From: Kiloniellaceae bacterium
GTDB taxonomy: Bacteria > Pseudomonadota > Alphaproteobacteria > Kiloniellales > J153
DNA length: 64,000 nt
Reading direction: 5' to 3'
Assembly: GCA_021776135.1 (NCBI GenBank)
Contig: JAJFGL010000002.1
Location: 1-64,000 of the forward strand
Position numbers and translations under genes: made by a program
Shown here: one piece after another, positions 1 through 64,000 of the stretch
How positions within the stretch are numbered: position 1 is the stretch's first letter
Layout: every line of letters starts with the position of its first letter
The notes under the pieces: model-generated
Told to the model about the DNA's origin: nothing
What the model saw: only the letters and a program-made list of their open reading frames with translations
Databases searched by the model: none

Positions 1-34
1 GCCCTCCGGCGGGTCGCCCGCGCGACCGGAACGG

Positions 35-128
35 CGCATTACCAAGGCTTTCGGACGGCGTCGCGCGGGCTTTCCGATGACCCACATCGCTACAGCCCAC
101 GCTCCTAGCCGAAAACCTTGGTAATGCG
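35..128. repeat. Inverted repeat pair, 20-bp arms
   Basis: Arms at 35-54 (CGCATTACCAAGGCTTTCGG) and 109-128 are reverse complements with one mismatch and lie 54 bp apart. The 141 bases left of hisA hold no plausible gene. The pair could be the ends of a small non-autonomous element or a structured intergenic repeat. No related copy was recognised elsewhere in the window. Confidence 0.6.
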
Positions 129-141
129 TCTCTAGGGGTCA

Positions 142-894
142 TTATCGAGGTTCCTTGATATCAGCGGCCTTCGTATTCACCAGGGCCTGGGCGCTGGCCG
201 GATCGACGCGCCCGTCGTAAAGCGCGCGGCCGCATATAACCCCGGCGATGCCGCTCTCCTCGACCGCCATGAGGGCGGCGATATCGTCCAGCGAGGCGAC
301 GCCGCCGGAAGCTATGACCGGGATATCCAACTCCAAGGCCAGATCCCGGGTCGCCGCGACATTGACCCCCTGTAAGGCGCCGTCGCGCTCGATATCGGTG
401 TAGATAATCGCCGCCACCCCGGTGTCGGCGAAGCGCCGGGCCAAATCGACCGCCCCAATACCGCCGTCGGCGGCCCAGCCCTTGACCGCGACCTGACCGT
501 CGCGGGCGTCGATACCGACGGCGACTTGGCCGGGAAAGGCGGCGCAGGCTTGGCGCACCAGGTCCGGCGTCTCGACCGCCGCGGTGCCCAGGATAACCCG
601 GCGCACCCCGGCGGCGAGCCAAGCCTCCACGACCGCCATGTCGCGGATGCCGCCGCCCAGCTGCACCGGCACGCTAACCGCCGCCAGGATGCTTTCGACC
701 GCCGCGCGGTTCACGGGCTTGCCGGCGAAGGCGCCGTCGAGATCGACCAGGTGAAGCCAGGTAAATCCGGCCGCGCAAAACTCACGGGCCTGGGCGGCGG
801 GATCGTCGTTGAAGACGGTCGCGCTATCCATGACGCCGCGCAGCAAGCGTACCGCCTGGCCGCCTTTCAGGTCGATCGCCGGGTAGATAATCAT
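142..894 (-). CDS. hisA: Phosphoribosylformimino-5-aminoimidazole carboxamide ribotide isomerase HisA
   Basis: Cytoplasmic isomerase that converts ProFAR to PRFAR in histidine synthesis. The 250-residue (beta/alpha)8 barrel begins [12 protein letters not shown], with the catalytic Asp8 in the first strand and the second catalytic Asp at 129 (GIDARDG). The phosphate-binding LGGGIR lies near residues 79-84. The frame stays open upstream, but the extension would be encoded by the inserted repeat element and is not family-like, so the ATG at 894 is chosen. It is the last his gene seen on this strand, downstream of hisB, hisH and an acetyltransferase. The 265-bp element lies only 11 bp before the start codon, so the original operon spacing and ribosome-binding site have been changed; the sequence before the ATG has no good Shine-Dalgarno. 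hisF is not in the window. Confidence 0.96.
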
Positions 895-903
895 GGCGGG
901 GCC

Positions 904-1172
904 TAGGGCCTGTTGACGCTTAGGATGCCGCCGAGGCGGGATCGGATTATCCCACCCGTTAGGAGCGGACGGCGCCGTGTGGCAGGCCCCCCACAAGCCG
1001 TTCGCGACGCGGCGGGTGGGATAAGACGACCCGTCCCAGCGGGATTGGGCCAGAATGACGCGAGGCCGCGTCGCTCGTCCTTGAATATGCGCTGCATGTC
1101 CTGCGTCCTCGCTCCTAACCTCGCGTCATTTTGGCCCCACCGCGACGGTATCCTAAGCGTCAACAGGCCCTA
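904..1172. mobile_element. 265-bp MITE-like element, copy 1 (with TA flanks)
   Basis: The element spans 906-1170. Its perfect 21-bp terminal inverted repeats begin GGGCCTGTTGAC and are flanked by TA on both sides, as for a TA target duplication (IS630/mariner type, or the IS427 group of IS5). A second copy of exactly the same length and orientation lies at 57837-58101, with about 10 differences in 265 bp. Internal inverted repeats (1046-1065 with 1119-1139) suggest strong folding. It encodes no transposase. The equal 86-codon frames on both strands are a by-product of the symmetric ends. It separates the acetyltransferase gene from hisA and supplies the last codons and stop of the former. Confidence 0.88.
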
Positions 1173-1720
1173 GAGTCTTCGCCACCGAGATCCTTGCTGA
1201 AAAAGTGGCCGGCATGCCAGCGCCCATCGACCAAGGCATAGTTCGGGTGGGTGCCCCAGCGCCGGTAGCCCAGGGTTTCATAAAGCGCGATGGCCGCTTC
1301 CTGGGTTTCGCGCACATCGAGATTCAAGATCCGCAAACCGGCGCCACGGGCCGCGTCCTCGACCGCCTGCACCACCATGCGGGCGAGCCCATGGCCGCGC
1401 GCCCAGGGGGCGATAAAAGAGGTCGTGAGATGGCCGACCGTCGCCTGGGCCTCGTTATAACGCGGCAGGCGCACCAGTTGCGCCGAGCCGGCGGCGGTAC
1501 GGTCCAGGCGGGCGACGAAGAGGTCGCGCTCAGGCACCAGAAGCACGCCCCGCCAATAGGTTTCCATAGCCTGGCGCGGCGGCGGCTTGAGCCAACCGAA
1601 ACCGCCACCGTCGGAAATCGCGGCCTCCGCCGCATCGCAGAGATCGTTGAGATCGGTGCCGGAGAATTCCGTCACCCTCTCGACCGTCGTCGTTGCTTGG
1701 CGGTCGTAACTGACGTTCAT
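1160..1720 (-). CDS. GNAT family N-acetyltransferase in the his operon
   Basis: A 186-residue protein with a GNAT fold. The acetyl-CoA-binding part is around [20 protein letters not shown] (about residues 122-141), followed by the typical [10 protein letters not shown]-terminal motif. The start is the ATG at 1720, which overlaps the hisH stop as ATGA and is preceded by GAGGTGG at good spacing; a GTG three codons earlier is less likely. The stop codon (1160-1162) and the codons for the final Ala-Cys lie inside the terminal repeat of the inserted element, so the original C-terminus was probably slightly different. Coupling to hisH suggests coordinated expression with histidine synthesis. The substrate is unknown. 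Confidence 0.85.
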
Positions 1721-2361
1721 GGATGCCACCTCAGGAAATTCTGCAATAGGCGCAGGCCCGCCGCCTGGCTTTTCTCGGGATGAAACTGCGTGCCGAACAT
1801 GTTCGCGCGTCCAACGGCCGCGGTCACGGGGCCGCCGTAATCGGCCACCGCCAGAACCTGGGCCGGATCGTCCGGCCGCAGCTCATAACCGTGAACGAAA
1901 TACACATGGGGATGCGCACCCAGCTCCGCCAGCACCGGATGGCCGGTGGCCAGGATCCGTAAATCGTTCCAGCCCATGTGGGGTATCTTGAGCGCCGGAT
2001 CCCGGGGGCGCAACGCCACGACCTCGCCCGGTATCCAATCCAGGCCGGCATGGTCGCCGTGTTCGCGCCCGATCCGGGCCATGAGCTGCATGCCCACACA
2101 GATGCCCAGAAACGGGCGGCCCTTGACCGCGACCGCCTCTTGAAGCGCCTCGGTCATGCCCGGCAGGGCATCCAGTCCGCGCCGGCAATCGCCGAAGGCG
2201 CCGACACCGGGCAAGACAATACGATCCGCCGCCGCGACAACCTCCGCCGCCGCCGTCACCGCGATGTCCTGGCCCAGCCCCGCGTCATGGCTGGCGCGCT
2301 CCAGCGCTTTGGCCACGGAACGCAAATTACCGGACCCATAATCGACGATCGCGACGGTCAT
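1717..2361 (-). CDS. hisH: Imidazole glycerol phosphate synthase, glutamine amidotransferase subunit HisH
   Basis: Glutaminase subunit of the HisHF synthase, which supplies ammonia to HisF for making imidazole glycerol phosphate and AICAR. The 214-residue class I glutamine amidotransferase has the nucleophile Cys88 in GICVGMQ and His194/Glu196 in FHPEKS, so the triad is complete. It begins [12 protein letters not shown], the usual family N-terminus. It follows hisB by 9 bp and overlaps the downstream acetyltransferase by 4 bp (ATGA). Confidence 0.97.
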
Positions 2362-2370
2362 GGGTTTTCG

Positions 2371-2958
2371 CTACAACTTGCCCTTGGTCGAGGGCACCGC
2401 ATCGGCCCGGCGCGGATCGATCTCGACCGCTTGGCGCAGGGCGCGGGCCAGGGCCTTGAAGCAGGATTCGACGATGTGGTGCGCGTTCGCCCCGTAAAGG
2501 TTCTCCACATGCAGCGTCAGGCCCGCGTGCTGGGCGAAGGCCTGAAACCATTCCTTGAACAGCTCGGTATCCATCTCGCCCAGCTTGTCGCGCGGAAAAT
2601 CCACCTTCCAGATGAGATAGGGCCGGTTCGAGGCGTCGAGCGCGACCCGGCTCAAGGTCTCGTCCATGGGAACGCTCGCCTCGCCGAAACGCCGGATGCC
2701 CTTACGCTCCCCCAGGGCCTTGGAAACCGCCTGGCCCAGGACAATGCCCGTATCCTCGGTGGTATGGTGGAAATCGATATGCAGATCGCCCTTGGCCTTG
2801 AGGGTGATGTCGAACAAGCCGTGGCGCGCCAGCTGCTCGATCATGTGATCGAGGAAGCCGATGCCCGTATCCACGTCGTAGGCGCCGCTTCCGTCCAGGT
2901 TCACCTGGGCGGAAATCTGCGTTTCGCTGGTCTTGCGGTCGATTTTAGCCCGGCGCAT
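2371..2958 (-). CDS. hisB: Imidazoleglycerol-phosphate dehydratase HisB
   Basis: Monofunctional dehydratase for the sixth step of histidine synthesis; the phosphatase domain found in the enterobacterial fusion is absent. At 195 residues it has the usual alphaproteobacterial length. Metal-binding motifs are FLDHM (His38), HHTTED (His64, His65) and NAHHIVES (His160, His161). It is the first his gene on this strand. The 66 bp upstream separate it from the stop codon of a methyltransferase gene on the same strand, so it could be read from its own promoter or cotranscribed. Confidence 0.97.
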
Positions 2959-3024
2959 GGGCGGTCTCTTTTCTCAAAAGTGGGTGTGTTTCGGCGCCCT
3001 TTTAACAGGAAGCCGGGAGCGGGT

Positions 3025-3837
3025 CTATTCCCCGCCGTCCCGGCCCCAGGCGATCAGGGCGAAAATCATGTGATCGACGGCAAGAGTCTCGCCGGGGAAG
3101 TTTTCTTTCAGGACCTGACCCAGTTCCCCATCGAACCGCGCCAAGGTCGCCTTGTCCATGGCCGGCCCCACGGCGGCGCTGGCCCGGATGCGGCCCAACC
3201 AGGCCTCGTGACTGTAGGGTATTTGGGCGGTGAAGGCGAAAACCTCCCAACTATGGAAGCCGGCATCGCTCAGATCCTGGGTCCAGACGGGATACTGGAA
3301 GCTGTTCCGGGACGAGGGCGCCGGCGCCCCGGTAAAACGGCGGATCGTTTCGATGGAGAAATGAACCGCGTTGCCCGGAATGGGATGCCAATCGAGGGCG
3401 GCGATGACTAGGCGCCCTTCGGGCCGCAGCAAGCGCCTTGCCTCCGCCGCCGCCCTTGGCCGGTCGAACCAATGCCAGCAGGTGGCCGCCGAAACCACGT
3501 CGAATTGCCCAGCGGCGAGGCCGCTCGCCTCGGCCGGGGCCTGGACATAGCCGATCTCAACCTTGACGGCCCGGTCCGCCGCCTTCGCCTCGGCGATCAA
3601 TTCAGCCGAGAGGTCGAGCCCGGTTACCCGGCAGCCGGCCTGGGCGAAAGCCCGCGCCAGCAATCCGGTGCCGGTACCCAGATCGAGCACCCTTTGACCC
3701 GGCAGACCGATGCCGTGGGTTTTCAGGCGGGCGAAGAATTCCGCCGGGAAGCCTTGCCGCCAGCGCCCATAGTCGGCCGCCGCCTTGCCGAAATCGACCG
3801 CCGGTTGGATTTTTATCTGCTTTGTATCGCGTGTCAT
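3025..3837 (-). CDS. Class I SAM-dependent methyltransferase
   Basis: A 270-residue protein with the SAM-binding motif I LDLGTGTG at residues 51-58, the acidic motif II GLDLS about 20 residues later, and a post-motif CWHWFD. It resembles the UbiE/Methyltransf_11 group of small-molecule methylases. The ATG at 3837 (MTRDTKQ) is chosen because the longer open frame upstream runs through hslV on the other strand. It is divergent from hslV; the spacer carries a 12-bp palindrome containing TATACT. The substrate cannot be inferred. Confidence 0.85.
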
Positions 3838-3853
3838 CAAGTCAGCCTCGGTT

Positions 3854-3865
3854 CCAGTATACTGG
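3854..3865. promoter_or_regulatory. 12-bp palindrome in the divergent hslV promoter region
   Basis: CCAGTATACTGG is a perfect palindrome in the 84-bp spacer between the methyltransferase and hslV starts. Being palindromic, it presents a -10-like TATACT on both strands. It could be an overlapping pair of -10 elements or an operator. No convincing -35 hexamer accompanies it. Confidence 0.35.
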
Positions 3866-3921
3866 TGGATGGGGCCGCTGTCGCCTTGACCTGGAAGCCC
3901 TGGCGGGCCATGTCTCACCTC

Positions 3922-4482
3922 ATGTCCGACACTCGATCCCAGACTTGGCACGGCACCACTATTCTGGCCGTACGCAAGAGCGGTACGGTAGTGATCGCCG
4001 GGGACGGCCAGGTTTCCCTTGGCCAGACCGTGATCAAATCCAATGCCCGCAAGGTGCGCCGCCTGGGAAAGACGGGCGAGGTCATCGCCGGTTTCGCCGG
4101 CGCGACCGCCGACGCCTTCACCTTGTTCGAGCGTCTGGAGGGCAAGCTGGAAAGCCATCCCGGCCAGTTGACCCGGGCGTGCGTGGAAATGGCCAAGGAT
4201 TGGCGCACCGACCGCTACTTGCGCCGCTTGGAGGCCATGATGGCGGTCGCCGACGACAGCGTGTCCCTGGTGCTGACCGGAACCGGCGACGTGCTGGAGC
4301 CAGAGGACGGTTTGATCGGTATCGGCTCCGGCGGCTCCTATGCCCTGGCCGCCGCCCGGGCGCTCATAGACCGGGACGACATGGAGGCCGAGGCGATCGC
4401 CCGCAAGGCCTTGGAAATTGCGGCAGGAATTTGCGTTTACACCAATGACAGCATCATTATCGAAACCATCGCGGCCAAGTGA
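3922..4482 (+). CDS. hslV: ATP-dependent protease proteolytic subunit HslV
   Basis: Threonine peptidase of the HslVU (ClpQY) complex. The family core starts at [10 protein letters not shown]; the catalytic Thr is residue 12, exposed after removal of an 11-residue propeptide ending in Gly, a slightly longer leader than in E. coli. GDGQVSLG and the conserved [14 protein letters not shown] are present. The ATG at 3922 gives 186 residues; an ATG 12 bp upstream is also possible. The 3' end overlaps hslU by 38 bp, consistent with translational coupling of the two subunits. Confidence 0.97.
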
Positions 4483-5803
4483 GGCCGCCCAAGGCTCCGC
4501 CTTCAGCCCGCGCGAGATCGTGTCGGAGCTGGACCGCTTTATCGTCGGCCAGAACGACGCCAAGCGCGCGGTCGCCATCGCCTTGCGCAACCGCTGGCGC
4601 CGTCAGCAACTGCCCGAGGATCTGCGCGAGGAGGTTCTGCCCAAAAATATTCTCATGATCGGGCCGACCGGCTGCGGCAAGACCGAGATCGCACGCCGCC
4701 TGGCGCGCCTGGCGCAAGCGCCCTTTCTCAAGGTCGAGGCGACCAAGTTCACCGAGGTCGGCTACGTCGGGCGCGATGTCGAGCAAATCGTGCGCGACCT
4801 GGTCGAAATCGCCATCGCCATGACCCGCGAGCGCATGGTCAAGGAGGTCAAGGCCAAGGCGGAGTTAAGCGCCGAGGAACGCCTGCTCGATTCCCTGGTG
4901 GGCGAGAACGCCAGCGGCGACACCCGCGCCAAGTTCCGCCGCATGATGCGCCTGGGCGAACTGGATGGGCGCGAGATCGAGATCGAAGTCGCCGATACCG
5001 GCGGCATGCAGTTGCCGAGCATGGACATCCCCGGCATGCCGGGCGCCAGCATGGGCATGGTCAACCTGGGCGATATCTTCGGCAAGGCCATGGGTGGGCG
5101 GACCAAGAAACGCAAGCTGGGCGTGGCCGCGGCCATGGAAATCCTGACCGCCGAGGAAAGCGATAAGATGCTGGACCAGGAAGCGGTCACCGCCGAGGCC
5201 ATAAGCGCGGTCGAACAAAACGGCATCGTGTTCCTGGACGAAATCGACAAGATCACCGCCCGCTCGGACCGGGCCGGCGCCGACGTTTCGCGCGAAGGAG
5301 TGCAGCGCGATTTGCTGCCCCTGATCGAAGGCACCACGGTCGCGACCAAGCACGGCGCGGTCAAAACCGACCATGTGCTGTTTATCGCCTCGGGCGCCTT
5401 CCACCTGGCCAAGCCTTCGGATTTGCTGCCCGAGTTACAGGGCCGCCTGCCGATCCGGGTTGAGCTGAACGCCCTGACCCGCGACGATTTCCGGCGCATC
5501 CTGACCGAGCCGGAAAATTCCCTGGTGCGCCAATACATCGCCCTCATGGGAACTGAAAGCCTGGATCTCCACTTCGCCGAGGACGCCATCGACGCCCTGG
5601 CCGACCTGGCGGCGGAAATAAACGCCAGCGTCGAAAACATCGGCGCCCGGCGCCTGCACACGGTGTTGGAAAAGCTCCTGGAGGAAATCTCCTTCACCGC
5701 CACCGACCGGGGCGGCGAACGCATCGAAATCGACGCCGCCTACGTGCAAAGCCAAGTCGGCGAACTCGCCAAGGACACGGACTTAAGCAAGTTTATTTTG
5801 TAG
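4445..5803 (+). CDS. hslU: ATP-dependent protease ATPase subunit HslU
   Basis: AAA+ unfoldase partner of HslV. At about 452 residues it has Walker A GPTGCGKT (around 73-80, Lys79), Walker B IVFLDEID, the intermediate I domain between them, and a C-terminal tail ending SKFIL that docks into HslV. The family core [16 protein letters not shown] starts at residue 21, so the ATG at 4445, inside the hslV end, is the likely start. A TTG further upstream is less likely. Confidence 0.97.
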
Positions 5804-5846
5804 GGCGGTAATTAGTTCCGAGCAGCTGTGTATTTCCCGATAAGAC

Positions 5847-6284
5847 TCACTTCTTTCGGGCAAATTTCGGTATGTTGGCTACGACTTCTCTTTGCGCATG
5901 TTCAATGTCGACGATGAAGGCAAATGCCATTTGCCCGTCCGCGTTTAGGTCAACGATTGATGCAGGATTGTTGCTAAGAAAAACGTTTCTTCCGTCTGTT
6001 ATTAGATACTTCGAAATACGAGTATCTGGCCCCAATTCCGCAAATTTCTTTCGCTGGGTTTCCATTGCTTTTTTTAGCCGAGACACCGGAAGACGGCTTT
6101 CAAGCAATTGCCGCATAGTCCTCAACAGAACAATGTCTCCGAAGGTGTATAGACGGGATCGCCCACGCCCAGGGCTCCGGCTGGCGGATGGCACGACCAC
6201 CTCTGAACGGCAGAGATAATCCACCATCATTTGTGTGCGAAATCCCGCGATCCGCGCCGCTTGAGCAGTTGTGAAATATTGCAT
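5847..6284 (-). CDS. MerR-like HTH transcriptional regulator
   Basis: A 145-residue protein. Residues 3-70 look like a MerR-type winged helix: YFTTAQAARIAG helix-turn-helix, RLYTFGDIVLLRTM wing and helix, then RLKKAMETQ. The C-terminal half has no metal-binding cysteines and no effector domain that I recognise. Codon use is visibly more AT-rich than in the flanking hslU and lut genes, and the gene sits in an AT-rich patch with an HNH nuclease gene facing away from it. Horizontal acquisition is likely. Its target could be the 257-bp divergent spacer. Confidence 0.75.
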   Translation of the reverse strand: MQYFTTAQAARIAGFRTQMMVDYLCRSEVVVPSASRSPGRGRSRLYTFGDIVLLRTMRQLLESRLPVSRLKKAMETQRKKFAELGPDTRISKYLITDGRNVFLSNNPASIVDLNADGQMAFAFIVDIEHAQREVVANIPKFARKK

Positions 6285-6541
6285 AATAAAAGAGTTCAGC
6301 GCTAAACTATATAATAAGTCAATTTTAAATCAACAAGTTCTCTTGCTATAACGCTATTTTCACAGACTTATGGTTAACTCGAAAAAAAACACTATATGTT
6401 GTTGGTTGTCCTACTGGTGGTGGTTTTTACTTGATCAATGACTATTGTTGGCGTAAAAACTAAAAGGCGCCTGCCGCTTAGCCACGAAAGCAAATTCGGC
6501 AGACGCCTCGTCCCCACTCCTAAAAGCAAGGAAAGTTAACC
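6285..6541. other. AT-rich divergent spacer between merR-like and HNH genes
   Basis: 257 bp of markedly AT-rich sequence, including an A8 run near 6380-6387 and several T-rich stretches. It must contain the promoters of both flanking genes, but no -35/-10 pair is convincing. It ends in the hairpin and ribosome-binding site of the HNH gene. No ORF or RNA gene is recognisable. Confidence 0.6.
6465..6508 (+). promoter_or_regulatory. Hairpin in the 5' leader of the HNH gene
   Basis: Twelve-base arms AGGCGCCTGCCG (6465-6476) and CGGCAGACGCCT (6497-6508) pair with one C-A mismatch around a 20-base loop. No T-tract follows, so it is not an intrinsic terminator. It stands just before the ribosome-binding site AAGGAAAG (6528-6535) of the HNH gene and may modulate its expression. 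Confidence 0.5.
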
Positions 6542-6838
6542 ATGACCCAGCGGTATCATTTTTACAATGCAGCAGAAGATTTGAAACTCCAGGTTTGGGC
6601 CAAGGGCAGGCCCATACAGGGCTACGATCCCGTCCTATGGCGACGGGATTCATGCGGACGTGCAATGAAGTATACTGAACACGGCAACACCAGTTCGGAG
6701 TATGGATGGGAGATCGACCACATCTACCCTACATCTCTCGGAGGCGCAGACACGCTCGACAATCTGCAGCCACTTAACTGGAAGAATAATCGTCGAAAAG
6801 GCGATACGTATCCGTGGTATTGCGAGAACGCCGCGTAA
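6542..6838 (+). CDS. Small HNH endonuclease-like protein
   Basis: A 98-residue protein that is almost only an HNH nuclease domain. The beta-beta-alpha-metal signature is EIDHIYP (Asp59, His60), then GGADTLDNLQPL with the central Asn, and KNNRRKGD as the last conserved part. A single Cys38 with no CxxC pair means the zinc ribbon of many HNH proteins is absent. The start follows AAGGAAAG at good spacing. It lies in an AT-rich patch, has its own terminator, and has no phage, restriction-methylase or toxin-immunity partner nearby. Possible roles are a remnant of a homing or defence nuclease, or a stand-alone domesticated nuclease. Confidence 0.85.
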   Translation: MTQRYHFYNAAEDLKLQVWAKGRPIQGYDPVLWRRDSCGRAMKYTEHGNTSSEYGWEIDHIYPTSLGGADTLDNLQPLNWKNNRRKGDTYPWYCENAA

Positions 6839-6868
6839 CGCATGATCCTTACGGATCGCATCTGAAAG

Positions 6869-6900
6869 CCGGGGCTTCAAGAAGCTCCGGTTTTTATTTT
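6869..6900 (+). terminator. Intrinsic terminator after the HNH gene
   Basis: The stem CCGGGGCTT (6869-6877) pairs with AAGCTCCGG (6882-6890) around CAAG, with one G-T pair, and is followed by TTTTTATTTT. It lies 30 bp after the HNH stop codon. Confidence 0.85.
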
Positions 6901-6929
6901 TATTACTATTAGTTACTAACTGTAGTTCG

Positions 6930-7289
6930 CTATTGTCCTCCGCCCTTCACCTCCGCCATCATGCGCTCAATGGCGTCTTCCGGCAGGTCTTGAATTTTTT
7001 CCGCCAGCAGGTTCGCGAACTCGGTGGCCTGGGCCGAGAGGCCAGCGGTATCGACGGTGACGCGCGGGTGGGAAAGGTCGGCCAGGCGCTGCAGGTCCTC
7101 CGCCTCATCCCAGATTATGCCCAGGTACTGGCAGACCTGGTGCACGAAACGCCGGTTCGGGCGTCCGCGCTGGCCATGTTCCAGGGCGGAAAGATAGGCC
7201 GGCGAAACCCCCAGGCCCGCCGCCATGTCCTTGGCCGCCAAGCTACGCGCGGCACGAAGCTCGCGCATTTTCTCACCGAAGGGGGTCAT
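6930..7289 (-). CDS. XRE family transcriptional regulator
   Basis: A 119-residue protein with an HTH_XRE (Cro/CI-like) domain over about residues 5-65. The recognition part is MAAGLGVSPAYLSALEHGQRG, followed by a cluster of arginines and QVCQYLGI. The C-terminal 50 residues are charged and predicted helical. Gene order (mltA, smr, xre, then hslU on the other strand) matches that seen in Rhodospirillales, so this is part of the conserved backbone rather than of the AT-rich patch beside it. The target genes are unknown. Confidence 0.85.
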   Translation of the reverse strand: MTPFGEKMRELRAARSLAAKDMAAGLGVSPAYLSALEHGQRGRPNRRFVHQVCQYLGIIWDEAEDLQRLADLSHPRVTVDTAGLSAQATEFANLLAEKIQDLPEDAIERMMAEVKGGGQ

Positions 7290-7309
7290 GGATGCCGGCC
7301 CAATTCAGC

Positions 7310-7391
7310 GTCATCCCGGACTTGATCCGGGATCTTTGGATTGTCCGAGTCTCGGTCCAGCAGAAGATCCCGGATCGGTGTCCGGGATGAC
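7310..7391. repeat. Palindromic intergenic repeat, family A
   Basis: Arms at 7310-7335 (beginning GTCATCCCGGACTTGATCC) and 7365-7391 are imperfect reverse complements, and each arm is itself a hairpin (ATCCCGGA/TCCGGGAT). The sequence is of the type widely repeated in alphaproteobacterial genomes. It fills most of the 126 bp between the xre and GFA genes. A diverged relative with matching stem changes is at 12798-12981. Confidence 0.75.
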
Positions 7392-7415
7392 AAAGGCCGG
7401 TGTTGAGTTGGCGGC

Positions 7416-7883
7416 CTAGTCCTCACGCAGCCCCCGGCTCTTGTGCCAATCTTCGATGGAAAGCGCCGGGTAGCCCTCGAAATGCTCACCGTCCGCCGGC
7501 ACCGCGACCCAGGGGGCCTTGAAGTCGAGCATGATGTGGGCGCGCTCCGGCGGCGCCGGCAGGGGTGTGTCCATGGCCGAGGCGAAGGGCCAGATCCAAT
7601 CGGGCCAGCGCGGGTCGGAAACGTAAAGCGCGCTGCCGCAGTGCTTACAGAAATGGCGCCGCATGGGGCTGGGCTCACCCTCCTCGCGCACCCTATAAAC
7701 GCTCAAGTGTTCCGCGCCTTCGATTTTCAAGCTCGCGGCCTCGCCCATGATGTTGATGGCGTAACCGCCGCCGCCTGCCGTCTTGCGGCAAATGGTGCAA
7801 TAACAGTGCATGTAGGGATAGGGCGTGGGCGAGATCACGGAAAACCGCGCCGCGCCGCAGTGGCAAGAGCCTTCGAGGCGCAT
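7416..7883 (-). CDS. GFA family glutathione-dependent formaldehyde-activating-type protein
   Basis: A 155-residue zinc protein of the GFA/CENP-V family. Cysteines fall in the expected places: CHCG (7, 9), CYCTIC (27, 29, 32) and FCKHCG (79, 82). Family members are related to glutathione-dependent formaldehyde-activating enzyme, but most have no proven substrate. The ATG at 7883 is chosen because GGGAG lies seven bases before it; ATGs at 7889 and 7901 are also in frame. It follows smr by 67 bp on the same strand. Confidence 0.85.
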   Translation of the reverse strand: MRLEGSCHCGAARFSVISPTPYPYMHCYCTICRKTAGGGGYAINIMGEAASLKIEGAEHLSVYRVREEGEPSPMRRHFCKHCGSALYVSDPRWPDWIWPFASAMDTPLPAPPERAHIMLDFKAPWVAVPADGEHFEGYPALSIEDWHKSRGLRED

Positions 7884-7950
7884 GGCCATCTCCCAAAACA
7901 TCTTAACCGGATTTGAGTTTAGCGGCGCGGCGCGCGCCTGTCCGCAAAAA

Positions 7951-8520
7951 TCACGGCCGGGCTTTTCGCAACAGCACGTAGATCGCGCCCAGACCACCGT
8001 GTTTCGGCTGCGCGTAGTCGAAGGCGAGGACCCGGGCGCGGTTTTCCGGCGCGTTGAGCCAACGCGGGGTCTGGGTCCGGATAACCCCGCCGCCCTGGGT
8101 GATGTCGCCCTTACCGGTGACGATGAGGATGCAGCGTTTGCCTGCGGCTTGCGCGTCCGCCAGGTAATCGGCAAGGGCGTGGCGGGCCCGGTCCTGGGTG
8201 TAGCCGTGTAAATCCAGGGTGCCGTCGATGGTCATGCGGCCCCGGCGCATGCGTTCCGCGCTGCGCTTATCGACCCCGGCGATATCGCCGTGGCCCAGGG
8301 TGGGCGCGGGCCTTGCCGGCGGGCTTTTAACCGGCGGCATGGCCGCGGCTTTTTTTCTCACCGCGCGCTTGGCCGGGGGCGGGGCGGGGCGCGCTTTGGG
8401 TTTAGGCGCCGGGGATACGTTTTTAGACGGTTTCTTCAGGGGCGCGGCGTCCCGGGTCACCAGTTCCCACAAGGCGCGTTCCTCCCCGGAAAGCTTTGGA
8501 TCGCGGTCCTTAGGCGCCAT
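7951..8520 (-). CDS. Smr/MutS2-type domain protein
   Basis: A 189-residue protein with a Smr domain in its C-terminal half: LDLHGYT (102-108) and the IVTGKG loop (133-138), the usual signature of these DNA/RNA nicking or binding domains. The N-terminal part (about 25-75) is Lys/Pro/Ala-rich, low in complexity and probably disordered. The start overlaps lutC by 11 bp. In related genomes smr directly follows mltA; here lutABC stand between the two. Confidence 0.9.
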   Translation of the reverse strand: MAPKDRDPKLSGEERALWELVTRDAAPLKKPSKNVSPAPKPKARPAPPPAKRAVRKKAAAMPPVKSPPARPAPTLGHGDIAGVDKRSAERMRRGRMTIDGTLDLHGYTQDRARHALADYLADAQAAGKRCILIVTGKGDITQGGGVIRTQTPRWLNAPENRARVLAFDYAQPKHGGLGAIYVLLRKARP

Positions 8521-9181
8521 CTTCGATCAGCACGATATGCAGACGGCGCGGGCCGTGGGCGCCTAGCTGGATGGTCTGTTCGATATCCGCCGTCCGCGAG
8601 GGGCCGGTTATCATATTGACCGTGCGCGGCATGGCGTCCGGGCCGAACTTGGCGCGCACAAGATCCCAGGCCTCTTCATAGGGGCCGACAACCTGCGACG
8701 CCTTAAGCAGGACGATATGGGTATCGGGCAGGAAATTGAGGGTGGTCGGCGCGTCTTCCCCCGAGAGCAGCATGAGGGTGCCGGTTTCGGCAATCCCCGC
8801 GAAGGCCCCGGTCAGGGAGGCCGTGTCCTCCGCTTCCGCCCGGCCCCGTTCGACCGTCAGCAAGCTCTGGGTTTCCCAAGGCAAGGCATCGAGCTCGGGA
8901 TCGGGCGCGGCGCGCAGGCGTTGCGGCAGATTGTGAGCCTTGAGGTAAGCCGCGACCGCGCCCGGCACCTCTTGGGCGCTGGCCACCCGGGTCAGGCTCG
9001 CCGCATGTTCCTCCGCCATGGCCTGAAAGAGATCGACTTGCGCGGTGGGCTCAAGTTGCGCGCGCGCCGGCACCGGGCCGCGTTCGTAAGCCTTCAGGCG
9101 CGCTTCCACTGCCGCATCGTCGCCGGCTTGGCGTTTCAGGGAACGGCGCAGCGCGCCTAGGATGGCGTCCCGGCCGCTCAT
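8510..9181 (-). CDS. lutC: Lactate utilization protein C (LutC/LldG-like)
   Basis: A 223-residue LUD-domain protein, third subunit of the LutABC L-lactate oxidase complex, which oxidises L-lactate to pyruvate without a flavin dehydrogenase. The LUD core is seen in AETGTLMLLSGED and HIVLLKASQVVG, with NMITGPSRTADIEQTI near the C-terminus. The ATG overlaps the lutB stop as ATGA. The longer frame upstream is antiparallel noise. Confidence 0.92.
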   Translation of the reverse strand: MSGRDAILGALRRSLKRQAGDDAAVEARLKAYERGPVPARAQLEPTAQVDLFQAMAEEHAASLTRVASAQEVPGAVAAYLKAHNLPQRLRAAPDPELDALPWETQSLLTVERGRAEAEDTASLTGAFAGIAETGTLMLLSGEDAPTTLNFLPDTHIVLLKASQVVGPYEEAWDLVRAKFGPDAMPRTVNMITGPSRTADIEQTIQLGAHGPRRLHIVLIEDGA

Positions 9182-10605
9182 GGGGCGCGGGTTCCCTGGC
9201 GTTCGGCCCAGAGCGCCTGAAAGGTCTTGCCCTGGGGGGCGGGGAAATCCCGGTGCCGGGTCCAGCCGCCGGCGAAGGGCAGCCAGGCAAAGCGCCCCTT
9301 GCGCCGCCCGAGCGCCCCCAGCACCCGCATCTCCAAACCGAGCAGCCAATGATACAACGCCGGACGCCGGGCCAAAAAAGCCCAGGCCGCCAGGCCGTAA
9401 CGCACCGGGGCCGGGGTCAGGCGGCGCTCGAACTCGCGCTCGCGCCAGTGGCGCATGAGCTTGGGCAGGGGGATGCGCATGGGGCACACGCTTTCGCAAC
9501 GGCCGCAAAAGCTTGAGGCATTGGGCAAATCCCCGGCTTCCTCGATCCCTATGAGACCGGGGGTTAGAACCGCACCGATGGGGCCCGGATAAACCCAGCC
9601 GTAAGCATGGCCGCCGATGGCGTGATAGACCGGGCAGTGGTTCATGCAGGCGCCGCAGCGAATGCAATGGAGCACCTCGCGGAACTCATTGCCGAGCATC
9701 TGGGTGCGGCCGTTATCGAGCAGGATGACGTGGTATTCCTCGGGCCCGTCAGGGTCTTCGGGCCGCTTCGGGCCGCTGGAGACGGTGGTGTAGGTGGAGA
9801 ATTCCTGACCCGTGGCCGAGCGCGCGAGAACGCGCAGTATCGTACTTAAATCGCATAAATTCGGTATGACTTTTTCCAGGCTGGCGACGACAATATGCAC
9901 CTTCGGTATGACCTGCGTAAGGTCGCCGTTGCCTTCGTTGGTGACGATGACCGAGGAGCCGGTTTCCGCGATCAGAAAGTTGGCGCCGGTGATGCCGACA
10001 TCGGCCTCCAGGAAGCGGGTCCGCAAAACCTGGCGCGCCTCGTCCACCAGGTGGCGCGGCTCCGACAGGGGCCGGTCTTTGGGAAACTGGGTGTGGGCCT
10101 GGCGGAAATCGGCCTCGATCGCATCCTTGGTCAGATGCACGGCTGGGGCGATGATGTGGCTGGGCGGTTCGTGACGCAGTTGGATGATGTATTCGCCCAG
10201 GTCGGTCTCCACCGGAATCATGCCCTCGGCTTCCAGGTGCTCGTTGAGGGCGATCTCCTCGCAGATCATGGACTTGCCCTTGGTGACGGTCTTGGCGCCA
10301 ACGCGCTGGCAAATTTCCAGCACCGCCGCGCGGGCGTCCGCCGCGCTCTCGCACCAATGTACGTGTCCGCCCGCCGCCAGTACGTTCTTCTCGTAACGTT
10401 CGAGATATAGATCGAGATGATCGAGGGTGTGGACCTTGATGGCCCGCGAGGCGTCGCGCAGGGCCTCGAACTCCGGCAGGCGCGCGGCCGCCTTGGCCCG
10501 CTTGCCGATGAAGCCGGTTTTGACATTATCGAGGGCGCGCCTGAGTTGCGGGTCGGCCATGGCGGCCTTGGCGTTGTCCTTGAAGCTATGAGCGGTGGAA
10601 CGCAT
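9178..10605 (-). CDS. lutB: Lactate utilization iron-sulfur protein B (LutB/LldF-like)
   Basis: A 475-residue iron-sulfur subunit. The N-terminal LUD domain (about 60-300) is followed by a ferredoxin-type region with CIRCGACMNHCP (Cys314, 317, 320, 324) and CGRCESVCP (Cys367, 370, 374), then a C-terminal DUF3390-like extension with hydrophobic segments. The start overlaps the lutA stop by one base (TAATG). It acts as the electron-transfer core of the LutABC complex. Confidence 0.95.
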   Translation of the reverse strand: MRSTAHSFKDNAKAAMADPQLRRALDNVKTGFIGKRAKAAARLPEFEALRDASRAIKVHTLDHLDLYLERYEKNVLAAGGHVHWCESAADARAAVLEICQRVGAKTVTKGKSMICEEIALNEHLEAEGMIPVETDLGEYIIQLRHEPPSHIIAPAVHLTKDAIEADFRQAHTQFPKDRPLSEPRHLVDEARQVLRTRFLEADVGITGANFLIAETGSSVIVTNEGNGDLTQVIPKVHIVVASLEKVIPNLCDLSTILRVLARSATGQEFSTYTTVSSGPKRPEDPDGPEEYHVILLDNGRTQMLGNEFREVLHCIRCGACMNHCPVYHAIGGHAYGWVYPGPIGAVLTPGLIGIEEAGDLPNASSFCGRCESVCPMRIPLPKLMRHWREREFERRLTPAPVRYGLAAWAFLARRPALYHWLLGLEMRVLGALGRRKGRFAWLPFAGGWTRHRDFPAPQGKTFQALWAERQGTRAP

Positions 10606-11384
10606 TAGTCCCCGCCCGCTTCGCCGATGGCCGGCTCATCGGTCATGCCGGCCAGAACCTCGGCGACATGGCGCGCTTCAACTTGTACGCCCGTACGCTT
10701 CAACTTGCCGGCCATGTTCATGAGACATCCAAGTTCGCCGGCCAGAAGCGTGCGCGCGCCGCTCTTTTCGATAGACGCGATCTTGTCGCCAACCATGGTG
10801 TTGGAAATATCCGAAAACTTGACGCAGAAGGTGCCGCCGAAACCGCAGCAGACATCGGCGTCGGGCATTTCTTTCAAGCTCAGTCCTTGCACGCTGGCCA
10901 AAAGCTGGCGCGGCTGGGCTTGGATGCCGAGCTCGCGCAAACCGGAACAACCGTCGTGATAGGTGACCGCGCCCTCGAAGCGGGCCGCGACCCCGGTCAC
11001 CCCGCGCACATCGCTCAGAAAGGAGATCAGCTCGTAGGTGCGCACCGCCAGGCGTTCCGCCCGCGCCGACCAAGCGGCGTCCTTGGCCAGCAGGGCGGGA
11101 TAGTGTTCGCGGATCATGGCCGCGCAGGAGCCCGAGGGCGCGACGACGTAATCGAAACCCTCGAAGGCCTCGATAGTCTGGCGCGCCAGGGCCTGGGCAT
11201 CCGCCCGGTCGCCCGAATTATAGGCCGGCTGGCCGCAACAGGTCTGAGCGCGCGGCGCCTCGACCGCGCAGCCGGCCTCCTCAAGCAGCTTGACCGCGGC
11301 AAAACCGACGCTGGGCCGCATCAGATCGACCAGACAGGTCACGAACAGCCCAACTCTTGCAGGCGGAGCGATTTCTTTCGGCAC
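10605..11384 (-). CDS. lutA: Lactate utilization protein A (LutA/LldE-like), CCG-domain protein
   Basis: A 259-residue protein with two cysteine-rich CCG domains (TCCGQPAYNSG, Cys49-50; VCCGFGGTF, Cys179-180) and the intervening YHDGCSGLREL. These bind the Fe-S cofactor of heterodisulfide-reductase-like subunits. It starts with GTG at 11384, preceded by AAGGAGG with a ten-base spacer. It is the first gene of lutABC, 85 bp after mltA. No lactate permease or LutR-type regulator is nearby. Confidence 0.94.
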   Translation of the reverse strand: MPKEIAPPARVGLFVTCLVDLMRPSVGFAAVKLLEEAGCAVEAPRAQTCCGQPAYNSGDRADAQALARQTIEAFEGFDYVVAPSGSCAAMIREHYPALLAKDAAWSARAERLAVRTYELISFLSDVRGVTGVAARFEGAVTYHDGCSGLRELGIQAQPRQLLASVQGLSLKEMPDADVCCGFGGTFCVKFSDISNTMVGDKIASIEKSGARTLLAGELGCLMNMAGKLKRTGVQVEARHVAEVLAGMTDEPAIGEAGGD

Positions 11385-11469
11385 CTGACGCGAACCTCCT
11401 TATCGCTTACAGCAAGCTATCGGCGATAATGCAGGCCGTCCGGCAAATAGCAAGCTGGGGCCGCGATTC

Positions 11470-12693
11470 TTAGCTGCTTGCCGCGCGCCGTTCGGCCACG
11501 GCCTTGGGCACCAGGATATAGAAACGGCCGTCTTGTTTCATGCCGCCGGCGTAATCCAGAGCCGCCTCGCCCGTGCCCCAGAAAAAATCGGCGCGCAAGG
11601 GGCCCTTGATGGCGGCCCCGGTATCCTGGGCGACCATCAAGCGGCGCAGTGGGCGGTCCTCCCCGGGCCAGGTGGTATCGAGGAAAACCGGCATGCCATA
11701 AGGCACGAAACGCGGATCGACGGCGATGGAACGCCCGGCGGTCAAGGCCACGCCCTGGGCCCCGATGGGGCCGGGCCCATCGATCCAGCGAAAAAAGATA
11801 TAGCGCGCGTTGCGTTCCATGAAAGCGCGCCCCTCGCGCGGGTTGGCGCGCAGCCAGGCGCGGATGCCCTGCATGGAAGCCTGGGAACGCGGGATCTTGC
11901 CCGCGTCCAGCAAGAGCCGTCCGATCCCGGTAAAGGCGCGGCCGTTGGACATGGCGTAACCGATGCGCCTTTCGCCGCCATCGGGGAAACGCACCTTGCC
12001 GGAGCCTTGAATGTGCAAAAAGAAAACATCGACCGGATCCTCGGCCCAAAGCAACTCCACCCCGCGCCCGCTTAGCAAGCCGGCGTCGATATCCGCACGC
12101 GCCGGATAGGGATTTAGCCGTCCGCCGTCGAGCTTACCGACGATATTCTGGCCTTTGAGTTTGGGCGTGAAAGCGCCCAGGTCGACCGTGACCAGATCGT
12201 CCGGGCGGGCGTAGATGGGGGCCGTGTAATCGCCGCCGGGAAACAGGGCGCCGTCCAATTCCGCCTCGTAATATCCGGTGATCAGCCCGGTTTCGCCTTT
12301 CGGGGCCGCCATGGCGAAGGGCACGAACCAGGTCTCTAGCAGACCGCGGGCGGCGCCAGGCGCGGCGCCGTTAATTGCATCGCAGGGCGCGCGCCAGTCG
12401 GCGGCCGTGCCGCCAACCCAGCCGGCGCCCAGGCTTGCTCCCTCGGCCCGCCCGGCCAAGCGGGCGCAGGAACGCACCAGGGCCGGCAGCGCCGCCCCAA
12501 GATCGTCGCCGGACCAGCCGGGCAAGTCCGCAAAATCGATCTGGGTGAAAGAAATCGGCGGTGCGGGCGGCCGCACCTTTTTTTCGCAGGCGGCCAGGCC
12601 CAACGCCAGGATCAGCACCATGAGGCCGCGTGGGGCCGCGAGGGGCCACGAAGCTGGCGCGACAAAAGAACAAGACATAGCGCGATTCCCCAT
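11470..12693 (-). CDS. mltA: Membrane-bound lytic murein transglycosylase A
   Basis: Outer-membrane lipoprotein that cleaves peptidoglycan glycan strands to 1,6-anhydromuropeptides. At about 407 residues it has a lipobox LGLAAC (Cys36), then the MltA domain (TGYYEAELDGA; FFLHIQGSGKVRFPDGG) and the C-terminal 3D domain ending in VAQDTGAAIKGPLRADFFWGTG with the catalytic Asp. The ATG at 12693 is preceded by GGGAG; other ATGs and a TTG are nearby. It is followed by lutABC instead of smr. Confidence 0.94.
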   Translation of the reverse strand: MGNRAMSCSFVAPASWPLAAPRGLMVLILALGLAACEKKVRPPAPPISFTQIDFADLPGWSGDDLGAALPALVRSCARLAGRAEGASLGAGWVGGTAADWRAPCDAINGAAPGAARGLLETWFVPFAMAAPKGETGLITGYYEAELDGALFPGGDYTAPIYARPDDLVTVDLGAFTPKLKGQNIVGKLDGGRLNPYPARADIDAGLLSGRGVELLWAEDPVDVFFLHIQGSGKVRFPDGGERRIGYAMSNGRAFTGIGRLLLDAGKIPRSQASMQGIRAWLRANPREGRAFMERNARYIFFRWIDGPGPIGAQGVALTAGRSIAVDPRFVPYGMPVFLDTTWPGEDRPLRRLMVAQDTGAAIKGPLRADFFWGTGEAALDYAGGMKQDGRFYILVPKAVAERRAASS

Positions 12694-13069
12694 CCCGGCT
12701 CCCAAAGGTGTTCCGGCAAGCTCAGGAATCGGTTATAGCGGATCGCCGCCCAGGGGTCTCGCGGTCTCTTGGCGGAAGGTTGAGGCTTAACCCCCATCGT
12801 CATACGCGGACTTGATCCGCGTATCCATGGTCCTGGCAGGCGAAAACCCACGCCTTGGTCAGTCACCATCGCTGGTCCCTAAACAGATGCCTTTATGAAC
12901 ACGGCCATATGGATTAGCGAGACCGTGCGAAAGTCCGTGCCGCGACAGGCATGGATACGCGGATCAAGTCCGCGTATGACGAGAGGGGAGACGCATCGCC
13001 CGGCGTAAGTAACGCCAGTTAACCCGTGAAATTCACCAGTTAAAGGGAACCGCCTAGCCGCGAAACGCG
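12694..13069. other. Intergenic region with a large inverted repeat
   Basis: 376 bp between the tim44 stop and the mltA start, containing the family-A inverted repeat at 12798-12981 and otherwise nothing gene-like. The mltA promoter should lie at the left end, but no clear -35/-10 pair is seen. Confidence 0.6.
12798..12981. repeat. Large inverted repeat with 32-bp perfect arms, family A variant
   Basis: Arms at 12798-12829 and 12950-12981 are perfect reverse complements over 32 bp, separated by 120 bp. Each arm also folds on itself (TACGCGGA-CTTGA-TCCGCGTA). The core is the same as at 7310 (CGTCATnnnCGGACTTGATCCG) but both stem halves changed together, so pairing is kept. No coding sequence lies between the arms. 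Confidence 0.85.
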
Positions 13070-13792
13070 CTAATTCGGGCTTTGGGTCGCGACCAGGGTC
13101 CAGTTGGGATCGCGGCTGCGCAGGTTGCGCGCGAAGGTCCAGAGATCGGTCACCGTGGTCACTTGGCTCTGCTCGCCGTCTTCGGCTTCGCCGTCCTCGC
13201 CGGTCGTGACGTTGATCTGCTCGGACACGAACTTGACGGTGACGAAGGCGGTGCGGCCTTGCACTTCGGCCTCGACCATGACCGCGTCCTTGATGCCGAC
13301 CAGGGTTGTCTCCAAACCCTTGCCGGCCTCTTGCCGGTCTTCTATGGCCCCGGCGAAATCGTCGTAGACGTCGTTCGCCAGGAGCGGACGCAGGGTGTCG
13401 GTATCGCCCTCGCTGAAGGCGGTAATCACCATTTCGAAGGCGCGCTGCGCGCCGGGCAGGAAGCCTTCCGGATCGAAGCTCTTGTCAGCCCGTTGTATCT
13501 GCATCAAGCCGGCGTCCAGGGGGGTCGCGGGCGGTTCGTCGGGCGCCGGGACGGCGGCCTCTTCCCCTTCCTCTCCCTCTTCCGCCGAGTCTTCGGTGCT
13601 GGAGCGGGTACGGTCGGGCAAAGGGATGATGTTTTCGCCCGCTTCCTCCTGGCCCTTGGATTGAGCGCCTAAACGCGATCCCGGCGGCTTTTCGTGTCCC
13701 GTGCGTTTACCCAGCACGTTGCGCAGGCGCAGAACGAAAAAGGCCGCGATGGCGGCGAAAAGGATAATGTCTAGAAACTGAAAATCGCCCAT
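13070..13792 (-). CDS. Tim44-like (TimA) domain protein
   Basis: A 240-residue inner-membrane protein. A single hydrophobic segment at about 5-22 (FLDIILFAAIAAFFVLRL) is followed by a charged linker with an acidic run (EEGEEGEEA), then a Tim44-like domain from about 95 to the end (FLPGAQRAFEMVITAFSEGD...). Alphaproteobacterial members are called TimA and are ancestors of mitochondrial Tim44. The ATG at 13792 is used; a TTG precedes it by one codon. It is divergent from fxsA and upstream of mltA, the conserved order. Confidence 0.9.
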   Translation of the reverse strand: MGDFQFLDIILFAAIAAFFVLRLRNVLGKRTGHEKPPGSRLGAQSKGQEEAGENIIPLPDRTRSSTEDSAEEGEEGEEAAVPAPDEPPATPLDAGLMQIQRADKSFDPEGFLPGAQRAFEMVITAFSEGDTDTLRPLLANDVYDDFAGAIEDRQEAGKGLETTLVGIKDAVMVEAEVQGRTAFVTVKFVSEQINVTTGEDGEAEDGEQSQVTTVTDLWTFARNLRSRDPNWTLVATQSPN

Positions 13793-14006
13793 CAAGCTTG
13801 CCTGTTGCGCCGTGAGCCGGCCCCCTTGGCCAGCGCGCGATCTAGGTATAGTCCTAACCTAGTTAGGTTTAATCAGAGTTTATGGCCAGGGTTTGCCTCG
13901 CCTCGCCCACCGGTATTTTCCCAGGGGGCCAGTTTCAACCATGCGGACCTTGCAGATGCGCGCCCTGTTTCCATTTAAATAGGCAACCGAAGGGTAAAGA
14001 GCAAGC

Positions 14007-14516
14007 ATGGGTATTTTTCTTCTCGCCGCCTTTATCGGCGTGCCGTTGCTGGAAATCGCCGTTTTCGTCGAGATTGGCGGAGCTATCGGGCTGTGGCCGA
14101 CCTTGGCCACGGTCATATTGACCGCCGTCTTGGGGACTTGGTGCCTGCGGGCCCAGGGCCTGGCGACCTTGGCCCGGGCCCGGGCCCAGCTGGACCGGGG
14201 CGCCCTGCCGGCCAAGGAACTGTTCGACGGCGCCTGCCTCCTGATCGCCGGCGCTCTGCTTTTGACCCCCGGATTCGTGACCGATACGGTTGGTTTTCTG
14301 CTGTTCGTGCCCCCCTTGCGCGATTTTCTGCGCGGCGCCTTGGCGCGCCGTTTCGAGGGCCGCATGGAGGGCCATATGGAAAGCCGTGTCTACGTCGATG
14401 GCGAGGAAGTCCGTAACCCGGCGGGAAAAGGCGCGGCCATTGACGGCGAATTTCAGGAGGTCGCGGACCCGGACAGCCCGCGTCTGCCGCCGTGCGGGCC
14501 GGAGCGGCGGCCATGA
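14007..14516 (+). CDS. fxsA: FxsA family membrane protein
   Basis: A 169-residue protein with three or four hydrophobic segments in the first 110 residues (from MGIFLLAAFIGVPLLEIAVF to GFLLFVPPLRDFL) and a charged cytoplasmic tail. The family is named after E. coli FxsA, which reduces F-exclusion of phage T7; its normal role is unknown. The stop overlaps the next gene as ATGA. It is divergent from tim44 across a 214-bp spacer. Confidence 0.9.
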   Translation: MGIFLLAAFIGVPLLEIAVFVEIGGAIGLWPTLATVILTAVLGTWCLRAQGLATLARARAQLDRGALPAKELFDGACLLIAGALLLTPGFVTDTVGFLLFVPPLRDFLRGALARRFEGRMEGHMESRVYVDGEEVRNPAGKGAAIDGEFQEVADPDSPRLPPCGPERRP

Positions 14517-15031
14517 TACTGGTCCGCCACGGCCAATCGGAATTCAATGTCATCTTCAACGAGACCCGCCAGGATCCGGGTATCGTCGATCCGGGCTTGA
14601 CCGGGGAGGGCGAACGCCAGGCAGGGGCGGCGGCGGAATCACTCGCCGGGCGGGACCTGCGCCGGGTTCTGGCCAGCCCCTACACCCGCACCCTGCACAC
14701 CGCCGAGATCATCGCCGGGGCCCTGGGCCTGCCGGTCGCAGTCGAGCCCTTGATACGCGAGCGCTGTTTTTTCGCCTGCGATATCGGCTCGCCGCGCTCG
14801 GACTTGACCGGCCGCTGGGGTCATTTCGAGTTCGGCGATTTGCCGGAGCGTTGGTGGCCGGAACCGGACGAGAGCGAAGAGGAATTGGCGCAGCGGTGCC
14901 GAAAGTTTCGCGCCGCCATGGCCCTGGCCGAAGATTGGCGCCATGTCCTGGTTGTCACTCATTGGGGTTTCATCCGCGGCCTGACGGGCGAGGCGGTGGC
15001 TAATGGCACGGTTCTGCCGTTCGAGCTCTGA
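14513..15031 (+). CDS. Histidine phosphatase family protein
   Basis: A 172-residue member of the phosphoglycerate-mutase-like histidine phosphatases. The RHG motif at residues 5-7 carries the phosphorylated His6, SPYTRT has the second phosphate-binding arginine, and VVTHWGF has the partner His150. The ATG at 14513 overlaps the fxsA stop (ATGA) and has GGAG eight bases upstream. The substrate is unknown; it sits between fxsA and secB. Confidence 0.87.
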   Translation: MILVRHGQSEFNVIFNETRQDPGIVDPGLTGEGERQAGAAAESLAGRDLRRVLASPYTRTLHTAEIIAGALGLPVAVEPLIRERCFFACDIGSPRSDLTGRWGHFEFGDLPERWWPEPDESEEELAQRCRKFRAAMALAEDWRHVLVVTHWGFIRGLTGEAVANGTVLPFEL

Positions 15032-15132
15032 TCTCATCCAGCCGCTTGGTTGTTCTGGCCCGCGATCCGTGTTAGAGCCGCATCGATTTTCGCCAGGCTT
15101 CCCGATACGGGCGCCAGACGCAGGAGCCCTTC

Positions 15133-15609
15133 ATGGCCGCACCTATTCACGATTCGCCGTTTCAAATCCAAACCCAGTACGTCAAGGACCTGTCGTTCGA
15201 GAACCCGGACGCGCCGGAGATTTTTGTCGCGCTTTCGAAAACCCAGCCCGAGGTCAATGTCGACATCGACGTAACCACGAGCCACTTGACCGAGCGGGTT
15301 TACGAAGTCGTGCTCAATCTTCGGGTCAGCGCCAAGGCCGGGGAGAGAACCGCTTTCCTGGCCGATGTGCATTACGCGGCCCTGATCGACGTGCGCCGCG
15401 ACTTTCCCGACGATGAAATCGAGGCCCTGCTTCTGAGAGAGGGGCCGCGATTCCTGTTTCCCTTCGCGCGTAGCGTGATCGCCGACCTCACCCGGGAAGG
15501 CGGCTTTCCGCCCCTATCCATAAACCCGATCGACTTCGACCGGTTTTACGAACACCACAAGAAGGCCAACGGGCAAGACGGAACCAACGGCGACGGCCCT
15601 CTGGTCTAA
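15133..15609 (+). CDS. secB: Protein-export chaperone SecB
   Basis: A 158-residue tetrameric cytosolic chaperone that holds preproteins unfolded for SecA. Family features are IQTQYVKDLSFENP near the N-terminus, INPIDFDRFY near the C-terminus, and a variable acidic tail. GGAG precedes the ATG. It faces dnaQ convergently, as in related genomes. Confidence 0.96.
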   Translation: MAAPIHDSPFQIQTQYVKDLSFENPDAPEIFVALSKTQPEVNVDIDVTTSHLTERVYEVVLNLRVSAKAGERTAFLADVHYAALIDVRRDFPDDEIEALLLREGPRFLFPFARSVIADLTREGGFPPLSINPIDFDRFYEHHKKANGQDGTNGDGPLV

Positions 15610-15669
15610 GTCACCGGCTCATAACCGGAAAGTCGCGTCCGGGACGTTAGGCGAGCCGGGAAATGTTAC

Positions 15670-15687
15670 CTAGAGCCCTGGCTCTAG
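15670..15687. repeat. 18-bp palindrome at the secB/dnaQ convergence
   Basis: CTAGAGCCCTGGCTCTAG has seven-base perfect arms around CCTG and overlaps the dnaQ stop codon. It lacks a T-tract, so it is at best a weak or Rho-assisted end signal between the convergent genes. Confidence 0.35.
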
Positions 15688-16382
15688 CGGCGCCAGACCG
15701 GGTCTTCGAGTCTCGACAACAGAGCCTCGTGGGCGCGGCGTTCTTCTTCGCTCGGCGCATGGGGCCGCTTCGGGCGCTGGGGCCGCGCGTCCGCGCGCCC
15801 TTTGTCCGCATGTCCGCCCGCCGTAGCCTTGGCCAGATTGAAACCCGGCTGGCGGCCGCCGCGCAGCTCCATATAAACCTCGGCCAGAAGTTGACAGTCG
15901 AGCAGCGCGCCGTGAAAGCCGCGCGCGGAGGTGTCGATCTCGTAACGCCGGCACAGGGCGTCCAGGCTGGCCTGGGAGCCGGGATAGCGCCGCCGGGCCA
16001 TGGCCGCCGTATCGACGGCGCGCGCCGGGTCGAGGGCCGGACGCCCGATGCGCGTCAGTTCCGCGTTCAGAAACTTCATATCGAAGCCGGCGTTGTGAAT
16101 GACCAGGGGGGCGTCGCCGATGAAGTCCAGGAACTCGTCCGCTATCTCGGCGAAGAGGGGCTGGCCGGCCAGGAAATCGCCGCTCAGGCCGTGGATCGCT
16201 TCGGCCTCCGCCGGCATGTCGCGTTCCGGATTCACATAGCGCCGGAAGTCTTCGCCGCTGGGAACCAGGCCGATAATCTCCACGCAGCCGACTTCCACGA
16301 TCCGGTGGCCGGCGGCCGGGTCCAGGCCGGTGGTTTCCGTGTCCAAAACGATTTCACGTTTGGCGGGTTCGTTTGCGGTCAT
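15684..16382 (-). CDS. dnaQ: DNA polymerase III epsilon subunit DnaQ
   Basis: The 3'-5' proofreading exonuclease of the replicase. At 232 residues it has ExoI DTETTGLD (Asp14, Glu16), ExoII HNAGFD (around 95-100) and the ExoIII epsilon motif FHGALLDCQLLAEVY with catalytic His and Asp. The C-terminal 50 residues are charged and linker-like, expected to bind the polymerase subunit. The start overlaps the coaE stop as ATGA. It is the last gene of the ppsR operon. Confidence 0.96.
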   Translation of the reverse strand: MTANEPAKREIVLDTETTGLDPAAGHRIVEVGCVEIIGLVPSGEDFRRYVNPERDMPAEAEAIHGLSGDFLAGQPLFAEIADEFLDFIGDAPLVIHNAGFDMKFLNAELTRIGRPALDPARAVDTAAMARRRYPGSQASLDALCRRYEIDTSARGFHGALLDCQLLAEVYMELRGGRQPGFNLAKATAGGHADKGRADARPQRPKRPHAPSEEERRAHEALLSRLEDPVWRR

Positions 16383-17038
16383 GTGTCCTTCTCATCCCAA
16401 TCGATATCGCCGTCACCGGCATGGCGCCGGCGTAAGCGCGCCAAGGCCAGGATAATTTGCCGCAAGCCGTGGCGTTGGCTCAAGCCGGTATCGATAATGA
16501 AATCCGCGCGGGCACGTTTCTCCCGATCGGGAAGCTGCCGCGCCAAGATCGCCTCCAGGCGCGCCGGGGTCATGCCGGGGCGGGCGAGCACCCGGGCGCG
16601 CTGGACGAATTCCGGCGCGCTGACCACCATGACCGCGTCGCAATGGGCCTCGCCCCCGGTCTCGAACAACAAGGGTATATCCAAAACCGCGACCGCCAAG
16701 CCGCCGCGCGCGGCCCGGCGCAAAAAGGCGCGCGACGAACGCCGCACCAAGGGGTGCAGGATCGCTTCCAGGCGGCGCAAGGCCGGCGGGTCTTGAAAGA
16801 CCCGCGCCCCTAGGCGCTTGCGGTCGACCGCGCCCGCCTCGCTCACCCCGGGAAACGCGGCCTCGACCGCGCGCACCGCCGCGCCGCCGCGCCTCATGAG
16901 GCGGTGCACCGCCGCGTCGGCGTCGTGAACCGGAACCCCGAGGCGGCGCAGCGCCCGCGCGGCGGTGGTTTTCCCCATGCCGATGGAGCCGGTCAGGCCG
17001 AGAACGATCGGCCGCTTGCCATGAGGGCGGCGCTTCAT
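16379..17038 (-). CDS. coaE: Dephospho-CoA kinase
   Basis: Last enzyme of coenzyme A synthesis, phosphorylating the 3' hydroxyl of dephospho-CoA. The 219-residue protein has the P-loop GLTGSIGMGKTT at 14-25, the CoA-domain Asp in VHDADAAVH, and LDIPLLFETG. The start is at 17038 (MKRRPHGKRP), in an ATGA overlap with the aroE stop; the longer open frame runs antisense-like through aroE. Confidence 0.95.
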   Translation of the reverse strand: MKRRPHGKRPIVLGLTGSIGMGKTTAARALRRLGVPVHDADAAVHRLMRRGGAAVRAVEAAFPGVSEAGAVDRKRLGARVFQDPPALRRLEAILHPLVRRSSRAFLRRAARGGLAVAVLDIPLLFETGGEAHCDAVMVVSAPEFVQRARVLARPGMTPARLEAILARQLPDREKRARADFIIDTGLSQRHGLRQIILALARLRRRHAGDGDIDWDEKDT

Positions 17039-17874
17039 TCCCGCTTCAGGACAAAGGCGCGCATCTCCGCCGTGACCTCGGGCGCGGCCCCGAACCAGGC
17101 TTTGAAACCGGGGCGGGCCTGATGCAGCAACATGCCCAGGCCGTCCACGGCCGGGTTGCCGCGCGCCCTGGCGCGGCGCAGAAGATCGGTTTCCAGGGGC
17201 GCGTAAACAATGTCCGTGACCAGAGCGGACGCGGGCAAGACATCCAGGTCCAAGGCCAAGGTCCCCTTCCCGGCCATGCCCAGGCTGGTGGTGTTGACCA
17301 GAATCCCGGCGCCGTCCAGGGCACCGGCGCGCGCCGCCCAGGGCACGCAGGTCACCGGGCCGGCCATGTCCTGGGCCAGGGTCTCGGCGCGTTCCAGGGT
17401 GCGGTTGCACAGCCGTATCTCCGGCGCCCCGGCCGCCAGCAAAGCGTGGACCGCCGCCCGCGCCGCGCCGCCGGCGCCCAGAACCACGGCCGGGCCATCG
17501 CCCGCCCGCCAAGACGGCGCGCCCTGGCGCAAATTCTCCATAAAACCGAAGCCGTCGCTGTTGCGCCCTTGAATCTCTCCCTCCGCGAAGACCAGGGTAT
17601 TGACCGCGCCGATGCGCCGCGCCGCTTCGTCCAGGCTATCGCACAAGGCCAGGGCGGCCCGCTTATGGGGAATGGTCACATTGGCGCCGCGAAACCCAAG
17701 CTCCAGCAGCGTCCGCACGGCGGCCGGGAAAGCCTCGGGCCGCACCGGCAAGGGCAGGTAGGCCCCGTCGATCTTGTGCCGCTCCAGCCAATAGCCGTGC
17801 ACCCGGGGCGAGAGCGAATGCCCGACGGGCCAGCCCAGAATTCCGGCCAGGCGTGTCTCTCCGCTCAAGATCAT
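17035..17874 (-). CDS. aroE: Shikimate dehydrogenase (NADP+)
   Basis: Reduces 3-dehydroshikimate to shikimate. At 279 residues it has the substrate-binding GHSLSPRVH, the catalytic Lys71 in NVTIPHK and Asp107 in NSDGFGF, and the nucleotide-binding GAGGAARA near 133-140. It is joined to maf upstream and coaE downstream by 4-bp overlaps. Confidence 0.96.
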   Translation of the reverse strand: MILSGETRLAGILGWPVGHSLSPRVHGYWLERHKIDGAYLPLPVRPEAFPAAVRTLLELGFRGANVTIPHKRAALALCDSLDEAARRIGAVNTLVFAEGEIQGRNSDGFGFMENLRQGAPSWRAGDGPAVVLGAGGAARAAVHALLAAGAPEIRLCNRTLERAETLAQDMAGPVTCVPWAARAGALDGAGILVNTTSLGMAGKGTLALDLDVLPASALVTDIVYAPLETDLLRRARARGNPAVDGLGMLLHQARPGFKAWFGAAPEVTAEMRAFVLKRE

Positions 17875-18497
17875 CGCGGAATGACCTCATGGCCGCGCAG
17901 AAAGTCGAGCAGCGGCAATAACGGCAGGCCGAGGACGGTGAAGTAGTCGCCCTCGATGCGGCTGAACAACTGCGCGCCCAGGCCCTCGAGCCGGTAGCCG
18001 CCGACAGAGCTCAAGACGCTCTCCCCGGCGGCCTCGAGATAGGCGGCGATGAAGCCGTCGCCCAGGGGCCGGATCTCGAGCTTCGCCACCGCGTTGTGGT
18101 GCCATAGCCGGACCCCGTCGCGCAGCACGCAGACAGCGGTCCACAGCGCATGGCCGCGGCCGCCGAGGGTTTTCAGATGCCGGGCCGCCTCGTCTAGGCC
18201 GCTGGGTTTATCGAACCAGGTTCCTTCGCATTCGAGGATCTGATCGGCGCCGATCACCAGCGCCCCAGGATGGCGGCGCGCGACCTGCCGCGCCTTCATT
18301 TCGGCCAGGGTTTCGGCGGCCTGGGCGGCGCTCGCGTTTTCGCCGCGCAGGGCCGCCTTGACCTCGGCCTCGTCGATACTCGCCGGGTCGCGCAGCAAGG
18401 GCACGCCGGCATCGCGCAGCAGATCGTGACGCACGGGGCTGGCCGAGGCCAAGACCACCGGGCCTTGCGATCCCTTCAGGACAGGATGGCCGTTCAT
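17871..18497 (-). CDS. maf: Maf-like nucleotide pyrophosphatase
   Basis: A 208-residue house-cleaning nucleoside triphosphate pyrophosphatase family protein. LASASPVRHDLL replaces the usual SxSPRRxELL: the second conserved arginine is present but the first is valine. Other motifs are GADQILECEG and IEGDYFTVLGLPLLPLL near the end, with the catalytic Asp. It is linked to ppsR and aroE by ATGA overlaps. Confidence 0.92.
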   Translation of the reverse strand: MNGHPVLKGSQGPVVLASASPVRHDLLRDAGVPLLRDPASIDEAEVKAALRGENASAAQAAETLAEMKARQVARRHPGALVIGADQILECEGTWFDKPSGLDEAARHLKTLGGRGHALWTAVCVLRDGVRLWHHNAVAKLEIRPLGDGFIAAYLEAAGESVLSSVGGYRLEGLGAQLFSRIEGDYFTVLGLPLLPLLDFLRGHEVIPR

Positions 18498-19315
18498 CCC
18501 TCCGCCTCCCGGTGGCGGGCGTAGAGGTTCATGATGGTGGCGGCGGTTTCTTCGACCGAGCGCCGTGTTACGTCGATAACCGCCCAGCCGTTCTTGCTGT
18601 ACATTTTGCGCGCCCAGGCGACCTCCTCGCGCACGCTATCCGGATCGATGTAATCGGTTTCGCCCTGATCGCGGGCGATCATGCGCAGGCGGTTGCGCCG
18701 GACTTGCACCAAGCTGCCGGGATCTTTCGTCAGCCCGATCACCAGGGGCCGGGTCAAGGCGAATAAATTTGGCGGCAGGGCGCAATTGGGCACCATGGGC
18801 ACGTTCGCCGCCTTGATGCCCCGATTCGCCAGATAGATGCAGGTCGGCGTCTTGGAGGTGCGCGAAACGCCAAGAAGCACCACATCGGCCAGATTCAAAA
18901 CATCCGGCAGTTGCCCATCGTCATGGGAAAGGGCGAATTCCATGGCCTCCATGCGTTGGTAGTATTCGGCGTCGAGGGCGTGCTGCAATCCCGGCCGGCC
19001 CTCGATCTCGGATCCGAACCAGGCCGCCAGGCGGTGGATGATCGGATCCAGAACCGGGATGCAGGGCACGTCGAGGCCCCGGCACCCGTCCAGGAGGACA
19101 TTGCGCAGAGCATTGTTGACCAGGGTGAAGAGGACCGGCCCCGGCGTTTTTTCGATCCCCTTGAGGCATTTTTCCATCTGCCCGCGGGTGCGGATCAGGC
19201 TCCAGACATGCTCAATGGGTTCGATATCGCCGAACTGCACCAGGCAGGCCCGGGCCACGGAATTAATCGTTTCCCCGGTCGCGTCCGAAACCAAATGCAA
19301 GTGATGAGAGGTCAT
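18494..19315 (-). CDS. ppsR: Pyruvate,water dikinase / PPDK regulatory protein (DUF299)
   Basis: Bifunctional ADP-dependent kinase and pyrophosphorylase that switches PEP synthetase or pyruvate phosphate dikinase off and on. The 273-residue protein starts HLHLVSDATGET and has the family P-loop GVSRTSKTP at 149-157. It is the first gene of a five-gene operon (ppsR-maf-aroE-coaE-dnaQ) in which every junction is an ATGA overlap, and it is divergent from hemE across the putative origin. Which dikinase it acts on cannot be told from this window. Confidence 0.93.
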   Translation of the reverse strand: MTSHHLHLVSDATGETINSVARACLVQFGDIEPIEHVWSLIRTRGQMEKCLKGIEKTPGPVLFTLVNNALRNVLLDGCRGLDVPCIPVLDPIIHRLAAWFGSEIEGRPGLQHALDAEYYQRMEAMEFALSHDDGQLPDVLNLADVVLLGVSRTSKTPTCIYLANRGIKAANVPMVPNCALPPNLFALTRPLVIGLTKDPGSLVQVRRNRLRMIARDQGETDYIDPDSVREEVAWARKMYSKNGWAVIDVTRRSVEETAATIMNLYARHREAEG

Positions 19316-19787
19316 GCCTGTTTGTTTCCGCTAAAATTCGGCGCTGCCCACAGTCTGGCGCCGGTATCGATTGTCAGCGGGGATAACTGTAGCGGTTTTA
19401 ACCCGCCCGCGAATCTCTTACCCGCGATCCCAGTTTTTCACCGGCACTTATCGGACCCATGGCGGCCTTTTACCAGGATGTGAGTAAATGCCGCCGCCCG
19501 CCGCCGCCTGAGACGCTTATCCCCCTTATCCATGTCTTAACGGAAGGGCGCAAGCCAGCCGGAATCCGCCGGGTATGAAAACAACCCACAAAGAAGGCCT
19601 TATAAACGGCCCGGCGGGTGTCCGGCTCTTGTCCAGCGCCGGACAAGCCGTGCATAACCCTTGAATTACCGTCATTCACAGGACCAACAACTAAAACAGA
19701 TTCTTATATTATCTTTAGTTTTGTTATAAGTGGGAGCTTGCTCGCCGGCCGTGCCTTATCGTCCAAAACCCGTTCCAGGATCCAAAC
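19316..19787. other. oriC: Candidate chromosomal replication origin (oriC) between ppsR and hemE
   Basis: 472 bp without a gene. An 81% A+T stretch at 19689-19730 could be the duplex-unwinding element. DnaA-box-like nonamers (consensus TTATCCACA) with two mismatches occur at 19378-19386 (minus), 19517-19525, 19526-19534 (TTATCCATG), 19649-19657 (minus, TTATGCACG) and 19672-19680 (TCATTCACA). No perfect box and no TTAA-N7-TTAA CtrA site is present. Caulobacter and Rickettsia origins lie beside hemE, and parAB with parS is 10-15 kb away. The region must also carry the promoters of both flanking operons. Assignment is by context; GC skew was not computed. Confidence 0.55.
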
Positions 19788-20834
19788 GTGAAATCCCATA
19801 GCAAACCGCTTTTACGCGCCCTGAGCGGCCAGACTTGTGTGCCGCCGCCCATATGGCTGATGCGCCAAGCCGGGCGCTATCTTCCCGAGTACCGGGAGAC
19901 GCGCGCCCGGGGGCGGAATTTTCTGGATGTTTGCCTGACCCCGGAGCTGGCGGTCGAGATCACCTTGCAGCCGATCCGGCGCTACGCTCTTGACGGCGCC
20001 ATTATGTTTTCCGATATCCTGATCGTGCCCCATGCCCTGGGCCAGAAGGTCTGGTTCGAGGATGGCGTGGGGCCGAAACTGGAGCCACTGCGCCGGGCCG
20101 AAGATTTAGAGAAACTCGCGCCCGCCGCCATGGCCGAAGCTCTGGCGCCGGTTTACGAAACTCTGCGGTGTTTGCGGCGCGATTTGCCGCCCGAGGTCAC
20201 CCTGATCGGTTTCGCCGGCGCGCCCTGGACGGTGGCGAGCTATATGATCGAGGGTGGCACCAGCAAGGACTTTGCCCGCGCCAAGACCTGGGCCTACCGC
20301 GAACCGGAGGTCTTCGCCCGCCTGATCGATTTGCTGAGCGAGGTCACGGCGGATTACCTTTGCGCCCAGGTCGAGGCCGGGGCCGAGGCCCTGCAGATAT
20401 TCGATTCCTGGGCCGGGATCTGGCCGGAAGCGGCCTTGCGCCGTTGGTGCCTGGAACCGGTTAAGGCCATCGTCGCGCGGGTGAAAAGCCAACACCCGGA
20501 GGTTCCCATCATCGTCTTTCCGCGCGGCGTGGGGGTCCTATACGAAGCCTTCGCGCGCGAGGTGGGGGCCGATGCCCTGAGCCTCGATACAACCGTGCCC
20601 TTGGATTGGGCGCGGGCGCATTTGCAGGACAAGGTCGCGGTGCAGGGCAATCTCGATCCGCTGTTGCTGGTCGCCGGCGGCGAAGCGCAACGCGACGCGG
20701 TCAAGGCGATCCTGGAGGCCCTGGGCGCTGGCCCCTTCGTCTTCAATCTGGGTCACGGCATTACCCCCCAGGCATCCACCGATCATGTCGCGGACTTGGT
20801 GGCCCAGGTGCGCGCCTGGCGGCCGGAGACATGA
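19788..20834 (+). CDS. hemE: Uroporphyrinogen decarboxylase
   Basis: Decarboxylates the four acetate side chains of uroporphyrinogen III. The 348-residue protein has the N-terminal signature PIWLMRQAGRYLPEYRETR and IGFAGAPWTVASYMIEGG. It starts with GTG at 19788, seven bases after AGGA. The stop overlaps hemH as ATGA. It is the first gene of hemE-hemH-hemJ, next to the putative origin. Confidence 0.97.
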   Translation: MKSHSKPLLRALSGQTCVPPPIWLMRQAGRYLPEYRETRARGRNFLDVCLTPELAVEITLQPIRRYALDGAIMFSDILIVPHALGQKVWFEDGVGPKLEPLRRAEDLEKLAPAAMAEALAPVYETLRCLRRDLPPEVTLIGFAGAPWTVASYMIEGGTSKDFARAKTWAYREPEVFARLIDLLSEVTADYLCAQVEAGAEALQIFDSWAGIWPEAALRRWCLEPVKAIVARVKSQHPEVPIIVFPRGVGVLYEAFAREVGADALSLDTTVPLDWARAHLQDKVAVQGNLDPLLLVAGGEAQRDAVKAILEALGAGPFVFNLGHGITPQASTDHVADLVAQVRAWRPET

Positions 20835-21856
20835 CCAAGCTGGCGGTGGTCCTGTTTAATCTGGGCGGACCCGACAAACCCGAGGCCGTGCGCCGCTTCT
20901 TGTTCAATCTTTTCAGCGACCCCGCGATCATTGATAAACCGGCGCCCTTGCGCTGGCTCTTGGCGCAGATCATTTCCCGCCGGCGGGCGCCGCTCGCCCG
21001 GGGGATTTACGCCAAGCTAGGCGGCGGATCGCCCTTGCTCGCCAATACCCGAATTCAGGCGCGCGCCTTGCAGAGCGCCCTTGGCGGGAACGCGCGCACC
21101 TTTATCGCCATGCGTTATTGGCACCCCTTCAGCGACGAGACGGCGGCTGAGGTCAAGGCCTTCGCGCCCGAGCGCATCGTGCTCTTGCCGTTGTATCCGC
21201 AGTTCTCGGCCACCACCAGCGGGTCCTCGATCGCCGATTGGAAACGGGCCGCGCGCAAGGCGGGCTTGAAGGCGCCGACCTCCGCCTTGTGTTGCTATCC
21301 CCGCGCGCCCGGTTTTTTGGCTGAGGTCGCGGCGCGCCTGCGCGCTGTCCTGGCGGAATCGCCGGGGGTTACGAAACCGCGCGTGTTATTCTCGGCCCAC
21401 GGCTTGCCGAAAAAAATCATCGAGAACGGCGATCCTTATCAATGGCAGGTGGAGCAAAGCGTTCAAGGGGTGGTCGAGGCCCTGGGCCAAGACGATCTGG
21501 ATTGGCGCATCTGTTATCAAAGCCGGGTCGGACCCTTGGAATGGATCGGCCCTTCGGCCGAAGAGGAGATCGCCCGCGCCGGGGCCGATGGCGTGCCCTT
21601 GATCCTGGTGCCGATCGCCTTTGTTTCCGAGCATTCCGAAACCCTGGTCGAGCTAGACATGGAATATGCGGAACTCGCCAAGCGTAAGGGCGTGCCGTCT
21701 TACCGGCGGGTGCCGACGGTGGACGCGGGCGCGGGTTTCATAGACGGCTTGGCGGCGCTGGTGCGTGAATCCGTGGATTCCGCGAAAGTCTTGTCGTCAG
21801 GCGAGGGCCAGCGGATATGCCCCGCCGCCTGCGGCCGCTGCCCCTTGGAGACGTGA
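20831..21856 (+). CDS. hemH: Ferrochelatase
   Basis: Inserts ferrous iron into protoporphyrin IX. The 341-residue protein has NLGGPDKPEAV near the N-terminus, MRYWHPF, the catalytic His in LFSAHGLPKKI, and the acidic FVSEHSETLVELD. The C-terminus ends in a cysteine cluster (ICPAACGRCPLET: CxxxCxxC), and more cysteines occur at ALCCYP and RICYQS. Some alphaproteobacterial ferrochelatases carry a [2Fe-2S] cluster, which is possible here. It starts in an ATGA overlap with hemE. Confidence 0.96.
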   Translation: MTKLAVVLFNLGGPDKPEAVRRFLFNLFSDPAIIDKPAPLRWLLAQIISRRRAPLARGIYAKLGGGSPLLANTRIQARALQSALGGNARTFIAMRYWHPFSDETAAEVKAFAPERIVLLPLYPQFSATTSGSSIADWKRAARKAGLKAPTSALCCYPRAPGFLAEVAARLRAVLAESPGVTKPRVLFSAHGLPKKIIENGDPYQWQVEQSVQGVVEALGQDDLDWRICYQSRVGPLEWIGPSAEEEIARAGADGVPLILVPIAFVSEHSETLVELDMEYAELAKRKGVPSYRRVPTVDAGAGFIDGLAALVRESVDSAKVLSSGEGQRICPAACGRCPLET

Positions 21857-21860
21857 AGCC

Positions 21861-22304
21861 GTGGCCGGGTTCCTGGGCGAGTATTATCTGTGGGTCAAGG
21901 CGGTCCACCTTATCGCCGTTATCGCCTTCATGGCGGGTATGCTCTACCTGCCGCGCCTTTTCGTTTATCATTGCGATTCCGAGGCGGGTTCCCAGCAATC
22001 GGAAACCTTCAAGGTCATGGAGCGGCGCCTGCTGCGCGCCATCATCAACCCGGCCCTGATAGTCGCCACGGTCCTGGGCCTCGCCATGGCTGCCGACCTG
22101 GACGCCTGGGGCGAGGTCTGGCTGCAGGCGAAAATCGCCATGTTTCTGGCCCTGGGCGCGGCCCACGGAAAATTCTCCCGCTGGCGCCGCGATTTCGAGC
22201 GCGACGAAAACCGGCACACGGCGCGCTTTTACCGCTACATGAACGAAGTCCCAACCCTGGCCATGATCGCCATCGTCATCCTGGTCATCGTCAAACCGTT
22301 TTGA
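21861..22304 (+). CDS. hemJ: Protoporphyrinogen oxidase HemJ
   Basis: Integral membrane oxidase that turns protoporphyrinogen IX into protoporphyrin IX, replacing HemG/HemY in most alphaproteobacteria. The 147-residue protein has four hydrophobic segments and the family motif KAVHLIAVIAFMAGMLYLPRLFVYH with its conserved histidines, and it ends VIVKPF. The likely start is GTG at 21861, eleven bases after GGAG and four bases past the hemH stop; a longer frame would overlap hemH. Confidence 0.92.
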   Translation: MAGFLGEYYLWVKAVHLIAVIAFMAGMLYLPRLFVYHCDSEAGSQQSETFKVMERRLLRAIINPALIVATVLGLAMAADLDAWGEVWLQAKIAMFLALGAAHGKFSRWRRDFERDENRHTARFYRYMNEVPTLAMIAIVILVIVKPF

Positions 22305-22556
22305 GAACCAAGCTATGCTCACCCCCGCTTGACGGGGCCCGGCGCATGGCGTATCCAACGCCTGTCCTTGCCCCTTGCCGTTCGGCGTGGGCCGCCTACT
22401 TAATAAAGCGGTAACGGATTAACCGTAGCCTTTAACGATCCCCATCCTTCGGTACGGGCGGTTCCGCCCCCAGCCTTCGCCGCCCCGCCAGGGCGCGGCG
22501 GCAAGACATCCCCTTAGACCCACACGTTTTTCCCATCCCAATCAGGCCACACGCCC
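22305..22556 (+). promoter_or_regulatory. rho leader and promoter region
   Basis: 252 bp between hemJ and rho. TTGACG at 22329-22334 with TATCCA at 22352-22357 (17-bp spacer) is the best promoter-like pair, giving a leader of nearly 200 bases. The leader has C-rich stretches and the GC hairpin GCCGCCCCGCCAGGGCGCGG near 22480-22500. Long leaders are typical of rho, which represses its own transcription. Confidence 0.35.
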
Positions 22557-23813
22557 ATGAACCTAGAAGAACTCAAAGCCAAGACACCGGCCGATCTGCT
22601 CTCCTTCGCCGAAGAACTGCAGATCGATAACGCGAGCACCCTGCGCAAGCAGGACATGATGTTCGCGATCCTGAAGCAAATGGCCGAGAATGACGTGCCC
22701 ATCAGCGGCGCCGGAGTGCTGGAGATCTTGCAAGACGGCTTCGGCTTTTTGCGTTCCCCGGAATCCAATTACCTGGCCGGGCCGGCCGACATCTACGTCA
22801 GCCCCAGCCAAATCCGCCGTTTCGGCCTGCGCACCGGCGATACGGTGGGCGGCCAGATCCGCTCGCCCAAGGAGGGGGAGCGCTATTTCGCCCTGCTCAA
22901 GGTCAACACCATCAATTTCGACCCGCCGGAAAATTCGCGCCACCGGATCAATTTCGACAATCTGACGCCCCTGTACCCGGACGAGAAAATCTCGCTAGAG
23001 AGCCAGGACCCGACCACGAAGGATCTGACCACCCGGGTCATCGACCTGATCTCGCCCCTGGGCAAGGGCCAGCGCGCCATCATCGTGGCGCCGCCGCGCA
23101 CCGGCAAGACCATGATGCTGCAGAACATCGCCCACGTCATCGCCGAGAACCACCCCGAGATTTATCTGATCGTTCTCCTGATCGACGAGCGGCCCGAGGA
23201 AGTCACGGACATGGACCGCTCGGTCAAGGGTGAGGTGGTCAGCTCGACCTTCGACGAACCGGCCACCCGCCATGTGCAGGTAGCCGAGATGGTGATCGAA
23301 AAAGCCAAGCGTCTGGTCGAGCATAAAAAGGACGTAGTGATCCTGCTCGATTCCATCACCCGCTTGGCGCGCGCCTACAACACGGTGGTGCCGTCTTCGG
23401 GCAAGGTTCTGACCGGCGGTGTCGACGCCAACGCCCTGCAGCGCCCCAAGCGCTTTTTCGGCGCCGCGCGCAACATCGAAGAAGGCGGCTCCCTGACTAT
23501 CATCTCCACCGCCCTGATCGATACCGGCAGCCGCATGGACGAGGTCATCTTCGAAGAGTTCAAGGGTACAGGTAATTCGGAAATCGTGCTCGACCGCAAG
23601 CTCGCCGATAAGCGCACCTGGCCGGCCCTCGATATCGGCAAGTCCGGCACCCGTAAGGAAGAACTCCTGGTCGACAAGGGCACCCTATCGAAGATGTGGG
23701 TCCTGCGCCGCATCCTCATGCCCATGGGCATGACGGACTCGGTCGAGTTCCTGGTCGATAAGTTGAAGCAGACCAAGAACAACGCCGACTTCTTCGATTC
23801 CATGAACCAGTAA
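22557..23813 (+). CDS. rho: Transcription termination factor Rho
   Basis: Hexameric RNA-dependent ATPase that ends transcription. The 418-residue protein has the N-terminal Rho_N helix bundle ([21 protein letters not shown]), the cold-shock-like RNA-binding domain ([23 protein letters not shown]), the P-loop [10 protein letters not shown] and Walker [11 protein letters not shown]. There is no long insertion between the domains. It follows the haem genes at a distance of 252 bp. Confidence 0.98.
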
Positions 23814-23870
23814 GGCCGCGATCGCGCCTCTGGGTTGCGCCGTGAAATTATAAAAGAAGTAAGTTTTCAC

Positions 23871-23938
23871 CACCAAGGCGCGAAGGCACTAAGAAGAAAT
23901 TCTTTTTCGTTCTTCGTGTCTTCGTGCCTTCGCGGTTC
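23871..23938. repeat. Inverted repeat between rho and a convergent gene
   Basis: Arms 23871-23898 (CACCAAGGCGCGAAGGCACT...) and 23909-23938 (...CTTCGTGCCTTCGCGGTT) form a long imperfect hairpin in the 133-bp gap between rho and the convergent quinone reductase gene. The sequence type (alternating GAAGGCAC and CTTCGTG) is a common bacterial repeat. It may serve as a bidirectional end signal; there is only a short T-run (TCTTTTT) in the loop. Confidence 0.65.
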
Positions 23939-23946
23939 AATTTTCC

Positions 23947-24921
23947 CTAGACCTCGAAGATGGTGCTGCCCGTGGTCTTGCGCGCTTCCAGGTCGCGGTG
24001 CGCCTGGACCGCTTCGGACAGGGGATAGCGCTGCTTGATCTCGATTTTCAGGGCGCCGGAGAGCACGACTTCGAACAACTCATTGGCGCTGGCCATGAGG
24101 TCCTCGCGCTTGGCGGTGTAGCTCATCAATGTCGGGCGGGTAATGAACAGCGAGCCCATGGCCGCCAGGCGCCCCAGGTCGAAAGCCGGCACCGGGCCGG
24201 AGGCATTACCGAAGGTGACCATGGTGCCCAGGGGCGCCAGGCATGTGAGCGAAGCGTCGAAGGTATCCTTGCCGACCGAATCGTAAACCACGGGCACGCC
24301 CTTGCCGCCGGTTATTTCCATGACCTTTTCGGCGAAGTCTTCGGTGTTGTAGTTGATGGTGTGGGCGCAACCGTGGGCACGGGCGATCTCGGCTTTCTCG
24401 TCGCTGCCGACCGTGCCGATCATGGTGACGCCCAGATGCTTGAGCCACTGACAGGCAATGAGGCCGACACCGCCGGCGGCGGCGTGAAACAACACGGTCT
24501 CGCCCTTGGCGGCGCGGTAGGTGCGGCGGATCAGGTACTGCACAGTCATGCCTTGCAGCATCATGGCGGCGGCTTGTTCGTCCTCGATGTCCGCCGGCAG
24601 CTTGACCAGGCGGTCGGCGGCGATGTTGCGGGCCTCGGCATAGGCGCCGACCGGGGGCGCGGCATAGGCGACCCGGTTGCCTTTTTTCAGATCGTTCACG
24701 CCTTCGCCCACCGCCTCCACCAGGCCGGCGGCCTCGAGCCCGAGGCCGGAAGGGTACTCGAGCGGATAGAGGCCGGAGCGGTGATAGACATCGATGAAAT
24801 TCAGGCCGACGGCGGTGTGTTTCACGCGCACCTCACCGGGGCCCGGATCGCCCAGGTCCACGTCCACCCAGGACATGACTTCCGGGCCGCCGGCTTTTTG
24901 AATGCGAATTGCCTTAGTCAT
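23947..24921 (-). CDS. NADPH:quinone reductase, medium-chain dehydrogenase family
   Basis: A 324-residue zeta-crystallin-like oxidoreductase that reduces quinones using NADPH. It has the N-terminal GroES-like domain (GEVRVKHTAVGLNFIDVYHRSG), the QOR signature LHPA-type AAAGGVGLIACQWLKHLG for the nucleotide fold, and no zinc-binding cysteines. It overlaps the dienelactone hydrolase gene by ATGA, suggesting a two-gene detoxification or redox operon. Confidence 0.93.
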   Translation of the reverse strand: MTKAIRIQKAGGPEVMSWVDVDLGDPGPGEVRVKHTAVGLNFIDVYHRSGLYPLEYPSGLGLEAAGLVEAVGEGVNDLKKGNRVAYAAPPVGAYAEARNIAADRLVKLPADIEDEQAAAMMLQGMTVQYLIRRTYRAAKGETVLFHAAAGGVGLIACQWLKHLGVTMIGTVGSDEKAEIARAHGCAHTINYNTEDFAEKVMEITGGKGVPVVYDSVGKDTFDASLTCLAPLGTMVTFGNASGPVPAFDLGRLAAMGSLFITRPTLMSYTAKREDLMASANELFEVVLSGALKIEIKQRYPLSEAVQAHRDLEARKTTGSTIFEV

Positions 24922-25613
24922 GGGACGAGGTGCTCCTTAAAAAAATCCAGCGTGCGTTGATTGGCGAGCTTGGCCGCTTCCTCGTCGTAATGCTGGCCGC
25001 CGATACGGGCGAAGGCATGATCCTGTGCGTCGTAACCGTGCAGAATGACAAGCGCGTTGCCGGCCAGGGTCGCGGCGACCTGCGCTTGCTGTTCTTGCGG
25101 CACGAACTGATCCTTGGCCGCGACGTGCAGCAGCAGCGGCTTCGCGATCGAGGGGGCTTCGTCGAGCAATTCGGCCAGGCCGACGCCGTAGTAGCCCACG
25201 CTGGCGTCGCTATCGCTGCGCGTGGCCATGAGGTAAGCGAGCTTACCGCCAAGGCAGTAGCCGATGGTGCCGGCCGTGCCGGCGCACTCGGCGCGGGCGC
25301 GCAAGGCTTTGAGCGTTACTTTCAAATCGCCGATGCCCTTGTCCACATCGAACAACCCGAAAAGCTCGAAGGCGCGTTTCCATTCGGCGTCGGACTTGTC
25401 GGTGATTTGAATGCCCGGCTCAATACGCCAAAAAATATCGGGGCAGCAGGCCAGATACCCTTCCCCGGCCAACCAGTCGCAAACCTCGCGCATAACCTGG
25501 TTGACGCCGAAGATTTCCTGGGCGACCAGGATCGCGGGCGCCGGTGTTTTCTTGGGTACGGCCAGATAGGCGCTAAAGGCGCCGTCCGGTCCCTCTATGG
25601 TAATGTCGGGCAT
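24918..25613 (-). CDS. Dienelactone hydrolase family protein
   Basis: A 231-residue alpha/beta hydrolase of the carboxymethylenebutenolidase family. The nucleophile is Cys120 in GYCLGG, with the acid in AAKDQFVP and His in AQDHAFARIG, so the Cys-Asp-His triad is complete. No catechol-degradation genes are nearby, so a general hydrolase role is more likely. It is the first gene of the pair with the quinone reductase. Confidence 0.92.
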   Translation of the reverse strand: MPDITIEGPDGAFSAYLAVPKKTPAPAILVAQEIFGVNQVMREVCDWLAGEGYLACCPDIFWRIEPGIQITDKSDAEWKRAFELFGLFDVDKGIGDLKVTLKALRARAECAGTAGTIGYCLGGKLAYLMATRSDSDASVGYYGVGLAELLDEAPSIAKPLLLHVAAKDQFVPQEQQAQVAATLAGNALVILHGYDAQDHAFARIGGQHYDEEAAKLANQRTLDFFKEHLVP

Positions 25614-25676
25614 GGTGTTTCTCCCCGTGAAAGCTTGCCGGAGTCTAGCGCGGTCCTGGCCTCTCTGTCACGGCGG

Positions 25677-26152
25677 CTATAGCAAGAGCGCGCCTTCGTG
25701 ACGCAGCAAGGCGAGTTTGGTTTCCGCACCCTCGCCGCCGGAAAAGCCGCCCAGCTTGCCGTCCGCCGCCATGACCCGGTGACAGGGGATGATAATCGCG
25801 ATCGGGTTGCCGCCGCAGCCCTGGCCGACCGGCTGCGGCATGGCGTTCAGGCCGCGCGCCAGGTCGCCGTAGGTCCGGGTCTCGCCGAAGGGAATCTCCA
25901 GGATCGCGCCGCATACGGATTTCTGAAACGCGCCGCCGGGGGGGTCGAGGGGCAAATCGAACTCGCGCCGGGCGCCGGCGAAATATTCCTCGAGCTGTTG
26001 GACCGCTTGAGCGAGCAGGGGGTGATCCGTCTTCGGGGTCACGGGCGCGTCGCAAAAGGACAGGCGGGTGACGGCCCCGCCGCTGGCGGCGATGTGCAGT
26101 CTGCCGAAGGGCGAGTCGATGACGCAGCTTGCACTATTTTCCGGCGCGTTGC

Positions 26153-26156
<4 letters not shown>
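25677..26156 (-). CDS. ogt: Methylated-DNA--protein-cysteine S-methyltransferase
   Basis: Suicide DNA repair protein that removes methyl groups from O6-methylguanine. The 159-residue protein has the acceptor Cys125 in IPCHRV, the helix-turn-helix FQKSVCGAILEIPFGETRTYGDLA and the GNPIAI lead-in. There is no Ada N-terminal domain. The start overlaps the stop of the upstream DUF255 gene as ATGA. Confidence 0.95.
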
Positions 26157-28222
<2,066 letters not shown>

Positions 28223-28348
28223 GAAGAAGTTACGGTCCCTAGACGAAAGGCGCGCGGGTGCGCGGATAAGTGACGGACTTGAATAATTGCTCTATATGGG
28301 GGCTGGGGCGCGCGCCGCTCAACCTATAAATCACCGAGGTGCCTGACC

Positions 28349-28618
28349 ATGAAAATCACCATCGACGTCGACTGCACGCCGGAGGAGGCGCGTCACTTTC
28401 TTGGCCTGCCCGATGTTGCCCCCATGCAGGACGAGATGATGGCCGAATTGGGCCGGCGCTTGAAATCCAACCTGGCGTCCATGGATCCCGAGATTCTGAT
28501 GAAAACCTGGCTGCCAGCCGGTTTGCAGGGCCTGGAGAGCGCCCAGAAAATGTTTTGGTCCCAGATGGGCCAGGCGGCGGCCCGGGCGGGTAAGCCCGAC
28601 AAGGGGGGTGGGGCATAG
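28349..28618 (+). CDS. DUF6489 family small protein
   Basis: An 89-residue protein starting MKITIDVDCTPEEARHFLGLPDV, the hallmark of the short alphaproteobacterial family DUF6489. It is helical with no membrane segment or cysteine cluster; the single Cys is at position 9. Two bases separate its stop from the GTG of the next gene. The function is unknown. Confidence 0.82.
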   Translation: MKITIDVDCTPEEARHFLGLPDVAPMQDEMMAELGRRLKSNLASMDPEILMKTWLPAGLQGLESAQKMFWSQMGQAAARAGKPDKGGGA

Positions 28619-28620
28619 CG

Positions 28621-29010
28621 GTGATTGAAGAGCAAAGTAATAACAACCAAGGGAAACCCCTGGACCCGAAAAGCTATTATCGCTGCCATGTGTTTTGCTG
28701 CACCAACGAGAGGCCGGCGGGACATCCGCGCGGTTGCTGCAAGGAAAAGGGGAGTGAGCGCTTGCGCAATTATATGAAGGCGCGGGCCAAGGAATTGGGT
28801 TTAGGGGATGTCCGGATCAATACCGCCGGCTGTCTCGACCGCTGCGAACTGGGTCCAACCTTGGTGATTTATCCCGAAGGGGTTTGGTACCGGGCCGAAA
28901 CGAAACAGGACGTGGATGAGATATTAGAAACTCACGTCAAGGAAGGCAGCCGGGTGCGGCGTTTGATCTTGCGGCCCGAAGACGACCCGCCCCGCACCGC
29001 AAAAACGTGA
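28621..29010 (+). CDS. (2Fe-2S) thioredoxin-like ferredoxin domain protein
   Basis: A 129-residue protein with the cysteine pattern of thioredoxin-like ferredoxins: HVFCCTNERPAGHPRGCC (Cys26-27, 39-40) and TAGCLDRCELGPTLVIYPEGVWY (Cys71, 75), as in the NuoE/HoxE C-terminal domain and Aquifex-type ferredoxin. It starts with GTG at 28621, just after the DUF6489 stop. It is a probable electron carrier with unknown partners. Confidence 0.87.
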   Translation: MIEEQSNNNQGKPLDPKSYYRCHVFCCTNERPAGHPRGCCKEKGSERLRNYMKARAKELGLGDVRINTAGCLDRCELGPTLVIYPEGVWYRAETKQDVDEILETHVKEGSRVRRLILRPEDDPPRTAKT

Positions 29011-29134
29011 TCGTTACGATAGTGAAATGATATTTCGGGACGGGCATTTCTAAATTATTATAAACGTTCCGGAAGTGGAACGGCATGAAATATGCGTGTA
29101 CATACGGATCTTGCTGGCGAGAGAGCGTCCCAGA

Positions 29135-30481
29135 ATGACCGACACCGTCTTTGCCCTGTCGAGCGCGCCGGGGCGCGCGGGCGTGGCGGTGGTGCGGATC
29201 AGCGGGCCGCGCGCCGGCGCGGCGCTGGAGGCGCTTGCCGGGGACTTGCCTGCGCCGCGCCGCGCCAGCCTGGCCATATTGCGCGATCCGGGAAGCGGCG
29301 CCGCCCTCGACCGCGCCTTGATCCTGTGGTTTCCGGAACCGGCCAGCGCCACCGGTGAGAATGTCGCCGAGTTGCACCTCCATGGCGGCCGGGCGGTGGT
29401 CGCGGGCGCCGTCGAGGCCTTGGGCGCCCTGCCGGGTTTGCGGCCGGCGGAGGCGGGGGAGTTCACGCGCCGCGCCTTCGAGAACGGCAAGCTCGATCTG
29501 GGCGAGGTCGAGGGCCTGGCGGACCTGATCGAGGCCGAGACCGAGGCCCAGCGCCGCCAGGCCCTGGCCCAGATGGATGGCGCCTTGTCGCGGCGGGCGG
29601 AGGCTTGGCGCGGGCGTCTGGTCAAGGCGCTGGCGCACCTGGAGGCGGCGATCGACTTCACCGAGGAAGAGCTGCCGGATAATCTGGAGGCTGGCGTCAG
29701 AACCGAGCTTGACGTTCTGCGAGGCGAGATTCTGGCTAGCCTGGACGACGGCGGCCGGGGCGAGCGTCTGCGCGCGGGTCTCAAGGTCGTTATCATCGGC
29801 CCACCTAACGCCGGAAAGTCCAGTTTAATCAATGCCTTGGCGAAACGTGACGTGGCCATAGTCTCCGAACGCGCCGGCACCACCCGCGACGTGATCGAGG
29901 TTCACCTGGATCTCGGCGGCTATCCCGTGACTCTGTCCGATACCGCCGGCCTGCGCGATGCGCGGCGGGATGGGGCGCGTGAGGAGATCGAAGCCGAGGG
30001 TATCCGGCGGGCGGTGTCGCACGCGGCGGCGGCGGATCTGAAACTGGCCGTGTTCGATATCCGCCATGCCGGCAACCCGGATTCCGCCACCCTGGCGCTT
30101 CTGGACCGCGACAGCCTGGTGGTTCTCAACAAGGCGGATCTTGGCTCCGTACCCGAGGATACCCTGATCGCCGGCCATGAGGCTAACATCCTCTCTCTCG
30201 AGACTGGGGCGGGTCTGGCGGCCCTTATCGAGCGTCTGAAAGAGCATGCGGCGCGGCGCTTTGGGCAAGGGGACCAGGCCCCGGCCATTACCAGGGCCCG
30301 GCACCGCGCCGCCTTCACGGAAGCGGCCGCGGCCCTGGAGCGAAGTTTCAAGGCCCCGGCCTTGGAATTAACGGCGGAGGAGCTCCGCTTGGCGGGCAGG
30401 GCCCTGGGGCGGATTGCCGGGCGGGTCGAGACGGAAGAGGTGCTCGGAGCGATATTCCATGATTTCTGCATCGGGAAATAG
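29135..30481 (+). CDS. mnmE: tRNA uridine-5-carboxymethylaminomethyl(34) synthesis GTPase MnmE
   Basis: Partner of MnmG in wobble-uridine modification. The 448-residue protein has a tetrahydrofolate-binding N-terminal domain (TVFALSSAPGRAGVAVVRISG), a G domain with GPPNAGKSSL, DTAGLRD and NKAD, and the C-terminal catalytic CIGK (Cys445). The ATG at 29135 is the family start. It opens the mnmE-mnmG-rsmG-parA-parB cluster. Confidence 0.97.
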   Translation: MTDTVFALSSAPGRAGVAVVRISGPRAGAALEALAGDLPAPRRASLAILRDPGSGAALDRALILWFPEPASATGENVAELHLHGGRAVVAGAVEALGALPGLRPAEAGEFTRRAFENGKLDLGEVEGLADLIEAETEAQRRQALAQMDGALSRRAEAWRGRLVKALAHLEAAIDFTEEELPDNLEAGVRTELDVLRGEILASLDDGGRGERLRAGLKVVIIGPPNAGKSSLINALAKRDVAIVSERAGTTRDVIEVHLDLGGYPVTLSDTAGLRDARRDGAREEIEAEGIRRAVSHAAAADLKLAVFDIRHAGNPDSATLALLDRDSLVVLNKADLGSVPEDTLIAGHEANILSLETGAGLAALIERLKEHAARRFGQGDQAPAITRARHRAAFTEAAAALERSFKAPALELTAEELRLAGRALGRIAGRVETEEVLGAIFHDFCIGK

Positions 30482-30488
30482 GGGTAAG

Positions 30489-30504
30489 TGTTTCACGTGA
30501 AACA
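30489..30504. other. parS: parS centromere site, intergenic
   Basis: TGTTTCACGTGAAACA is a perfect 16-bp palindrome identical to the consensus ParB-binding site. It lies 7 bases after the mnmE stop and 70 bp before mnmG, within 4 kb of parAB. A second identical site is at 32521-32536. Confidence 0.95.
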
Positions 30505-30574
30505 ATTTGAATTTCCGGTTCCGGCCAGGCGGTCAAGGTTTGACTCGGGACCGGCGGCTTTTTAGGTTTCAGCC

Positions 30575-32458
30575 ATGACTTCTTGGGACGTGATTGTTAT
30601 CGGCGGCGGGCACGCGGGCTGCGAGGCGGCGGCGGCGGCGGCGCGCCTGGGCGCCCAAACCCTGCTCTTGACCCACAAGCTTGAAACCATCGGGGTCATG
30701 TCCTGCAATCCCGCCATCGGGGGCCTGGGAAAGGGCCATCTGGTGCGGGAAATCGACGCTTTGGACGGGATCATGGGGCGGGCCATCGACCGTGCCGGAA
30801 TCCAGTTCCGGGTTCTGAACCGGAGCAAGGGACCGGCGGTGCGCGGCCCCAGAGCGCAAGCCGACCGGGAGCTTTACCGCCAGGCCGTCCAGGCCTTGTT
30901 GAGCGAACAACCGAACTTGTCTGTTCGGCCGTGTTCGGTCGAAGATCTGTATCTTGACCGCCATGGGCGCTGCGCCGGGGTGGTGACGGGAACGGGCGGC
31001 CGCCTGGCCGCCGGGGCCGTGGTCCTGACCGCCGGGACTTTCCTGCGTGGGGTCATTCACATCGGCGGGGAGACCCAGGCCGCCGGCCGGGCCGGGGATG
31101 CTCCGGCCCTGGGCCTGTCCCGGACCCTGGAATCCTTGGGCTTCGCTCTTGGCCGCCTCAAGACCGGAACCCCGCCGCGCCTGGACGGCCGGACCATCGA
31201 TTACGGCGGACTTCAGATTCAGCCGGGCGACGATATCCCGGAACCTTTTTCCATGCTGACCCAAAGTATCGAGGTGCCCCAGGTACCCTGCCACATCACC
31301 CACACCACGCCGGAAGGGCATGAGCTGGTCCGGCGGAACCTGCACCGGGCACCCATATACAGCGGCCAAATCGAGAGCACGGGACCACGCTATTGCCCCT
31401 CCATAGAGGATAAGGTGGTGCGGTTCGGTGACCGGGACCGGCACCAGATATTCCTGGAGCCGGAAGGCCTGGAGGATCCGACCGTCTATCCCAACGGTAT
31501 CTCGACAAGCCTGCCGCGCGCGGTTCAGGCCGAGTTTCTCAAGACCATTCCGGGACTCGAAAAGGCGGTCATGCTGCGCCCCGGTTACGCGATCGAATAC
31601 GACCACGTGGATCCAAGGGAGCTGACCCCAGAGCTGGAGACCCGGCGCGCGCCGGGGCTTTATTTGGCCGGCCAGATCAACGGCACCACCGGTTACGAAG
31701 AGGCCGGCGCCCAGGGCTTGATCGCCGGCGTCAATGCGGCGCTTGGCGCCGGGCGCCGGGGCGCGGGCGGCCACGAGATGCCGGGCCGGTCCTTGGTGCC
31801 GGACCGGGCTCAGGCCTATCTGGGCGTCATGATCGACGACTTAGTCACCCGCGGGATCCTAGAGCCCTACCGCATGTTCACCTCCCGGGCCGAATACCGC
31901 TTACGCCTGCGCGCCGACAATGCCGATCAGCGCTTGACCGGGCTCGGAATGGAACTCGGTTGCGTCGGCGCGCGGAGGGCGGCGCATTTCAAGGCCAAGC
32001 TTGCGAACCTGGCGGACTTGCGCACCCGGCTAGAGGCCCTGCGGGCGCCGCAAGACCGGCTCGCGCGCCACGGTATCGCGGGTCGCCGGGACGGGGCCCG
32101 GCGCACGGCGCTCGATCTCTTGCGTATTCCAGGCGTCGATATTGCCCGGCTGGCGGAGATTTGGCCGGACCTCAAGAGTGTGCGGCCGGGCCTGGCGGCC
32201 CTGATCGAAGCGGAGGTCTTGTACCAAGGCTATCTGGAGCGGCAAGACGCCGACATTCGCGCCTACCGCCGGGATGAAGCGCTGCACCTGCCGGCGGTTC
32301 TGGACTACGCCCATGTAGGCGGTCTGTCGAGCGAGGCGCGCCAGGCCCTGACCGCCGCCCGCCCCGCGACCCTGGGCTCGGCCTCGCGCCTGCCGGGGGT
32401 CACGCCCGCGGCTCTGGTGGCGCTTCTGCGCCATGTGAAACGAGGCCGCGCGGCTTAA
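30575..32458 (+). CDS. mnmG: tRNA uridine-5-carboxymethylaminomethyl(34) synthesis enzyme MnmG
   Basis: FAD-dependent enzyme (GidA) that works with MnmE on U34 of tRNAs. The 627-residue protein has the N-terminal dinucleotide fold [14 protein letters not shown], the signatures GPRAQADR(ELY) and [13 protein letters not shown]-like [11 protein letters not shown], and [21 protein letters not shown]. It continues the ori-proximal cluster. Confidence 0.97.
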
Positions 32459-32479
32459 GGTCTTTCAGGTGGGGGGAAC

Positions 32480-33178
32480 ATGGCGTCCTACGGTCCCGAG
32501 GCGTTCCAAAAAGACCTCAATGTTTCACGTGAAACAATGGCGCGGCTTGAGCGCTATGCCGCCTTGCTGGAAAAGTGGTCCAAGGCCATCAACCTGGTCA
32601 GCCCGGCCAGCTTGCCGGAACTCTGGCGCCGCCACATGCTGGACTCGGCGCAGCTTCTAGCGCTGCTTCCCCCGCCACCGGACGGGCGGCCCAGAATCCT
32701 GCTCGATCTGGGCAGCGGCGCCGGATTTCCCGGACTGGTTCTGGCCATCCTCGGGGCCGGCGAAGTGCATCTGGCCGAAGCCGATGGGAAGAAGGCCGCC
32801 TTCCTGCGCGAAGCGGCCCAGATAACGGAAACCCCGGTTGAAATCCACAATCTACGGATCGAGGATATTGGACCTCTCCACTTCGATGTCCTGACCGCCC
32901 GCGCTCTTGCTCCCTTACCCCGCTTGCTGGATTTGATCGCGCCTCTGTTTCCAGGTGAAGCGAACGAACAAACGAACATCCAGGACAGTTCGCCCGGGAA
33001 TGTTCGGCAAGGCAGGGAACCGGTGGCGCTTTTGCTAAAAGGCAGGAACGCGGATCGAGAATTGACCGACGCCGGCGAAAAGTGGATGATGCGTGCGCAG
33101 GCCATTCCAAGCCGAAGCGACCCCCAGGGCCGGATTCTCCGGATCACGGGCCTCGCAAGGAACAGGCAAAACTCGTGA
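32480..33178 (+). CDS. rsmG: 16S rRNA (guanine(527)-N7)-methyltransferase RsmG
   Basis: Methylates G527 of 16S rRNA. The 232-residue protein has the Rossmann motif LLDLGSGAGFPGLVLA and WRRHMLDSAQL. A perfect parS site lies inside the coding sequence at 32521-32536 and encodes VSRET (residues 15-19) in the N-terminal helix; the same peptide-encoding parS is known from other RsmG proteins. A stretch near 163-190 (GEANEQTNIQDSSPGNVRQG) is an extra, more AT-rich insertion before the final strand. The stop overlaps the parA start as GTGA. Confidence 0.95.
   Translation: MASYGPEAFQKDLNVSRETMARLERYAALLEKWSKAINLVSPASLPELWRRHMLDSAQLLALLPPPPDGRPRILLDLGSGAGFPGLVLAILGAGEVHLAEADGKKAAFLREAAQITETPVEIHNLRIEDIGPLHFDVLTARALAPLPRLLDLIAPLFPGEANEQTNIQDSSPGNVRQGREPVALLLKGRNADRELTDAGEKWMMRAQAIPSRSDPQGRILRITGLARNRQNS
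32521..32536. other. parS: parS centromere site inside rsmG
   Basis: TGTTTCACGTGAAACA, a perfect ParB-binding palindrome, lies within the rsmG reading frame and is translated as part of NVSRETM. It is 640 bp upstream of parA and identical to the site at 30489. Confidence 0.95.
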
Positions 33179-34026
33179 ACAACGAAGAAATTCAACGACT
33201 TAGGTCGGAACCTTTCGAACCGGACCCGCGCCACGGCCGAATCCTCGCCATAGCCAACCAAAAGGGCGGTGTCGGTAAGACGACCACGACCGTCAACCTC
33301 GCGACCGCCCTGGCGGCCTGCGGGAAAAAGATTTTGGTCGTCGATCTCGATCCCCAGGGCAACGCGAGTACCGGCCTGGGCATACGGGAGGAGCGGCGAA
33401 GGCACAATATTTATAACGTCATCGTTGGCGGCAGGCCCCTTGACGAGGCGATCTTGGAAAGCGATGTTCCCGGTATGTTCGTGACGCCTTCCGACGTCGA
33501 GCTATCCGGCGCCGAGTTAGAGCTGATCGACCTGCCGGAGCGCGAACGCCGCTTACGCAACGCCCTGGCGGACTCGGCCCTGAATTTCGATTTCGTTTTG
33601 ATCGATTGCCCGCCGGCCTTGGGGTTGCTGACCCTGAATGCCTTGGTTGCCGCCGATGCGGTCCTGGTTCCCCTGCAGGCCGAGTTCTATGCTCTGGAAG
33701 GCCTATCCCATCTCATCCGCACCATCAAGCGTATCAAACGCGCCTTGAATCCGGCCTTGGAATTACAAGGCATCGTGCTGACCATGTACGACCGGCGCAA
33801 TAACCTGTGCGAACAAGTGGCGCAGGACGTGCGCGCCCATATGGGCGAGGCGGTTTACGACACCGTCATCCCGCGCAATGTCCGGGTTTCCGAAGCGCCC
33901 TCTCATGGCAAGCCGGTTTTGATCTACGACATGAACTGCGCCGGTTCCCAGGCCTATATCCGCCTGGCCAGGGAGGTGCTGCGCCGGGAGCGGGCGCGCG
34001 GGCCGGTTCCGGCCCTGGCTTCCTAA
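33175..34026 (+). CDS. parA: Chromosome partitioning ATPase ParA
   Basis: ATPase that forms the nucleoid gradient pulling ParB-parS complexes apart. The 283-residue protein has the deviant Walker A KGGVGKTTT (residues 30-38), ParA motif DLDPQGNAST and Walker B FVLIDCPPALG. The start is GTG at 33175, overlapping the rsmG stop (GTGA). A longer frame reaches back into rsmG but lacks family similarity. Confidence 0.97.
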   Translation: MNNEEIQRLRSEPFEPDPRHGRILAIANQKGGVGKTTTTVNLATALAACGKKILVVDLDPQGNASTGLGIREERRRHNIYNVIVGGRPLDEAILESDVPGMFVTPSDVELSGAELELIDLPERERRLRNALADSALNFDFVLIDCPPALGLLTLNALVAADAVLVPLQAEFYALEGLSHLIRTIKRIKRALNPALELQGIVLTMYDRRNNLCEQVAQDVRAHMGEAVYDTVIPRNVRVSEAPSHGKPVLIYDMNCAGSQAYIRLAREVLRRERARGPVPALAS

Positions 34027-34041
34027 GGCCGGCCCCGGCCC

Positions 34042-34971
34042 ATGGTCTCCAGCGACGAAGCCGGCAAGCCCGGCGATGCCCCCAAGGGCCGCGGCCTGGG
34101 CCGCGGCTTGGCGGCCTTGTTCGGCGAGGAGACCGAGGACTATCAATCGCTCGATAAGCTTCGCTCGGGTAAGAGCGTGCCCATCGAACAGGTCCATCCA
34201 AACGCCAAGCAGCCCCGGCAGTCCTTCGATAAGGAGGCCCTGGAAGCCCTGGCCGAGTCGATCCGCGCCAGCGGCATTCTGCAGCCGGTTCTGGTCCGGC
34301 GCCACCCGGAGCGGCCGAGCGATTACGAGATCGTGGCCGGGGAGCGCCGTTGGCGCGCCGCCCAGCTGGCCCGGCTTCACGAGATTCCGGTGGTCATCCG
34401 CGAGCTATCGGACGCGCAGGCCCTGGAACTGGCCTTGGTGGAAAACGTTCAGCGTCAGGATCTTTCGCCGATCGAGGAAGCGGCCGGCTACCAGCGCCTG
34501 ATCGAAGAATACCGGCACACCCAGGACGCTTTGTCGAAGGTCATCGGCAAAAGCCGCAGTCACATCGCCAATACCCTGCGCCTCTTGAAGCTGCCCGAAT
34601 CGGTTCGCGCCTTACTGGGGGAAGGCAGGCTGAGCGCCGGCCATGCCCGCGCCCTGCTCGGCGCTCAAGACCCGGAAGGCCTGGCAAAGCTGGTGGTCGC
34701 TCGGGACCTGAATGTGCGTCAGACGGAACGCCTGGCTCAGGACAGTCACGATAGCCCGGCGAAAAAGACCCGCAAGGCCAAGGCCGGACCGGCGCCGAAG
34801 GATCCGGATACCCTTGGCCTGGAACGCGATTTGACGACTCTTTTAGGCCTCAAGGTTTCGATCGATTTCGCCGGCGAGTCCGGTTCCCTGACCATCCACT
34901 ACGGCACCCTCGAGCAGCTCGACGATGTGCTGCGGCGTCTGAACCAAACCCCCGGCCCTAAGTCCGCATAG
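34042..34971 (+). CDS. parB: Chromosome partitioning protein ParB
   Basis: CTP-dependent DNA clamp that loads at parS. The 309-residue protein has a basic N-terminal ParA-interacting segment (KGRGLGRGLAALFGE), the CTP-binding motif GERRWRA (100-106), ENVQRQDLSPIEEA, the helix-turn-helix around IGKSRSHIANTLRLLKLP, and a C-terminal dimerisation domain (SGSLTIHYGTLEQLDDVLRRL). It lies 15 bp after parA. The convergent holA stop is 3 bp away. Confidence 0.97.
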   Translation: MVSSDEAGKPGDAPKGRGLGRGLAALFGEETEDYQSLDKLRSGKSVPIEQVHPNAKQPRQSFDKEALEALAESIRASGILQPVLVRRHPERPSDYEIVAGERRWRAAQLARLHEIPVVIRELSDAQALELALVENVQRQDLSPIEEAAGYQRLIEEYRHTQDALSKVIGKSRSHIANTLRLLKLPESVRALLGEGRLSAGHARALLGAQDPEGLAKLVVARDLNVRQTERLAQDSHDSPAKKTRKAKAGPAPKDPDTLGLERDLTTLLGLKVSIDFAGESGSLTIHYGTLEQLDDVLRRLNQTPGPKSA

Positions 34972-34974
34972 CTT

Positions 34975-36030
34975 TTAAGCCCGGCGCCGGCGCCGGCTTG
35001 CGCAGGCCTGGGTAATGGCGGTGAGGGTGTGGGCGCAGAGAAGTTCGCCCGGCGCGCCGCCGCGCTTACAGGCGCGTTCGGTTTCGAGCAGCCCTGCCAA
35101 GGCCCGGCTGAGGATGCGCGGGCTCAAGGCCTGGACCTGGGCGCGAAACCTTGGCGCCAGTTTCCAGAACGGCGGCGGCCGTAATTTTTTCATGGCCGCC
35201 TCCGGGGCCGTGCCCTGGGCGCACAGGCCGGCGACCAGGTGCAGGCGCATGACATGGCGCGCCGCCGCGCGCAGGATCGCGACCGGATTGGCGCCTTCTC
35301 GCAGGCTCCGCGCCAAGGCCCGTTCCATGGCCGGAAGATCGCCGTCGCCAAGGGCATAGGCCAGGTCGTCCATGGACAGGGCGGCGCTGTCGCCGATACA
35401 GGCCTGGGCGTCTTCAAGGGTCACCTGGCCTGGCGCCGGTTCCTGACCGCCCGCGCCCATGTACAGCAGCAATTTATCCAACTCGCGCCGGGTGGTCATG
35501 CGGTCGCCGCCCAGATTGGCGGCTAGATAGGCCAGGGCGTCTGCCGAGGCCTTGAGCCCGGCGGTGCGCAGGGTTTGTCCGGCCAGGTTCGTCAGGGCGC
35601 GCTCGTCGTCCCGGTAACAGGGCACGGCGGCGGCGGCGGCGGATGTCTCGAAGAGCTTGCGCAGGGCCGAACGCGCCGGCAGGTCGCCGGCCTCGGCCAC
35701 CACCAGGGAATCGCCAGGGGTTCCTTCCAGCAGGTTTTTGACCGCCGGGGCCGCGGACTCCTCGGCATCGCGCAGGCGCACGGCCCGCCGCCCGCCGCCG
35801 AAGGCCAGGGCCGCCGCCTCATCTGTCAGGCGCGCCGGGTCCGATTTGATTTCCCCGCTGCTGAGCTCGGCGATGCGGAACGGATCGCCGGGATCGCCAG
35901 CCGCAAAGCTCACCAGGGCGCGCGCCCGCTCGCGCACCAAGCCGCCATCGGGACCATAGAGCAGAATCGCGCGCACCCCCGCCGGCGGGGCTTGCAGAAA
36001 TCGCTCGATATCCCTGGTGGCGATCTTCAT
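34975..36030 (-). CDS. holA: DNA polymerase III delta subunit HolA
   Basis: Clamp-loader subunit that opens the beta ring. The 351-residue protein has the delta-family start ILLYGPDGGLVRERA and the degenerate AAA+ fold; the middle FELLDGEPSL-type section is represented by LGDGDLPAMERALARSLREGANPVAILRAAARHVMRLHL. It is the last gene of the DUF3576-leuS-lptE-lysE-holA series, 6 bp after lysE, and is convergent with parB. Confidence 0.93.
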   Translation of the reverse strand: MKIATRDIERFLQAPPAGVRAILLYGPDGGLVRERARALVSFAAGDPGDPFRIAELSSGEIKSDPARLTDEAAALAFGGGRRAVRLRDAEESAAPAVKNLLEGTPGDSLVVAEAGDLPARSALRKLFETSAAAAAVPCYRDDERALTNLAGQTLRTAGLKASADALAYLAANLGGDRMTTRRELDKLLLYMGAGGQEPAPGQVTLEDAQACIGDSAALSMDDLAYALGDGDLPAMERALARSLREGANPVAILRAAARHVMRLHLVAGLCAQGTAPEAAMKKLRPPPFWKLAPRFRAQVQALSPRILSRALAGLLETERACKRGGAPGELLCAHTLTAITQACASRRRRRA

Positions 36031-36036
36031 AAGGAT

Positions 36037-36660
36037 TCAGGCGCCGCGCCGAATGGCGGCGGTCAGCACGCCGGCGCCAAACAAAAACGATCCTCCAAGA
36101 CGATTGACCGTCCTGAGGGCCGAGGTTGAGCGCAGCCTGCCGCGCAGACCGCCGGCGAAGACCGCATAGAGGAGGGCGTTGATCCCCCCCAAGATCACGA
36201 AGGTCGCCCCGAGAAGCACCAACTGCGGGCCCATGGCCCGGTCCGGCGCGATGAAGTGCGGCAGGAAGGCGACGTAGAAAGCGATCGATTTGGGATTCAA
36301 GGCGGTCACGAACCAGGTTCGCGCGACCATGGTCCGCCGGTCGCCGCCGCTGGGCGTAAGTGTGTCGAGCGGGGCCGCCGGGCTGCGCCACATCTTGATC
36401 CCCAGCCAGATCAGATACATCGCGCCGATCCATTTTAGAATGGCGAAGAGAGTGGCCGAGGCGGCCAAGATCGTGCTCAGACCGATCAAGGATAGGGTCA
36501 CGCTGGTCAAGTCGCCCAGCATGACGCCGGCGACACAGTTCAAGGCCGCGCCCCGACCGCGCGCCAGGGCGTAGGACACGATCAAGATGACCGTCGGCCC
36601 CGGCACCGCCAAGACGGCAATCGTCGCTAAGACAAAAGCAAAATATAACTCAAACGGCAT
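36037..36660 (-). CDS. LysE/RhtB family translocator
   Basis: A 207-residue inner-membrane exporter of amino acids or derivatives with five or six hydrophobic segments. Family motifs are VPGPTVILIVSYALARG near the N-terminus and NPKSIAFYVAFLPHFI in the middle. The ATG at 36660 has GGGGAGG seven bases upstream. It stands between lptE and holA, which are usually adjacent, so it is an addition to a conserved block. The substrate is unknown. Confidence 0.9.
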   Translation of the reverse strand: MPFELYFAFVLATIAVLAVPGPTVILIVSYALARGRGAALNCVAGVMLGDLTSVTLSLIGLSTILAASATLFAILKWIGAMYLIWLGIKMWRSPAAPLDTLTPSGGDRRTMVARTWFVTALNPKSIAFYVAFLPHFIAPDRAMGPQLVLLGATFVILGGINALLYAVFAGGLRGRLRSTSALRTVNRLGGSFLFGAGVLTAAIRRGA

Positions 36661-36753
36661 TGCCCGCCTCCCCTGTCGCGGCACGAAATAGGGCCAAGTC
36701 AACGCCGGCGGCGCGCGCGCCGTCAACCGTCAATCTCGCGTCCGGCTCCGGTT

Positions 36754-37293
36754 TTAGGAACGAGACTTTCCGGCGATGCGGGCGAAGTACACCGCCAGGC
36801 GGTTGCCGATTTCATCGGAAATTTCGCGCAGGGCCCGCTTGCGCGCATCGGATTCCGAAAAGAGAGTCGCGAATTGGCTATCGAGAATATTATAACTGTT
36901 GATGGAACGGCTGCGGCCCTTGAACAGTTCTTGTCCGGTGCCCGTTTCGCTCAAGACGAAATCGGCGAAGACCGTCAAGTTCGACCGGGTCGCCGTTTCG
37001 TCCTTGCGGATGCCCAGGTCCTCGAGGGTTTCCGATATTCGTATCTGGAGATTATAAGTCGGCTCGCGGGGCTGCCCCCGGGGGTTCAGACGATCGCGCA
37101 GCAAATTATGAAGCTGTTGGCCGACCCGGTCGGGCAAGGGTTGAATCCGGACCTGGGCCAAGAGGTCTTGGGTTCTTTGCCCGGAATCGTTACGGCCATA
37201 GAGCGGCTGAAAGCCGCAGGCCGAGACCGCCAGGGCTAGGCAGAGCGCGCCGCCGGCCAGACCGGCACGCCGCAGGGCCTTAAACCACGACAT
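36754..37293 (-). CDS. lptE: LPS assembly lipoprotein LptE
   Basis: Outer-membrane lipoprotein plugging the LptD translocon for lipopolysaccharide. The 179-residue protein has an N-terminal signal with lipobox LAVSAC (Cys26) and then GFQPLYG, the family hallmark. The start overlaps the leuS 3' end by 14 bp, the conserved leuS-lptE-holA arrangement. Confidence 0.93.
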
Positions 37294-39850
37294 TGACGAT
37301 CCGATTTTTCACCACGATGACCTTGCGCGGCGCCCTGTCTTCGACCAGGCGTTGAATCGCAGGGTCGGCCAGGGCGCGTGCGCGGGCCGTTTCTTCCCCC
37401 GTGTCGCGCGGCAGCTCTAGGGTCGCGCGCAGCTTGCCGTTGACCTGAACCGCGACGGTCACCGTCTCGTCAACGATCAGCGCCGGGTCGGCCTCCGGCC
37501 AAGACAAGGTGACCAGCAGCGCCTCGTGGCCCAGGCTGCGCCACATTTCTTCGCCCAGGTGCGGCATCATGGGGGTGAGCAAACGGACCAGCACTTCGAA
37601 GGCTTCGCGCAGGGCCCAGAAGTCGCCGCCGTCCTTGGCTTTAAATCCGGTCAAGGCATTGGCGAGTTCATAGACCTGCGCGACCGCGCGGTTGAAACGA
37701 AAGGCCTCGATATCGCGGGTTATGCCGTCGATGGCCTTGTGCGCCGTGCGCCGCAGACTCAACGCGGCCGGGCCCAGGGTTTCGGGCAGGGGCGCGCCCG
37801 CCGGGGGCAGGTTCGGCGCGGCGTCGCCGATCAGGCGCCACAGCCGCTGAATAAAGCGCCAGGCGCCCTCGATCCCCGCCGCGGTCCATTCCATGTCCCG
37901 CTCCGGCGGGCTGTCGGACAGCATGAACCAGCGCGCCGTATCGGCGCCGTAGGTGCCGATGATGCTTTCCGGGTCAACGGTGTTGTTTTTCGATTTGCTC
38001 ATTTTTTCCGAGCGACCCAGGGTCACCGGCGCGCCGCTGTCGCGGTGAACGACCGCGCCGCCGGCTTGCTTGTCTATCTCATCCGGCAGCAGCCAGCGCC
38101 CCTCCCGGTCGCGGTAGGTCTCGTGACAAACCATGCCCTGGGTGAACAAGCCCGCGAAGGGTTCGTCGTGTTCGGTGTAGCCGAAACGTTTCAGGCCGCG
38201 CACGAAAAAGCGCGAATACAAGAGATGCAGAATAGCATGCTCGATGCCGCCGATATACTGATCGACCGGCATCCAGCGATCGACTAGGTCCGGGTCGAGG
38301 GGCTTTTCAGTATCTTGCGGGCAGCAGAAGCGGGCGAAATACCAGGAAGAATCGACAAAGGTATCCATGGTGTCGGTGTCGCGCCGCGCCGCCGCGCCGC
38401 AGGACGGGCAGGGGGCGTTCTTCCAGGTCGGATGATGGTCCAGGGGATTGCCCGGTTTGTCGAAGCTGACATCCTCCGGCAGCAGAACCGGCAAGTCTTC
38501 CTTGGGCACCGGCACCGGGCCGCAGGCGGGGCAATGAAGGATGGGAATCGGGCAGCCCCAATAGCGCTGGCGCGATAGGCCCCAGTCGCGCAAACGGTAC
38601 TGTACGGTGCCGGTGCCGATATCCTCGGCCTCGAGGCGGGCGATGACCGTTTTCTTGGCCTCCGCCACGCTCATGCCGTCCATGAAACCGGAGTTGTAGA
38701 TGCGCCCGTCGCCGACATAGGCGGTATCGCCAATGGCGAAGTCCTTGGCGTCTTCGCCGGCGGGCAGGACCACCGGTATGACGTCCAGATCGTATTTGCG
38801 CGCGAAGTCCAGGTCGCGCTGATCCTGCGCCGGGCACCCGAATATAGCCCCGGTGCCGTATTCCATGAGCACGAAGTTCGCCACGTACAGGGGCATGGTC
38901 CGGCCTTCCACGAAAGGGTGCGCCACTTTCAGTCCGGTGTCGTAGCCTTTCTTCTCGGCGGTCTCTATCGCTTCCTCGGTGGCGCCCAAACGGTCGCATT
39001 CGGCGACGAAGGCCGCCAAGTCCGGGTCGCCGGCCGCCAGTTCCGCCGCCAGGGGGTGGTGTGGCGAGATGGCGAAAAAAGACGCGCCGTACAGAGTATC
39101 GGGCCGGGTCGTGAAAATCTCCAGCGGCGCCTCGCGGCCCAGAATATCGAAGAAAACCCGCGCGCCCTCGGACCGCCCGATCCAGTTCTTTTGCATGATC
39201 CGGACCTTCTCGGGCCAACGGTCCAGACTGTCCAGCGCCTGCAGCAATTCTTGCGCGAAGGCGGTGATCTTGAAAAACCATTGGGACAGCTTGCGCCGCT
39301 CGACCGGCGCGCCGGAGCGCCAACCCTTGCCCTCGATCACCTGCTCGTTGGCCAGGACCGTCCGGTCGACCGGATCCCAATTAACCCAAGACTCCCGGCG
39401 GTAAACCAGATCGTGGTCCAGGAATTCTAGAAACAGGCGCTGCTGGTGCTTGTAATAGCTGGGATCGCAGGTCGCGATTTCGCGGGCCCAGTCGATGGAC
39501 AGTCCCATCATTTTGAGTTGCGCGCGCATGGCGTCGATGTTCTTGCGGGTCCAGTCGGCCGGGGGCACGCCGCGTGCCATGGCCGCGTTCTCGGCCGGCA
39601 GTCCGAAGGCGTCCCAGCCCATGGGGTGCAGCACCGAAAATCCGCGCGCCCGTTTATAGCGCGCGATCACATCGCCGATGGTATAATTGCGCACATGGCC
39701 CATGTGGATGCGCCCCGAGGGATAGGGGAACATCTCGAGGACATAGTATTTCGGCTTATCCGTTTCCGTGTCGTGGGCCGTGAAGCAACCGGCGCGATCC
39801 CACGCTGCCTGCCACCGGGCCTCGGATTCCTTGAAATTATACCGGCTCAT
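37280..39850 (-). CDS. leuS: Leucyl-tRNA synthetase
   Basis: The 856-residue class I synthetase. HIGH motif is HMGH (49-52, in [19 protein letters not shown]), KMSKS is [14 protein letters not shown], the CP1 editing domain contains [12 protein letters not shown], and the C-terminal domain ends [12 protein letters not shown] zinc-type cysteine pair appears at CPACGPVPV. It is followed by lptE with a 14-bp overlap. Confidence 0.98.
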
Positions 39851-39892
39851 GCTGGCCTCGGAGGCGTTGGCGCCCCGGGCGCCCTTGATGGC

Positions 39893-40459
39893 TTATTGTA
39901 GGCCGGCAATGCGAAGCTGGCGTGCCCTGACGAGTATGGCGTTTTCCAGATCGGCGCCGGTTTGCGGTTCAACCCCGGCGTCGATCCATTTGCCTTCGGC
40001 GCCCAGGAGTTGCCGGAACACGCTGGTGCGCAGGCCGTCGGCCCGCAACTCGCGCCCCAAAATATAGACCGTGACCTTGAATCGTTCCTCGCGCGCTTCC
40101 GGCGGCGTGTACCAATCCGTGATGATGACCCCGCCGAAGGGATCGGCCGAGGCCAGGGGCATGAAGGACATGGTGTCGAGGGAGGCGCGCCAGAGGAAGC
40201 TGTTGACGCCTATGCCGGTCCCGGTTCCCTCGCCGCCGGGCACGGGCGGCGCGTCGGAGCCGCCGATGCCAAGCCCGCCGGGGCCGAAGACGCTTCCCGT
40301 ATTGCCGTAACCGCCGGCATGACCGCCCTTGTTGCCCTTGCCAAAGGTCTCCGGGTACTCGGTCTCGGGATCGGAGTAGGCGCAGGCCGTTAGCAGCGCC
40401 GCCGCCAAACCGATAGCGCCGAAGCCGCGCAGCAAGGTGAAGATGCCATTTCGTATCAT
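39893..40459 (-). CDS. DUF3576 domain lipoprotein
   Basis: A 188-residue lipoprotein with signal peptide and lipobox LLTAC (Cys26), then a Gly-rich segment (residues 40-80) and the DUF3576 core NSFLWRASLDTMSFMPLASADPFGGVIITDWYTPPE. The family is alphaproteobacterial and typically precedes leuS, as here (42 bp). It is probably an envelope protein; the role is unknown. Confidence 0.9.
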   Translation of the reverse strand: MIRNGIFTLLRGFGAIGLAAALLTACAYSDPETEYPETFGKGNKGGHAGGYGNTGSVFGPGGLGIGGSDAPPVPGGEGTGTGIGVNSFLWRASLDTMSFMPLASADPFGGVIITDWYTPPEAREERFKVTVYILGRELRADGLRTSVFRQLLGAEGKWIDAGVEPQTGADLENAILVRARQLRIAGLQ

Positions 40460-40622
40460 CGCGTCCACCGCAGTTTCCACGAACCGGGCAAGCGGGACGA
40501 TACCCTGTCTCAGCCCTATCCGTGACCTATCTTGCCAAGATTCCAAGTCCCCTGCATAGCGCGAAACGCGGGCCCGCGCAATGTTTTGAGGTCCGCGCGC
40601 CGCGCCGTCCAAGCCGGTATTT

Positions 40623-41750
40623 TCAGTAGCTCCAGGCGAATTCCCGGGCCATTTCTGGAGGTATCGCTTCCCAGGCCCTGTCGCGCTGCTCCTGGCTGAA
40701 AACCTGCCGCCATTCGTCGCTCTGACCCTGGCGCAGGTGCACGGTTTCGGCCTTGGCGCCGGCGGCGTAGCTGGATTGCGGGATATCGTAGAAATCCAGG
40801 ACTTTGCTGAAGTAGGCATCGGGCTCGGCGAGGAAGGATTCGAAACTCATGAACAAAACCGACAAGGGCGGATCCGCCTGCGCCGCGATGCCCTGCCAGC
40901 CGGACAGGAAACGGATCTGAAGCGGCAGATAATGCTCGATACACCAATCGAGCGTGGCGTCCAGGCCCGCCTCCATGATTCCCGAGGGGGGCACGATCTT
41001 GCGCCACAAGGGGCCCATGACCCGCTGGCCAACGTCGTCGCGCACGAAATGGGCCCAGGATAGGGCGGCTTGCCTGGGGTCGCGGTGATGAACGATCAGG
41101 CGGTCGATGCCGGCGCCGCGCAAGACCGCGACGTTGTGGGCCGTCGGCCCGATATGCTCCTTGATGGCCACTCCGCCCTTCGCCGCCTGGGCGACGCGCG
41201 AAGGAATCGCGCAGCAATCCGGAAACAAACCGAGCGAGAAATAGCATTGAGCCAGGCCCAGACCTTGCGCCAGCTTATTCCAAATACTCTCGCTCGCCGA
41301 CTTCGGCAGGGTCGTGATGACCATGGCCGGCAGGCCGCGGGCGATACTTTTTTTGCGCCGGGCGCTGAATTCAGCCGGGCCCGAGCGAACCGGATTGAGC
41401 GGCAGGACCAGCTCCTCCATGAGGGTTTCCGCCTCGCCCGGGCGGTTCTGCGCCAGCAGGAAATTGATCAGCGCGGCGCGCGCGCTCATGTCCTCGGGCA
41501 GGCGCTGCATCTTGGCGCGGGTCAGGTCGACCGCGCGCGCCAAGCTGGCTTGGCCCTGGGCGTCCCGGCCCTCCCGGTAGTCGAGGGAGGCCAGCATGAC
41601 CAGGGTATCGACGTGGTCCGGCGCGAGCCGCGAGATGCGCTGGTAAATTTTACGCGCCCCGGCCAGATCGTTCTCGCGATGCTTCTTCTGCGCCATGCCG
41701 AAGGCCTGGGACAGGGAGACCGTTTGGGTCGTGGTCTGAGCGTCGTTCAA
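40623..41750 (-). CDS. Sulfotransferase with N-terminal TPR-like region
   Basis: A 375-residue protein. Residues 12-115 are helical repeats of TPR type (AFGMAQKKHRENDLAGARKI; MLASLDYREGRDAQGQASLARAV). Residues 143-375 form a PAPS-dependent sulfotransferase: the 5'-phosphosulfate loop is TTLPKSASES (146-155) and the 3'-phosphate motif is HHRDPRQAALSW (221-232). The start appears to be TTG at 41750; an ATG at 41696 is the alternative. It is divergent from the first redoxin/oxygenase fusion and is the left border of the sulfotransferase-dioxygenase region. The acceptor is unknown. Confidence 0.85.
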   Translation of the reverse strand: MNDAQTTTQTVSLSQAFGMAQKKHRENDLAGARKIYQRISRLAPDHVDTLVMLASLDYREGRDAQGQASLARAVDLTRAKMQRLPEDMSARAALINFLLAQNRPGEAETLMEELVLPLNPVRSGPAEFSARRKKSIARGLPAMVITTLPKSASESIWNKLAQGLGLAQCYFSLGLFPDCCAIPSRVAQAAKGGVAIKEHIGPTAHNVAVLRGAGIDRLIVHHRDPRQAALSWAHFVRDDVGQRVMGPLWRKIVPPSGIMEAGLDATLDWCIEHYLPLQIRFLSGWQGIAAQADPPLSVLFMSFESFLAEPDAYFSKVLDFYDIPQSSYAAGAKAETVHLRQGQSDEWRQVFSQEQRDRAWEAIPPEMAREFAWSY

Positions 41751-41926
41751 GGTGCCGGATCCGTGTTTTTGGGCGCGAGGCGCGGAGTATGTCGGACTTG
41801 GAGCGGTGCGGCAAGAATCGGGTTTTGGCGAGCGCCGGCGTTGTACGCGCGAGCGCTGTCATGCTATGGCTCGCGGGCTTTTTCGCATGCGCCGTCTTGT
41901 TCCTCGAGGGCGCGGAGGCCGCTATC

Positions 41927-43051
41927 ATGCCGCAGCCACCACAGACGCGTCCGCGCCATTTGGATGTGGGCGATCGATTTCCCGATTTCGCCTGGCGCGA
42001 TACCCAGGGGCGCCACGTTTCGCTCACCCAGTCGGCGCACGCAGGGCGTGTCAGCCTGGTTCTTGTCTGCCCGGCCGGCACCGGCGCCGGGGTTCAGCGT
42101 GAACTGACGAAATTACGCGCTCTGGAGGAAAAGTGGCGCGGCCTTGGGCTTGGTGTTTTTGCCGTGACTCCCGCGCCGCCCGATGAAAACGCGGTGCTGA
42201 AGGCCAAGCTGGAGCTGCCGTTTCCACTTCTGTCCGATGCGGGTTTCTTCGCTGGACAGGCCCTGGACTTGGCGCCCGCCACCGCGAAAAAGAATGCCGG
42301 GGACTGCGCGGTCGCGGTCGTCGATGCGAACCAGCGTTTAGAAAAGTTGATTGCGCCCGCCGGGGGCGGCCGCCAGGCGGACCGGGCGCTGAAATATTGC
42401 GAAAAGCGCGGGGTCCAGGACAGCGCCGCCGTGAACGGGCAGGCGCCGGTTCTGATTTTGCCCCGGGTGCTCGACCCAGATCACTGCGCCCGCCTGGTCC
42501 GGGCCTTCGAGAGCGGCGAAACTTTCCAAGGCGGCGTCGCCAGTTCCGAACACGGCGGCAACGTTCCCCTGCATAAGATCAAGTCCCGCCAGGACGTGGC
42601 GCTCGCCGATACTGGGCCGGAAGCGCGGGCGCTTTTCGAAATTTTCCGCTACCGTTTGTTTCCGGAGATAAAAAAGGTCTTCAACTATCGCGTGACCCGC
42701 GCGGAAACCCTGCGTCTGGGTTGCTATGAGGCGGATAGCGGCGGCCATTTCGCGGCCCACCGCGACGACACCACGCCCTATACCGCCCACCGGCGTTTCG
42801 CCATGTCCATCAACCTCAACACCGGCGGCTACGAGGGTGGGCGCCTGAGCTTTCCCGAATACGGCCCCGGACTTCTTAGCGCGGACACTGGCGCCGCGAT
42901 CGTCTTTTCCTGCTCGTTATTGCACGAGGTGACGCGAATCGACCGCGGCCGGCGGTTCGTCTTGCTTGGCTTCTTTTACGACGAATCTGGGCAGGCGATC
43001 CGGGAAAAGCTTCTTGCGCGCGGCGATGAAGGCCGGGGTTCCGGGTCTTAA
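41927..43051 (+). CDS. Thioredoxin-like/2OG-Fe(II) oxygenase (prolyl 4-hydroxylase-type) fusion, paralog 1
   Basis: A 374-residue two-domain protein. Residues 11-150 resemble an AhpC/TSA redoxin (HLDVGDRFPDFAWRD), but the peroxidatic position in CPAGTGAGV has no cysteine, so peroxidase activity is unlikely. Residues 175-355 form a prolyl-4-hydroxylase-like oxygenase with iron ligands His278, Asp280 (AHRDD) and His333 (SLLHE) and a 2-oxoglutarate arginine at 342-343. The ATG at 41927 has GGAGG eight bases upstream and aligns with the paralog at 45526; an in-frame ATG at 41789 would add a hydrophobic, signal-like stretch. Confidence 0.82.
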   Translation: MPQPPQTRPRHLDVGDRFPDFAWRDTQGRHVSLTQSAHAGRVSLVLVCPAGTGAGVQRELTKLRALEEKWRGLGLGVFAVTPAPPDENAVLKAKLELPFPLLSDAGFFAGQALDLAPATAKKNAGDCAVAVVDANQRLEKLIAPAGGGRQADRALKYCEKRGVQDSAAVNGQAPVLILPRVLDPDHCARLVRAFESGETFQGGVASSEHGGNVPLHKIKSRQDVALADTGPEARALFEIFRYRLFPEIKKVFNYRVTRAETLRLGCYEADSGGHFAAHRDDTTPYTAHRRFAMSINLNTGGYEGGRLSFPEYGPGLLSADTGAAIVFSCSLLHEVTRIDRGRRFVLLGFFYDESGQAIREKLLARGDEGRGSGS

Positions 43052-43258
43052 GGCTTTGAAAACAGTCTGTGGTAAAAATGCCACGGGCGCCGGCCAATGG
43101 CCGGATAAAAGGGCGGTCTTGCTTGACGAATGGGGTCCTCCTCGGCCCTTATGCCACGGTGTTTCCTGAGATTTCTATTGTGGTGAGGGGGCACGCCTAG
43201 CTCTGTCAGCGACCGATGCGAAAAAAGCAGCGGGGGAGCGGACAGAAAATCAATGCAT

Positions 43259-43270
43259 CTACAGCTGTAG
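43259..43270. promoter_or_regulatory. 12-bp palindrome in the porin leader
   Basis: CTACAGCTGTAG is a perfect palindrome 16 bp before the porin ATG, immediately upstream of its GGAG ribosome-binding site. It could be an operator or a small mRNA hairpin covering the start region. TTGACG at 43123-43128 is a possible -35 further upstream. Confidence 0.3.
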
Positions 43271-43286
43271 AGAGGCGGAGAAGCAA

Positions 43287-44420
43287 ATGAGAAAGCAATT
43301 ACTGCTTGGTACGACGGCCCTGCTGGCCGGCGCCGTGGCCATGCCGAACTACGTATCGGCGGAAGAGCCACTGCGCTTGCAGGTTAGGGGTTTCAAGAAC
43401 GAATACTTCGGCATCGGCGATGTCGACGTCGACGGCGGCACGGACAGAAATGCCACCGGCGAGTTCAGCGACGGCGAAATCCAGTTCCGTGGTTCGACCG
43501 ATCTCGACAACGGCCTGACCGTTGGCGTACAGGTCGAGCTGGAAGCCGATTCCCGTGGCGACCAAATCGACGAAGCCTATGCCTTCGTGCAGGGCGACTT
43601 CGGTAAGATCGTGGCCGGTGGCGAGAACCTCGCCAACTACAACACCTTCTGGGGTGTGACCGCGCCGGCCGTCGGTACTCCGATCAACTCCGGCTGGATC
43701 ACGGTGTTCGTGCCCCCGCCAGCGGGTCACGAGCTCAGCTTCCGTTCGACGATCACGACCACGAACGTCGATATCGGTAACGACGAAAACGCGATCAGCT
43801 ACTACTCGCCGCGTTTCTCGGGCTTCCAGTTTACGGCCGGTTACGCTCCGGCGGTGACTGACTCCGGCGAAGGCAAGACCTTCACCGGCTTCCAGGCCGA
43901 TACGACCACCGAATACCACAACGCCTTCGGTGTCGGCTTGAACTTCTCGGAAAGCTTTAACGGCGTCGACGTCAAGGTCGCCGGTGGCTACAACCGGATC
44001 GAAGCTCCGGATAACGTCGAAGCCCTCGGCGGCGACGATGTCCAGCAGATTAAGGTTGGCATCAACCTCGGCTTTGGCGGTTTCTCGGTCGGCGGTTCCT
44101 ACGCCAACGAGTTCGACGGCAAGCTCATCGTCAGCGGCGGTGCCGTCGGGCGTGACGAGGAAGGCCAGTCCTGGGACGCCGGCGCGAGCTACTCGACCGG
44201 TCCTTGGGGCGTCAGCGCGACCTATTTCCACGGTGAGTGGGAAGGTGACGTTGGCAATGGCGACGAGGAAGTCGACGCGTTTGTCGGCGCCGTGTCCTAC
44301 GCCCTCGGGCCGGGGATCAAGACCTCGTTCTCGGTCATGTACGGTGCGCTCGAGGACGATGCGACCGGCAACAAAGGTGAGGCCACCATGGGCATCATCG
44401 GACTTTCCGTTAGCTTCTAA
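43287..44420 (+). CDS. Gram-negative porin
   Basis: A 377-residue outer-membrane beta-barrel. A signal peptide (MRKQLLLGTTALLAGAVAMPNYVSA) precedes EEPLRLQVRGF. Alternating beta-strand patterns (QFRGSTDLDNGLTVGVQVELEAD; VGINLGFGGFSVGGSYANEF) and the C-terminal ...GIIGLSVSF ending in Phe fit the Porin_4 family. Codon use is strongly biased toward a few codons, and a strong terminator follows, both signs of high expression. It lies among sulfotransferase and oxygenase genes. Confidence 0.93.
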   Translation: MRKQLLLGTTALLAGAVAMPNYVSAEEPLRLQVRGFKNEYFGIGDVDVDGGTDRNATGEFSDGEIQFRGSTDLDNGLTVGVQVELEADSRGDQIDEAYAFVQGDFGKIVAGGENLANYNTFWGVTAPAVGTPINSGWITVFVPPPAGHELSFRSTITTTNVDIGNDENAISYYSPRFSGFQFTAGYAPAVTDSGEGKTFTGFQADTTTEYHNAFGVGLNFSESFNGVDVKVAGGYNRIEAPDNVEALGGDDVQQIKVGINLGFGGFSVGGSYANEFDGKLIVSGGAVGRDEEGQSWDAGASYSTGPWGVSATYFHGEWEGDVGNGDEEVDAFVGAVSYALGPGIKTSFSVMYGALEDDATGNKGEATMGIIGLSVSF

Positions 44421-44441
44421 GAACGCTTAGCTACGACGACG

Positions 44442-44469
44442 AAGGGGGCGGCTTTGGCCGCCCCCTTTT
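44442..44469 (+). terminator. Strong intrinsic terminator after the porin gene
   Basis: GGGGGCGGC (44444-44452) pairs perfectly with GCCGCCCCC (44457-44465) around TTTG, extended by two A-T pairs, and is followed by TTTTCTTTTC. It lies about 20 bp past the porin stop. Confidence 0.93.
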
Positions 44470-44643
44470 CTTTTCGGCCGCATTCTTGCCGGCGATGGCT
44501 TTCCGCGGCGCGGCAGCGGTCCGGGACATAAGATCGGACCCGGGCACTTGCTTTAGCCTGGGAAATCTCCATTTTAGGATTTCTTCGGGCCGTCATGGCG
44601 ATTTCGGCTTGAGCGACGGCGTATCCGCGAAAGACCGATAATC

Positions 44644-45495
44644 ATGCCCGGCATACTTTGGCTCGCCTCTTATCCGAAGTCCGGCAATACCTGGCTGCGG
44701 GCCTATTTAGCCAATCTGTTCAGCAATCCGGCACGTCCGGTGCCGATCAACGACTTGCCCAATCACGTCCTCGGCGACAACTTCCTGGTGCACTACGAAC
44801 AGTTCTCCGGCCGAAAGGAGGCTCAGTTCTCGGCGGAGGATATCGTACGCCTGCGGCCCCAGGTGCATCGATGGTTCGCGGCCTCGCGGCGCGATACGGT
44901 CCTGGTCAAGACCCATAACGCCTGTGTCCTGGCGGACGGCCAGCCGCTGATCACCCCCGCCGCGACCGCCGGGGCGATCTACGTGGTGCGCAACCCGATG
45001 GATGTGGCGGTTTCCTTCGCCAGCCATTACCAGGTCGACATCCAGCGCGGCGTGGACCTGATCTGCGACGAAAACCATAGGTTGCCCTCGGTACCGGGCC
45101 AGCTCGAACAGGTTTTGCTGTCCTGGTCGACCCATGTACGCAGCTGGACCAAGGCCCCCGGCATGCGCCTGCATGTCATGCGTTATGAGGACATGACAGG
45201 CGCGCCGTATAAAACTTTCGCCGGGCTTTCCGGTTTCCTGGGCCTGCCCGAGGAGCGCAAGCGGATCATGCGCGCGATCCGCTTTTCTTCGTTTCGGGAG
45301 CTCAAGAAGCAGGAGCGGGCCACGGGTTTCGTCGAGGCGCGGCCGGACGGCAAGGCCAAGTTCTTCCGCGCCGGCAAGGCCGGCGGCTGGCGCGCGGCCC
45401 TGAGCGAAGACCAGGTGCATCAGATCGTCGAGGCCCACGGCGAAACCATGGCCGAATTCGGCTACCTCGATCCAGCAGGCAAACCGGCCGGGTAA
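44644..45495 (+). CDS. Sulfotransferase, paralog A
   Basis: A 283-residue Sulfotransfer_1 protein. The 5'-phosphosulfate loop is SYPKSGNTWLR (9-19) and the 3'-phosphate motif is VVRNPMDVAVSF (114-125) with the conserved Ser124. The C-terminal KFFRAGKAGGWRAAL corresponds to the RKGxxGDWK motif that binds PAPS. It is over half identical by eye to the sulfotransferase at 47366. It lies 223 bp after the porin. Confidence 0.9.
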   Translation: MPGILWLASYPKSGNTWLRAYLANLFSNPARPVPINDLPNHVLGDNFLVHYEQFSGRKEAQFSAEDIVRLRPQVHRWFAASRRDTVLVKTHNACVLADGQPLITPAATAGAIYVVRNPMDVAVSFASHYQVDIQRGVDLICDENHRLPSVPGQLEQVLLSWSTHVRSWTKAPGMRLHVMRYEDMTGAPYKTFAGLSGFLGLPEERKRIMRAIRFSSFRELKKQERATGFVEARPDGKAKFFRAGKAGGWRAALSEDQVHQIVEAHGETMAEFGYLDPAGKPAG

Positions 45496-45525
45496 TCCAA
45501 GGTCAGTTCTCGCAGCTTCTTACAT

Positions 45526-46665
45526 CTAGGCTAGTGGCGCGCTTTGCTGACGCCGGGCGGCCGCCCCCTGGGCATTGCGTTGCCGCAAGGCCTCATCCGC
45601 CGCGCCCCACATGAAGCCGGACAGGATAAAGCGCGTTCCCTTCGTCACAACCTTAGCTTCGTGAAGCAAGGAACATGAGAAAAGCACGCCGTCTCCAGCC
45701 GCTGGATCGTAAACCATGTCGGCGAATTCAGGAAACCAGATGCCGCCGCCCTCGTAGTCGCCGGTATTGAGGTTGACTGTCACGGCGAAGCGCCGATGCA
45801 TATGCGCGGGGTCGAGGTTGTCGCGATGGGGCGCGAAATGCCCGCCCTCGCTGGCCGGATAGGCGACAACGAAGAAGGGTTCGTAGTGCTGGATATTGAA
45901 CTGGAAGGCTTGCCGCACGGCCTCCTGAATACGCGGCCCGAGAGTCGCGACGATCTGGGCATGGAGCGCCTTGTTGCAGAAATGATCGTAACACACGCGT
46001 CGCTGCGCCGCTTCGTTGACCGGCTCGCCGAAAAGGCTTGTTTTGCCGACCTTTCCGGATTGATGCGAGGCCTCCCAAGTCGTTATAAGCATCCGACATT
46101 GCGCCGGACTCAAGAGGCGCGGGATGCTTAGTACGGGGACAAAACCCTTATCGTTCCGCCTTTGGCCCGGGATCGCCGCCTCGCAAATCGCGCTTTTTAT
46201 AGCGGCTTTGAACTCGCTGGTAGAGGTGAAGGGAACCACAAAGCGGATGCTTCGATCCGGGTCGGTCACGAGGGCAAGGATATTGGCCCGTGGCGCCGTA
46301 GTCCCCGCCTGGTTTTCACGCTTGGCGCGGAACAGAACGGCAAGGTCGCCGCGGGTATCGGCCAAGACGGAAGTTTCTAAATGAAGAGACCTTGCCAAGC
46401 CGTAGGCTAGGTCCGCCGTGCCGACAAGGGCGATTGCGGCATTCGGCTGGGTAGGACCCGCCGTTTGGACCGCGGCCTCGAAAGCCTTTAGCGCCGCGTT
46501 AGCGGCGGCGCTGTCCTTGGACTCCGCCGACAAAACTGCGAAGGGACCTGGCGGTGCCATAAGAATACTGAAATGGCGGCCATGTTGATCCGGGCCAGAT
46601 ATGTTCGGAATTTGATCCCCGATGTCGAGTTTGAATTCAGAGGCTGGCCAGTGCGGGGCGTTCAT
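45526..46665 (-). CDS. Thioredoxin-like/2OG-Fe(II) oxygenase (prolyl 4-hydroxylase-type) fusion, paralog 2
   Basis: A 379-residue protein with the same architecture as the fusion at 41927. The N-terminal redoxin-like domain (about 12-160, DIGDQIPNISGPDQHGRHFS) has no catalytic cysteine. The C-terminal oxygenase has His280 and Asp282 (APHRDN), His335 (CSLLHE) and Arg345 for 2-oxoglutarate, plus the shared VNLNTGDYEGG. It is the third gene of an apparent operon with a sulfotransferase and a DUF6445 protein. Confidence 0.84.
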   Translation of the reverse strand: MNAPHWPASEFKLDIGDQIPNISGPDQHGRHFSILMAPPGPFAVLSAESKDSAAANAALKAFEAAVQTAGPTQPNAAIALVGTADLAYGLARSLHLETSVLADTRGDLAVLFRAKRENQAGTTAPRANILALVTDPDRSIRFVVPFTSTSEFKAAIKSAICEAAIPGQRRNDKGFVPVLSIPRLLSPAQCRMLITTWEASHQSGKVGKTSLFGEPVNEAAQRRVCYDHFCNKALHAQIVATLGPRIQEAVRQAFQFNIQHYEPFFVVAYPASEGGHFAPHRDNLDPAHMHRRFAVTVNLNTGDYEGGGIWFPEFADMVYDPAAGDGVLFSCSLLHEAKVVTKGTRFILSGFMWGAADEALRQRNAQGAAARRQQSAPLA

Positions 46666-46730
46666 GGGGATAATCTAGCTTAGTTTTCCCGCGGCATCGC
46701 CATATAAATAGGAACGCTTCGGTATGGCGG

Positions 46731-47363
46731 TTAGGCCGGCGCCGCGCGCGGATCGGCCGATTCGAAGAACAGCAATTGAACAAGGCGGCCATTCTCGATC
46801 GTATCGCCGAAATCCACGCCGCTGGTATGCCACATCCAGGGCCGGAACAGGACGCAGCGGTTGAACTTCATGGGCAGCAGCATGACCCGGTCCCATCGGT
46901 CCAGATGATGACCATCGTCGTGGATGAGGTGATGAACCGCCTCCTTGCGGGTCGCGATCCCATAGATTTCCTGAGCCTCTTCATCGCTCAGGGGGGCGCG
47001 GTCTGTGCGGTATTTTCGGTGCCGGAAAAACTCGGTCCCGCCCTGGCAATCTTCGTCGCGGGTCAGGTAGACAAGTCCGGCCCAGGTCTTTCCGATATCG
47101 ATATGAACCTCCGCCGGCCGGTGGCTGCCTTGGAGCGAATAGCGGCAGCGCCCATGGGTGCTGCGTGCCGCGCCGGCGACTTTTTCGCGCAGGATGTAGC
47201 TGAACATCTCGTCCGCGTCCGGCGGCAGTATGGTTTCCCGCGACGTTCGGCCGGGATAGTAAACCTCGCCCGTGGGCACGGGATAGCTTAGTTCCAGCGC
47301 CGTTTCGCGAAGCTTTTCGGGATCGGCGTAGAAATCGTCGATGATGATCGCGGTTTGCTGCAT
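46731..47363 (-). CDS. DUF6445 family protein, probable 2OG-Fe(II) oxygenase fold
   Basis: A 210-residue protein. An HxD pair (His87, Asp89 in VHIDIGKTWAGLVYL), a distal His179 in RPWMWHTSG and Arg193 in NGRLVQLLFF reproduce the iron and 2-oxoglutarate ligand order of 2OG-dependent oxygenases, although the family is catalogued only as DUF6445. It starts two bases after the stop of the upstream sulfotransferase. Activity is inferred from the motif pattern. Confidence 0.78.
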   Translation of the reverse strand: MQQTAIIIDDFYADPEKLRETALELSYPVPTGEVYYPGRTSRETILPPDADEMFSYILREKVAGAARSTHGRCRYSLQGSHRPAEVHIDIGKTWAGLVYLTRDEDCQGGTEFFRHRKYRTDRAPLSDEEAQEIYGIATRKEAVHHLIHDDGHHLDRWDRVMLLPMKFNRCVLFRPWMWHTSGVDFGDTIENGRLVQLLFFESADPRAAPA

Positions 47364-47365
47364 CT

Positions 47366-48232
47366 TTAACCGTTCAATCCAGCGGTGCTAGTTTCAGGCC
47401 GGTAACCGAATTCGGCCATGGCTTCTCCGTGGGCCGTCAGGATACGCGCGAGATCCTCGGCGCCCAAGACTTCCCGCCAGGACCCGGCCTTACCGGCGCG
47501 AAAGAAGGGCGATTTGCCGTCGGGCCGGGCGTCCTCGAAACCAGCTTCGGTTTCCTGCTTCTTGAGCCGGTCGAAGCTGCTGAATTCAATCGCCCGTTCG
47601 ATACGAGGCGGGTCAGGCGGCAGCCCGAGGAATCGAACGATCCCGGCGAAGGTGTCGTAGGGCGACAGCGCCATGTCCTCGTAACGCACCACATGAAGAC
47701 GCAGGCCGGGCGCGCGGGTCCAGCTATGAAGGTGCCCGGACCAGCTACCCAGATAACGCCGCATCAGGCCGTCGCCCGCCGGTAGGATGTTGTTCGGATC
47801 GCAGAGCTGCGCCACCGCGCGGGCGGTCGGGATTTGAAAGTGGTGTGCGTAGGATACCGCGACATCGCGCGGGTCGCGCACGATATAGATCGCGCCCGCC
47901 GTTGCCGCCGGGGTAATCAGCGGCACCCCTTCGACCTGGACCGCGGCGTTATGGGTTTTGACGAAAACGGTGTCCTTGGAGGCCTCGGCGAAGCCTTGCT
48001 GCACGGCGGGCCTCAGGCGCAGAAAATCGGCGTTGGAGAGTTCAGCCGCGTCCCGCCCGGCATGGCGCGCATAGTCGGAGATAAAATCGTCGGCCAGGCA
48101 ATAGCGGCTCAGTTCGTTAATGGGAACCGGGCGCTCCGCCGGTTTGGGCCCGCTGAACAGGTTCGCCAGGAACGCCCGCAGCCAGGTGTTGCCCGATTTG
48201 GGATAGGACGCGAGCCAACAAATTCCAGCCAA
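47366..48232 (-). CDS. Sulfotransferase, paralog B
   Basis: A 288-residue Sulfotransfer_1 protein close to the one at 44644. The 5'-phosphosulfate loop is SYPKSGNTWLR (9-19), the 3'-phosphate motif VRDPRDVAVSYA (118-129, Ser127), and FFRAGKAGSWRE near the end. The start is TTG at 48232 with GGAG eleven bases upstream. It is the first gene of the operon sulfotransferase-DUF6445-fusion, divergent from yggS. Confidence 0.9.
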   Translation of the reverse strand: MAGICWLASYPKSGNTWLRAFLANLFSGPKPAERPVPINELSRYCLADDFISDYARHAGRDAAELSNADFLRLRPAVQQGFAEASKDTVFVKTHNAAVQVEGVPLITPAATAGAIYIVRDPRDVAVSYAHHFQIPTARAVAQLCDPNNILPAGDGLMRRYLGSWSGHLHSWTRAPGLRLHVVRYEDMALSPYDTFAGIVRFLGLPPDPPRIERAIEFSSFDRLKKQETEAGFEDARPDGKSPFFRAGKAGSWREVLGAEDLARILTAHGEAMAEFGYRPETSTAGLNG

Positions 48233-48335
48233 GGCCGCACTCTCCTACGCTAAGCTTTGGTGGCCCAGGCCACGGGCGCGATGATAGGGTGTGCGCAACC
48301 CGCTACGCAAATCAAACCAAGACCGAAGCCCCCGG

Positions 48336-49028
48336 ATGAATTCCCAAGCCCCAAACCCCGAAACCATTGCCGTCAACATTGCCGAGGTGCGCACGCGTAT
48401 ATCGGCGGCGGCGCGGGCCGCCGGGCGCGATCCGGCCGCCATAACCCTGGTCGCGGTTGGCAAGACCCACGGCGCGGCCTATATCGAGGCCGCACTCGGC
48501 GCCGGCCAAAGGGTCTTCGGCGAAAACCGGGTTCAGGAGGCTTTAGGCAAATTCCCGCCCTTGAAGTCCGCCCACGGCGATCTGGTCCTGCATTTGATCG
48601 GACCCCTGCAAACCAATAAGGCGGACGAAGCAGTGGCGCTTTTCGATGTGATTGAAACCCTGGACCGGCCCAAACTGGCGCGGGTACTGGCTAAGGTCAT
48701 GGCTAAGACCGGCCGGCGGCCGGAGTGCTTCATCCAGGTGAATACGGGCGAGGAGCCGCAAAAAGCCGGCGTCATGCCACGCGAGGCCGATGACTTTATC
48801 GCCTTCGCCCGGGACGAGCTTGGCCTGCCGGTCACCGGCCTGATGTGTATTCCGCCCCAGGACGAGGAAGCGGCCCTGCACTTTACCTTGCTGGCCGGCA
48901 TGGCGGAGCGGAACCGGCTGCTTAAGCTGTCCATGGGCATGAGCGCGGACTACGAGGCCGCCATCCGCTTCGGCGCCACCCATGTCCGGGTCGGCACCGC
49001 GATCTTCGGCGATCGCGAACCGCGATGA
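48336..49028 (+). CDS. YggS family pyridoxal phosphate-binding protein
   Basis: A 230-residue PLP-homeostasis protein (PLPBP/YggS) with a single TIM-barrel. The PLP lysine is Lys43 in VAVGKTHG, with FGENRVQEAL, HLIGPLQTNK and SMGMSADYEAAI as further signatures. The C-terminus FGDREPR is copied in the tandem repeat that follows the stop codon. It is probably cotranslated with the HAD gene. Confidence 0.95.
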   Translation: MNSQAPNPETIAVNIAEVRTRISAAARAAGRDPAAITLVAVGKTHGAAYIEAALGAGQRVFGENRVQEALGKFPPLKSAHGDLVLHLIGPLQTNKADEAVALFDVIETLDRPKLARVLAKVMAKTGRRPECFIQVNTGEEPQKAGVMPREADDFIAFARDELGLPVTGLMCIPPQDEEAALHFTLLAGMAERNRLLKLSMGMSADYEAAIRFGATHVRVGTAIFGDREPR

Positions 49029-49077
49029 GCAGTATAGGCGAACCGCGATGAGCAGAATGGGCGAACCGCGATGAGCG
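49016..49077 (+). repeat. 23-bp tandem repeat, three units, at the yggS/HAD junction
   Basis: The unit GCGAACCGCGATGAGC recurs at 23-bp intervals, with the ATGA in each copy starting at 49025, 49048 and 49071. The spacer between units is AGTATAG or AGAATGG. Each ATGA is both the stop of one reading frame and the start of the next. Confidence 0.9.
49025..49074 (+). other. Two chained 8-codon mini-ORFs between yggS and the HAD gene
   Basis: ATG 49025 to TGA 49051 encodes MSSIGEPR; ATG 49048 to TGA 49074 encodes MSRMGEPR. Each overlaps its neighbour by ATGA, linking the yggS stop to the HAD start through two stop-restart steps. They arise from the 23-bp tandem repeat. Whether ribosomes use them is unknown. 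Confidence 0.5.
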
Positions 49078-49691
49078 CCCAGATAGAAGCGGTCATCTTC
49101 GACATGGACGGGGTTCTGTGCGCTTACGATTTCGCTGGCCGTTTGGACCGCATGGCGCGCCTCACTGGCTGCGCGGCCCAGGTCATCGAGGCTGAAATAT
49201 TCGATTCCGGCTGGGACGACCGCAGCGACCGGGGCGAGATCGGCACGGAGGAATATCTGGCCGGCTGCTCGGCGCGTCTGGGGATCCAGGTGACCCGCGC
49301 CGCTTGGCTGGAAGCCCGCGCCGCCGCCATGACCCCGGACCGCGAGGTGCTGGATACGGCCCGCGCCTTGGCGGCCGTTATGCCAGCGGCTGTTCTCACC
49401 AATAACAACCGGCTCATAGCCGAGAATCTGACGGGAATGTTCCCCGAAGTGCCGGAGATTTTCGGGGACCGCGTTTATGTCTCCGCCGTCTTGGGCCTGG
49501 CCAAGCCCGACCCGGCGGCCTACTTGGCTGTCTTGACGCGCCTGGGTGCGGCGGCGCCGGGACGGGCGCTCTTTATCGATGACCGGGCGGACTACATCGC
49601 CGGTGCGGTGCGGGCCGGACTGCAAACTCACTTGTTCAAGAACGCGGCCGGACTCCGCTCCGACTTGGCTAGGCTTGGTCTGCGTCTATGA
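49071..49691 (+). CDS. HAD family hydrolase
   Basis: A 206-residue haloacid-dehalogenase-type phosphatase with the nucleophile Asp11 and acid Asp13 in FDMDGVL, motif II AVLTNNN, the Lys in GLAKPDPAAY and the acidic motif IDDRADY. The cap is small and helical (subclass I). The substrate is unknown. The ATG is the last of three ATGA junctions after yggS. The 3' end overlaps the convergent PhyH gene by 23 bp. Confidence 0.9.
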   Translation: MSAQIEAVIFDMDGVLCAYDFAGRLDRMARLTGCAAQVIEAEIFDSGWDDRSDRGEIGTEEYLAGCSARLGIQVTRAAWLEARAAAMTPDREVLDTARALAAVMPAAVLTNNNRLIAENLTGMFPEVPEIFGDRVYVSAVLGLAKPDPAAYLAVLTRLGAAAPGRALFIDDRADYIAGAVRAGLQTHLFKNAAGLRSDLARLGLRL

Positions 49692-50547
49692 TGAAAGGGC
49701 CGGGCCGGGTAAAGAGGTCCTCGTAATGGACCAGAACCGGTTCGCCCAGGGCGCAAGGCGCCCCGTTCCGCCAGGCCCATTCGCCCCGGTCGCAATTCGC
49801 CGCCGTCACATAGCCGTTGAGGTAGGCGCGCCGGTCGATGGGCGCCGTGTTGGCCCCGCTGCCGTGTATCGTGCCGAGGTGCCAGAAGGCGACATCGCCG
49901 GGGGCGAGCTCCAGATCGACTAGCTTGCCGGGATCTAGCCCCAAGGCCAGGAGGTCGTCTTCGCTCATGTCCGCGTCCATGATCCGGCCGCGCTCGGGGA
50001 AGGCCAGGACGCCCAGCTTATGGCTGCCGGGATAGACCCTCAAACCGCCGTTTTCTGGGCCCTGGGGATCGACGGCGATCATGGTCTGAACGTAAGAATT
50101 TCCTGCATCGCGGTAGGCTTCGGCGGGCCGGCGAAAGTGAACATCCTGATGATACCCGAAATCGGCCCTGGCCGCCCCCGGGGGCTTCCAGTGCATCTGA
50201 TTGATGATCTGCTTCAAATCCCGGCCGATCAGGGGCGCCATGATATCGAGCAGGCGGGTATCGGTCCGATAGGCCGCCAGAATCGGGTCGATATAGGCGG
50301 GCCACTGCACGAAGCGTACTATTTGCTTCAAAACCGGGTCGTCCGCGAGGTGAAAATAAACGTTCCGGTCCCGGTACGATGCCCCACGGGCAAGGCCTTG
50401 GGCGTAGATACGCTCGAAGGCTTGGGTTAGGGCCGCGACATCTCGCGGGCCGAAGACCCCCCGGACCACGCCATAACCCAAGTCCCGGTATTGAGCCAAG
50501 GCCCCAGCGAGGTCAGGTGAAATCGAGCCGTTTGCGGATTGTTGCAC
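49669..50547 (-). CDS. Phytanoyl-CoA dioxygenase (PhyH) family protein
   Basis: A 292-residue 2OG-Fe(II) oxygenase. Iron ligands are His133 and Asp135 (GYHQDVHF) and His228 (IHGSGANT), with Arg240 for 2-oxoglutarate, and RVYPGSHK is the usual PhyH motif. It starts with GTG at 50547. It is the fourth oxygenase in the 41.9-50.5 kb region. The substrate is unknown. Confidence 0.88.
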   Translation of the reverse strand: MQQSANGSISPDLAGALAQYRDLGYGVVRGVFGPRDVAALTQAFERIYAQGLARGASYRDRNVYFHLADDPVLKQIVRFVQWPAYIDPILAAYRTDTRLLDIMAPLIGRDLKQIINQMHWKPPGAARADFGYHQDVHFRRPAEAYRDAGNSYVQTMIAVDPQGPENGGLRVYPGSHKLGVLAFPERGRIMDADMSEDDLLALGLDPGKLVDLELAPGDVAFWHLGTIHGSGANTAPIDRRAYLNGYVTAANCDRGEWAWRNGAPCALGEPVLVHYEDLFTRPGPFIIDADQA

Positions 50548-50628
50548 TTGGGGCCTTTGGGGTCGTTCATCCTCACGCGCGCGGTGAAGACTACCTCGAT
50601 AACCCCAAAATTCTTGCTAACGCGCGCC

Positions 50629-50652
50629 TAAAACCGGGTGGCTTGCTACCCG
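50629..50652 (-). terminator. Possible terminator after tRNA-Ala
   Basis: On the minus strand CGGGT pairs with ACCCG around an 8-base loop (50635-50652), followed by GTTTTAG. It is 20 bp past the tRNA 3' end. The stem is short and the T-run weak. Confidence 0.4.
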
Positions 50653-50671
50653 AAGCCCGGAGGGCGAAGGG

Positions 50672-50747
<76 letters not shown>

Positions 50748-50770
50748 TTGGTGCCTGCTTGGGCGGGCGG

Positions 50771-50800
50771 ATAATGAGAATATGCACCGCCTTGTGTCAA
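50771..50800 (-). promoter_or_regulatory. Promoter of tRNA-Ala
   Basis: On the minus strand a perfect -35 TTGACA (50795-50800) and -10 CATTAT (50771-50776) are separated by 18 bp, with the mature tRNA starting about 24 bases after the -10. Confidence 0.65.
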
Positions 50801-50937
50801 GCGCACCTTGGCCCACCGGCCGAGGAAAGCTCCGCCCCGCCGAGGCCAGGCAAGACCGCCGCCCGCCCGTGAGCTTTGGCGCCGGGGAGTCGCAGAGCAA
50901 GATATCGAGCCTGACAGATGACTTGGACTAGCGCGGT

Positions 50938-51018
50938 GCGTCCTTCGACAGTCTCGGGATGAGGTCGATCGTAGGTGGGATAAAGAAGCATCCTCGTCCT
51001 GAGCCTGTCGAAGGACGC
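50938..51018. repeat. Inverted repeat of the TTCGACAGGCTCAGGACG type
   Basis: Arms 50938-50964 (GCGTCCTTCGACAGTCTCGG...) and 50992-51018 (...GAGCCTGTCGAAGGACGC) pair over 27 bp with a few mismatches and a 27-bp loop. This is a sequence type found repeated in many alphaproteobacterial and other genomes. It is not coding. Confidence 0.75.
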
Positions 51019-51165
51019 AACGGAGGGACTGCCAAATCTTATGCGCCCGCACTCGCTGTTGCGCCGCGAACGTCTTGTCTCTCCCCGCCCGCGCCGTTAG
51101 GCTGGCCGCCGTTCCGATGCGGCGTTTGCCGCCCGCTTTTAAAGCCCACCTCCATAGGCGCCGCG

Positions 51166-51474
51166 ATGATCGTAATAGGCCCCCTTTTAAGCATCCTCAA
51201 TATCGCCATCGACCTCTATATCTGGGCGGTTATCATCTCGGCGATACTCTCCTGGCTGGTCCAATTCGGGATCGTGAACACGGGCAATCAGTTCGTTTCC
51301 ATGATCGGGGAGTTTCTGTGGCGCGTGACCGAACCGGCCCTGCGGCCGATTCGCCGCTTCGTGCCCAACCTGGGCGGGATCGATATTTCGCCGGTTATTT
51401 TGATCCTTTTGCTGATCTTCGTGCAGATGGTGATCGGCAATGCTCACATGTCCCTGATGCGTGCCAGCTACTGA
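51166..51474 (+). CDS. YggT family membrane protein
   Basis: A 102-residue protein with two hydrophobic hairpins (LLSILNIAIDLYIWAVIISAILSWL; ISPVILILLLIFVQMVI) around the conserved RVTEPALRPIRRFVPNLGGIDISP. YggT proteins are associated with cell-division or osmotic functions. The ATG at 51166 is the family start. Its end overlaps the next gene by 14 bp. Confidence 0.92.
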   Translation: MIVIGPLLSILNIAIDLYIWAVIISAILSWLVQFGIVNTGNQFVSMIGEFLWRVTEPALRPIRRFVPNLGGIDISPVILILLLIFVQMVIGNAHMSLMRASY

Positions 51475-51808
51475 CGCCGAGACTTCTTCGCTAATCGTAG
51501 CGGCGGCCGGGGGTCTGCGTGTGCGCTTGCGGGTTCAGCCGGGCGCCCGGCGTGACGCCATAGATGGAATCGCCGCCGATGCCGAAGGATTGCCGGTAGT
51601 TAAAATCCGCGTGACCGCGCCGCCCGAGGGCGGTAAGGCCAATGCCGCCGTTATCAAGGTCTTGGCCAAGGCCTGGGGCGTGCCCAAGGGCAGTCTCGAC
51701 ATCGCATCGGGGGCCGGCAGCCGCAACAAGACCGTCTCGCTTACCGGCGATCCCGGCGCTTTGCTGCGCCGCTTGCGTGCCTGGCAGGCCGGCATGGAAA
51801 TTTTATAA
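51461..51808 (+). CDS. DUF167 (YggU family) protein
   Basis: A 115-residue protein with the family core [48 protein letters not shown] and [16 protein letters not shown]. It starts with GTG at 51461 inside the yggT end. DUF167 genes commonly follow yggT. The function is unknown. Confidence 0.92.
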
Positions 51809-51836
51809 GCCCAAACACACGGGGGAGTTACTATCT

Positions 51837-52742
51837 ATGTCCGAAGACAAGATAATCGACGGTAAGGCCTTTGCCGCCGGCCTGCGCGAACGCATCGGGC
51901 GCGAGACCGCGCGGCTCAAGGCCGAGCACGATCTGGTCCCCGGTCTGGCCGTGGTCCTGGTCGGGGAAAACCCGGCCAGCCAGGTCTATGTCCGCAACAA
52001 GGCGCGCCAGACCGCCGAGGCGGGCATGCGTTCCTTCGAACACAAACTGCCGCCCGAGACCGGTCAGGACGAGCTTCTGGCCTTGATCGATAAGCTCAAC
52101 AACGACCCGAAAGTGAACGGCATCCTGGTTCAGTTGCCCCTGCCCGATCAAATATCGGAACAGGCGGTGATCGACGCCATCGATCCCGACAAGGACGTCG
52201 ACGGCTTTCACATCTTGAATGTCGGCCGCCTCTCGACCGGCGCCACGGGCGCCAGCGCACCGCTGATTCCCTGCACCCCCCTGGGCTGCATCATGCTGTT
52301 GAAGGACCGCCTGGGCAGCTTGTCGGGCCTGAACGCGGTGGTGATCGGGCGTTCCAACATCGTCGGCAAGCCCATGGCCCAGCTTTTGATCCGTGAAAGC
52401 TGCACCGTGACCGTCGCCCATTCGCGGACCCGCGATCTGCCGGCGGTGGCGCGCGGCGCCGATATCCTGGTTGCCGCCGTCGGCCGGCCGGCCATGATCA
52501 AGGCCGATTGGATCAAACCCGGCGCGACCGTGATCGACGTCGGTATCAACCGGGTTCCGGTGGAAGGCGAAGACGGCAAGACGCGCATCGTCGGCGATGT
52601 GGATACCCAGGCCGCCTTAGAGGTCGCGGGCGCCATCACCCCGGTTCCCGGCGGGGTCGGTCCCATGACCATCGCCGTCCTCCTGGCCAATACCCTGACC
52701 GCCGCTTGCCGACAGAAGGGTATCGAGCCGCCGGAACTTTAG
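51837..52742 (+). CDS. folD: Methylenetetrahydrofolate dehydrogenase/cyclohydrolase FolD
   Basis: Bifunctional enzyme converting methylene-THF to formyl-THF. The 301-residue protein has the substrate-binding [14 protein letters not shown] with the catalytic Lys, GILVQLPLP, the NADP fold [14 protein letters not shown] and the terminal [25 protein letters not shown] precedes the ATG. It is the third gene of yggT-DUF167-folD, 28 bp after DUF167. Confidence 0.96.
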
Positions 52743-52854
52743 AATCGTTCCAAGACGCGGCAAGCTTGCCATGGGCGCTGGGCTAGTGTGAGGCCATGAT
52801 ATGGCGCGATCCGGGCGTAAGCGTCCGGACCACCCATGAGACCGCCAGCCTGGG

Positions 52855-53892
52855 CTACGACCGGGCGGCGGTGGAGCGGTTCGAGGATTTCGCCGCCAGT
52901 GCGTAATCGTTGAGGCGCGCCAGGTGCGCGTCCTTTTTGGCCCGGCTCAGGAACGAAGCCTCGAAGGAATTGCGCGCCAGAGTAACGATCTCCTCCCGGC
53001 TCAGGTCCAGGGCTTCCTGCATGACCTCATAGTTGTCGTTGATATAGCCGCCGAAATACGCCGGGTCGTCCGAATTAACCGTCACGGCGAGACCCTTGCC
53101 GAGCATGGCTTTCAAGGGATGATCCTTGGCCTCGGCAACCACGCGAAGGCGCAGGTTGGAAAGCGGACAGACGGTCAGGGGCACGCCTTCGCGCACCAGG
53201 CGCGCGACCAGGTCCGTATCGTCGAGGGCGCGGTTGCCGTGATCGATGCGGGCGACCTTCAGCAGGTCGAGCGCCTCGCGCACATAGGCGGCCGGTCCTT
53301 CCTCGCCGGCATGGGCGACGCAGGGGAAACCTTCATGGCGGGCGCGGGCGAAGACCCCTTCGAACTTGGCCGGCGGGTTTCCCACTTCGGTGGAATCGAG
53401 CCCGATGCCGGCGATGCGCGCCTTGTGCGCCAGGGCCATGTCGAGGCATCGCTCCGCGTCTTCTTCCGGCAGGTCACGCAGGAAACATAGAATCAGCTTC
53501 GTGGTCAGACCCAGCTCCCGCCGGCCCCGCTCCAGGGCGCGCCAGATTCCGTTGAGGACGGTCTCGAAGGCGACGCCGCGCCGGGTGTGCCCTTGCGGGT
53601 CGAAAAAAATCTCCGCGTGCCGCACGTTGTCGGTGCGCGCCCGTTCCAGATAGGCCCAGGTAAGATCGTGGAAGTCTTGTTCGTGGAGCAGGACTTTCAT
53701 GCCCTGGTAATAAAGCGCCAGGAAATCCTCCAGGTTGGAAAAATCGTAGGCCGCCTTCAGGGCGCCGATTGATTCGTAGGGCAAGGCAATTCCGTTTCGC
53801 CCGGCCAAGTCGAACATGAGCTCGGGCTCGAAGGTGCCTTCGATATGTACATGCAGCTCGGCCTTGGGTAGGCCGGCTATGAAGGCTTTCAT
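52855..53892 (-). CDS. Adenosine deaminase family protein, likely adenine deaminase
   Basis: A 345-residue zinc amidohydrolase. Metal ligands are His14 and His16 (ELHVHIEG), VAHAGEE, DHGNRALDD and NSDDPAYFGG; the catalytic Glu is in HAGEE. The FFDPQGHTRRGV signature and the length fit the adenine-deaminase branch of the ADD family rather than classical adenosine deaminase. It is coupled to the upstream DUF3253 gene by ATGA. Confidence 0.9.
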   Translation of the reverse strand: MKAFIAGLPKAELHVHIEGTFEPELMFDLAGRNGIALPYESIGALKAAYDFSNLEDFLALYYQGMKVLLHEQDFHDLTWAYLERARTDNVRHAEIFFDPQGHTRRGVAFETVLNGIWRALERGRRELGLTTKLILCFLRDLPEEDAERCLDMALAHKARIAGIGLDSTEVGNPPAKFEGVFARARHEGFPCVAHAGEEGPAAYVREALDLLKVARIDHGNRALDDTDLVARLVREGVPLTVCPLSNLRLRVVAEAKDHPLKAMLGKGLAVTVNSDDPAYFGGYINDNYEVMQEALDLSREEIVTLARNSFEASFLSRAKKDAHLARLNDYALAAKSSNRSTAARS

Positions 53893-54203
53893 TCAGGCGC
53901 CGTTGCTGGCGCGGCCAGGCGGATCACGCCCTTGATGGGGGCCTTGGGGTCGGCGGGCTTGCCCTTGCGCAATATGACGATGCGGCCCTGGCGCGCGAGA
54001 CTAAGCGCTTGTTGCTTGACCGGTTTAAGGTAGCGCCGCCAAGCGTCCGGCGGGCTGTTCGGCTTGGCCTTCGCTTCGGCCAGGGCGCGTGCGGCCGCCT
54101 CGGGCGCGATGGACTTGCCCGGCGGCAGGGCGGCGATAAGCGAGAGGATGGTCTCGATCGCCGGATCGACCTCGGGGGGCGCGGGGGTGTCGTCCATGGT
54201 CAT
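53889..54203 (-). CDS. DUF3253 domain protein
   Basis: A 104-residue small protein with the DUF3253 pattern: LIAALPPGKSIAPEAAARAL, WRRYLKPVKQQALSLARQGRIVILRKGKPADP and KGVIRL. It looks like a winged-helix fold. It overlaps add by 4 bp. The function is unknown. Confidence 0.83.
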   Translation of the reverse strand: MTMDDTPAPPEVDPAIETILSLIAALPPGKSIAPEAAARALAEAKAKPNSPPDAWRRYLKPVKQQALSLARQGRIVILRKGKPADPKAPIKGVIRLAAPATAPE

Positions 54204-54291
54204 ACCGGCACATCATAGCACGAAACCAGGCCTTTGTTCGAATTTCAAATCCCTGGACGGGCCCGGTTATTGCAATAATAATCCGCCGCGT

Positions 54292-54999
54292 ATGTTGACG
54301 GGAAGCCTTGACGCCTTGATCGCCGCGACGGCCCTGTTCGTGGCCGGGCATTTCGTTTTGTCCAGCAAGCCCCTGCGCGGGCCCTTGCGGCGCGTTCTGG
54401 GCGCGCGGCTGTTCCTTGCCGCCTATTCGATCGTGGCGATTGCCGCCTTTGCTTGGATGATGGCTGCCTATGGCGCGGCGCCTTACCTGGAGGTCTGGAC
54501 GCCGCCGCCGTATTCGCGCGCGATTCCGCTCGCCCTCATGCCCCTGTCCTGCATTTTGGTTATCGGCGGCCTCACCACGCCCAGCTTGACCGCGGTAGGC
54601 GGCGAGCAAGCCGAGGGTGTAGGCGGGCCGGGAAGCGCCGCGCCGGGCATGATTAGCATCACCCGCCACCCGGCCCTTTGGGGCTTTTCGCTCTGGGCAG
54701 CCGCGCACTTGGCGGTGCGCGGCGATGCCGCCAACATGATCCTCATGGCCGGTATTCTGGTGCTTTCAATCGGCGGCATGATCCATATCGACCTGCGCCG
54801 TGAGGACGCCCTGGGCAGCGCCTGGGGCCCGACCGTCATGACCACCAGCGTCCTTCCCTTCGCCGCGATCCTCAGCGGCCGCACGAAACTGGATTGGAAA
54901 GGCATAGGCTGGCCGCGCCTGCTCGGCGGCTTGGTCCTCTATGGCGTCCTGATACTCGCTCACCCCTGGATCGCGGGCGTGGCGCTGATTTCGGGTTAG
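54292..54999 (+). CDS. NnrU family membrane protein
   Basis: A 235-residue integral membrane protein with six or seven hydrophobic segments and the family motif ISITRHPALWGFSLWAAAHLAVRGD. NnrU-type proteins were first linked to nitric oxide/denitrification regulons and are related to isoprenylcysteine methyltransferase-like folds; no denitrification genes are nearby. The ATG at 54292 follows an AATAATAA-rich leader. Its stop overlaps the convergent acetyltransferase stop. Confidence 0.88.
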   Translation: MLTGSLDALIAATALFVAGHFVLSSKPLRGPLRRVLGARLFLAAYSIVAIAAFAWMMAAYGAAPYLEVWTPPPYSRAIPLALMPLSCILVIGGLTTPSLTAVGGEQAEGVGGPGSAAPGMISITRHPALWGFSLWAAAHLAVRGDAANMILMAGILVLSIGGMIHIDLRREDALGSAWGPTVMTTSVLPFAAILSGRTKLDWKGIGWPRLLGGLVLYGVLILAHPWIAGVALISG

Positions 55000-55457
55000 A
55001 GCGCCAGCTTCATGCCTTCGTGGCTGGCGGTGAAGCCCAGGGACTCGTAGAAGCGGTGCGCCTCGCCACGTGCCTTGTCGGTGGTTAGCTGGACCAGGCG
55101 GCAGTCTTTTTCCTTGGCCCTGGCGATGGCCCATTCAAACAGCGCGCGGCCCAAACCCTGGCCGCGCAAGTTCTTGGCCACGCGCACGGATTCGATTTGC
55201 GCGCGGGTGGCGCCCTGGCGCGACAGGCCGGGGATGAAGGTCAGTTGCAGGCAGCCGACGACCGCGCCGTCTTGCTCCATGACCGCGAACTCGTTGTTGG
55301 GGTCGCGTTGTATGGCCGCGAAGGCCGCCGTGTAACAGGGCGCGAGTGACTCGCCCGCATCCTCGCGGCCCCGGCCCAAGCCATCGTCGGCGATCAGGCC
55401 CACGATGGCGGCAAGATCGGCCTGCGCCGCCAAGCGAATGCTTGGGTGGCTTGCCAC
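54996..55457 (-). CDS. GNAT family N-acetyltransferase
   Basis: A 153-residue acetyltransferase with the acetyl-CoA motif VRVAKNLRGQGLGRALFEWA and the C-terminal FYESLGF. It starts with GTG at 55457, immediately after the argG stop on the same strand. The substrate is unknown. Its stop shares bases with the NnrU stop on the other strand (TTAG). Confidence 0.9.
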   Translation of the reverse strand: MASHPSIRLAAQADLAAIVGLIADDGLGRGREDAGESLAPCYTAAFAAIQRDPNNEFAVMEQDGAVVGCLQLTFIPGLSRQGATRAQIESVRVAKNLRGQGLGRALFEWAIARAKEKDCRLVQLTTDKARGEAHRFYESLGFTASHEGMKLAL

Positions 55458-56663
<1,206 letters not shown>

Positions 56664-56686
56664 GTGACGCCCTTTGTCTCTTTAAG

Positions 56687-57823
56687 TTAAGCCGTCGCGG
56701 CCTCGCGTTCGCTTTTCTTGAGGCGCTGGCCGGCGCTTTTCAGCTGGCCGCAGGCGGCCAGGATGTCGCGGCCGCGCGGGGCGCGTATGGGGGCCGAAAC
56801 CCCGGCCCCATTGAGGATATCGGAAAAAACCTGGATGTCTTTCGCCGCCGAACATTCGTAAGGCGCGCCGGGCCAGGCATTGAAGGGAATCAAATTGACC
56901 TTGGCCGGGATGTCCTTGAGCAGCTTGGCGAGGGCCCGCGCGTCATCGGCACTGTCGTTGACGCCGCGCAGCATGACGTATTCGAAGGTGATGCGCCGGG
57001 CGTTATGGGTGCCCGGATAGGCGCGGCAGGCGTCGAGCAGGGCCGCGATGGGGTACTTCTTGTTCAAGGGCACGATCGCGTCGCGCACCTCGTCGCTAAC
57101 GGCGTGCAGGGATACCGCCAGATTGACCCCCAGCTCGGCGCCGCAGCGCGCCATGGCGGGCACCACGCCGGAGGTCGATAGCGTGATCTTGCGCCGGGAA
57201 AAGGCCAGGCCCTCATGGTCCATGGCGATCTTCATGGCCGTCGCGACATTATCGAAATTGTACAGGGGTTCGCCCATGCCCATGAGCACGATATTGGTGA
57301 TCTTGCGGTCGATGCTGGAGGCCGGCCACTCCCCCACTTCGTCGCGCGCCAGCATGATCTGGCCGACGATCTCCGCCGCCGAAAGGTTACGCACCAGGCG
57401 CTGGGTGCCGGTGTGGCAAAAGCGGCAGGTCAGGGTGCAGCCGACCTGGCTGGAAATGCACAAGGTGCCGCGTTCTTCCTGGGGAATGAAGACGGTTTCG
57501 ACCTCCTGCCCGTCGGGAAAACGCAACAACCACTTGCGGGTGCCGTCCGTGGAGGTTTGCGCCGAGGCGATCTCTGGCCGCGGAACCGCGAAGCGCGCCG
57601 CCAGGCGGGCGCGGAAATCCTTCGATAGAGAGGTCATGTCCTCGATAGAGGAAGCGCCCCGGTGATAGACCCAATGCCACAACTGGCGGGCCCTGAAATC
57701 CGGTTCGCCTAGCTCGCGCACCGCCTCCGCCATCTCGGCGCGCGTCAGGCCGATCAGGTTTACGCGGCCCCCGGCTTTCGGGGCCGGCGGCGCGAAGTGC
57801 TCGCTATGGGCGGTTCCGCTCAT
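56687..57823 (-). CDS. rlmN: Dual-specificity 23S rRNA/tRNA adenine C2-methyltransferase RlmN
   Basis: Radical-SAM enzyme that methylates A2503 of 23S rRNA and A37 of some tRNAs. The 378-residue protein has CTLTCRFC (Cys129, 133, 136) for the 4Fe-4S cluster, Cys122 in [10 protein letters not shown], and the methyl-carrying Cys in ILAACGQL near the end. The ATG at 57823 is chosen; a GTG at 57850 would lie inside the terminal repeat of the inserted element and add nine unrelated residues. No good Shine-Dalgarno is seen, so the insertion 13 bp upstream may have altered it. Confidence 0.96.
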
Positions 57824-57834
57824 GGGAATAAGAT

Positions 57835-58103
57835 TAGGGCCTGTTGACACTTAGGATGGCGCCGAGGCGGGATCGGATTATCCCACCCGTTAGGAGCGGA
57901 CGGCGCCGTGTGGCAGGCCCCCCACAAGCCGTTCGCGACGCGGCGGGTGGGATAATACGACCCGTCCCAACGGGATTGGGCCAGAATGACGCGAGGCCGC
58001 GTCGGGCGTCCTTGAATATGCGCTGCATGTCCTGCGTCCTCGCTCCTAACCTCGCGTCATTCTGGCCCAACCGCGACGGCATCCTAAGTGTCAACAGGCC
58101 CTA
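57835..58103. mobile_element. 265-bp MITE-like element, copy 2 (with TA flanks)
   Basis: The element spans 57837-58101 with perfect 21-bp terminal inverted repeats and TA on both sides, and is about 96% identical to the copy at 906-1170 without any indel. At mirrored positions in the two terminal repeats both copies differ together (GACGCTT versus GACACTT), so each copy keeps perfect repeats. As in copy 1, its left end lies just upstream of a minus-strand start codon (rlmN) and its right end coincides with a minus-strand stop codon (the IalB-like gene). Confidence 0.88.
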
Positions 58104-58631
58104 AAGCCCGCAGGCCTTGTTGATCGCTTTATAAGCCTTGGTGAAGCCCTTGAGGGAGTAGGTATCGGTGGTCTCGGTGCCGCGCGTCGAGGTTCCCTTC
58201 ACCATCATGCCGCTTCCCTTTATCATGGCGGCGACCAGGGCCGCGTCCGCTTCCTTGTCGGGCGCCCAGGCGCCGTCGCTCTGGGTGAAAAGCTTGAAGG
58301 CCTCGTCTCCTATGGCGACCTGAACCCAGGAATCCTTCTTATGGGTGTAGCCGGCGATGAAGCTGACTTCGTCGCGCCGGCTTTCGCTGGGCCGGTGGGT
58401 GACAATGGAAAACACCTCGCCCCGCTTGGTGTAGTCGCCCTTGGCCGCCGTGGGTGTGCTCGCCATGTAGCAAGCGACATTACCGTTTTCCGTGAACTGA
58501 TAAGCGCTCCAATCTCCAAAGTCGCCCAGGCGCTGGATGCCCTGGCTGGCGGCCGGATGACTCCAGGCCAGGAACACCGAAACAACCGCGGCGGCGGCGG
58601 ATAAAAGAGAAAAACGCAATAACAGGGTCAC
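58101..58631 (-). CDS. Invasion-associated locus B (IalB)-like exported protein
   Basis: A 176-residue protein with a signal peptide (MTLLLRFSLLSAAAAVVSVFLAWSHPAASQ) and the IalB-type pattern WSAYQFTENGNVACYMASTPTAAKG, KDSWVQVAIGDEAFKLF and a C-terminal TYSLKGFTKAYKAINKACGL. IalB proteins occur in many free-living alphaproteobacteria, where their role is envelope-related and undefined. It starts with GTG. The TAG stop consists of the TA flank and the first base of the inserted element. Confidence 0.85.
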   Translation of the reverse strand: MTLLLRFSLLSAAAAVVSVFLAWSHPAASQGIQRLGDFGDWSAYQFTENGNVACYMASTPTAAKGDYTKRGEVFSIVTHRPSESRRDEVSFIAGYTHKKDSWVQVAIGDEAFKLFTQSDGAWAPDKEADAALVAAMIKGSGMMVKGTSTRGTETTDTYSLKGFTKAYKAINKACGL

Positions 58632-58693
58632 GGGAAAATCATCTCCAGGCTATACAATTCAAGGTCTTGTTCTGGGCAAGCGCGGGGTTCCGG

Positions 58694-59233
58694 TCAAGCC
58701 TTCCCTTCTTGGCGGCGGATAAGTTGCGCGCCGCGGACGTGCCGGGGCGCCGATTCCGCGGGGCCGCGCGGATTTACCGGTCGGCGCGGGAAATTGCCCC
58801 GGCTGACTTGGCGATCGTACATCAAAATGGCCCCGGCGACGCCAAGATTGATACAGAATTTTGTCGGGATTTTGACCATGTGGCCGCACCGCGCGGTCAT
58901 GGCCGCCGACAGGGCGCCGCGTTCCGGCCCCAGGACATAAGCCGCGGCGCTGGGGTGGTAAAAGCTCGGCAGTTCGACGGCCTCCGGGGTGAACTCCACT
59001 CCGACCAGCGCGCAGCCCTTGGGCAGTACCAAGTCATCGACCGTATCGTAGGTATAAAGCGGTAAGTGATTGGGCGAATCGGAGGTGTCCGCATGACGCG
59101 CCTTGTGGGTCGGGACAACCGGGGCGACGACGAAAAAAAAGCTCGCCCCGAAGGCATGGGCGGAACGCATAAGATTGCCCAAATTCATGGGCTTACTAAT
59201 TCCTTCGACCCCTATGGCAAAATATCCGCGCAT
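58694..59233 (-). CDS. TrmH/SpoU-type RNA 2'-O-methyltransferase
   Basis: A 179-residue SPOUT methyltransferase. Motif 1 is NLGNLMRSAHAFGA, motif 2 YVLGPERGALS and motif 3 INLGVAGAILMYDR, which together form the trefoil-knot SAM site. The C-terminal 30 residues are Arg/Pro-rich. The RNA target is unknown. It is divergent from the asparaginase gene. Confidence 0.9.
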   Translation of the reverse strand: MRGYFAIGVEGISKPMNLGNLMRSAHAFGASFFFVVAPVVPTHKARHADTSDSPNHLPLYTYDTVDDLVLPKGCALVGVEFTPEAVELPSFYHPSAAAYVLGPERGALSAAMTARCGHMVKIPTKFCINLGVAGAILMYDRQVSRGNFPRRPVNPRGPAESAPRHVRGAQLIRRQEGKA

Positions 59234-59333
59234 GGCGGGGAAACTTGCATGGCCATGGCGTGGGGTGCAAGCTTGTTGGCGGCGGCGCGGGCTCCGGGAC
59301 GGGACCCGCGCCGGTGATTTGAAAGACGGGATT

Positions 59334-60362
59334 ATGACGCAGATTCATGGCCATGGCGCCGAAGATAAACCGGCGGCGGCCAATCCGGTTATGGCCGAAG
59401 CCACGCGCGGCGGCGCGGTGGAAAGCTGGCACCGGGCCTCCCTGGCGGTGGTCGATACGAGCGGGCGCGTCGTGCTAAGCGCCGGCGATGTGGAAGCGCC
59501 GATATTTGGCCGCTCCGCGATCAAACCCCTTCAGGCCCTGCCCCTGATAGAATCCGGCGCGGCCGAGGCTTTCGGCCTGTCCGATGCCGAGATCGCCATG
59601 GCCTGCGCCAGCCACGGCGGCGAGCCGCGCCACGTGGAAACCGTCGCCGCCTGGCTGAAAAAAATCGGTTGCACGCCCGCCGATCTGGAATGTGGCACCC
59701 ATCTGCCCAGCAACGAGGCGGCCATGGTCGCCTTGCTGCGCGGCGGCGCGGATCCCAGCGCCCTGCACAATAATTGTTCCGGCAAGCACACCGGGTTCCT
59801 GACCTTCGCGCGCCACGCGGGCTTTCCAACCCAGGGCTATATCCGTTTCGATCATCCGGTGCAGCAACGGGTTCTGGGGGTGCTGGAATCCATGACCGGC
59901 CTGGATTTGTCCCAGGCCGTGCGCGGACTGGACGGCTGCGGCATTCCGGTGATCGCGATCCCCCTCGGCAACACGGCCCTGGCCATGGCCCGCCTGGCCG
60001 ATCCAAGCGATCAGCCGGAGGCGCGCCAGGCGGCCTGCGCCAGGGTTCTGCGGGCCATGGCCGCCGAGCCTTTCCTGGTCGCCGGCAGCGATCGCTATTG
60101 CACCCGGGCCATGACCCTTCTCAAGGGCCGCGCGATTATCAAGACCGGCGCGGAAGGGGTGTATTGCGGCGCCGTGCCGGGCGCGGGGCTCGGCTTCGCG
60201 GTCAAGGCCGACGACGGCGCCGGCCGCGCGGCCGAGGCGGTCGTCGGCCAGCTTCTACAACGCTTGGGCCTGCTGAGCGCGGACGAGGCCAAGGACTTGG
60301 CGCTGCCCTTGCGCAACCGCGCTGGAACCCTGGTTGGAGAAGTCCGCCCGGTCAGGGATTAG
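59334..60362 (+). CDS. Asparaginase II family protein
   Basis: A 342-residue protein of the asparaginase II (DUF; Rhizobium-type AnsA) family, with VESWHRASLAVVDTSG, MACASHGGEPRHVETV, LHNNCSGKHTGFL and YCTRAMTLLKGR. It differs from classical E. coli asparaginases in sequence and fold. The ATG at 59334 is preceded by GAAAGACGGG. Its end overlaps the convergent DinB gene by 11 bp. Confidence 0.9.
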   Translation: MTQIHGHGAEDKPAAANPVMAEATRGGAVESWHRASLAVVDTSGRVVLSAGDVEAPIFGRSAIKPLQALPLIESGAAEAFGLSDAEIAMACASHGGEPRHVETVAAWLKKIGCTPADLECGTHLPSNEAAMVALLRGGADPSALHNNCSGKHTGFLTFARHAGFPTQGYIRFDHPVQQRVLGVLESMTGLDLSQAVRGLDGCGIPVIAIPLGNTALAMARLADPSDQPEARQAACARVLRAMAAEPFLVAGSDRYCTRAMTLLKGRAIIKTGAEGVYCGAVPGAGLGFAVKADDGAGRAAEAVVGQLLQRLGLLSADEAKDLALPLRNRAGTLVGEVRPVRD

Positions 60363-60852
60363 CGCGCAAATACACCGGCAGGTCGAGGGCCGGCGGTTCC
60401 TCGCCGGCGTCCTTGAGCAGGGCGTGAACCTGGCCCCGGTGATGGGTCTCGTGATTGAAAACGGTCGCCAGGATTTGCCAGACCGGCATGGACCAGGCCT
60501 TGCCCTTGGTGTCGTTAAACGCGCAATTGGCGGCCAGGGCTGCTTCGTCCAGGGTCTCGACCAGGGCCAGGATGCCGGCGTCCTCCGCCTCGCGGGCCGC
60601 GCGCAACTCCGCCAGGTCATGGTGGAGAACCCCGTCCAGCTTGAGGTCGCTGCGGCTGGTGCCTTTCAGGCGGGCAAACCATAGATAATCGACGACCAAG
60701 AGATGATTGAGGGTGTTGAGGATCGATCCGAAGTAGGCGGCGGAACGCGCCTTGGCGCACTCGGCGCTGCTTAATCGCCCGGCGGCATCGTAAAGCGTGC
60801 GGTTCGCCCAGGCGTTGTAGCGGGCCAGGGTTCGATAATGTTCTGTCGGCAT
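60352..60852 (-). CDS. DinB family protein
   Basis: A 166-residue four-helix-bundle protein. The likely metal-binding histidines are in LNTLNHLLVVDYLW and FNHETHHRGQVHALL. DinB-like proteins include thiol-dependent transferases. The ATG at 60852 lies 10 bp after the aminotransferase stop, so it is probably part of that operon. The function is unknown. Confidence 0.9.
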   Translation of the reverse strand: MPTEHYRTLARYNAWANRTLYDAAGRLSSAECAKARSAAYFGSILNTLNHLLVVDYLWFARLKGTSRSDLKLDGVLHHDLAELRAAREAEDAGILALVETLDEAALAANCAFNDTKGKAWSMPVWQILATVFNHETHHRGQVHALLKDAGEEPPALDLPVYLRANP

Positions 60853-60862
60853 GATGGTATTC

Positions 60863-62061
60863 CTATGCTTGGGATCGAAGCGGTTTCGAGAGCAGCGGTT
60901 CCAGGCGGTCCAGGGCCTGCGATAGTTTTTGGGTAGAGCTTGCAAAACACAGCCGCATGTGGCCTTCACCGCCGGGCCCGAAGGCCGAACCGGGCGCCAG
61001 GCCGACGTTGGTTTCCTCTAGAACCTGCTTGGCGAAGCCGAGGGAATCGCTCAAACCCTCGAGCCTGAAAAAAGCATAGAAGGCGCCCTTGGGCCGGGCG
61101 ATGTGAACCTGAGGCAGGGCGGATAGGCGCTGGAAGACGAGTTCACCGCCGCGCCGGCTGCGTTCGACCGTCTCGCGCACATAATCCTCGCCGTCGCCGA
61201 TCGCGGTCAGGCAGGCGTACTGCTGAAAATGCGGCGTGCCCGAGGTGTTGAATTCGATCAAGCGGCCCAGGGTTTGGACAAACGACGGCGGCGTGGTCAG
61301 CCAGCCCATGCGCCAGCCGGTCATGGCCCAAGCCTTGGAAAAAGAGTTGACCGCGATCACCGGATCCTCGGGCGCGGCGATTTCCAGGAACGAGGGCGCC
61401 GCCTTGCGGCCGGATTCCGGTCCATCGAAGATGAAGCGCGCATAGACCTCGTCGGCGATCATCCAGATCCCCCGCTCCCGGCACAGCTCCAGAACCGCGT
61501 GCTGTTCCCCGGCGCTCATGACCCATCCGGTCGGATTGCCGGGCGAGGCGATGAAGATCGCGCGCGTGTTTTCGTCGATCGCCCCGGTCAGGCGTTCGAG
61601 GTCGAGCTTAAATCCGCCGTCCGGCAAGCTGTCCAATTGGACCGCGCGAACCTCGCCGCCAGCTATGCGGATCGCCGACATGACGTTGGGCCACACCGGG
61701 GTGACCACGGCCACGTTATCGCCGGGACCGACCACGGCCTGCAAGACCATCATGATGCCGTTCATGGCCGAACAGGTGACCGATACCCGCTCCGGCGCGC
61801 AATCGATGCCATAAAGATCGCTCGTATAGGCGGCGATCGCCGCGCGCAGCTCGGGCAGGCCGTGCTTGTAGGAATAGAAGGTCTTGCCGGCTTTCATGGC
61901 CGCGCTCGCGGCGTCGCAAATAAAAGCCGGCGTTGGCTGGTCGCCTTCGCCAACCCACAAGGCGATCAGATCCTCGCGGCCGAAGCCAAGGTCGAAGACC
62001 TGCTGAATGCCCGATGTCTCCAGCGCCTCGATCTCTGGACGCAGGGGGCCGGGTAAGGCAC

Positions 62062-62065
<4 letters not shown>
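60863..62065 (-). CDS. Class I/II pyridoxal-phosphate-dependent aminotransferase
   Basis: A 400-residue fold-type I aminotransferase. The PLP lysine is in [15 protein letters not shown], with [12 protein letters not shown] and [10 protein letters not shown] before it and the carboxylate-binding arginine in GHMRLCFA. The ATG at 62065 overlaps the acetoacetyl-CoA synthetase stop as ATGA. The substrate is not evident. Confidence 0.93.

Positions 62066-64000
<1,935 letters not shown>

Follow-up and report, generated by a model that had tools for sequence, protein, structure and literature searches.

The window analysed here, a 64,000-nucleotide stretch, belongs to contig C2 of a 3.96 Mb genome (G000) and carries a sulfotransferase gene (ST2), a DUF6445 gene, and a gene for a redoxin-oxygenase fusion (FUS2) in direct succession (Table 1). 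The original prediction of three open reading frames on one strand, separated by gaps of 2 bp and 65 bp, was confirmed, the strand being the minus strand. ST2 opens with a TTG start codon preceded by AGGAG about 9 nt upstream, only the letters "ag" separate its TAA stop from the ATG of the DUF6445 gene, and the FUS2 start lies 65 bp past the DUF6445 stop. No terminator-like sites were found on the minus strand in the 2-bp or the 65-bp gap. This layout of one shared strand, short gaps, and terminator-free junctions suggests that the triplet is an operon whose genes are co-transcribed, and the arrangement is not conserved in the related genomes G001, G002, and G003.

Table 1. Genes of the triplet and of the surrounding locus, with positions in the window
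Feature	Position	Strand	Remarks
ST2, PAPS-type sulfotransferase	47366-48232	minus	288 aa, first triplet gene; PF00685
DUF6445 protein, putative 2OG-Fe(II) oxygenase	46731-47363	minus	210 aa; PF20043
FUS2, cysteine-free redoxin-like N domain and putative C-terminal prolyl/lysyl-hydroxylase-like 2OG-Fe(II) oxygenase	45526-46665	minus	379 aa; PF13640
ST1, conserved sulfotransferase convergent with the triplet	44644-45495	plus	PF00685; homologs at the leuS-porin-yggS locus order-wide
Porin (PF13609), ST1 neighbour, favoured substrate candidate	43287-44420	plus	Porin_4, E 3e-41
FUS1, redoxin-2OG oxygenase fusion, FUS2 paralog	41789-43051	plus	AhpC-TSA, E 1e-10
TPR-sulfotransferase, divergent from FUS1	40623-41750	minus	TPR_19 and Sulfotransfer_1; adjoins DUF3576/leuS in many genera
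PhyH-family 2OG oxygenase, just past yggS and HAD; possible accessory	49669-50547	minus	PF05721, E 3e-25
yggS, conserved right border of the porin-sulfotransferase locus	48291-49028	plus	PF01168
leuS, conserved left border	37280-39850	minus	
lptE, with leuS at the left border	36754-37293		
DUF3576, with leuS at the left border	~39893-40492		

Pfam supported the families first assigned to the sulfotransferase, the DUF6445 protein, and the oxygenase half of the fusion. ST2 matched Sulfotransfer_1 at E 3e-27, with 96 bits against a cut-off of 22, and it conserves the 5'-PSB motif YPKSGNT(W), the KTH and RxP..S motifs, and the C-terminal FFRAGK..W motif. Across a 16-sequence sulfotransferase alignment K12, S13, G14, N15, and T16 were invariant, as were KTH (K89 to H91 in ST1 numbering), R116, and S124. 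With its PAPS-binding and catalytic motifs intact, ST2 is predicted to act as a PAPS-dependent sulfotransferase, and among solved structures its best matches are two glycopeptide sulfotransferases, Teg12 and Teg14. Whole-genome Pfam searches returned ST1 and ST2 as the sole sulfotransferase genes, the TPR-sulfotransferase matching more weakly, and the same genome contains an APS kinase gene for PAPS synthesis.

The DUF6445 protein matched its Pfam family at E 2e-15, and the residues H87xD89…H179…R193 were invariant both among 14 bacterial sequences and in a mixed set of 16 bacterial and phage sequences. Its AF2 model (pLDDT 88.9, pTM 0.85) resembled the Pseudomonas putida prolyl hydroxylase P4H, PHD-type prolyl hydroxylases, OGFOD1, PiuC, and 3bvc, with VIA Z scores of 12.9 to 13.8 overall and of 13.2 to 13.8 for PiuC, P4H, and 3bvc. 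The predicted fold is thus that of a prolyl-hydroxylase-type 2OG oxygenase, a double-stranded beta-helix with HxD…H…R intact, and the protein is probably catalytically active.

The C domain of FUS2 matched 2OG-FeII_Oxy_3 (E 1e-10, 42.6 bits), with H280xD282…H335…R345 invariant. Its AF2 model aligned with the collagen prolyl hydroxylase vCPH and the lysyl hydroxylase LH3 at Z scores of about 17, and a sequence match to LH3 was found at E 0.002; this half is therefore a putative prolyl/lysyl-hydroxylase-type 2OG oxygenase. The full-length FUS2 model, with an overall pLDDT of 68, was good in the C domain only, so that a redoxin-like fold of the N domain is putative. No direct Pfam match of the N domain to AhpC-TSA or Redoxin was obtained, and the domain is called redoxin-like because FUS2 resembles FUS1, itself an AhpC-TSA match, over its full length (28% identity over 373 aa, E 3e-39). 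The first 160 residues of FUS2 contain no cysteine, so the description "cysteine-less" was apt, and the domain has neither the Pfam match nor the peroxidatic cysteine of an AhpC/TSA peroxiredoxin. Both putative oxygenases share the double-stranded beta-helix, HxD…H, and 2OG-binding arginine of known enzymes that include P. putida P4H (which acts on EF-Tu), PHD2, OGFOD1/Tpa1, LH3, and PBCV-1 vCPH. They differ from these in sequence, with identities of 10 to 18% for DUF6445 and at most 28% (to LH3) for FUS2, and FUS2 adds the N-terminal redoxin-like domain.

On the far side of FUS2, the window contains a second set of sulfotransferase and oxygenase genes around a porin. An internal ATG at 41927 is the likelier start of FUS1. 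A strong terminator-like hairpin lies between the porin and ST1 (44441-44468), so ST1 may depend on read-through or on a promoter of its own. The PhyH-family gene beyond yggS is kept in all four congeners, including G001, G002, and G003.

This second set is the conserved part of the locus. Around ST1 homologs, the block lptE-leuS-DUF3576-(TPR-ST)-porin-ST1-yggS was found order-wide and also in other alphaproteobacterial orders, at named loci from Sneathiella, Parvibaculum, Tepidicaulis, Dongia, Defluviicoccus, and others. A PF13609 porin adjoined ST1 in all 13 genomes checked (counting G060, where the sulfotransferase came from a separate search), even though such porins number just 1 to 4 per genome. 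Within the 73 named sulfotransferase loci, 30 had a porin no more than 1.5 kb from the sulfotransferase, 28 of them on the same strand and 6 in retrieved DNA that lacked leuS. TPR-ST, FUS1, porin, and ST1, the plus-strand-side set, make up the conserved core, and its chief part is the porin-sulfotransferase pair flanked by leuS and yggS. The flanks are conserved as well, so some of this conservation reflects inherited gene order, as the pairing in the leuS locus may do in part. The pair was also seen as near-identical inverted copies (L193, 2337-6926), as two tandem units with no leuS nearby (L201, 2935-9846), and duplicated or moved as a unit (L207, 5559-7708). Function is the better explanation for copies like those of L193 and L201, whose retrieved DNA lacks leuS. 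In other genera, the interval or its vicinity contains genes for JmjC_2 oxygenases, 2OG-FeII_Oxy_5 proteins, GT41, or TPR-sulfotransferases. JmjC_2-type oxygenases, for example, lie beside the porin/ST locus in L156 (9924-11123), L160 (6226-7443), L162 (9331-10599), and L167 (10068-11264), with one more called by a custom HMM only in L206 (1554-2750).

The triplet had been put forward as the best starting point for the function of the cluster, a place that the congeners do not give it. G001 and G003 have TPR-ST, FUS1, porin, ST1, and yggS but none of the three triplet genes, and G002 has TPR-ST, FUS1, porin, ST1, DUF6445, and ST2, with about 60 bp between ST1 and DUF6445 and no FUS2. FUS1 is thus at the locus in all three, and the triplet was added to a conserved porin-sulfotransferase locus as an insert specific to one lineage. 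The difference between G002 and the other two implies that a single branch of the genus either gained ST2-DUF6445 or was alone in retaining it. FUS2 was found only in the genome of the window among the congeners sampled. Of the five cluster genes that were compared, it had the most atypical third-position GC (z -3.4 relative to 25 genes of the window), its best match among relatives had only 41% identity and came from a different family, and a contig search of genomes with FUS2 alone as the query returned no match. ST2 is 60% identical to ST1, and in a quick tree ST2 and its G002 ortholog fell within the Kiloniellales ST1 clade without being sister to ST1. A recent tandem duplication of ST1 was considered as the source of ST2 and rejected, as ST2, at 60% identity, is no closer to ST1 than the ST1 proteins of other families are and occupies a separate long-stem branch in that tree.

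The combination of enzymes recurs more often than expected by chance. Homologs of the fusion were observed no more than 10 kb from ST1-type genes 8 times against an expectation of 0.31, and after collapsing to 5 lineages the Poisson P value was about 2e-5. A match in Dyella lutea was dropped as a further case, its 35.8 bits covering the redoxin-like stretch only and not the fusion. In L054, a gap of 36 bp separates a TPR-ST gene from the DUF6445 gene that follows it, and in L210 DUF6445 lies 12 bp before a sulfotransferase within the leuS locus, in the reverse of the gene order of the window. The link between sulfation and oxygenase-type genes singled out in the original prediction is to this extent real and recurring. 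A strict tie of DUF6445 to sulfotransferases in bacteria was rejected: the majority of the bacterial DUF6445 genes have no sulfotransferase close by, among them homologs of 55 to 59% identity that sit beside housekeeping genes. The exact triplet had no second bacterial example among the sampled genomes, so the expectation of finding it in relatives held only for ST2-DUF6445, in one of them, and at the family level in phages.

In IMG/VR, a sulfotransferase was found within 4 kb of DUF6445 in 9 of 10 phage DUF6445 groups (defined at 70% identity), several with gaps of 0 to 1 bp or short overlaps, and 6 of the 10 include contigs that carry a 2OG-FeII_Oxy_3 gene as well. The groups were retrieved with same-family queries and are not independent, so these counts describe an association and not a frequency. 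DUF6445, sulfotransferase, and 2OG oxygenase genes are contiguous in L311, L314, and L315, where they adjoin repeat-rich, structural-looking genes and lie near a collagen-like gene with 73 to 82 G-X-Y repeats. Collagen-like genes with 73 to 87 such repeats were located near sulfotransferases in L311 (5899-8814), L314 (7168-8814), and L336 (5385-6746); DUF6445 and a 2OG oxygenase are close by as well in L311 and L314. In L302 (2969-3526), a second P-loop protein with a sulfotransferase-like GTGRCGTT motif is encoded between DUF6445 and the sulfotransferase. The phage sulfotransferases form a different branch from the bacterial ones, and no redoxin domain was detected by Pfam in the phage 2OG enzymes examined. 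On the bacterial side, a search for collagen-like repeats as a possible substrate found none in the window and, in the bacterial loci, one short minus-frame run, in L055.

With its predicted PAPS-dependent sulfotransferase and pair of predicted Fe(II)/2OG hydroxylases, the triplet could serve the hydroxylation and sulfation of a surface protein, most likely a porin, a reading that we favour tentatively and hold at somewhat below an even chance. In such a pathway DUF6445 and the FUS2 C domain would hydroxylate amino acid side chains of a protein while it is in the cytoplasm, and the sulfotransferase would then sulfate the new hydroxyls or ones next to them. The substrate would be a surface-exposed protein, here the neighbouring outer-membrane porin before its export; in phages, the candidates are fibre or collagen-like proteins. 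The redoxin-like domain, which is free of cysteine, would act as a binding scaffold and not as a peroxidase. We infer that the substrate is a protein instead of a lipid or small molecule, that it is the porin, and that the reactions run in this order. The JmjC_2, 2OG-FeII_Oxy_5, GT41, and TPR-ST genes of related loci are of protein-modifier type and were counted in favour of protein modification. Also in its favour are the gene layout and intact active sites, the likeness of DUF6445 and FUS2 to protein hydroxylases, the porin-sulfotransferase pairing, the recurrence of the families in bacteria and phages, and the APS kinase gene. Weighing against it are the many bacterial DUF6445 genes far from a sulfotransferase, the single bacterial occurrence of the exact triplet, the separate branch of the phage sulfotransferases, the phage 2OG enzymes in which Pfam showed no redoxin domain, and the possible share of inherited gene order in the porin pairing.

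The target could instead be a lipid, or LPS or another surface glycan, with the 2OG hydroxylases acting on an acyl chain or sugar, the sulfotransferases adding sulfate, and the porin being a mere neighbour in an envelope locus. Bacterial 2OG hydroxylases and sulfotransferases are known to act on lipid A, lipids, and glycans, lptE belongs to the conserved neighbourhood, and a PhyH enzyme is also present. However, lptE and leuS are commonly linked as housekeeping genes, the triplet comes without glycosyltransferase or lipid-synthesis genes, and the porin-sulfotransferase pair duplicates away from leuS. The DUF6445 and FUS2 folds are nearest to protein prolyl and lysyl hydroxylases, a resemblance that by itself shows no substrate. 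Taken together, a lipid or glycan target appears unlikely, though it retains appreciable weight.

Tailoring of a small molecule or secreted peptide by the triplet, as in the natural-product clusters of Teg12 and StaL or in RaxST-RaxX, seems improbable. Teg12 and Teg14 being the best solved relatives of ST2 speaks for it, as does the precedent of RaxX, which is encoded in raxX-raxSTAB and becomes a tyrosine-sulfated peptide (PMC6637879); however, the neighbours of the triplet are housekeeping genes and a porin, and the genes examined around it included no recognisable NRPS, PKS, dedicated exporter, or candidate for a precursor peptide. Comparably improbable is the absence of any functional link, the porin-yggS interval being an insertion hotspot that gathers unrelated single enzymes: gene content there varies greatly across genera, the GC3 of FUS2 is atypical, and DUF6445 genes are mostly orphans, but the insertions come repeatedly from the same few classes (sulfotransferases, TPR-STs, and Fe/2OG-type oxygenases), the same families are adjacent in phages, often with near-zero spacing, and the fusion-sulfotransferase proximity has the low P value given above.

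Hydroxylation and sulfation of one protein, the reading we favour, has a parallel in the maturation of sulfated plant peptides, where TPST and prolyl 4-hydroxylase bring about sulfation and prolyl hydroxylation of the same extracellular protein. The pairing of the two modifications is alike, whereas the organisms and compartments differ and the two systems are not known to share a substrate. Teg12 and StaL, among the closest solved sulfotransferases to ST2, differ in that this region of the window is free of glycopeptide biosynthesis genes. RaxST of Xanthomonas (PMC6637879, PMC4216712) is likewise a bacterial PAPS-type sulfotransferase whose gene is clustered with that of its protein substrate; raxX-raxSTAB differs in specifying the small peptide RaxX together with export genes, whereas here the neighbour is a porin and there are two putative hydroxylases.

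All of the families involved are already known, and gene-clustered posttranslational modification is a known kind of system. A wider proposal, which we regard as doubtful, is that porins in several alphaproteobacterial orders are hydroxylated and sulfated by enzymes encoded next to them (ST, TPR-ST, redoxin-P4H fusion, DUF6445, and JmjC), that phages use the DUF6445/ST/2OG trio on their own fibre or collagen-like proteins, and that DUF6445 is a new family of protein hydroxylases; such a system would be undescribed. To our knowledge, protein sulfation has been documented in few bacteria. Within the incomplete coverage of the open-access literature, nothing relevant was found on a porin-sulfotransferase locus, porin sulfation, redoxin-P4H fusions, or DUF6445-ST-2OG and phage ST/2OG combinations, nor any publication on DUF6445. 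A sulfotransferase beside a porin in many genera offers a directly testable substrate, and the same three families in phages suggest, without proving, that the decoration of surface proteins and of virion proteins follows one shared logic.

For DUF6445, listed by Pfam as a family of unknown function, the analysis provides a likely enzyme class. PHROGs labels the phage family "minor coat protein", whereas its conserved iron site speaks for an enzymatic role. A second DUF6445 paralog, 44% identical and with no adjoining sulfotransferase, is encoded in the same genome as the window (L058, 5672-6280, on G000:C33), and family relatives of this copy adjoin a gene for a thiamine-diphosphate-type enzyme.
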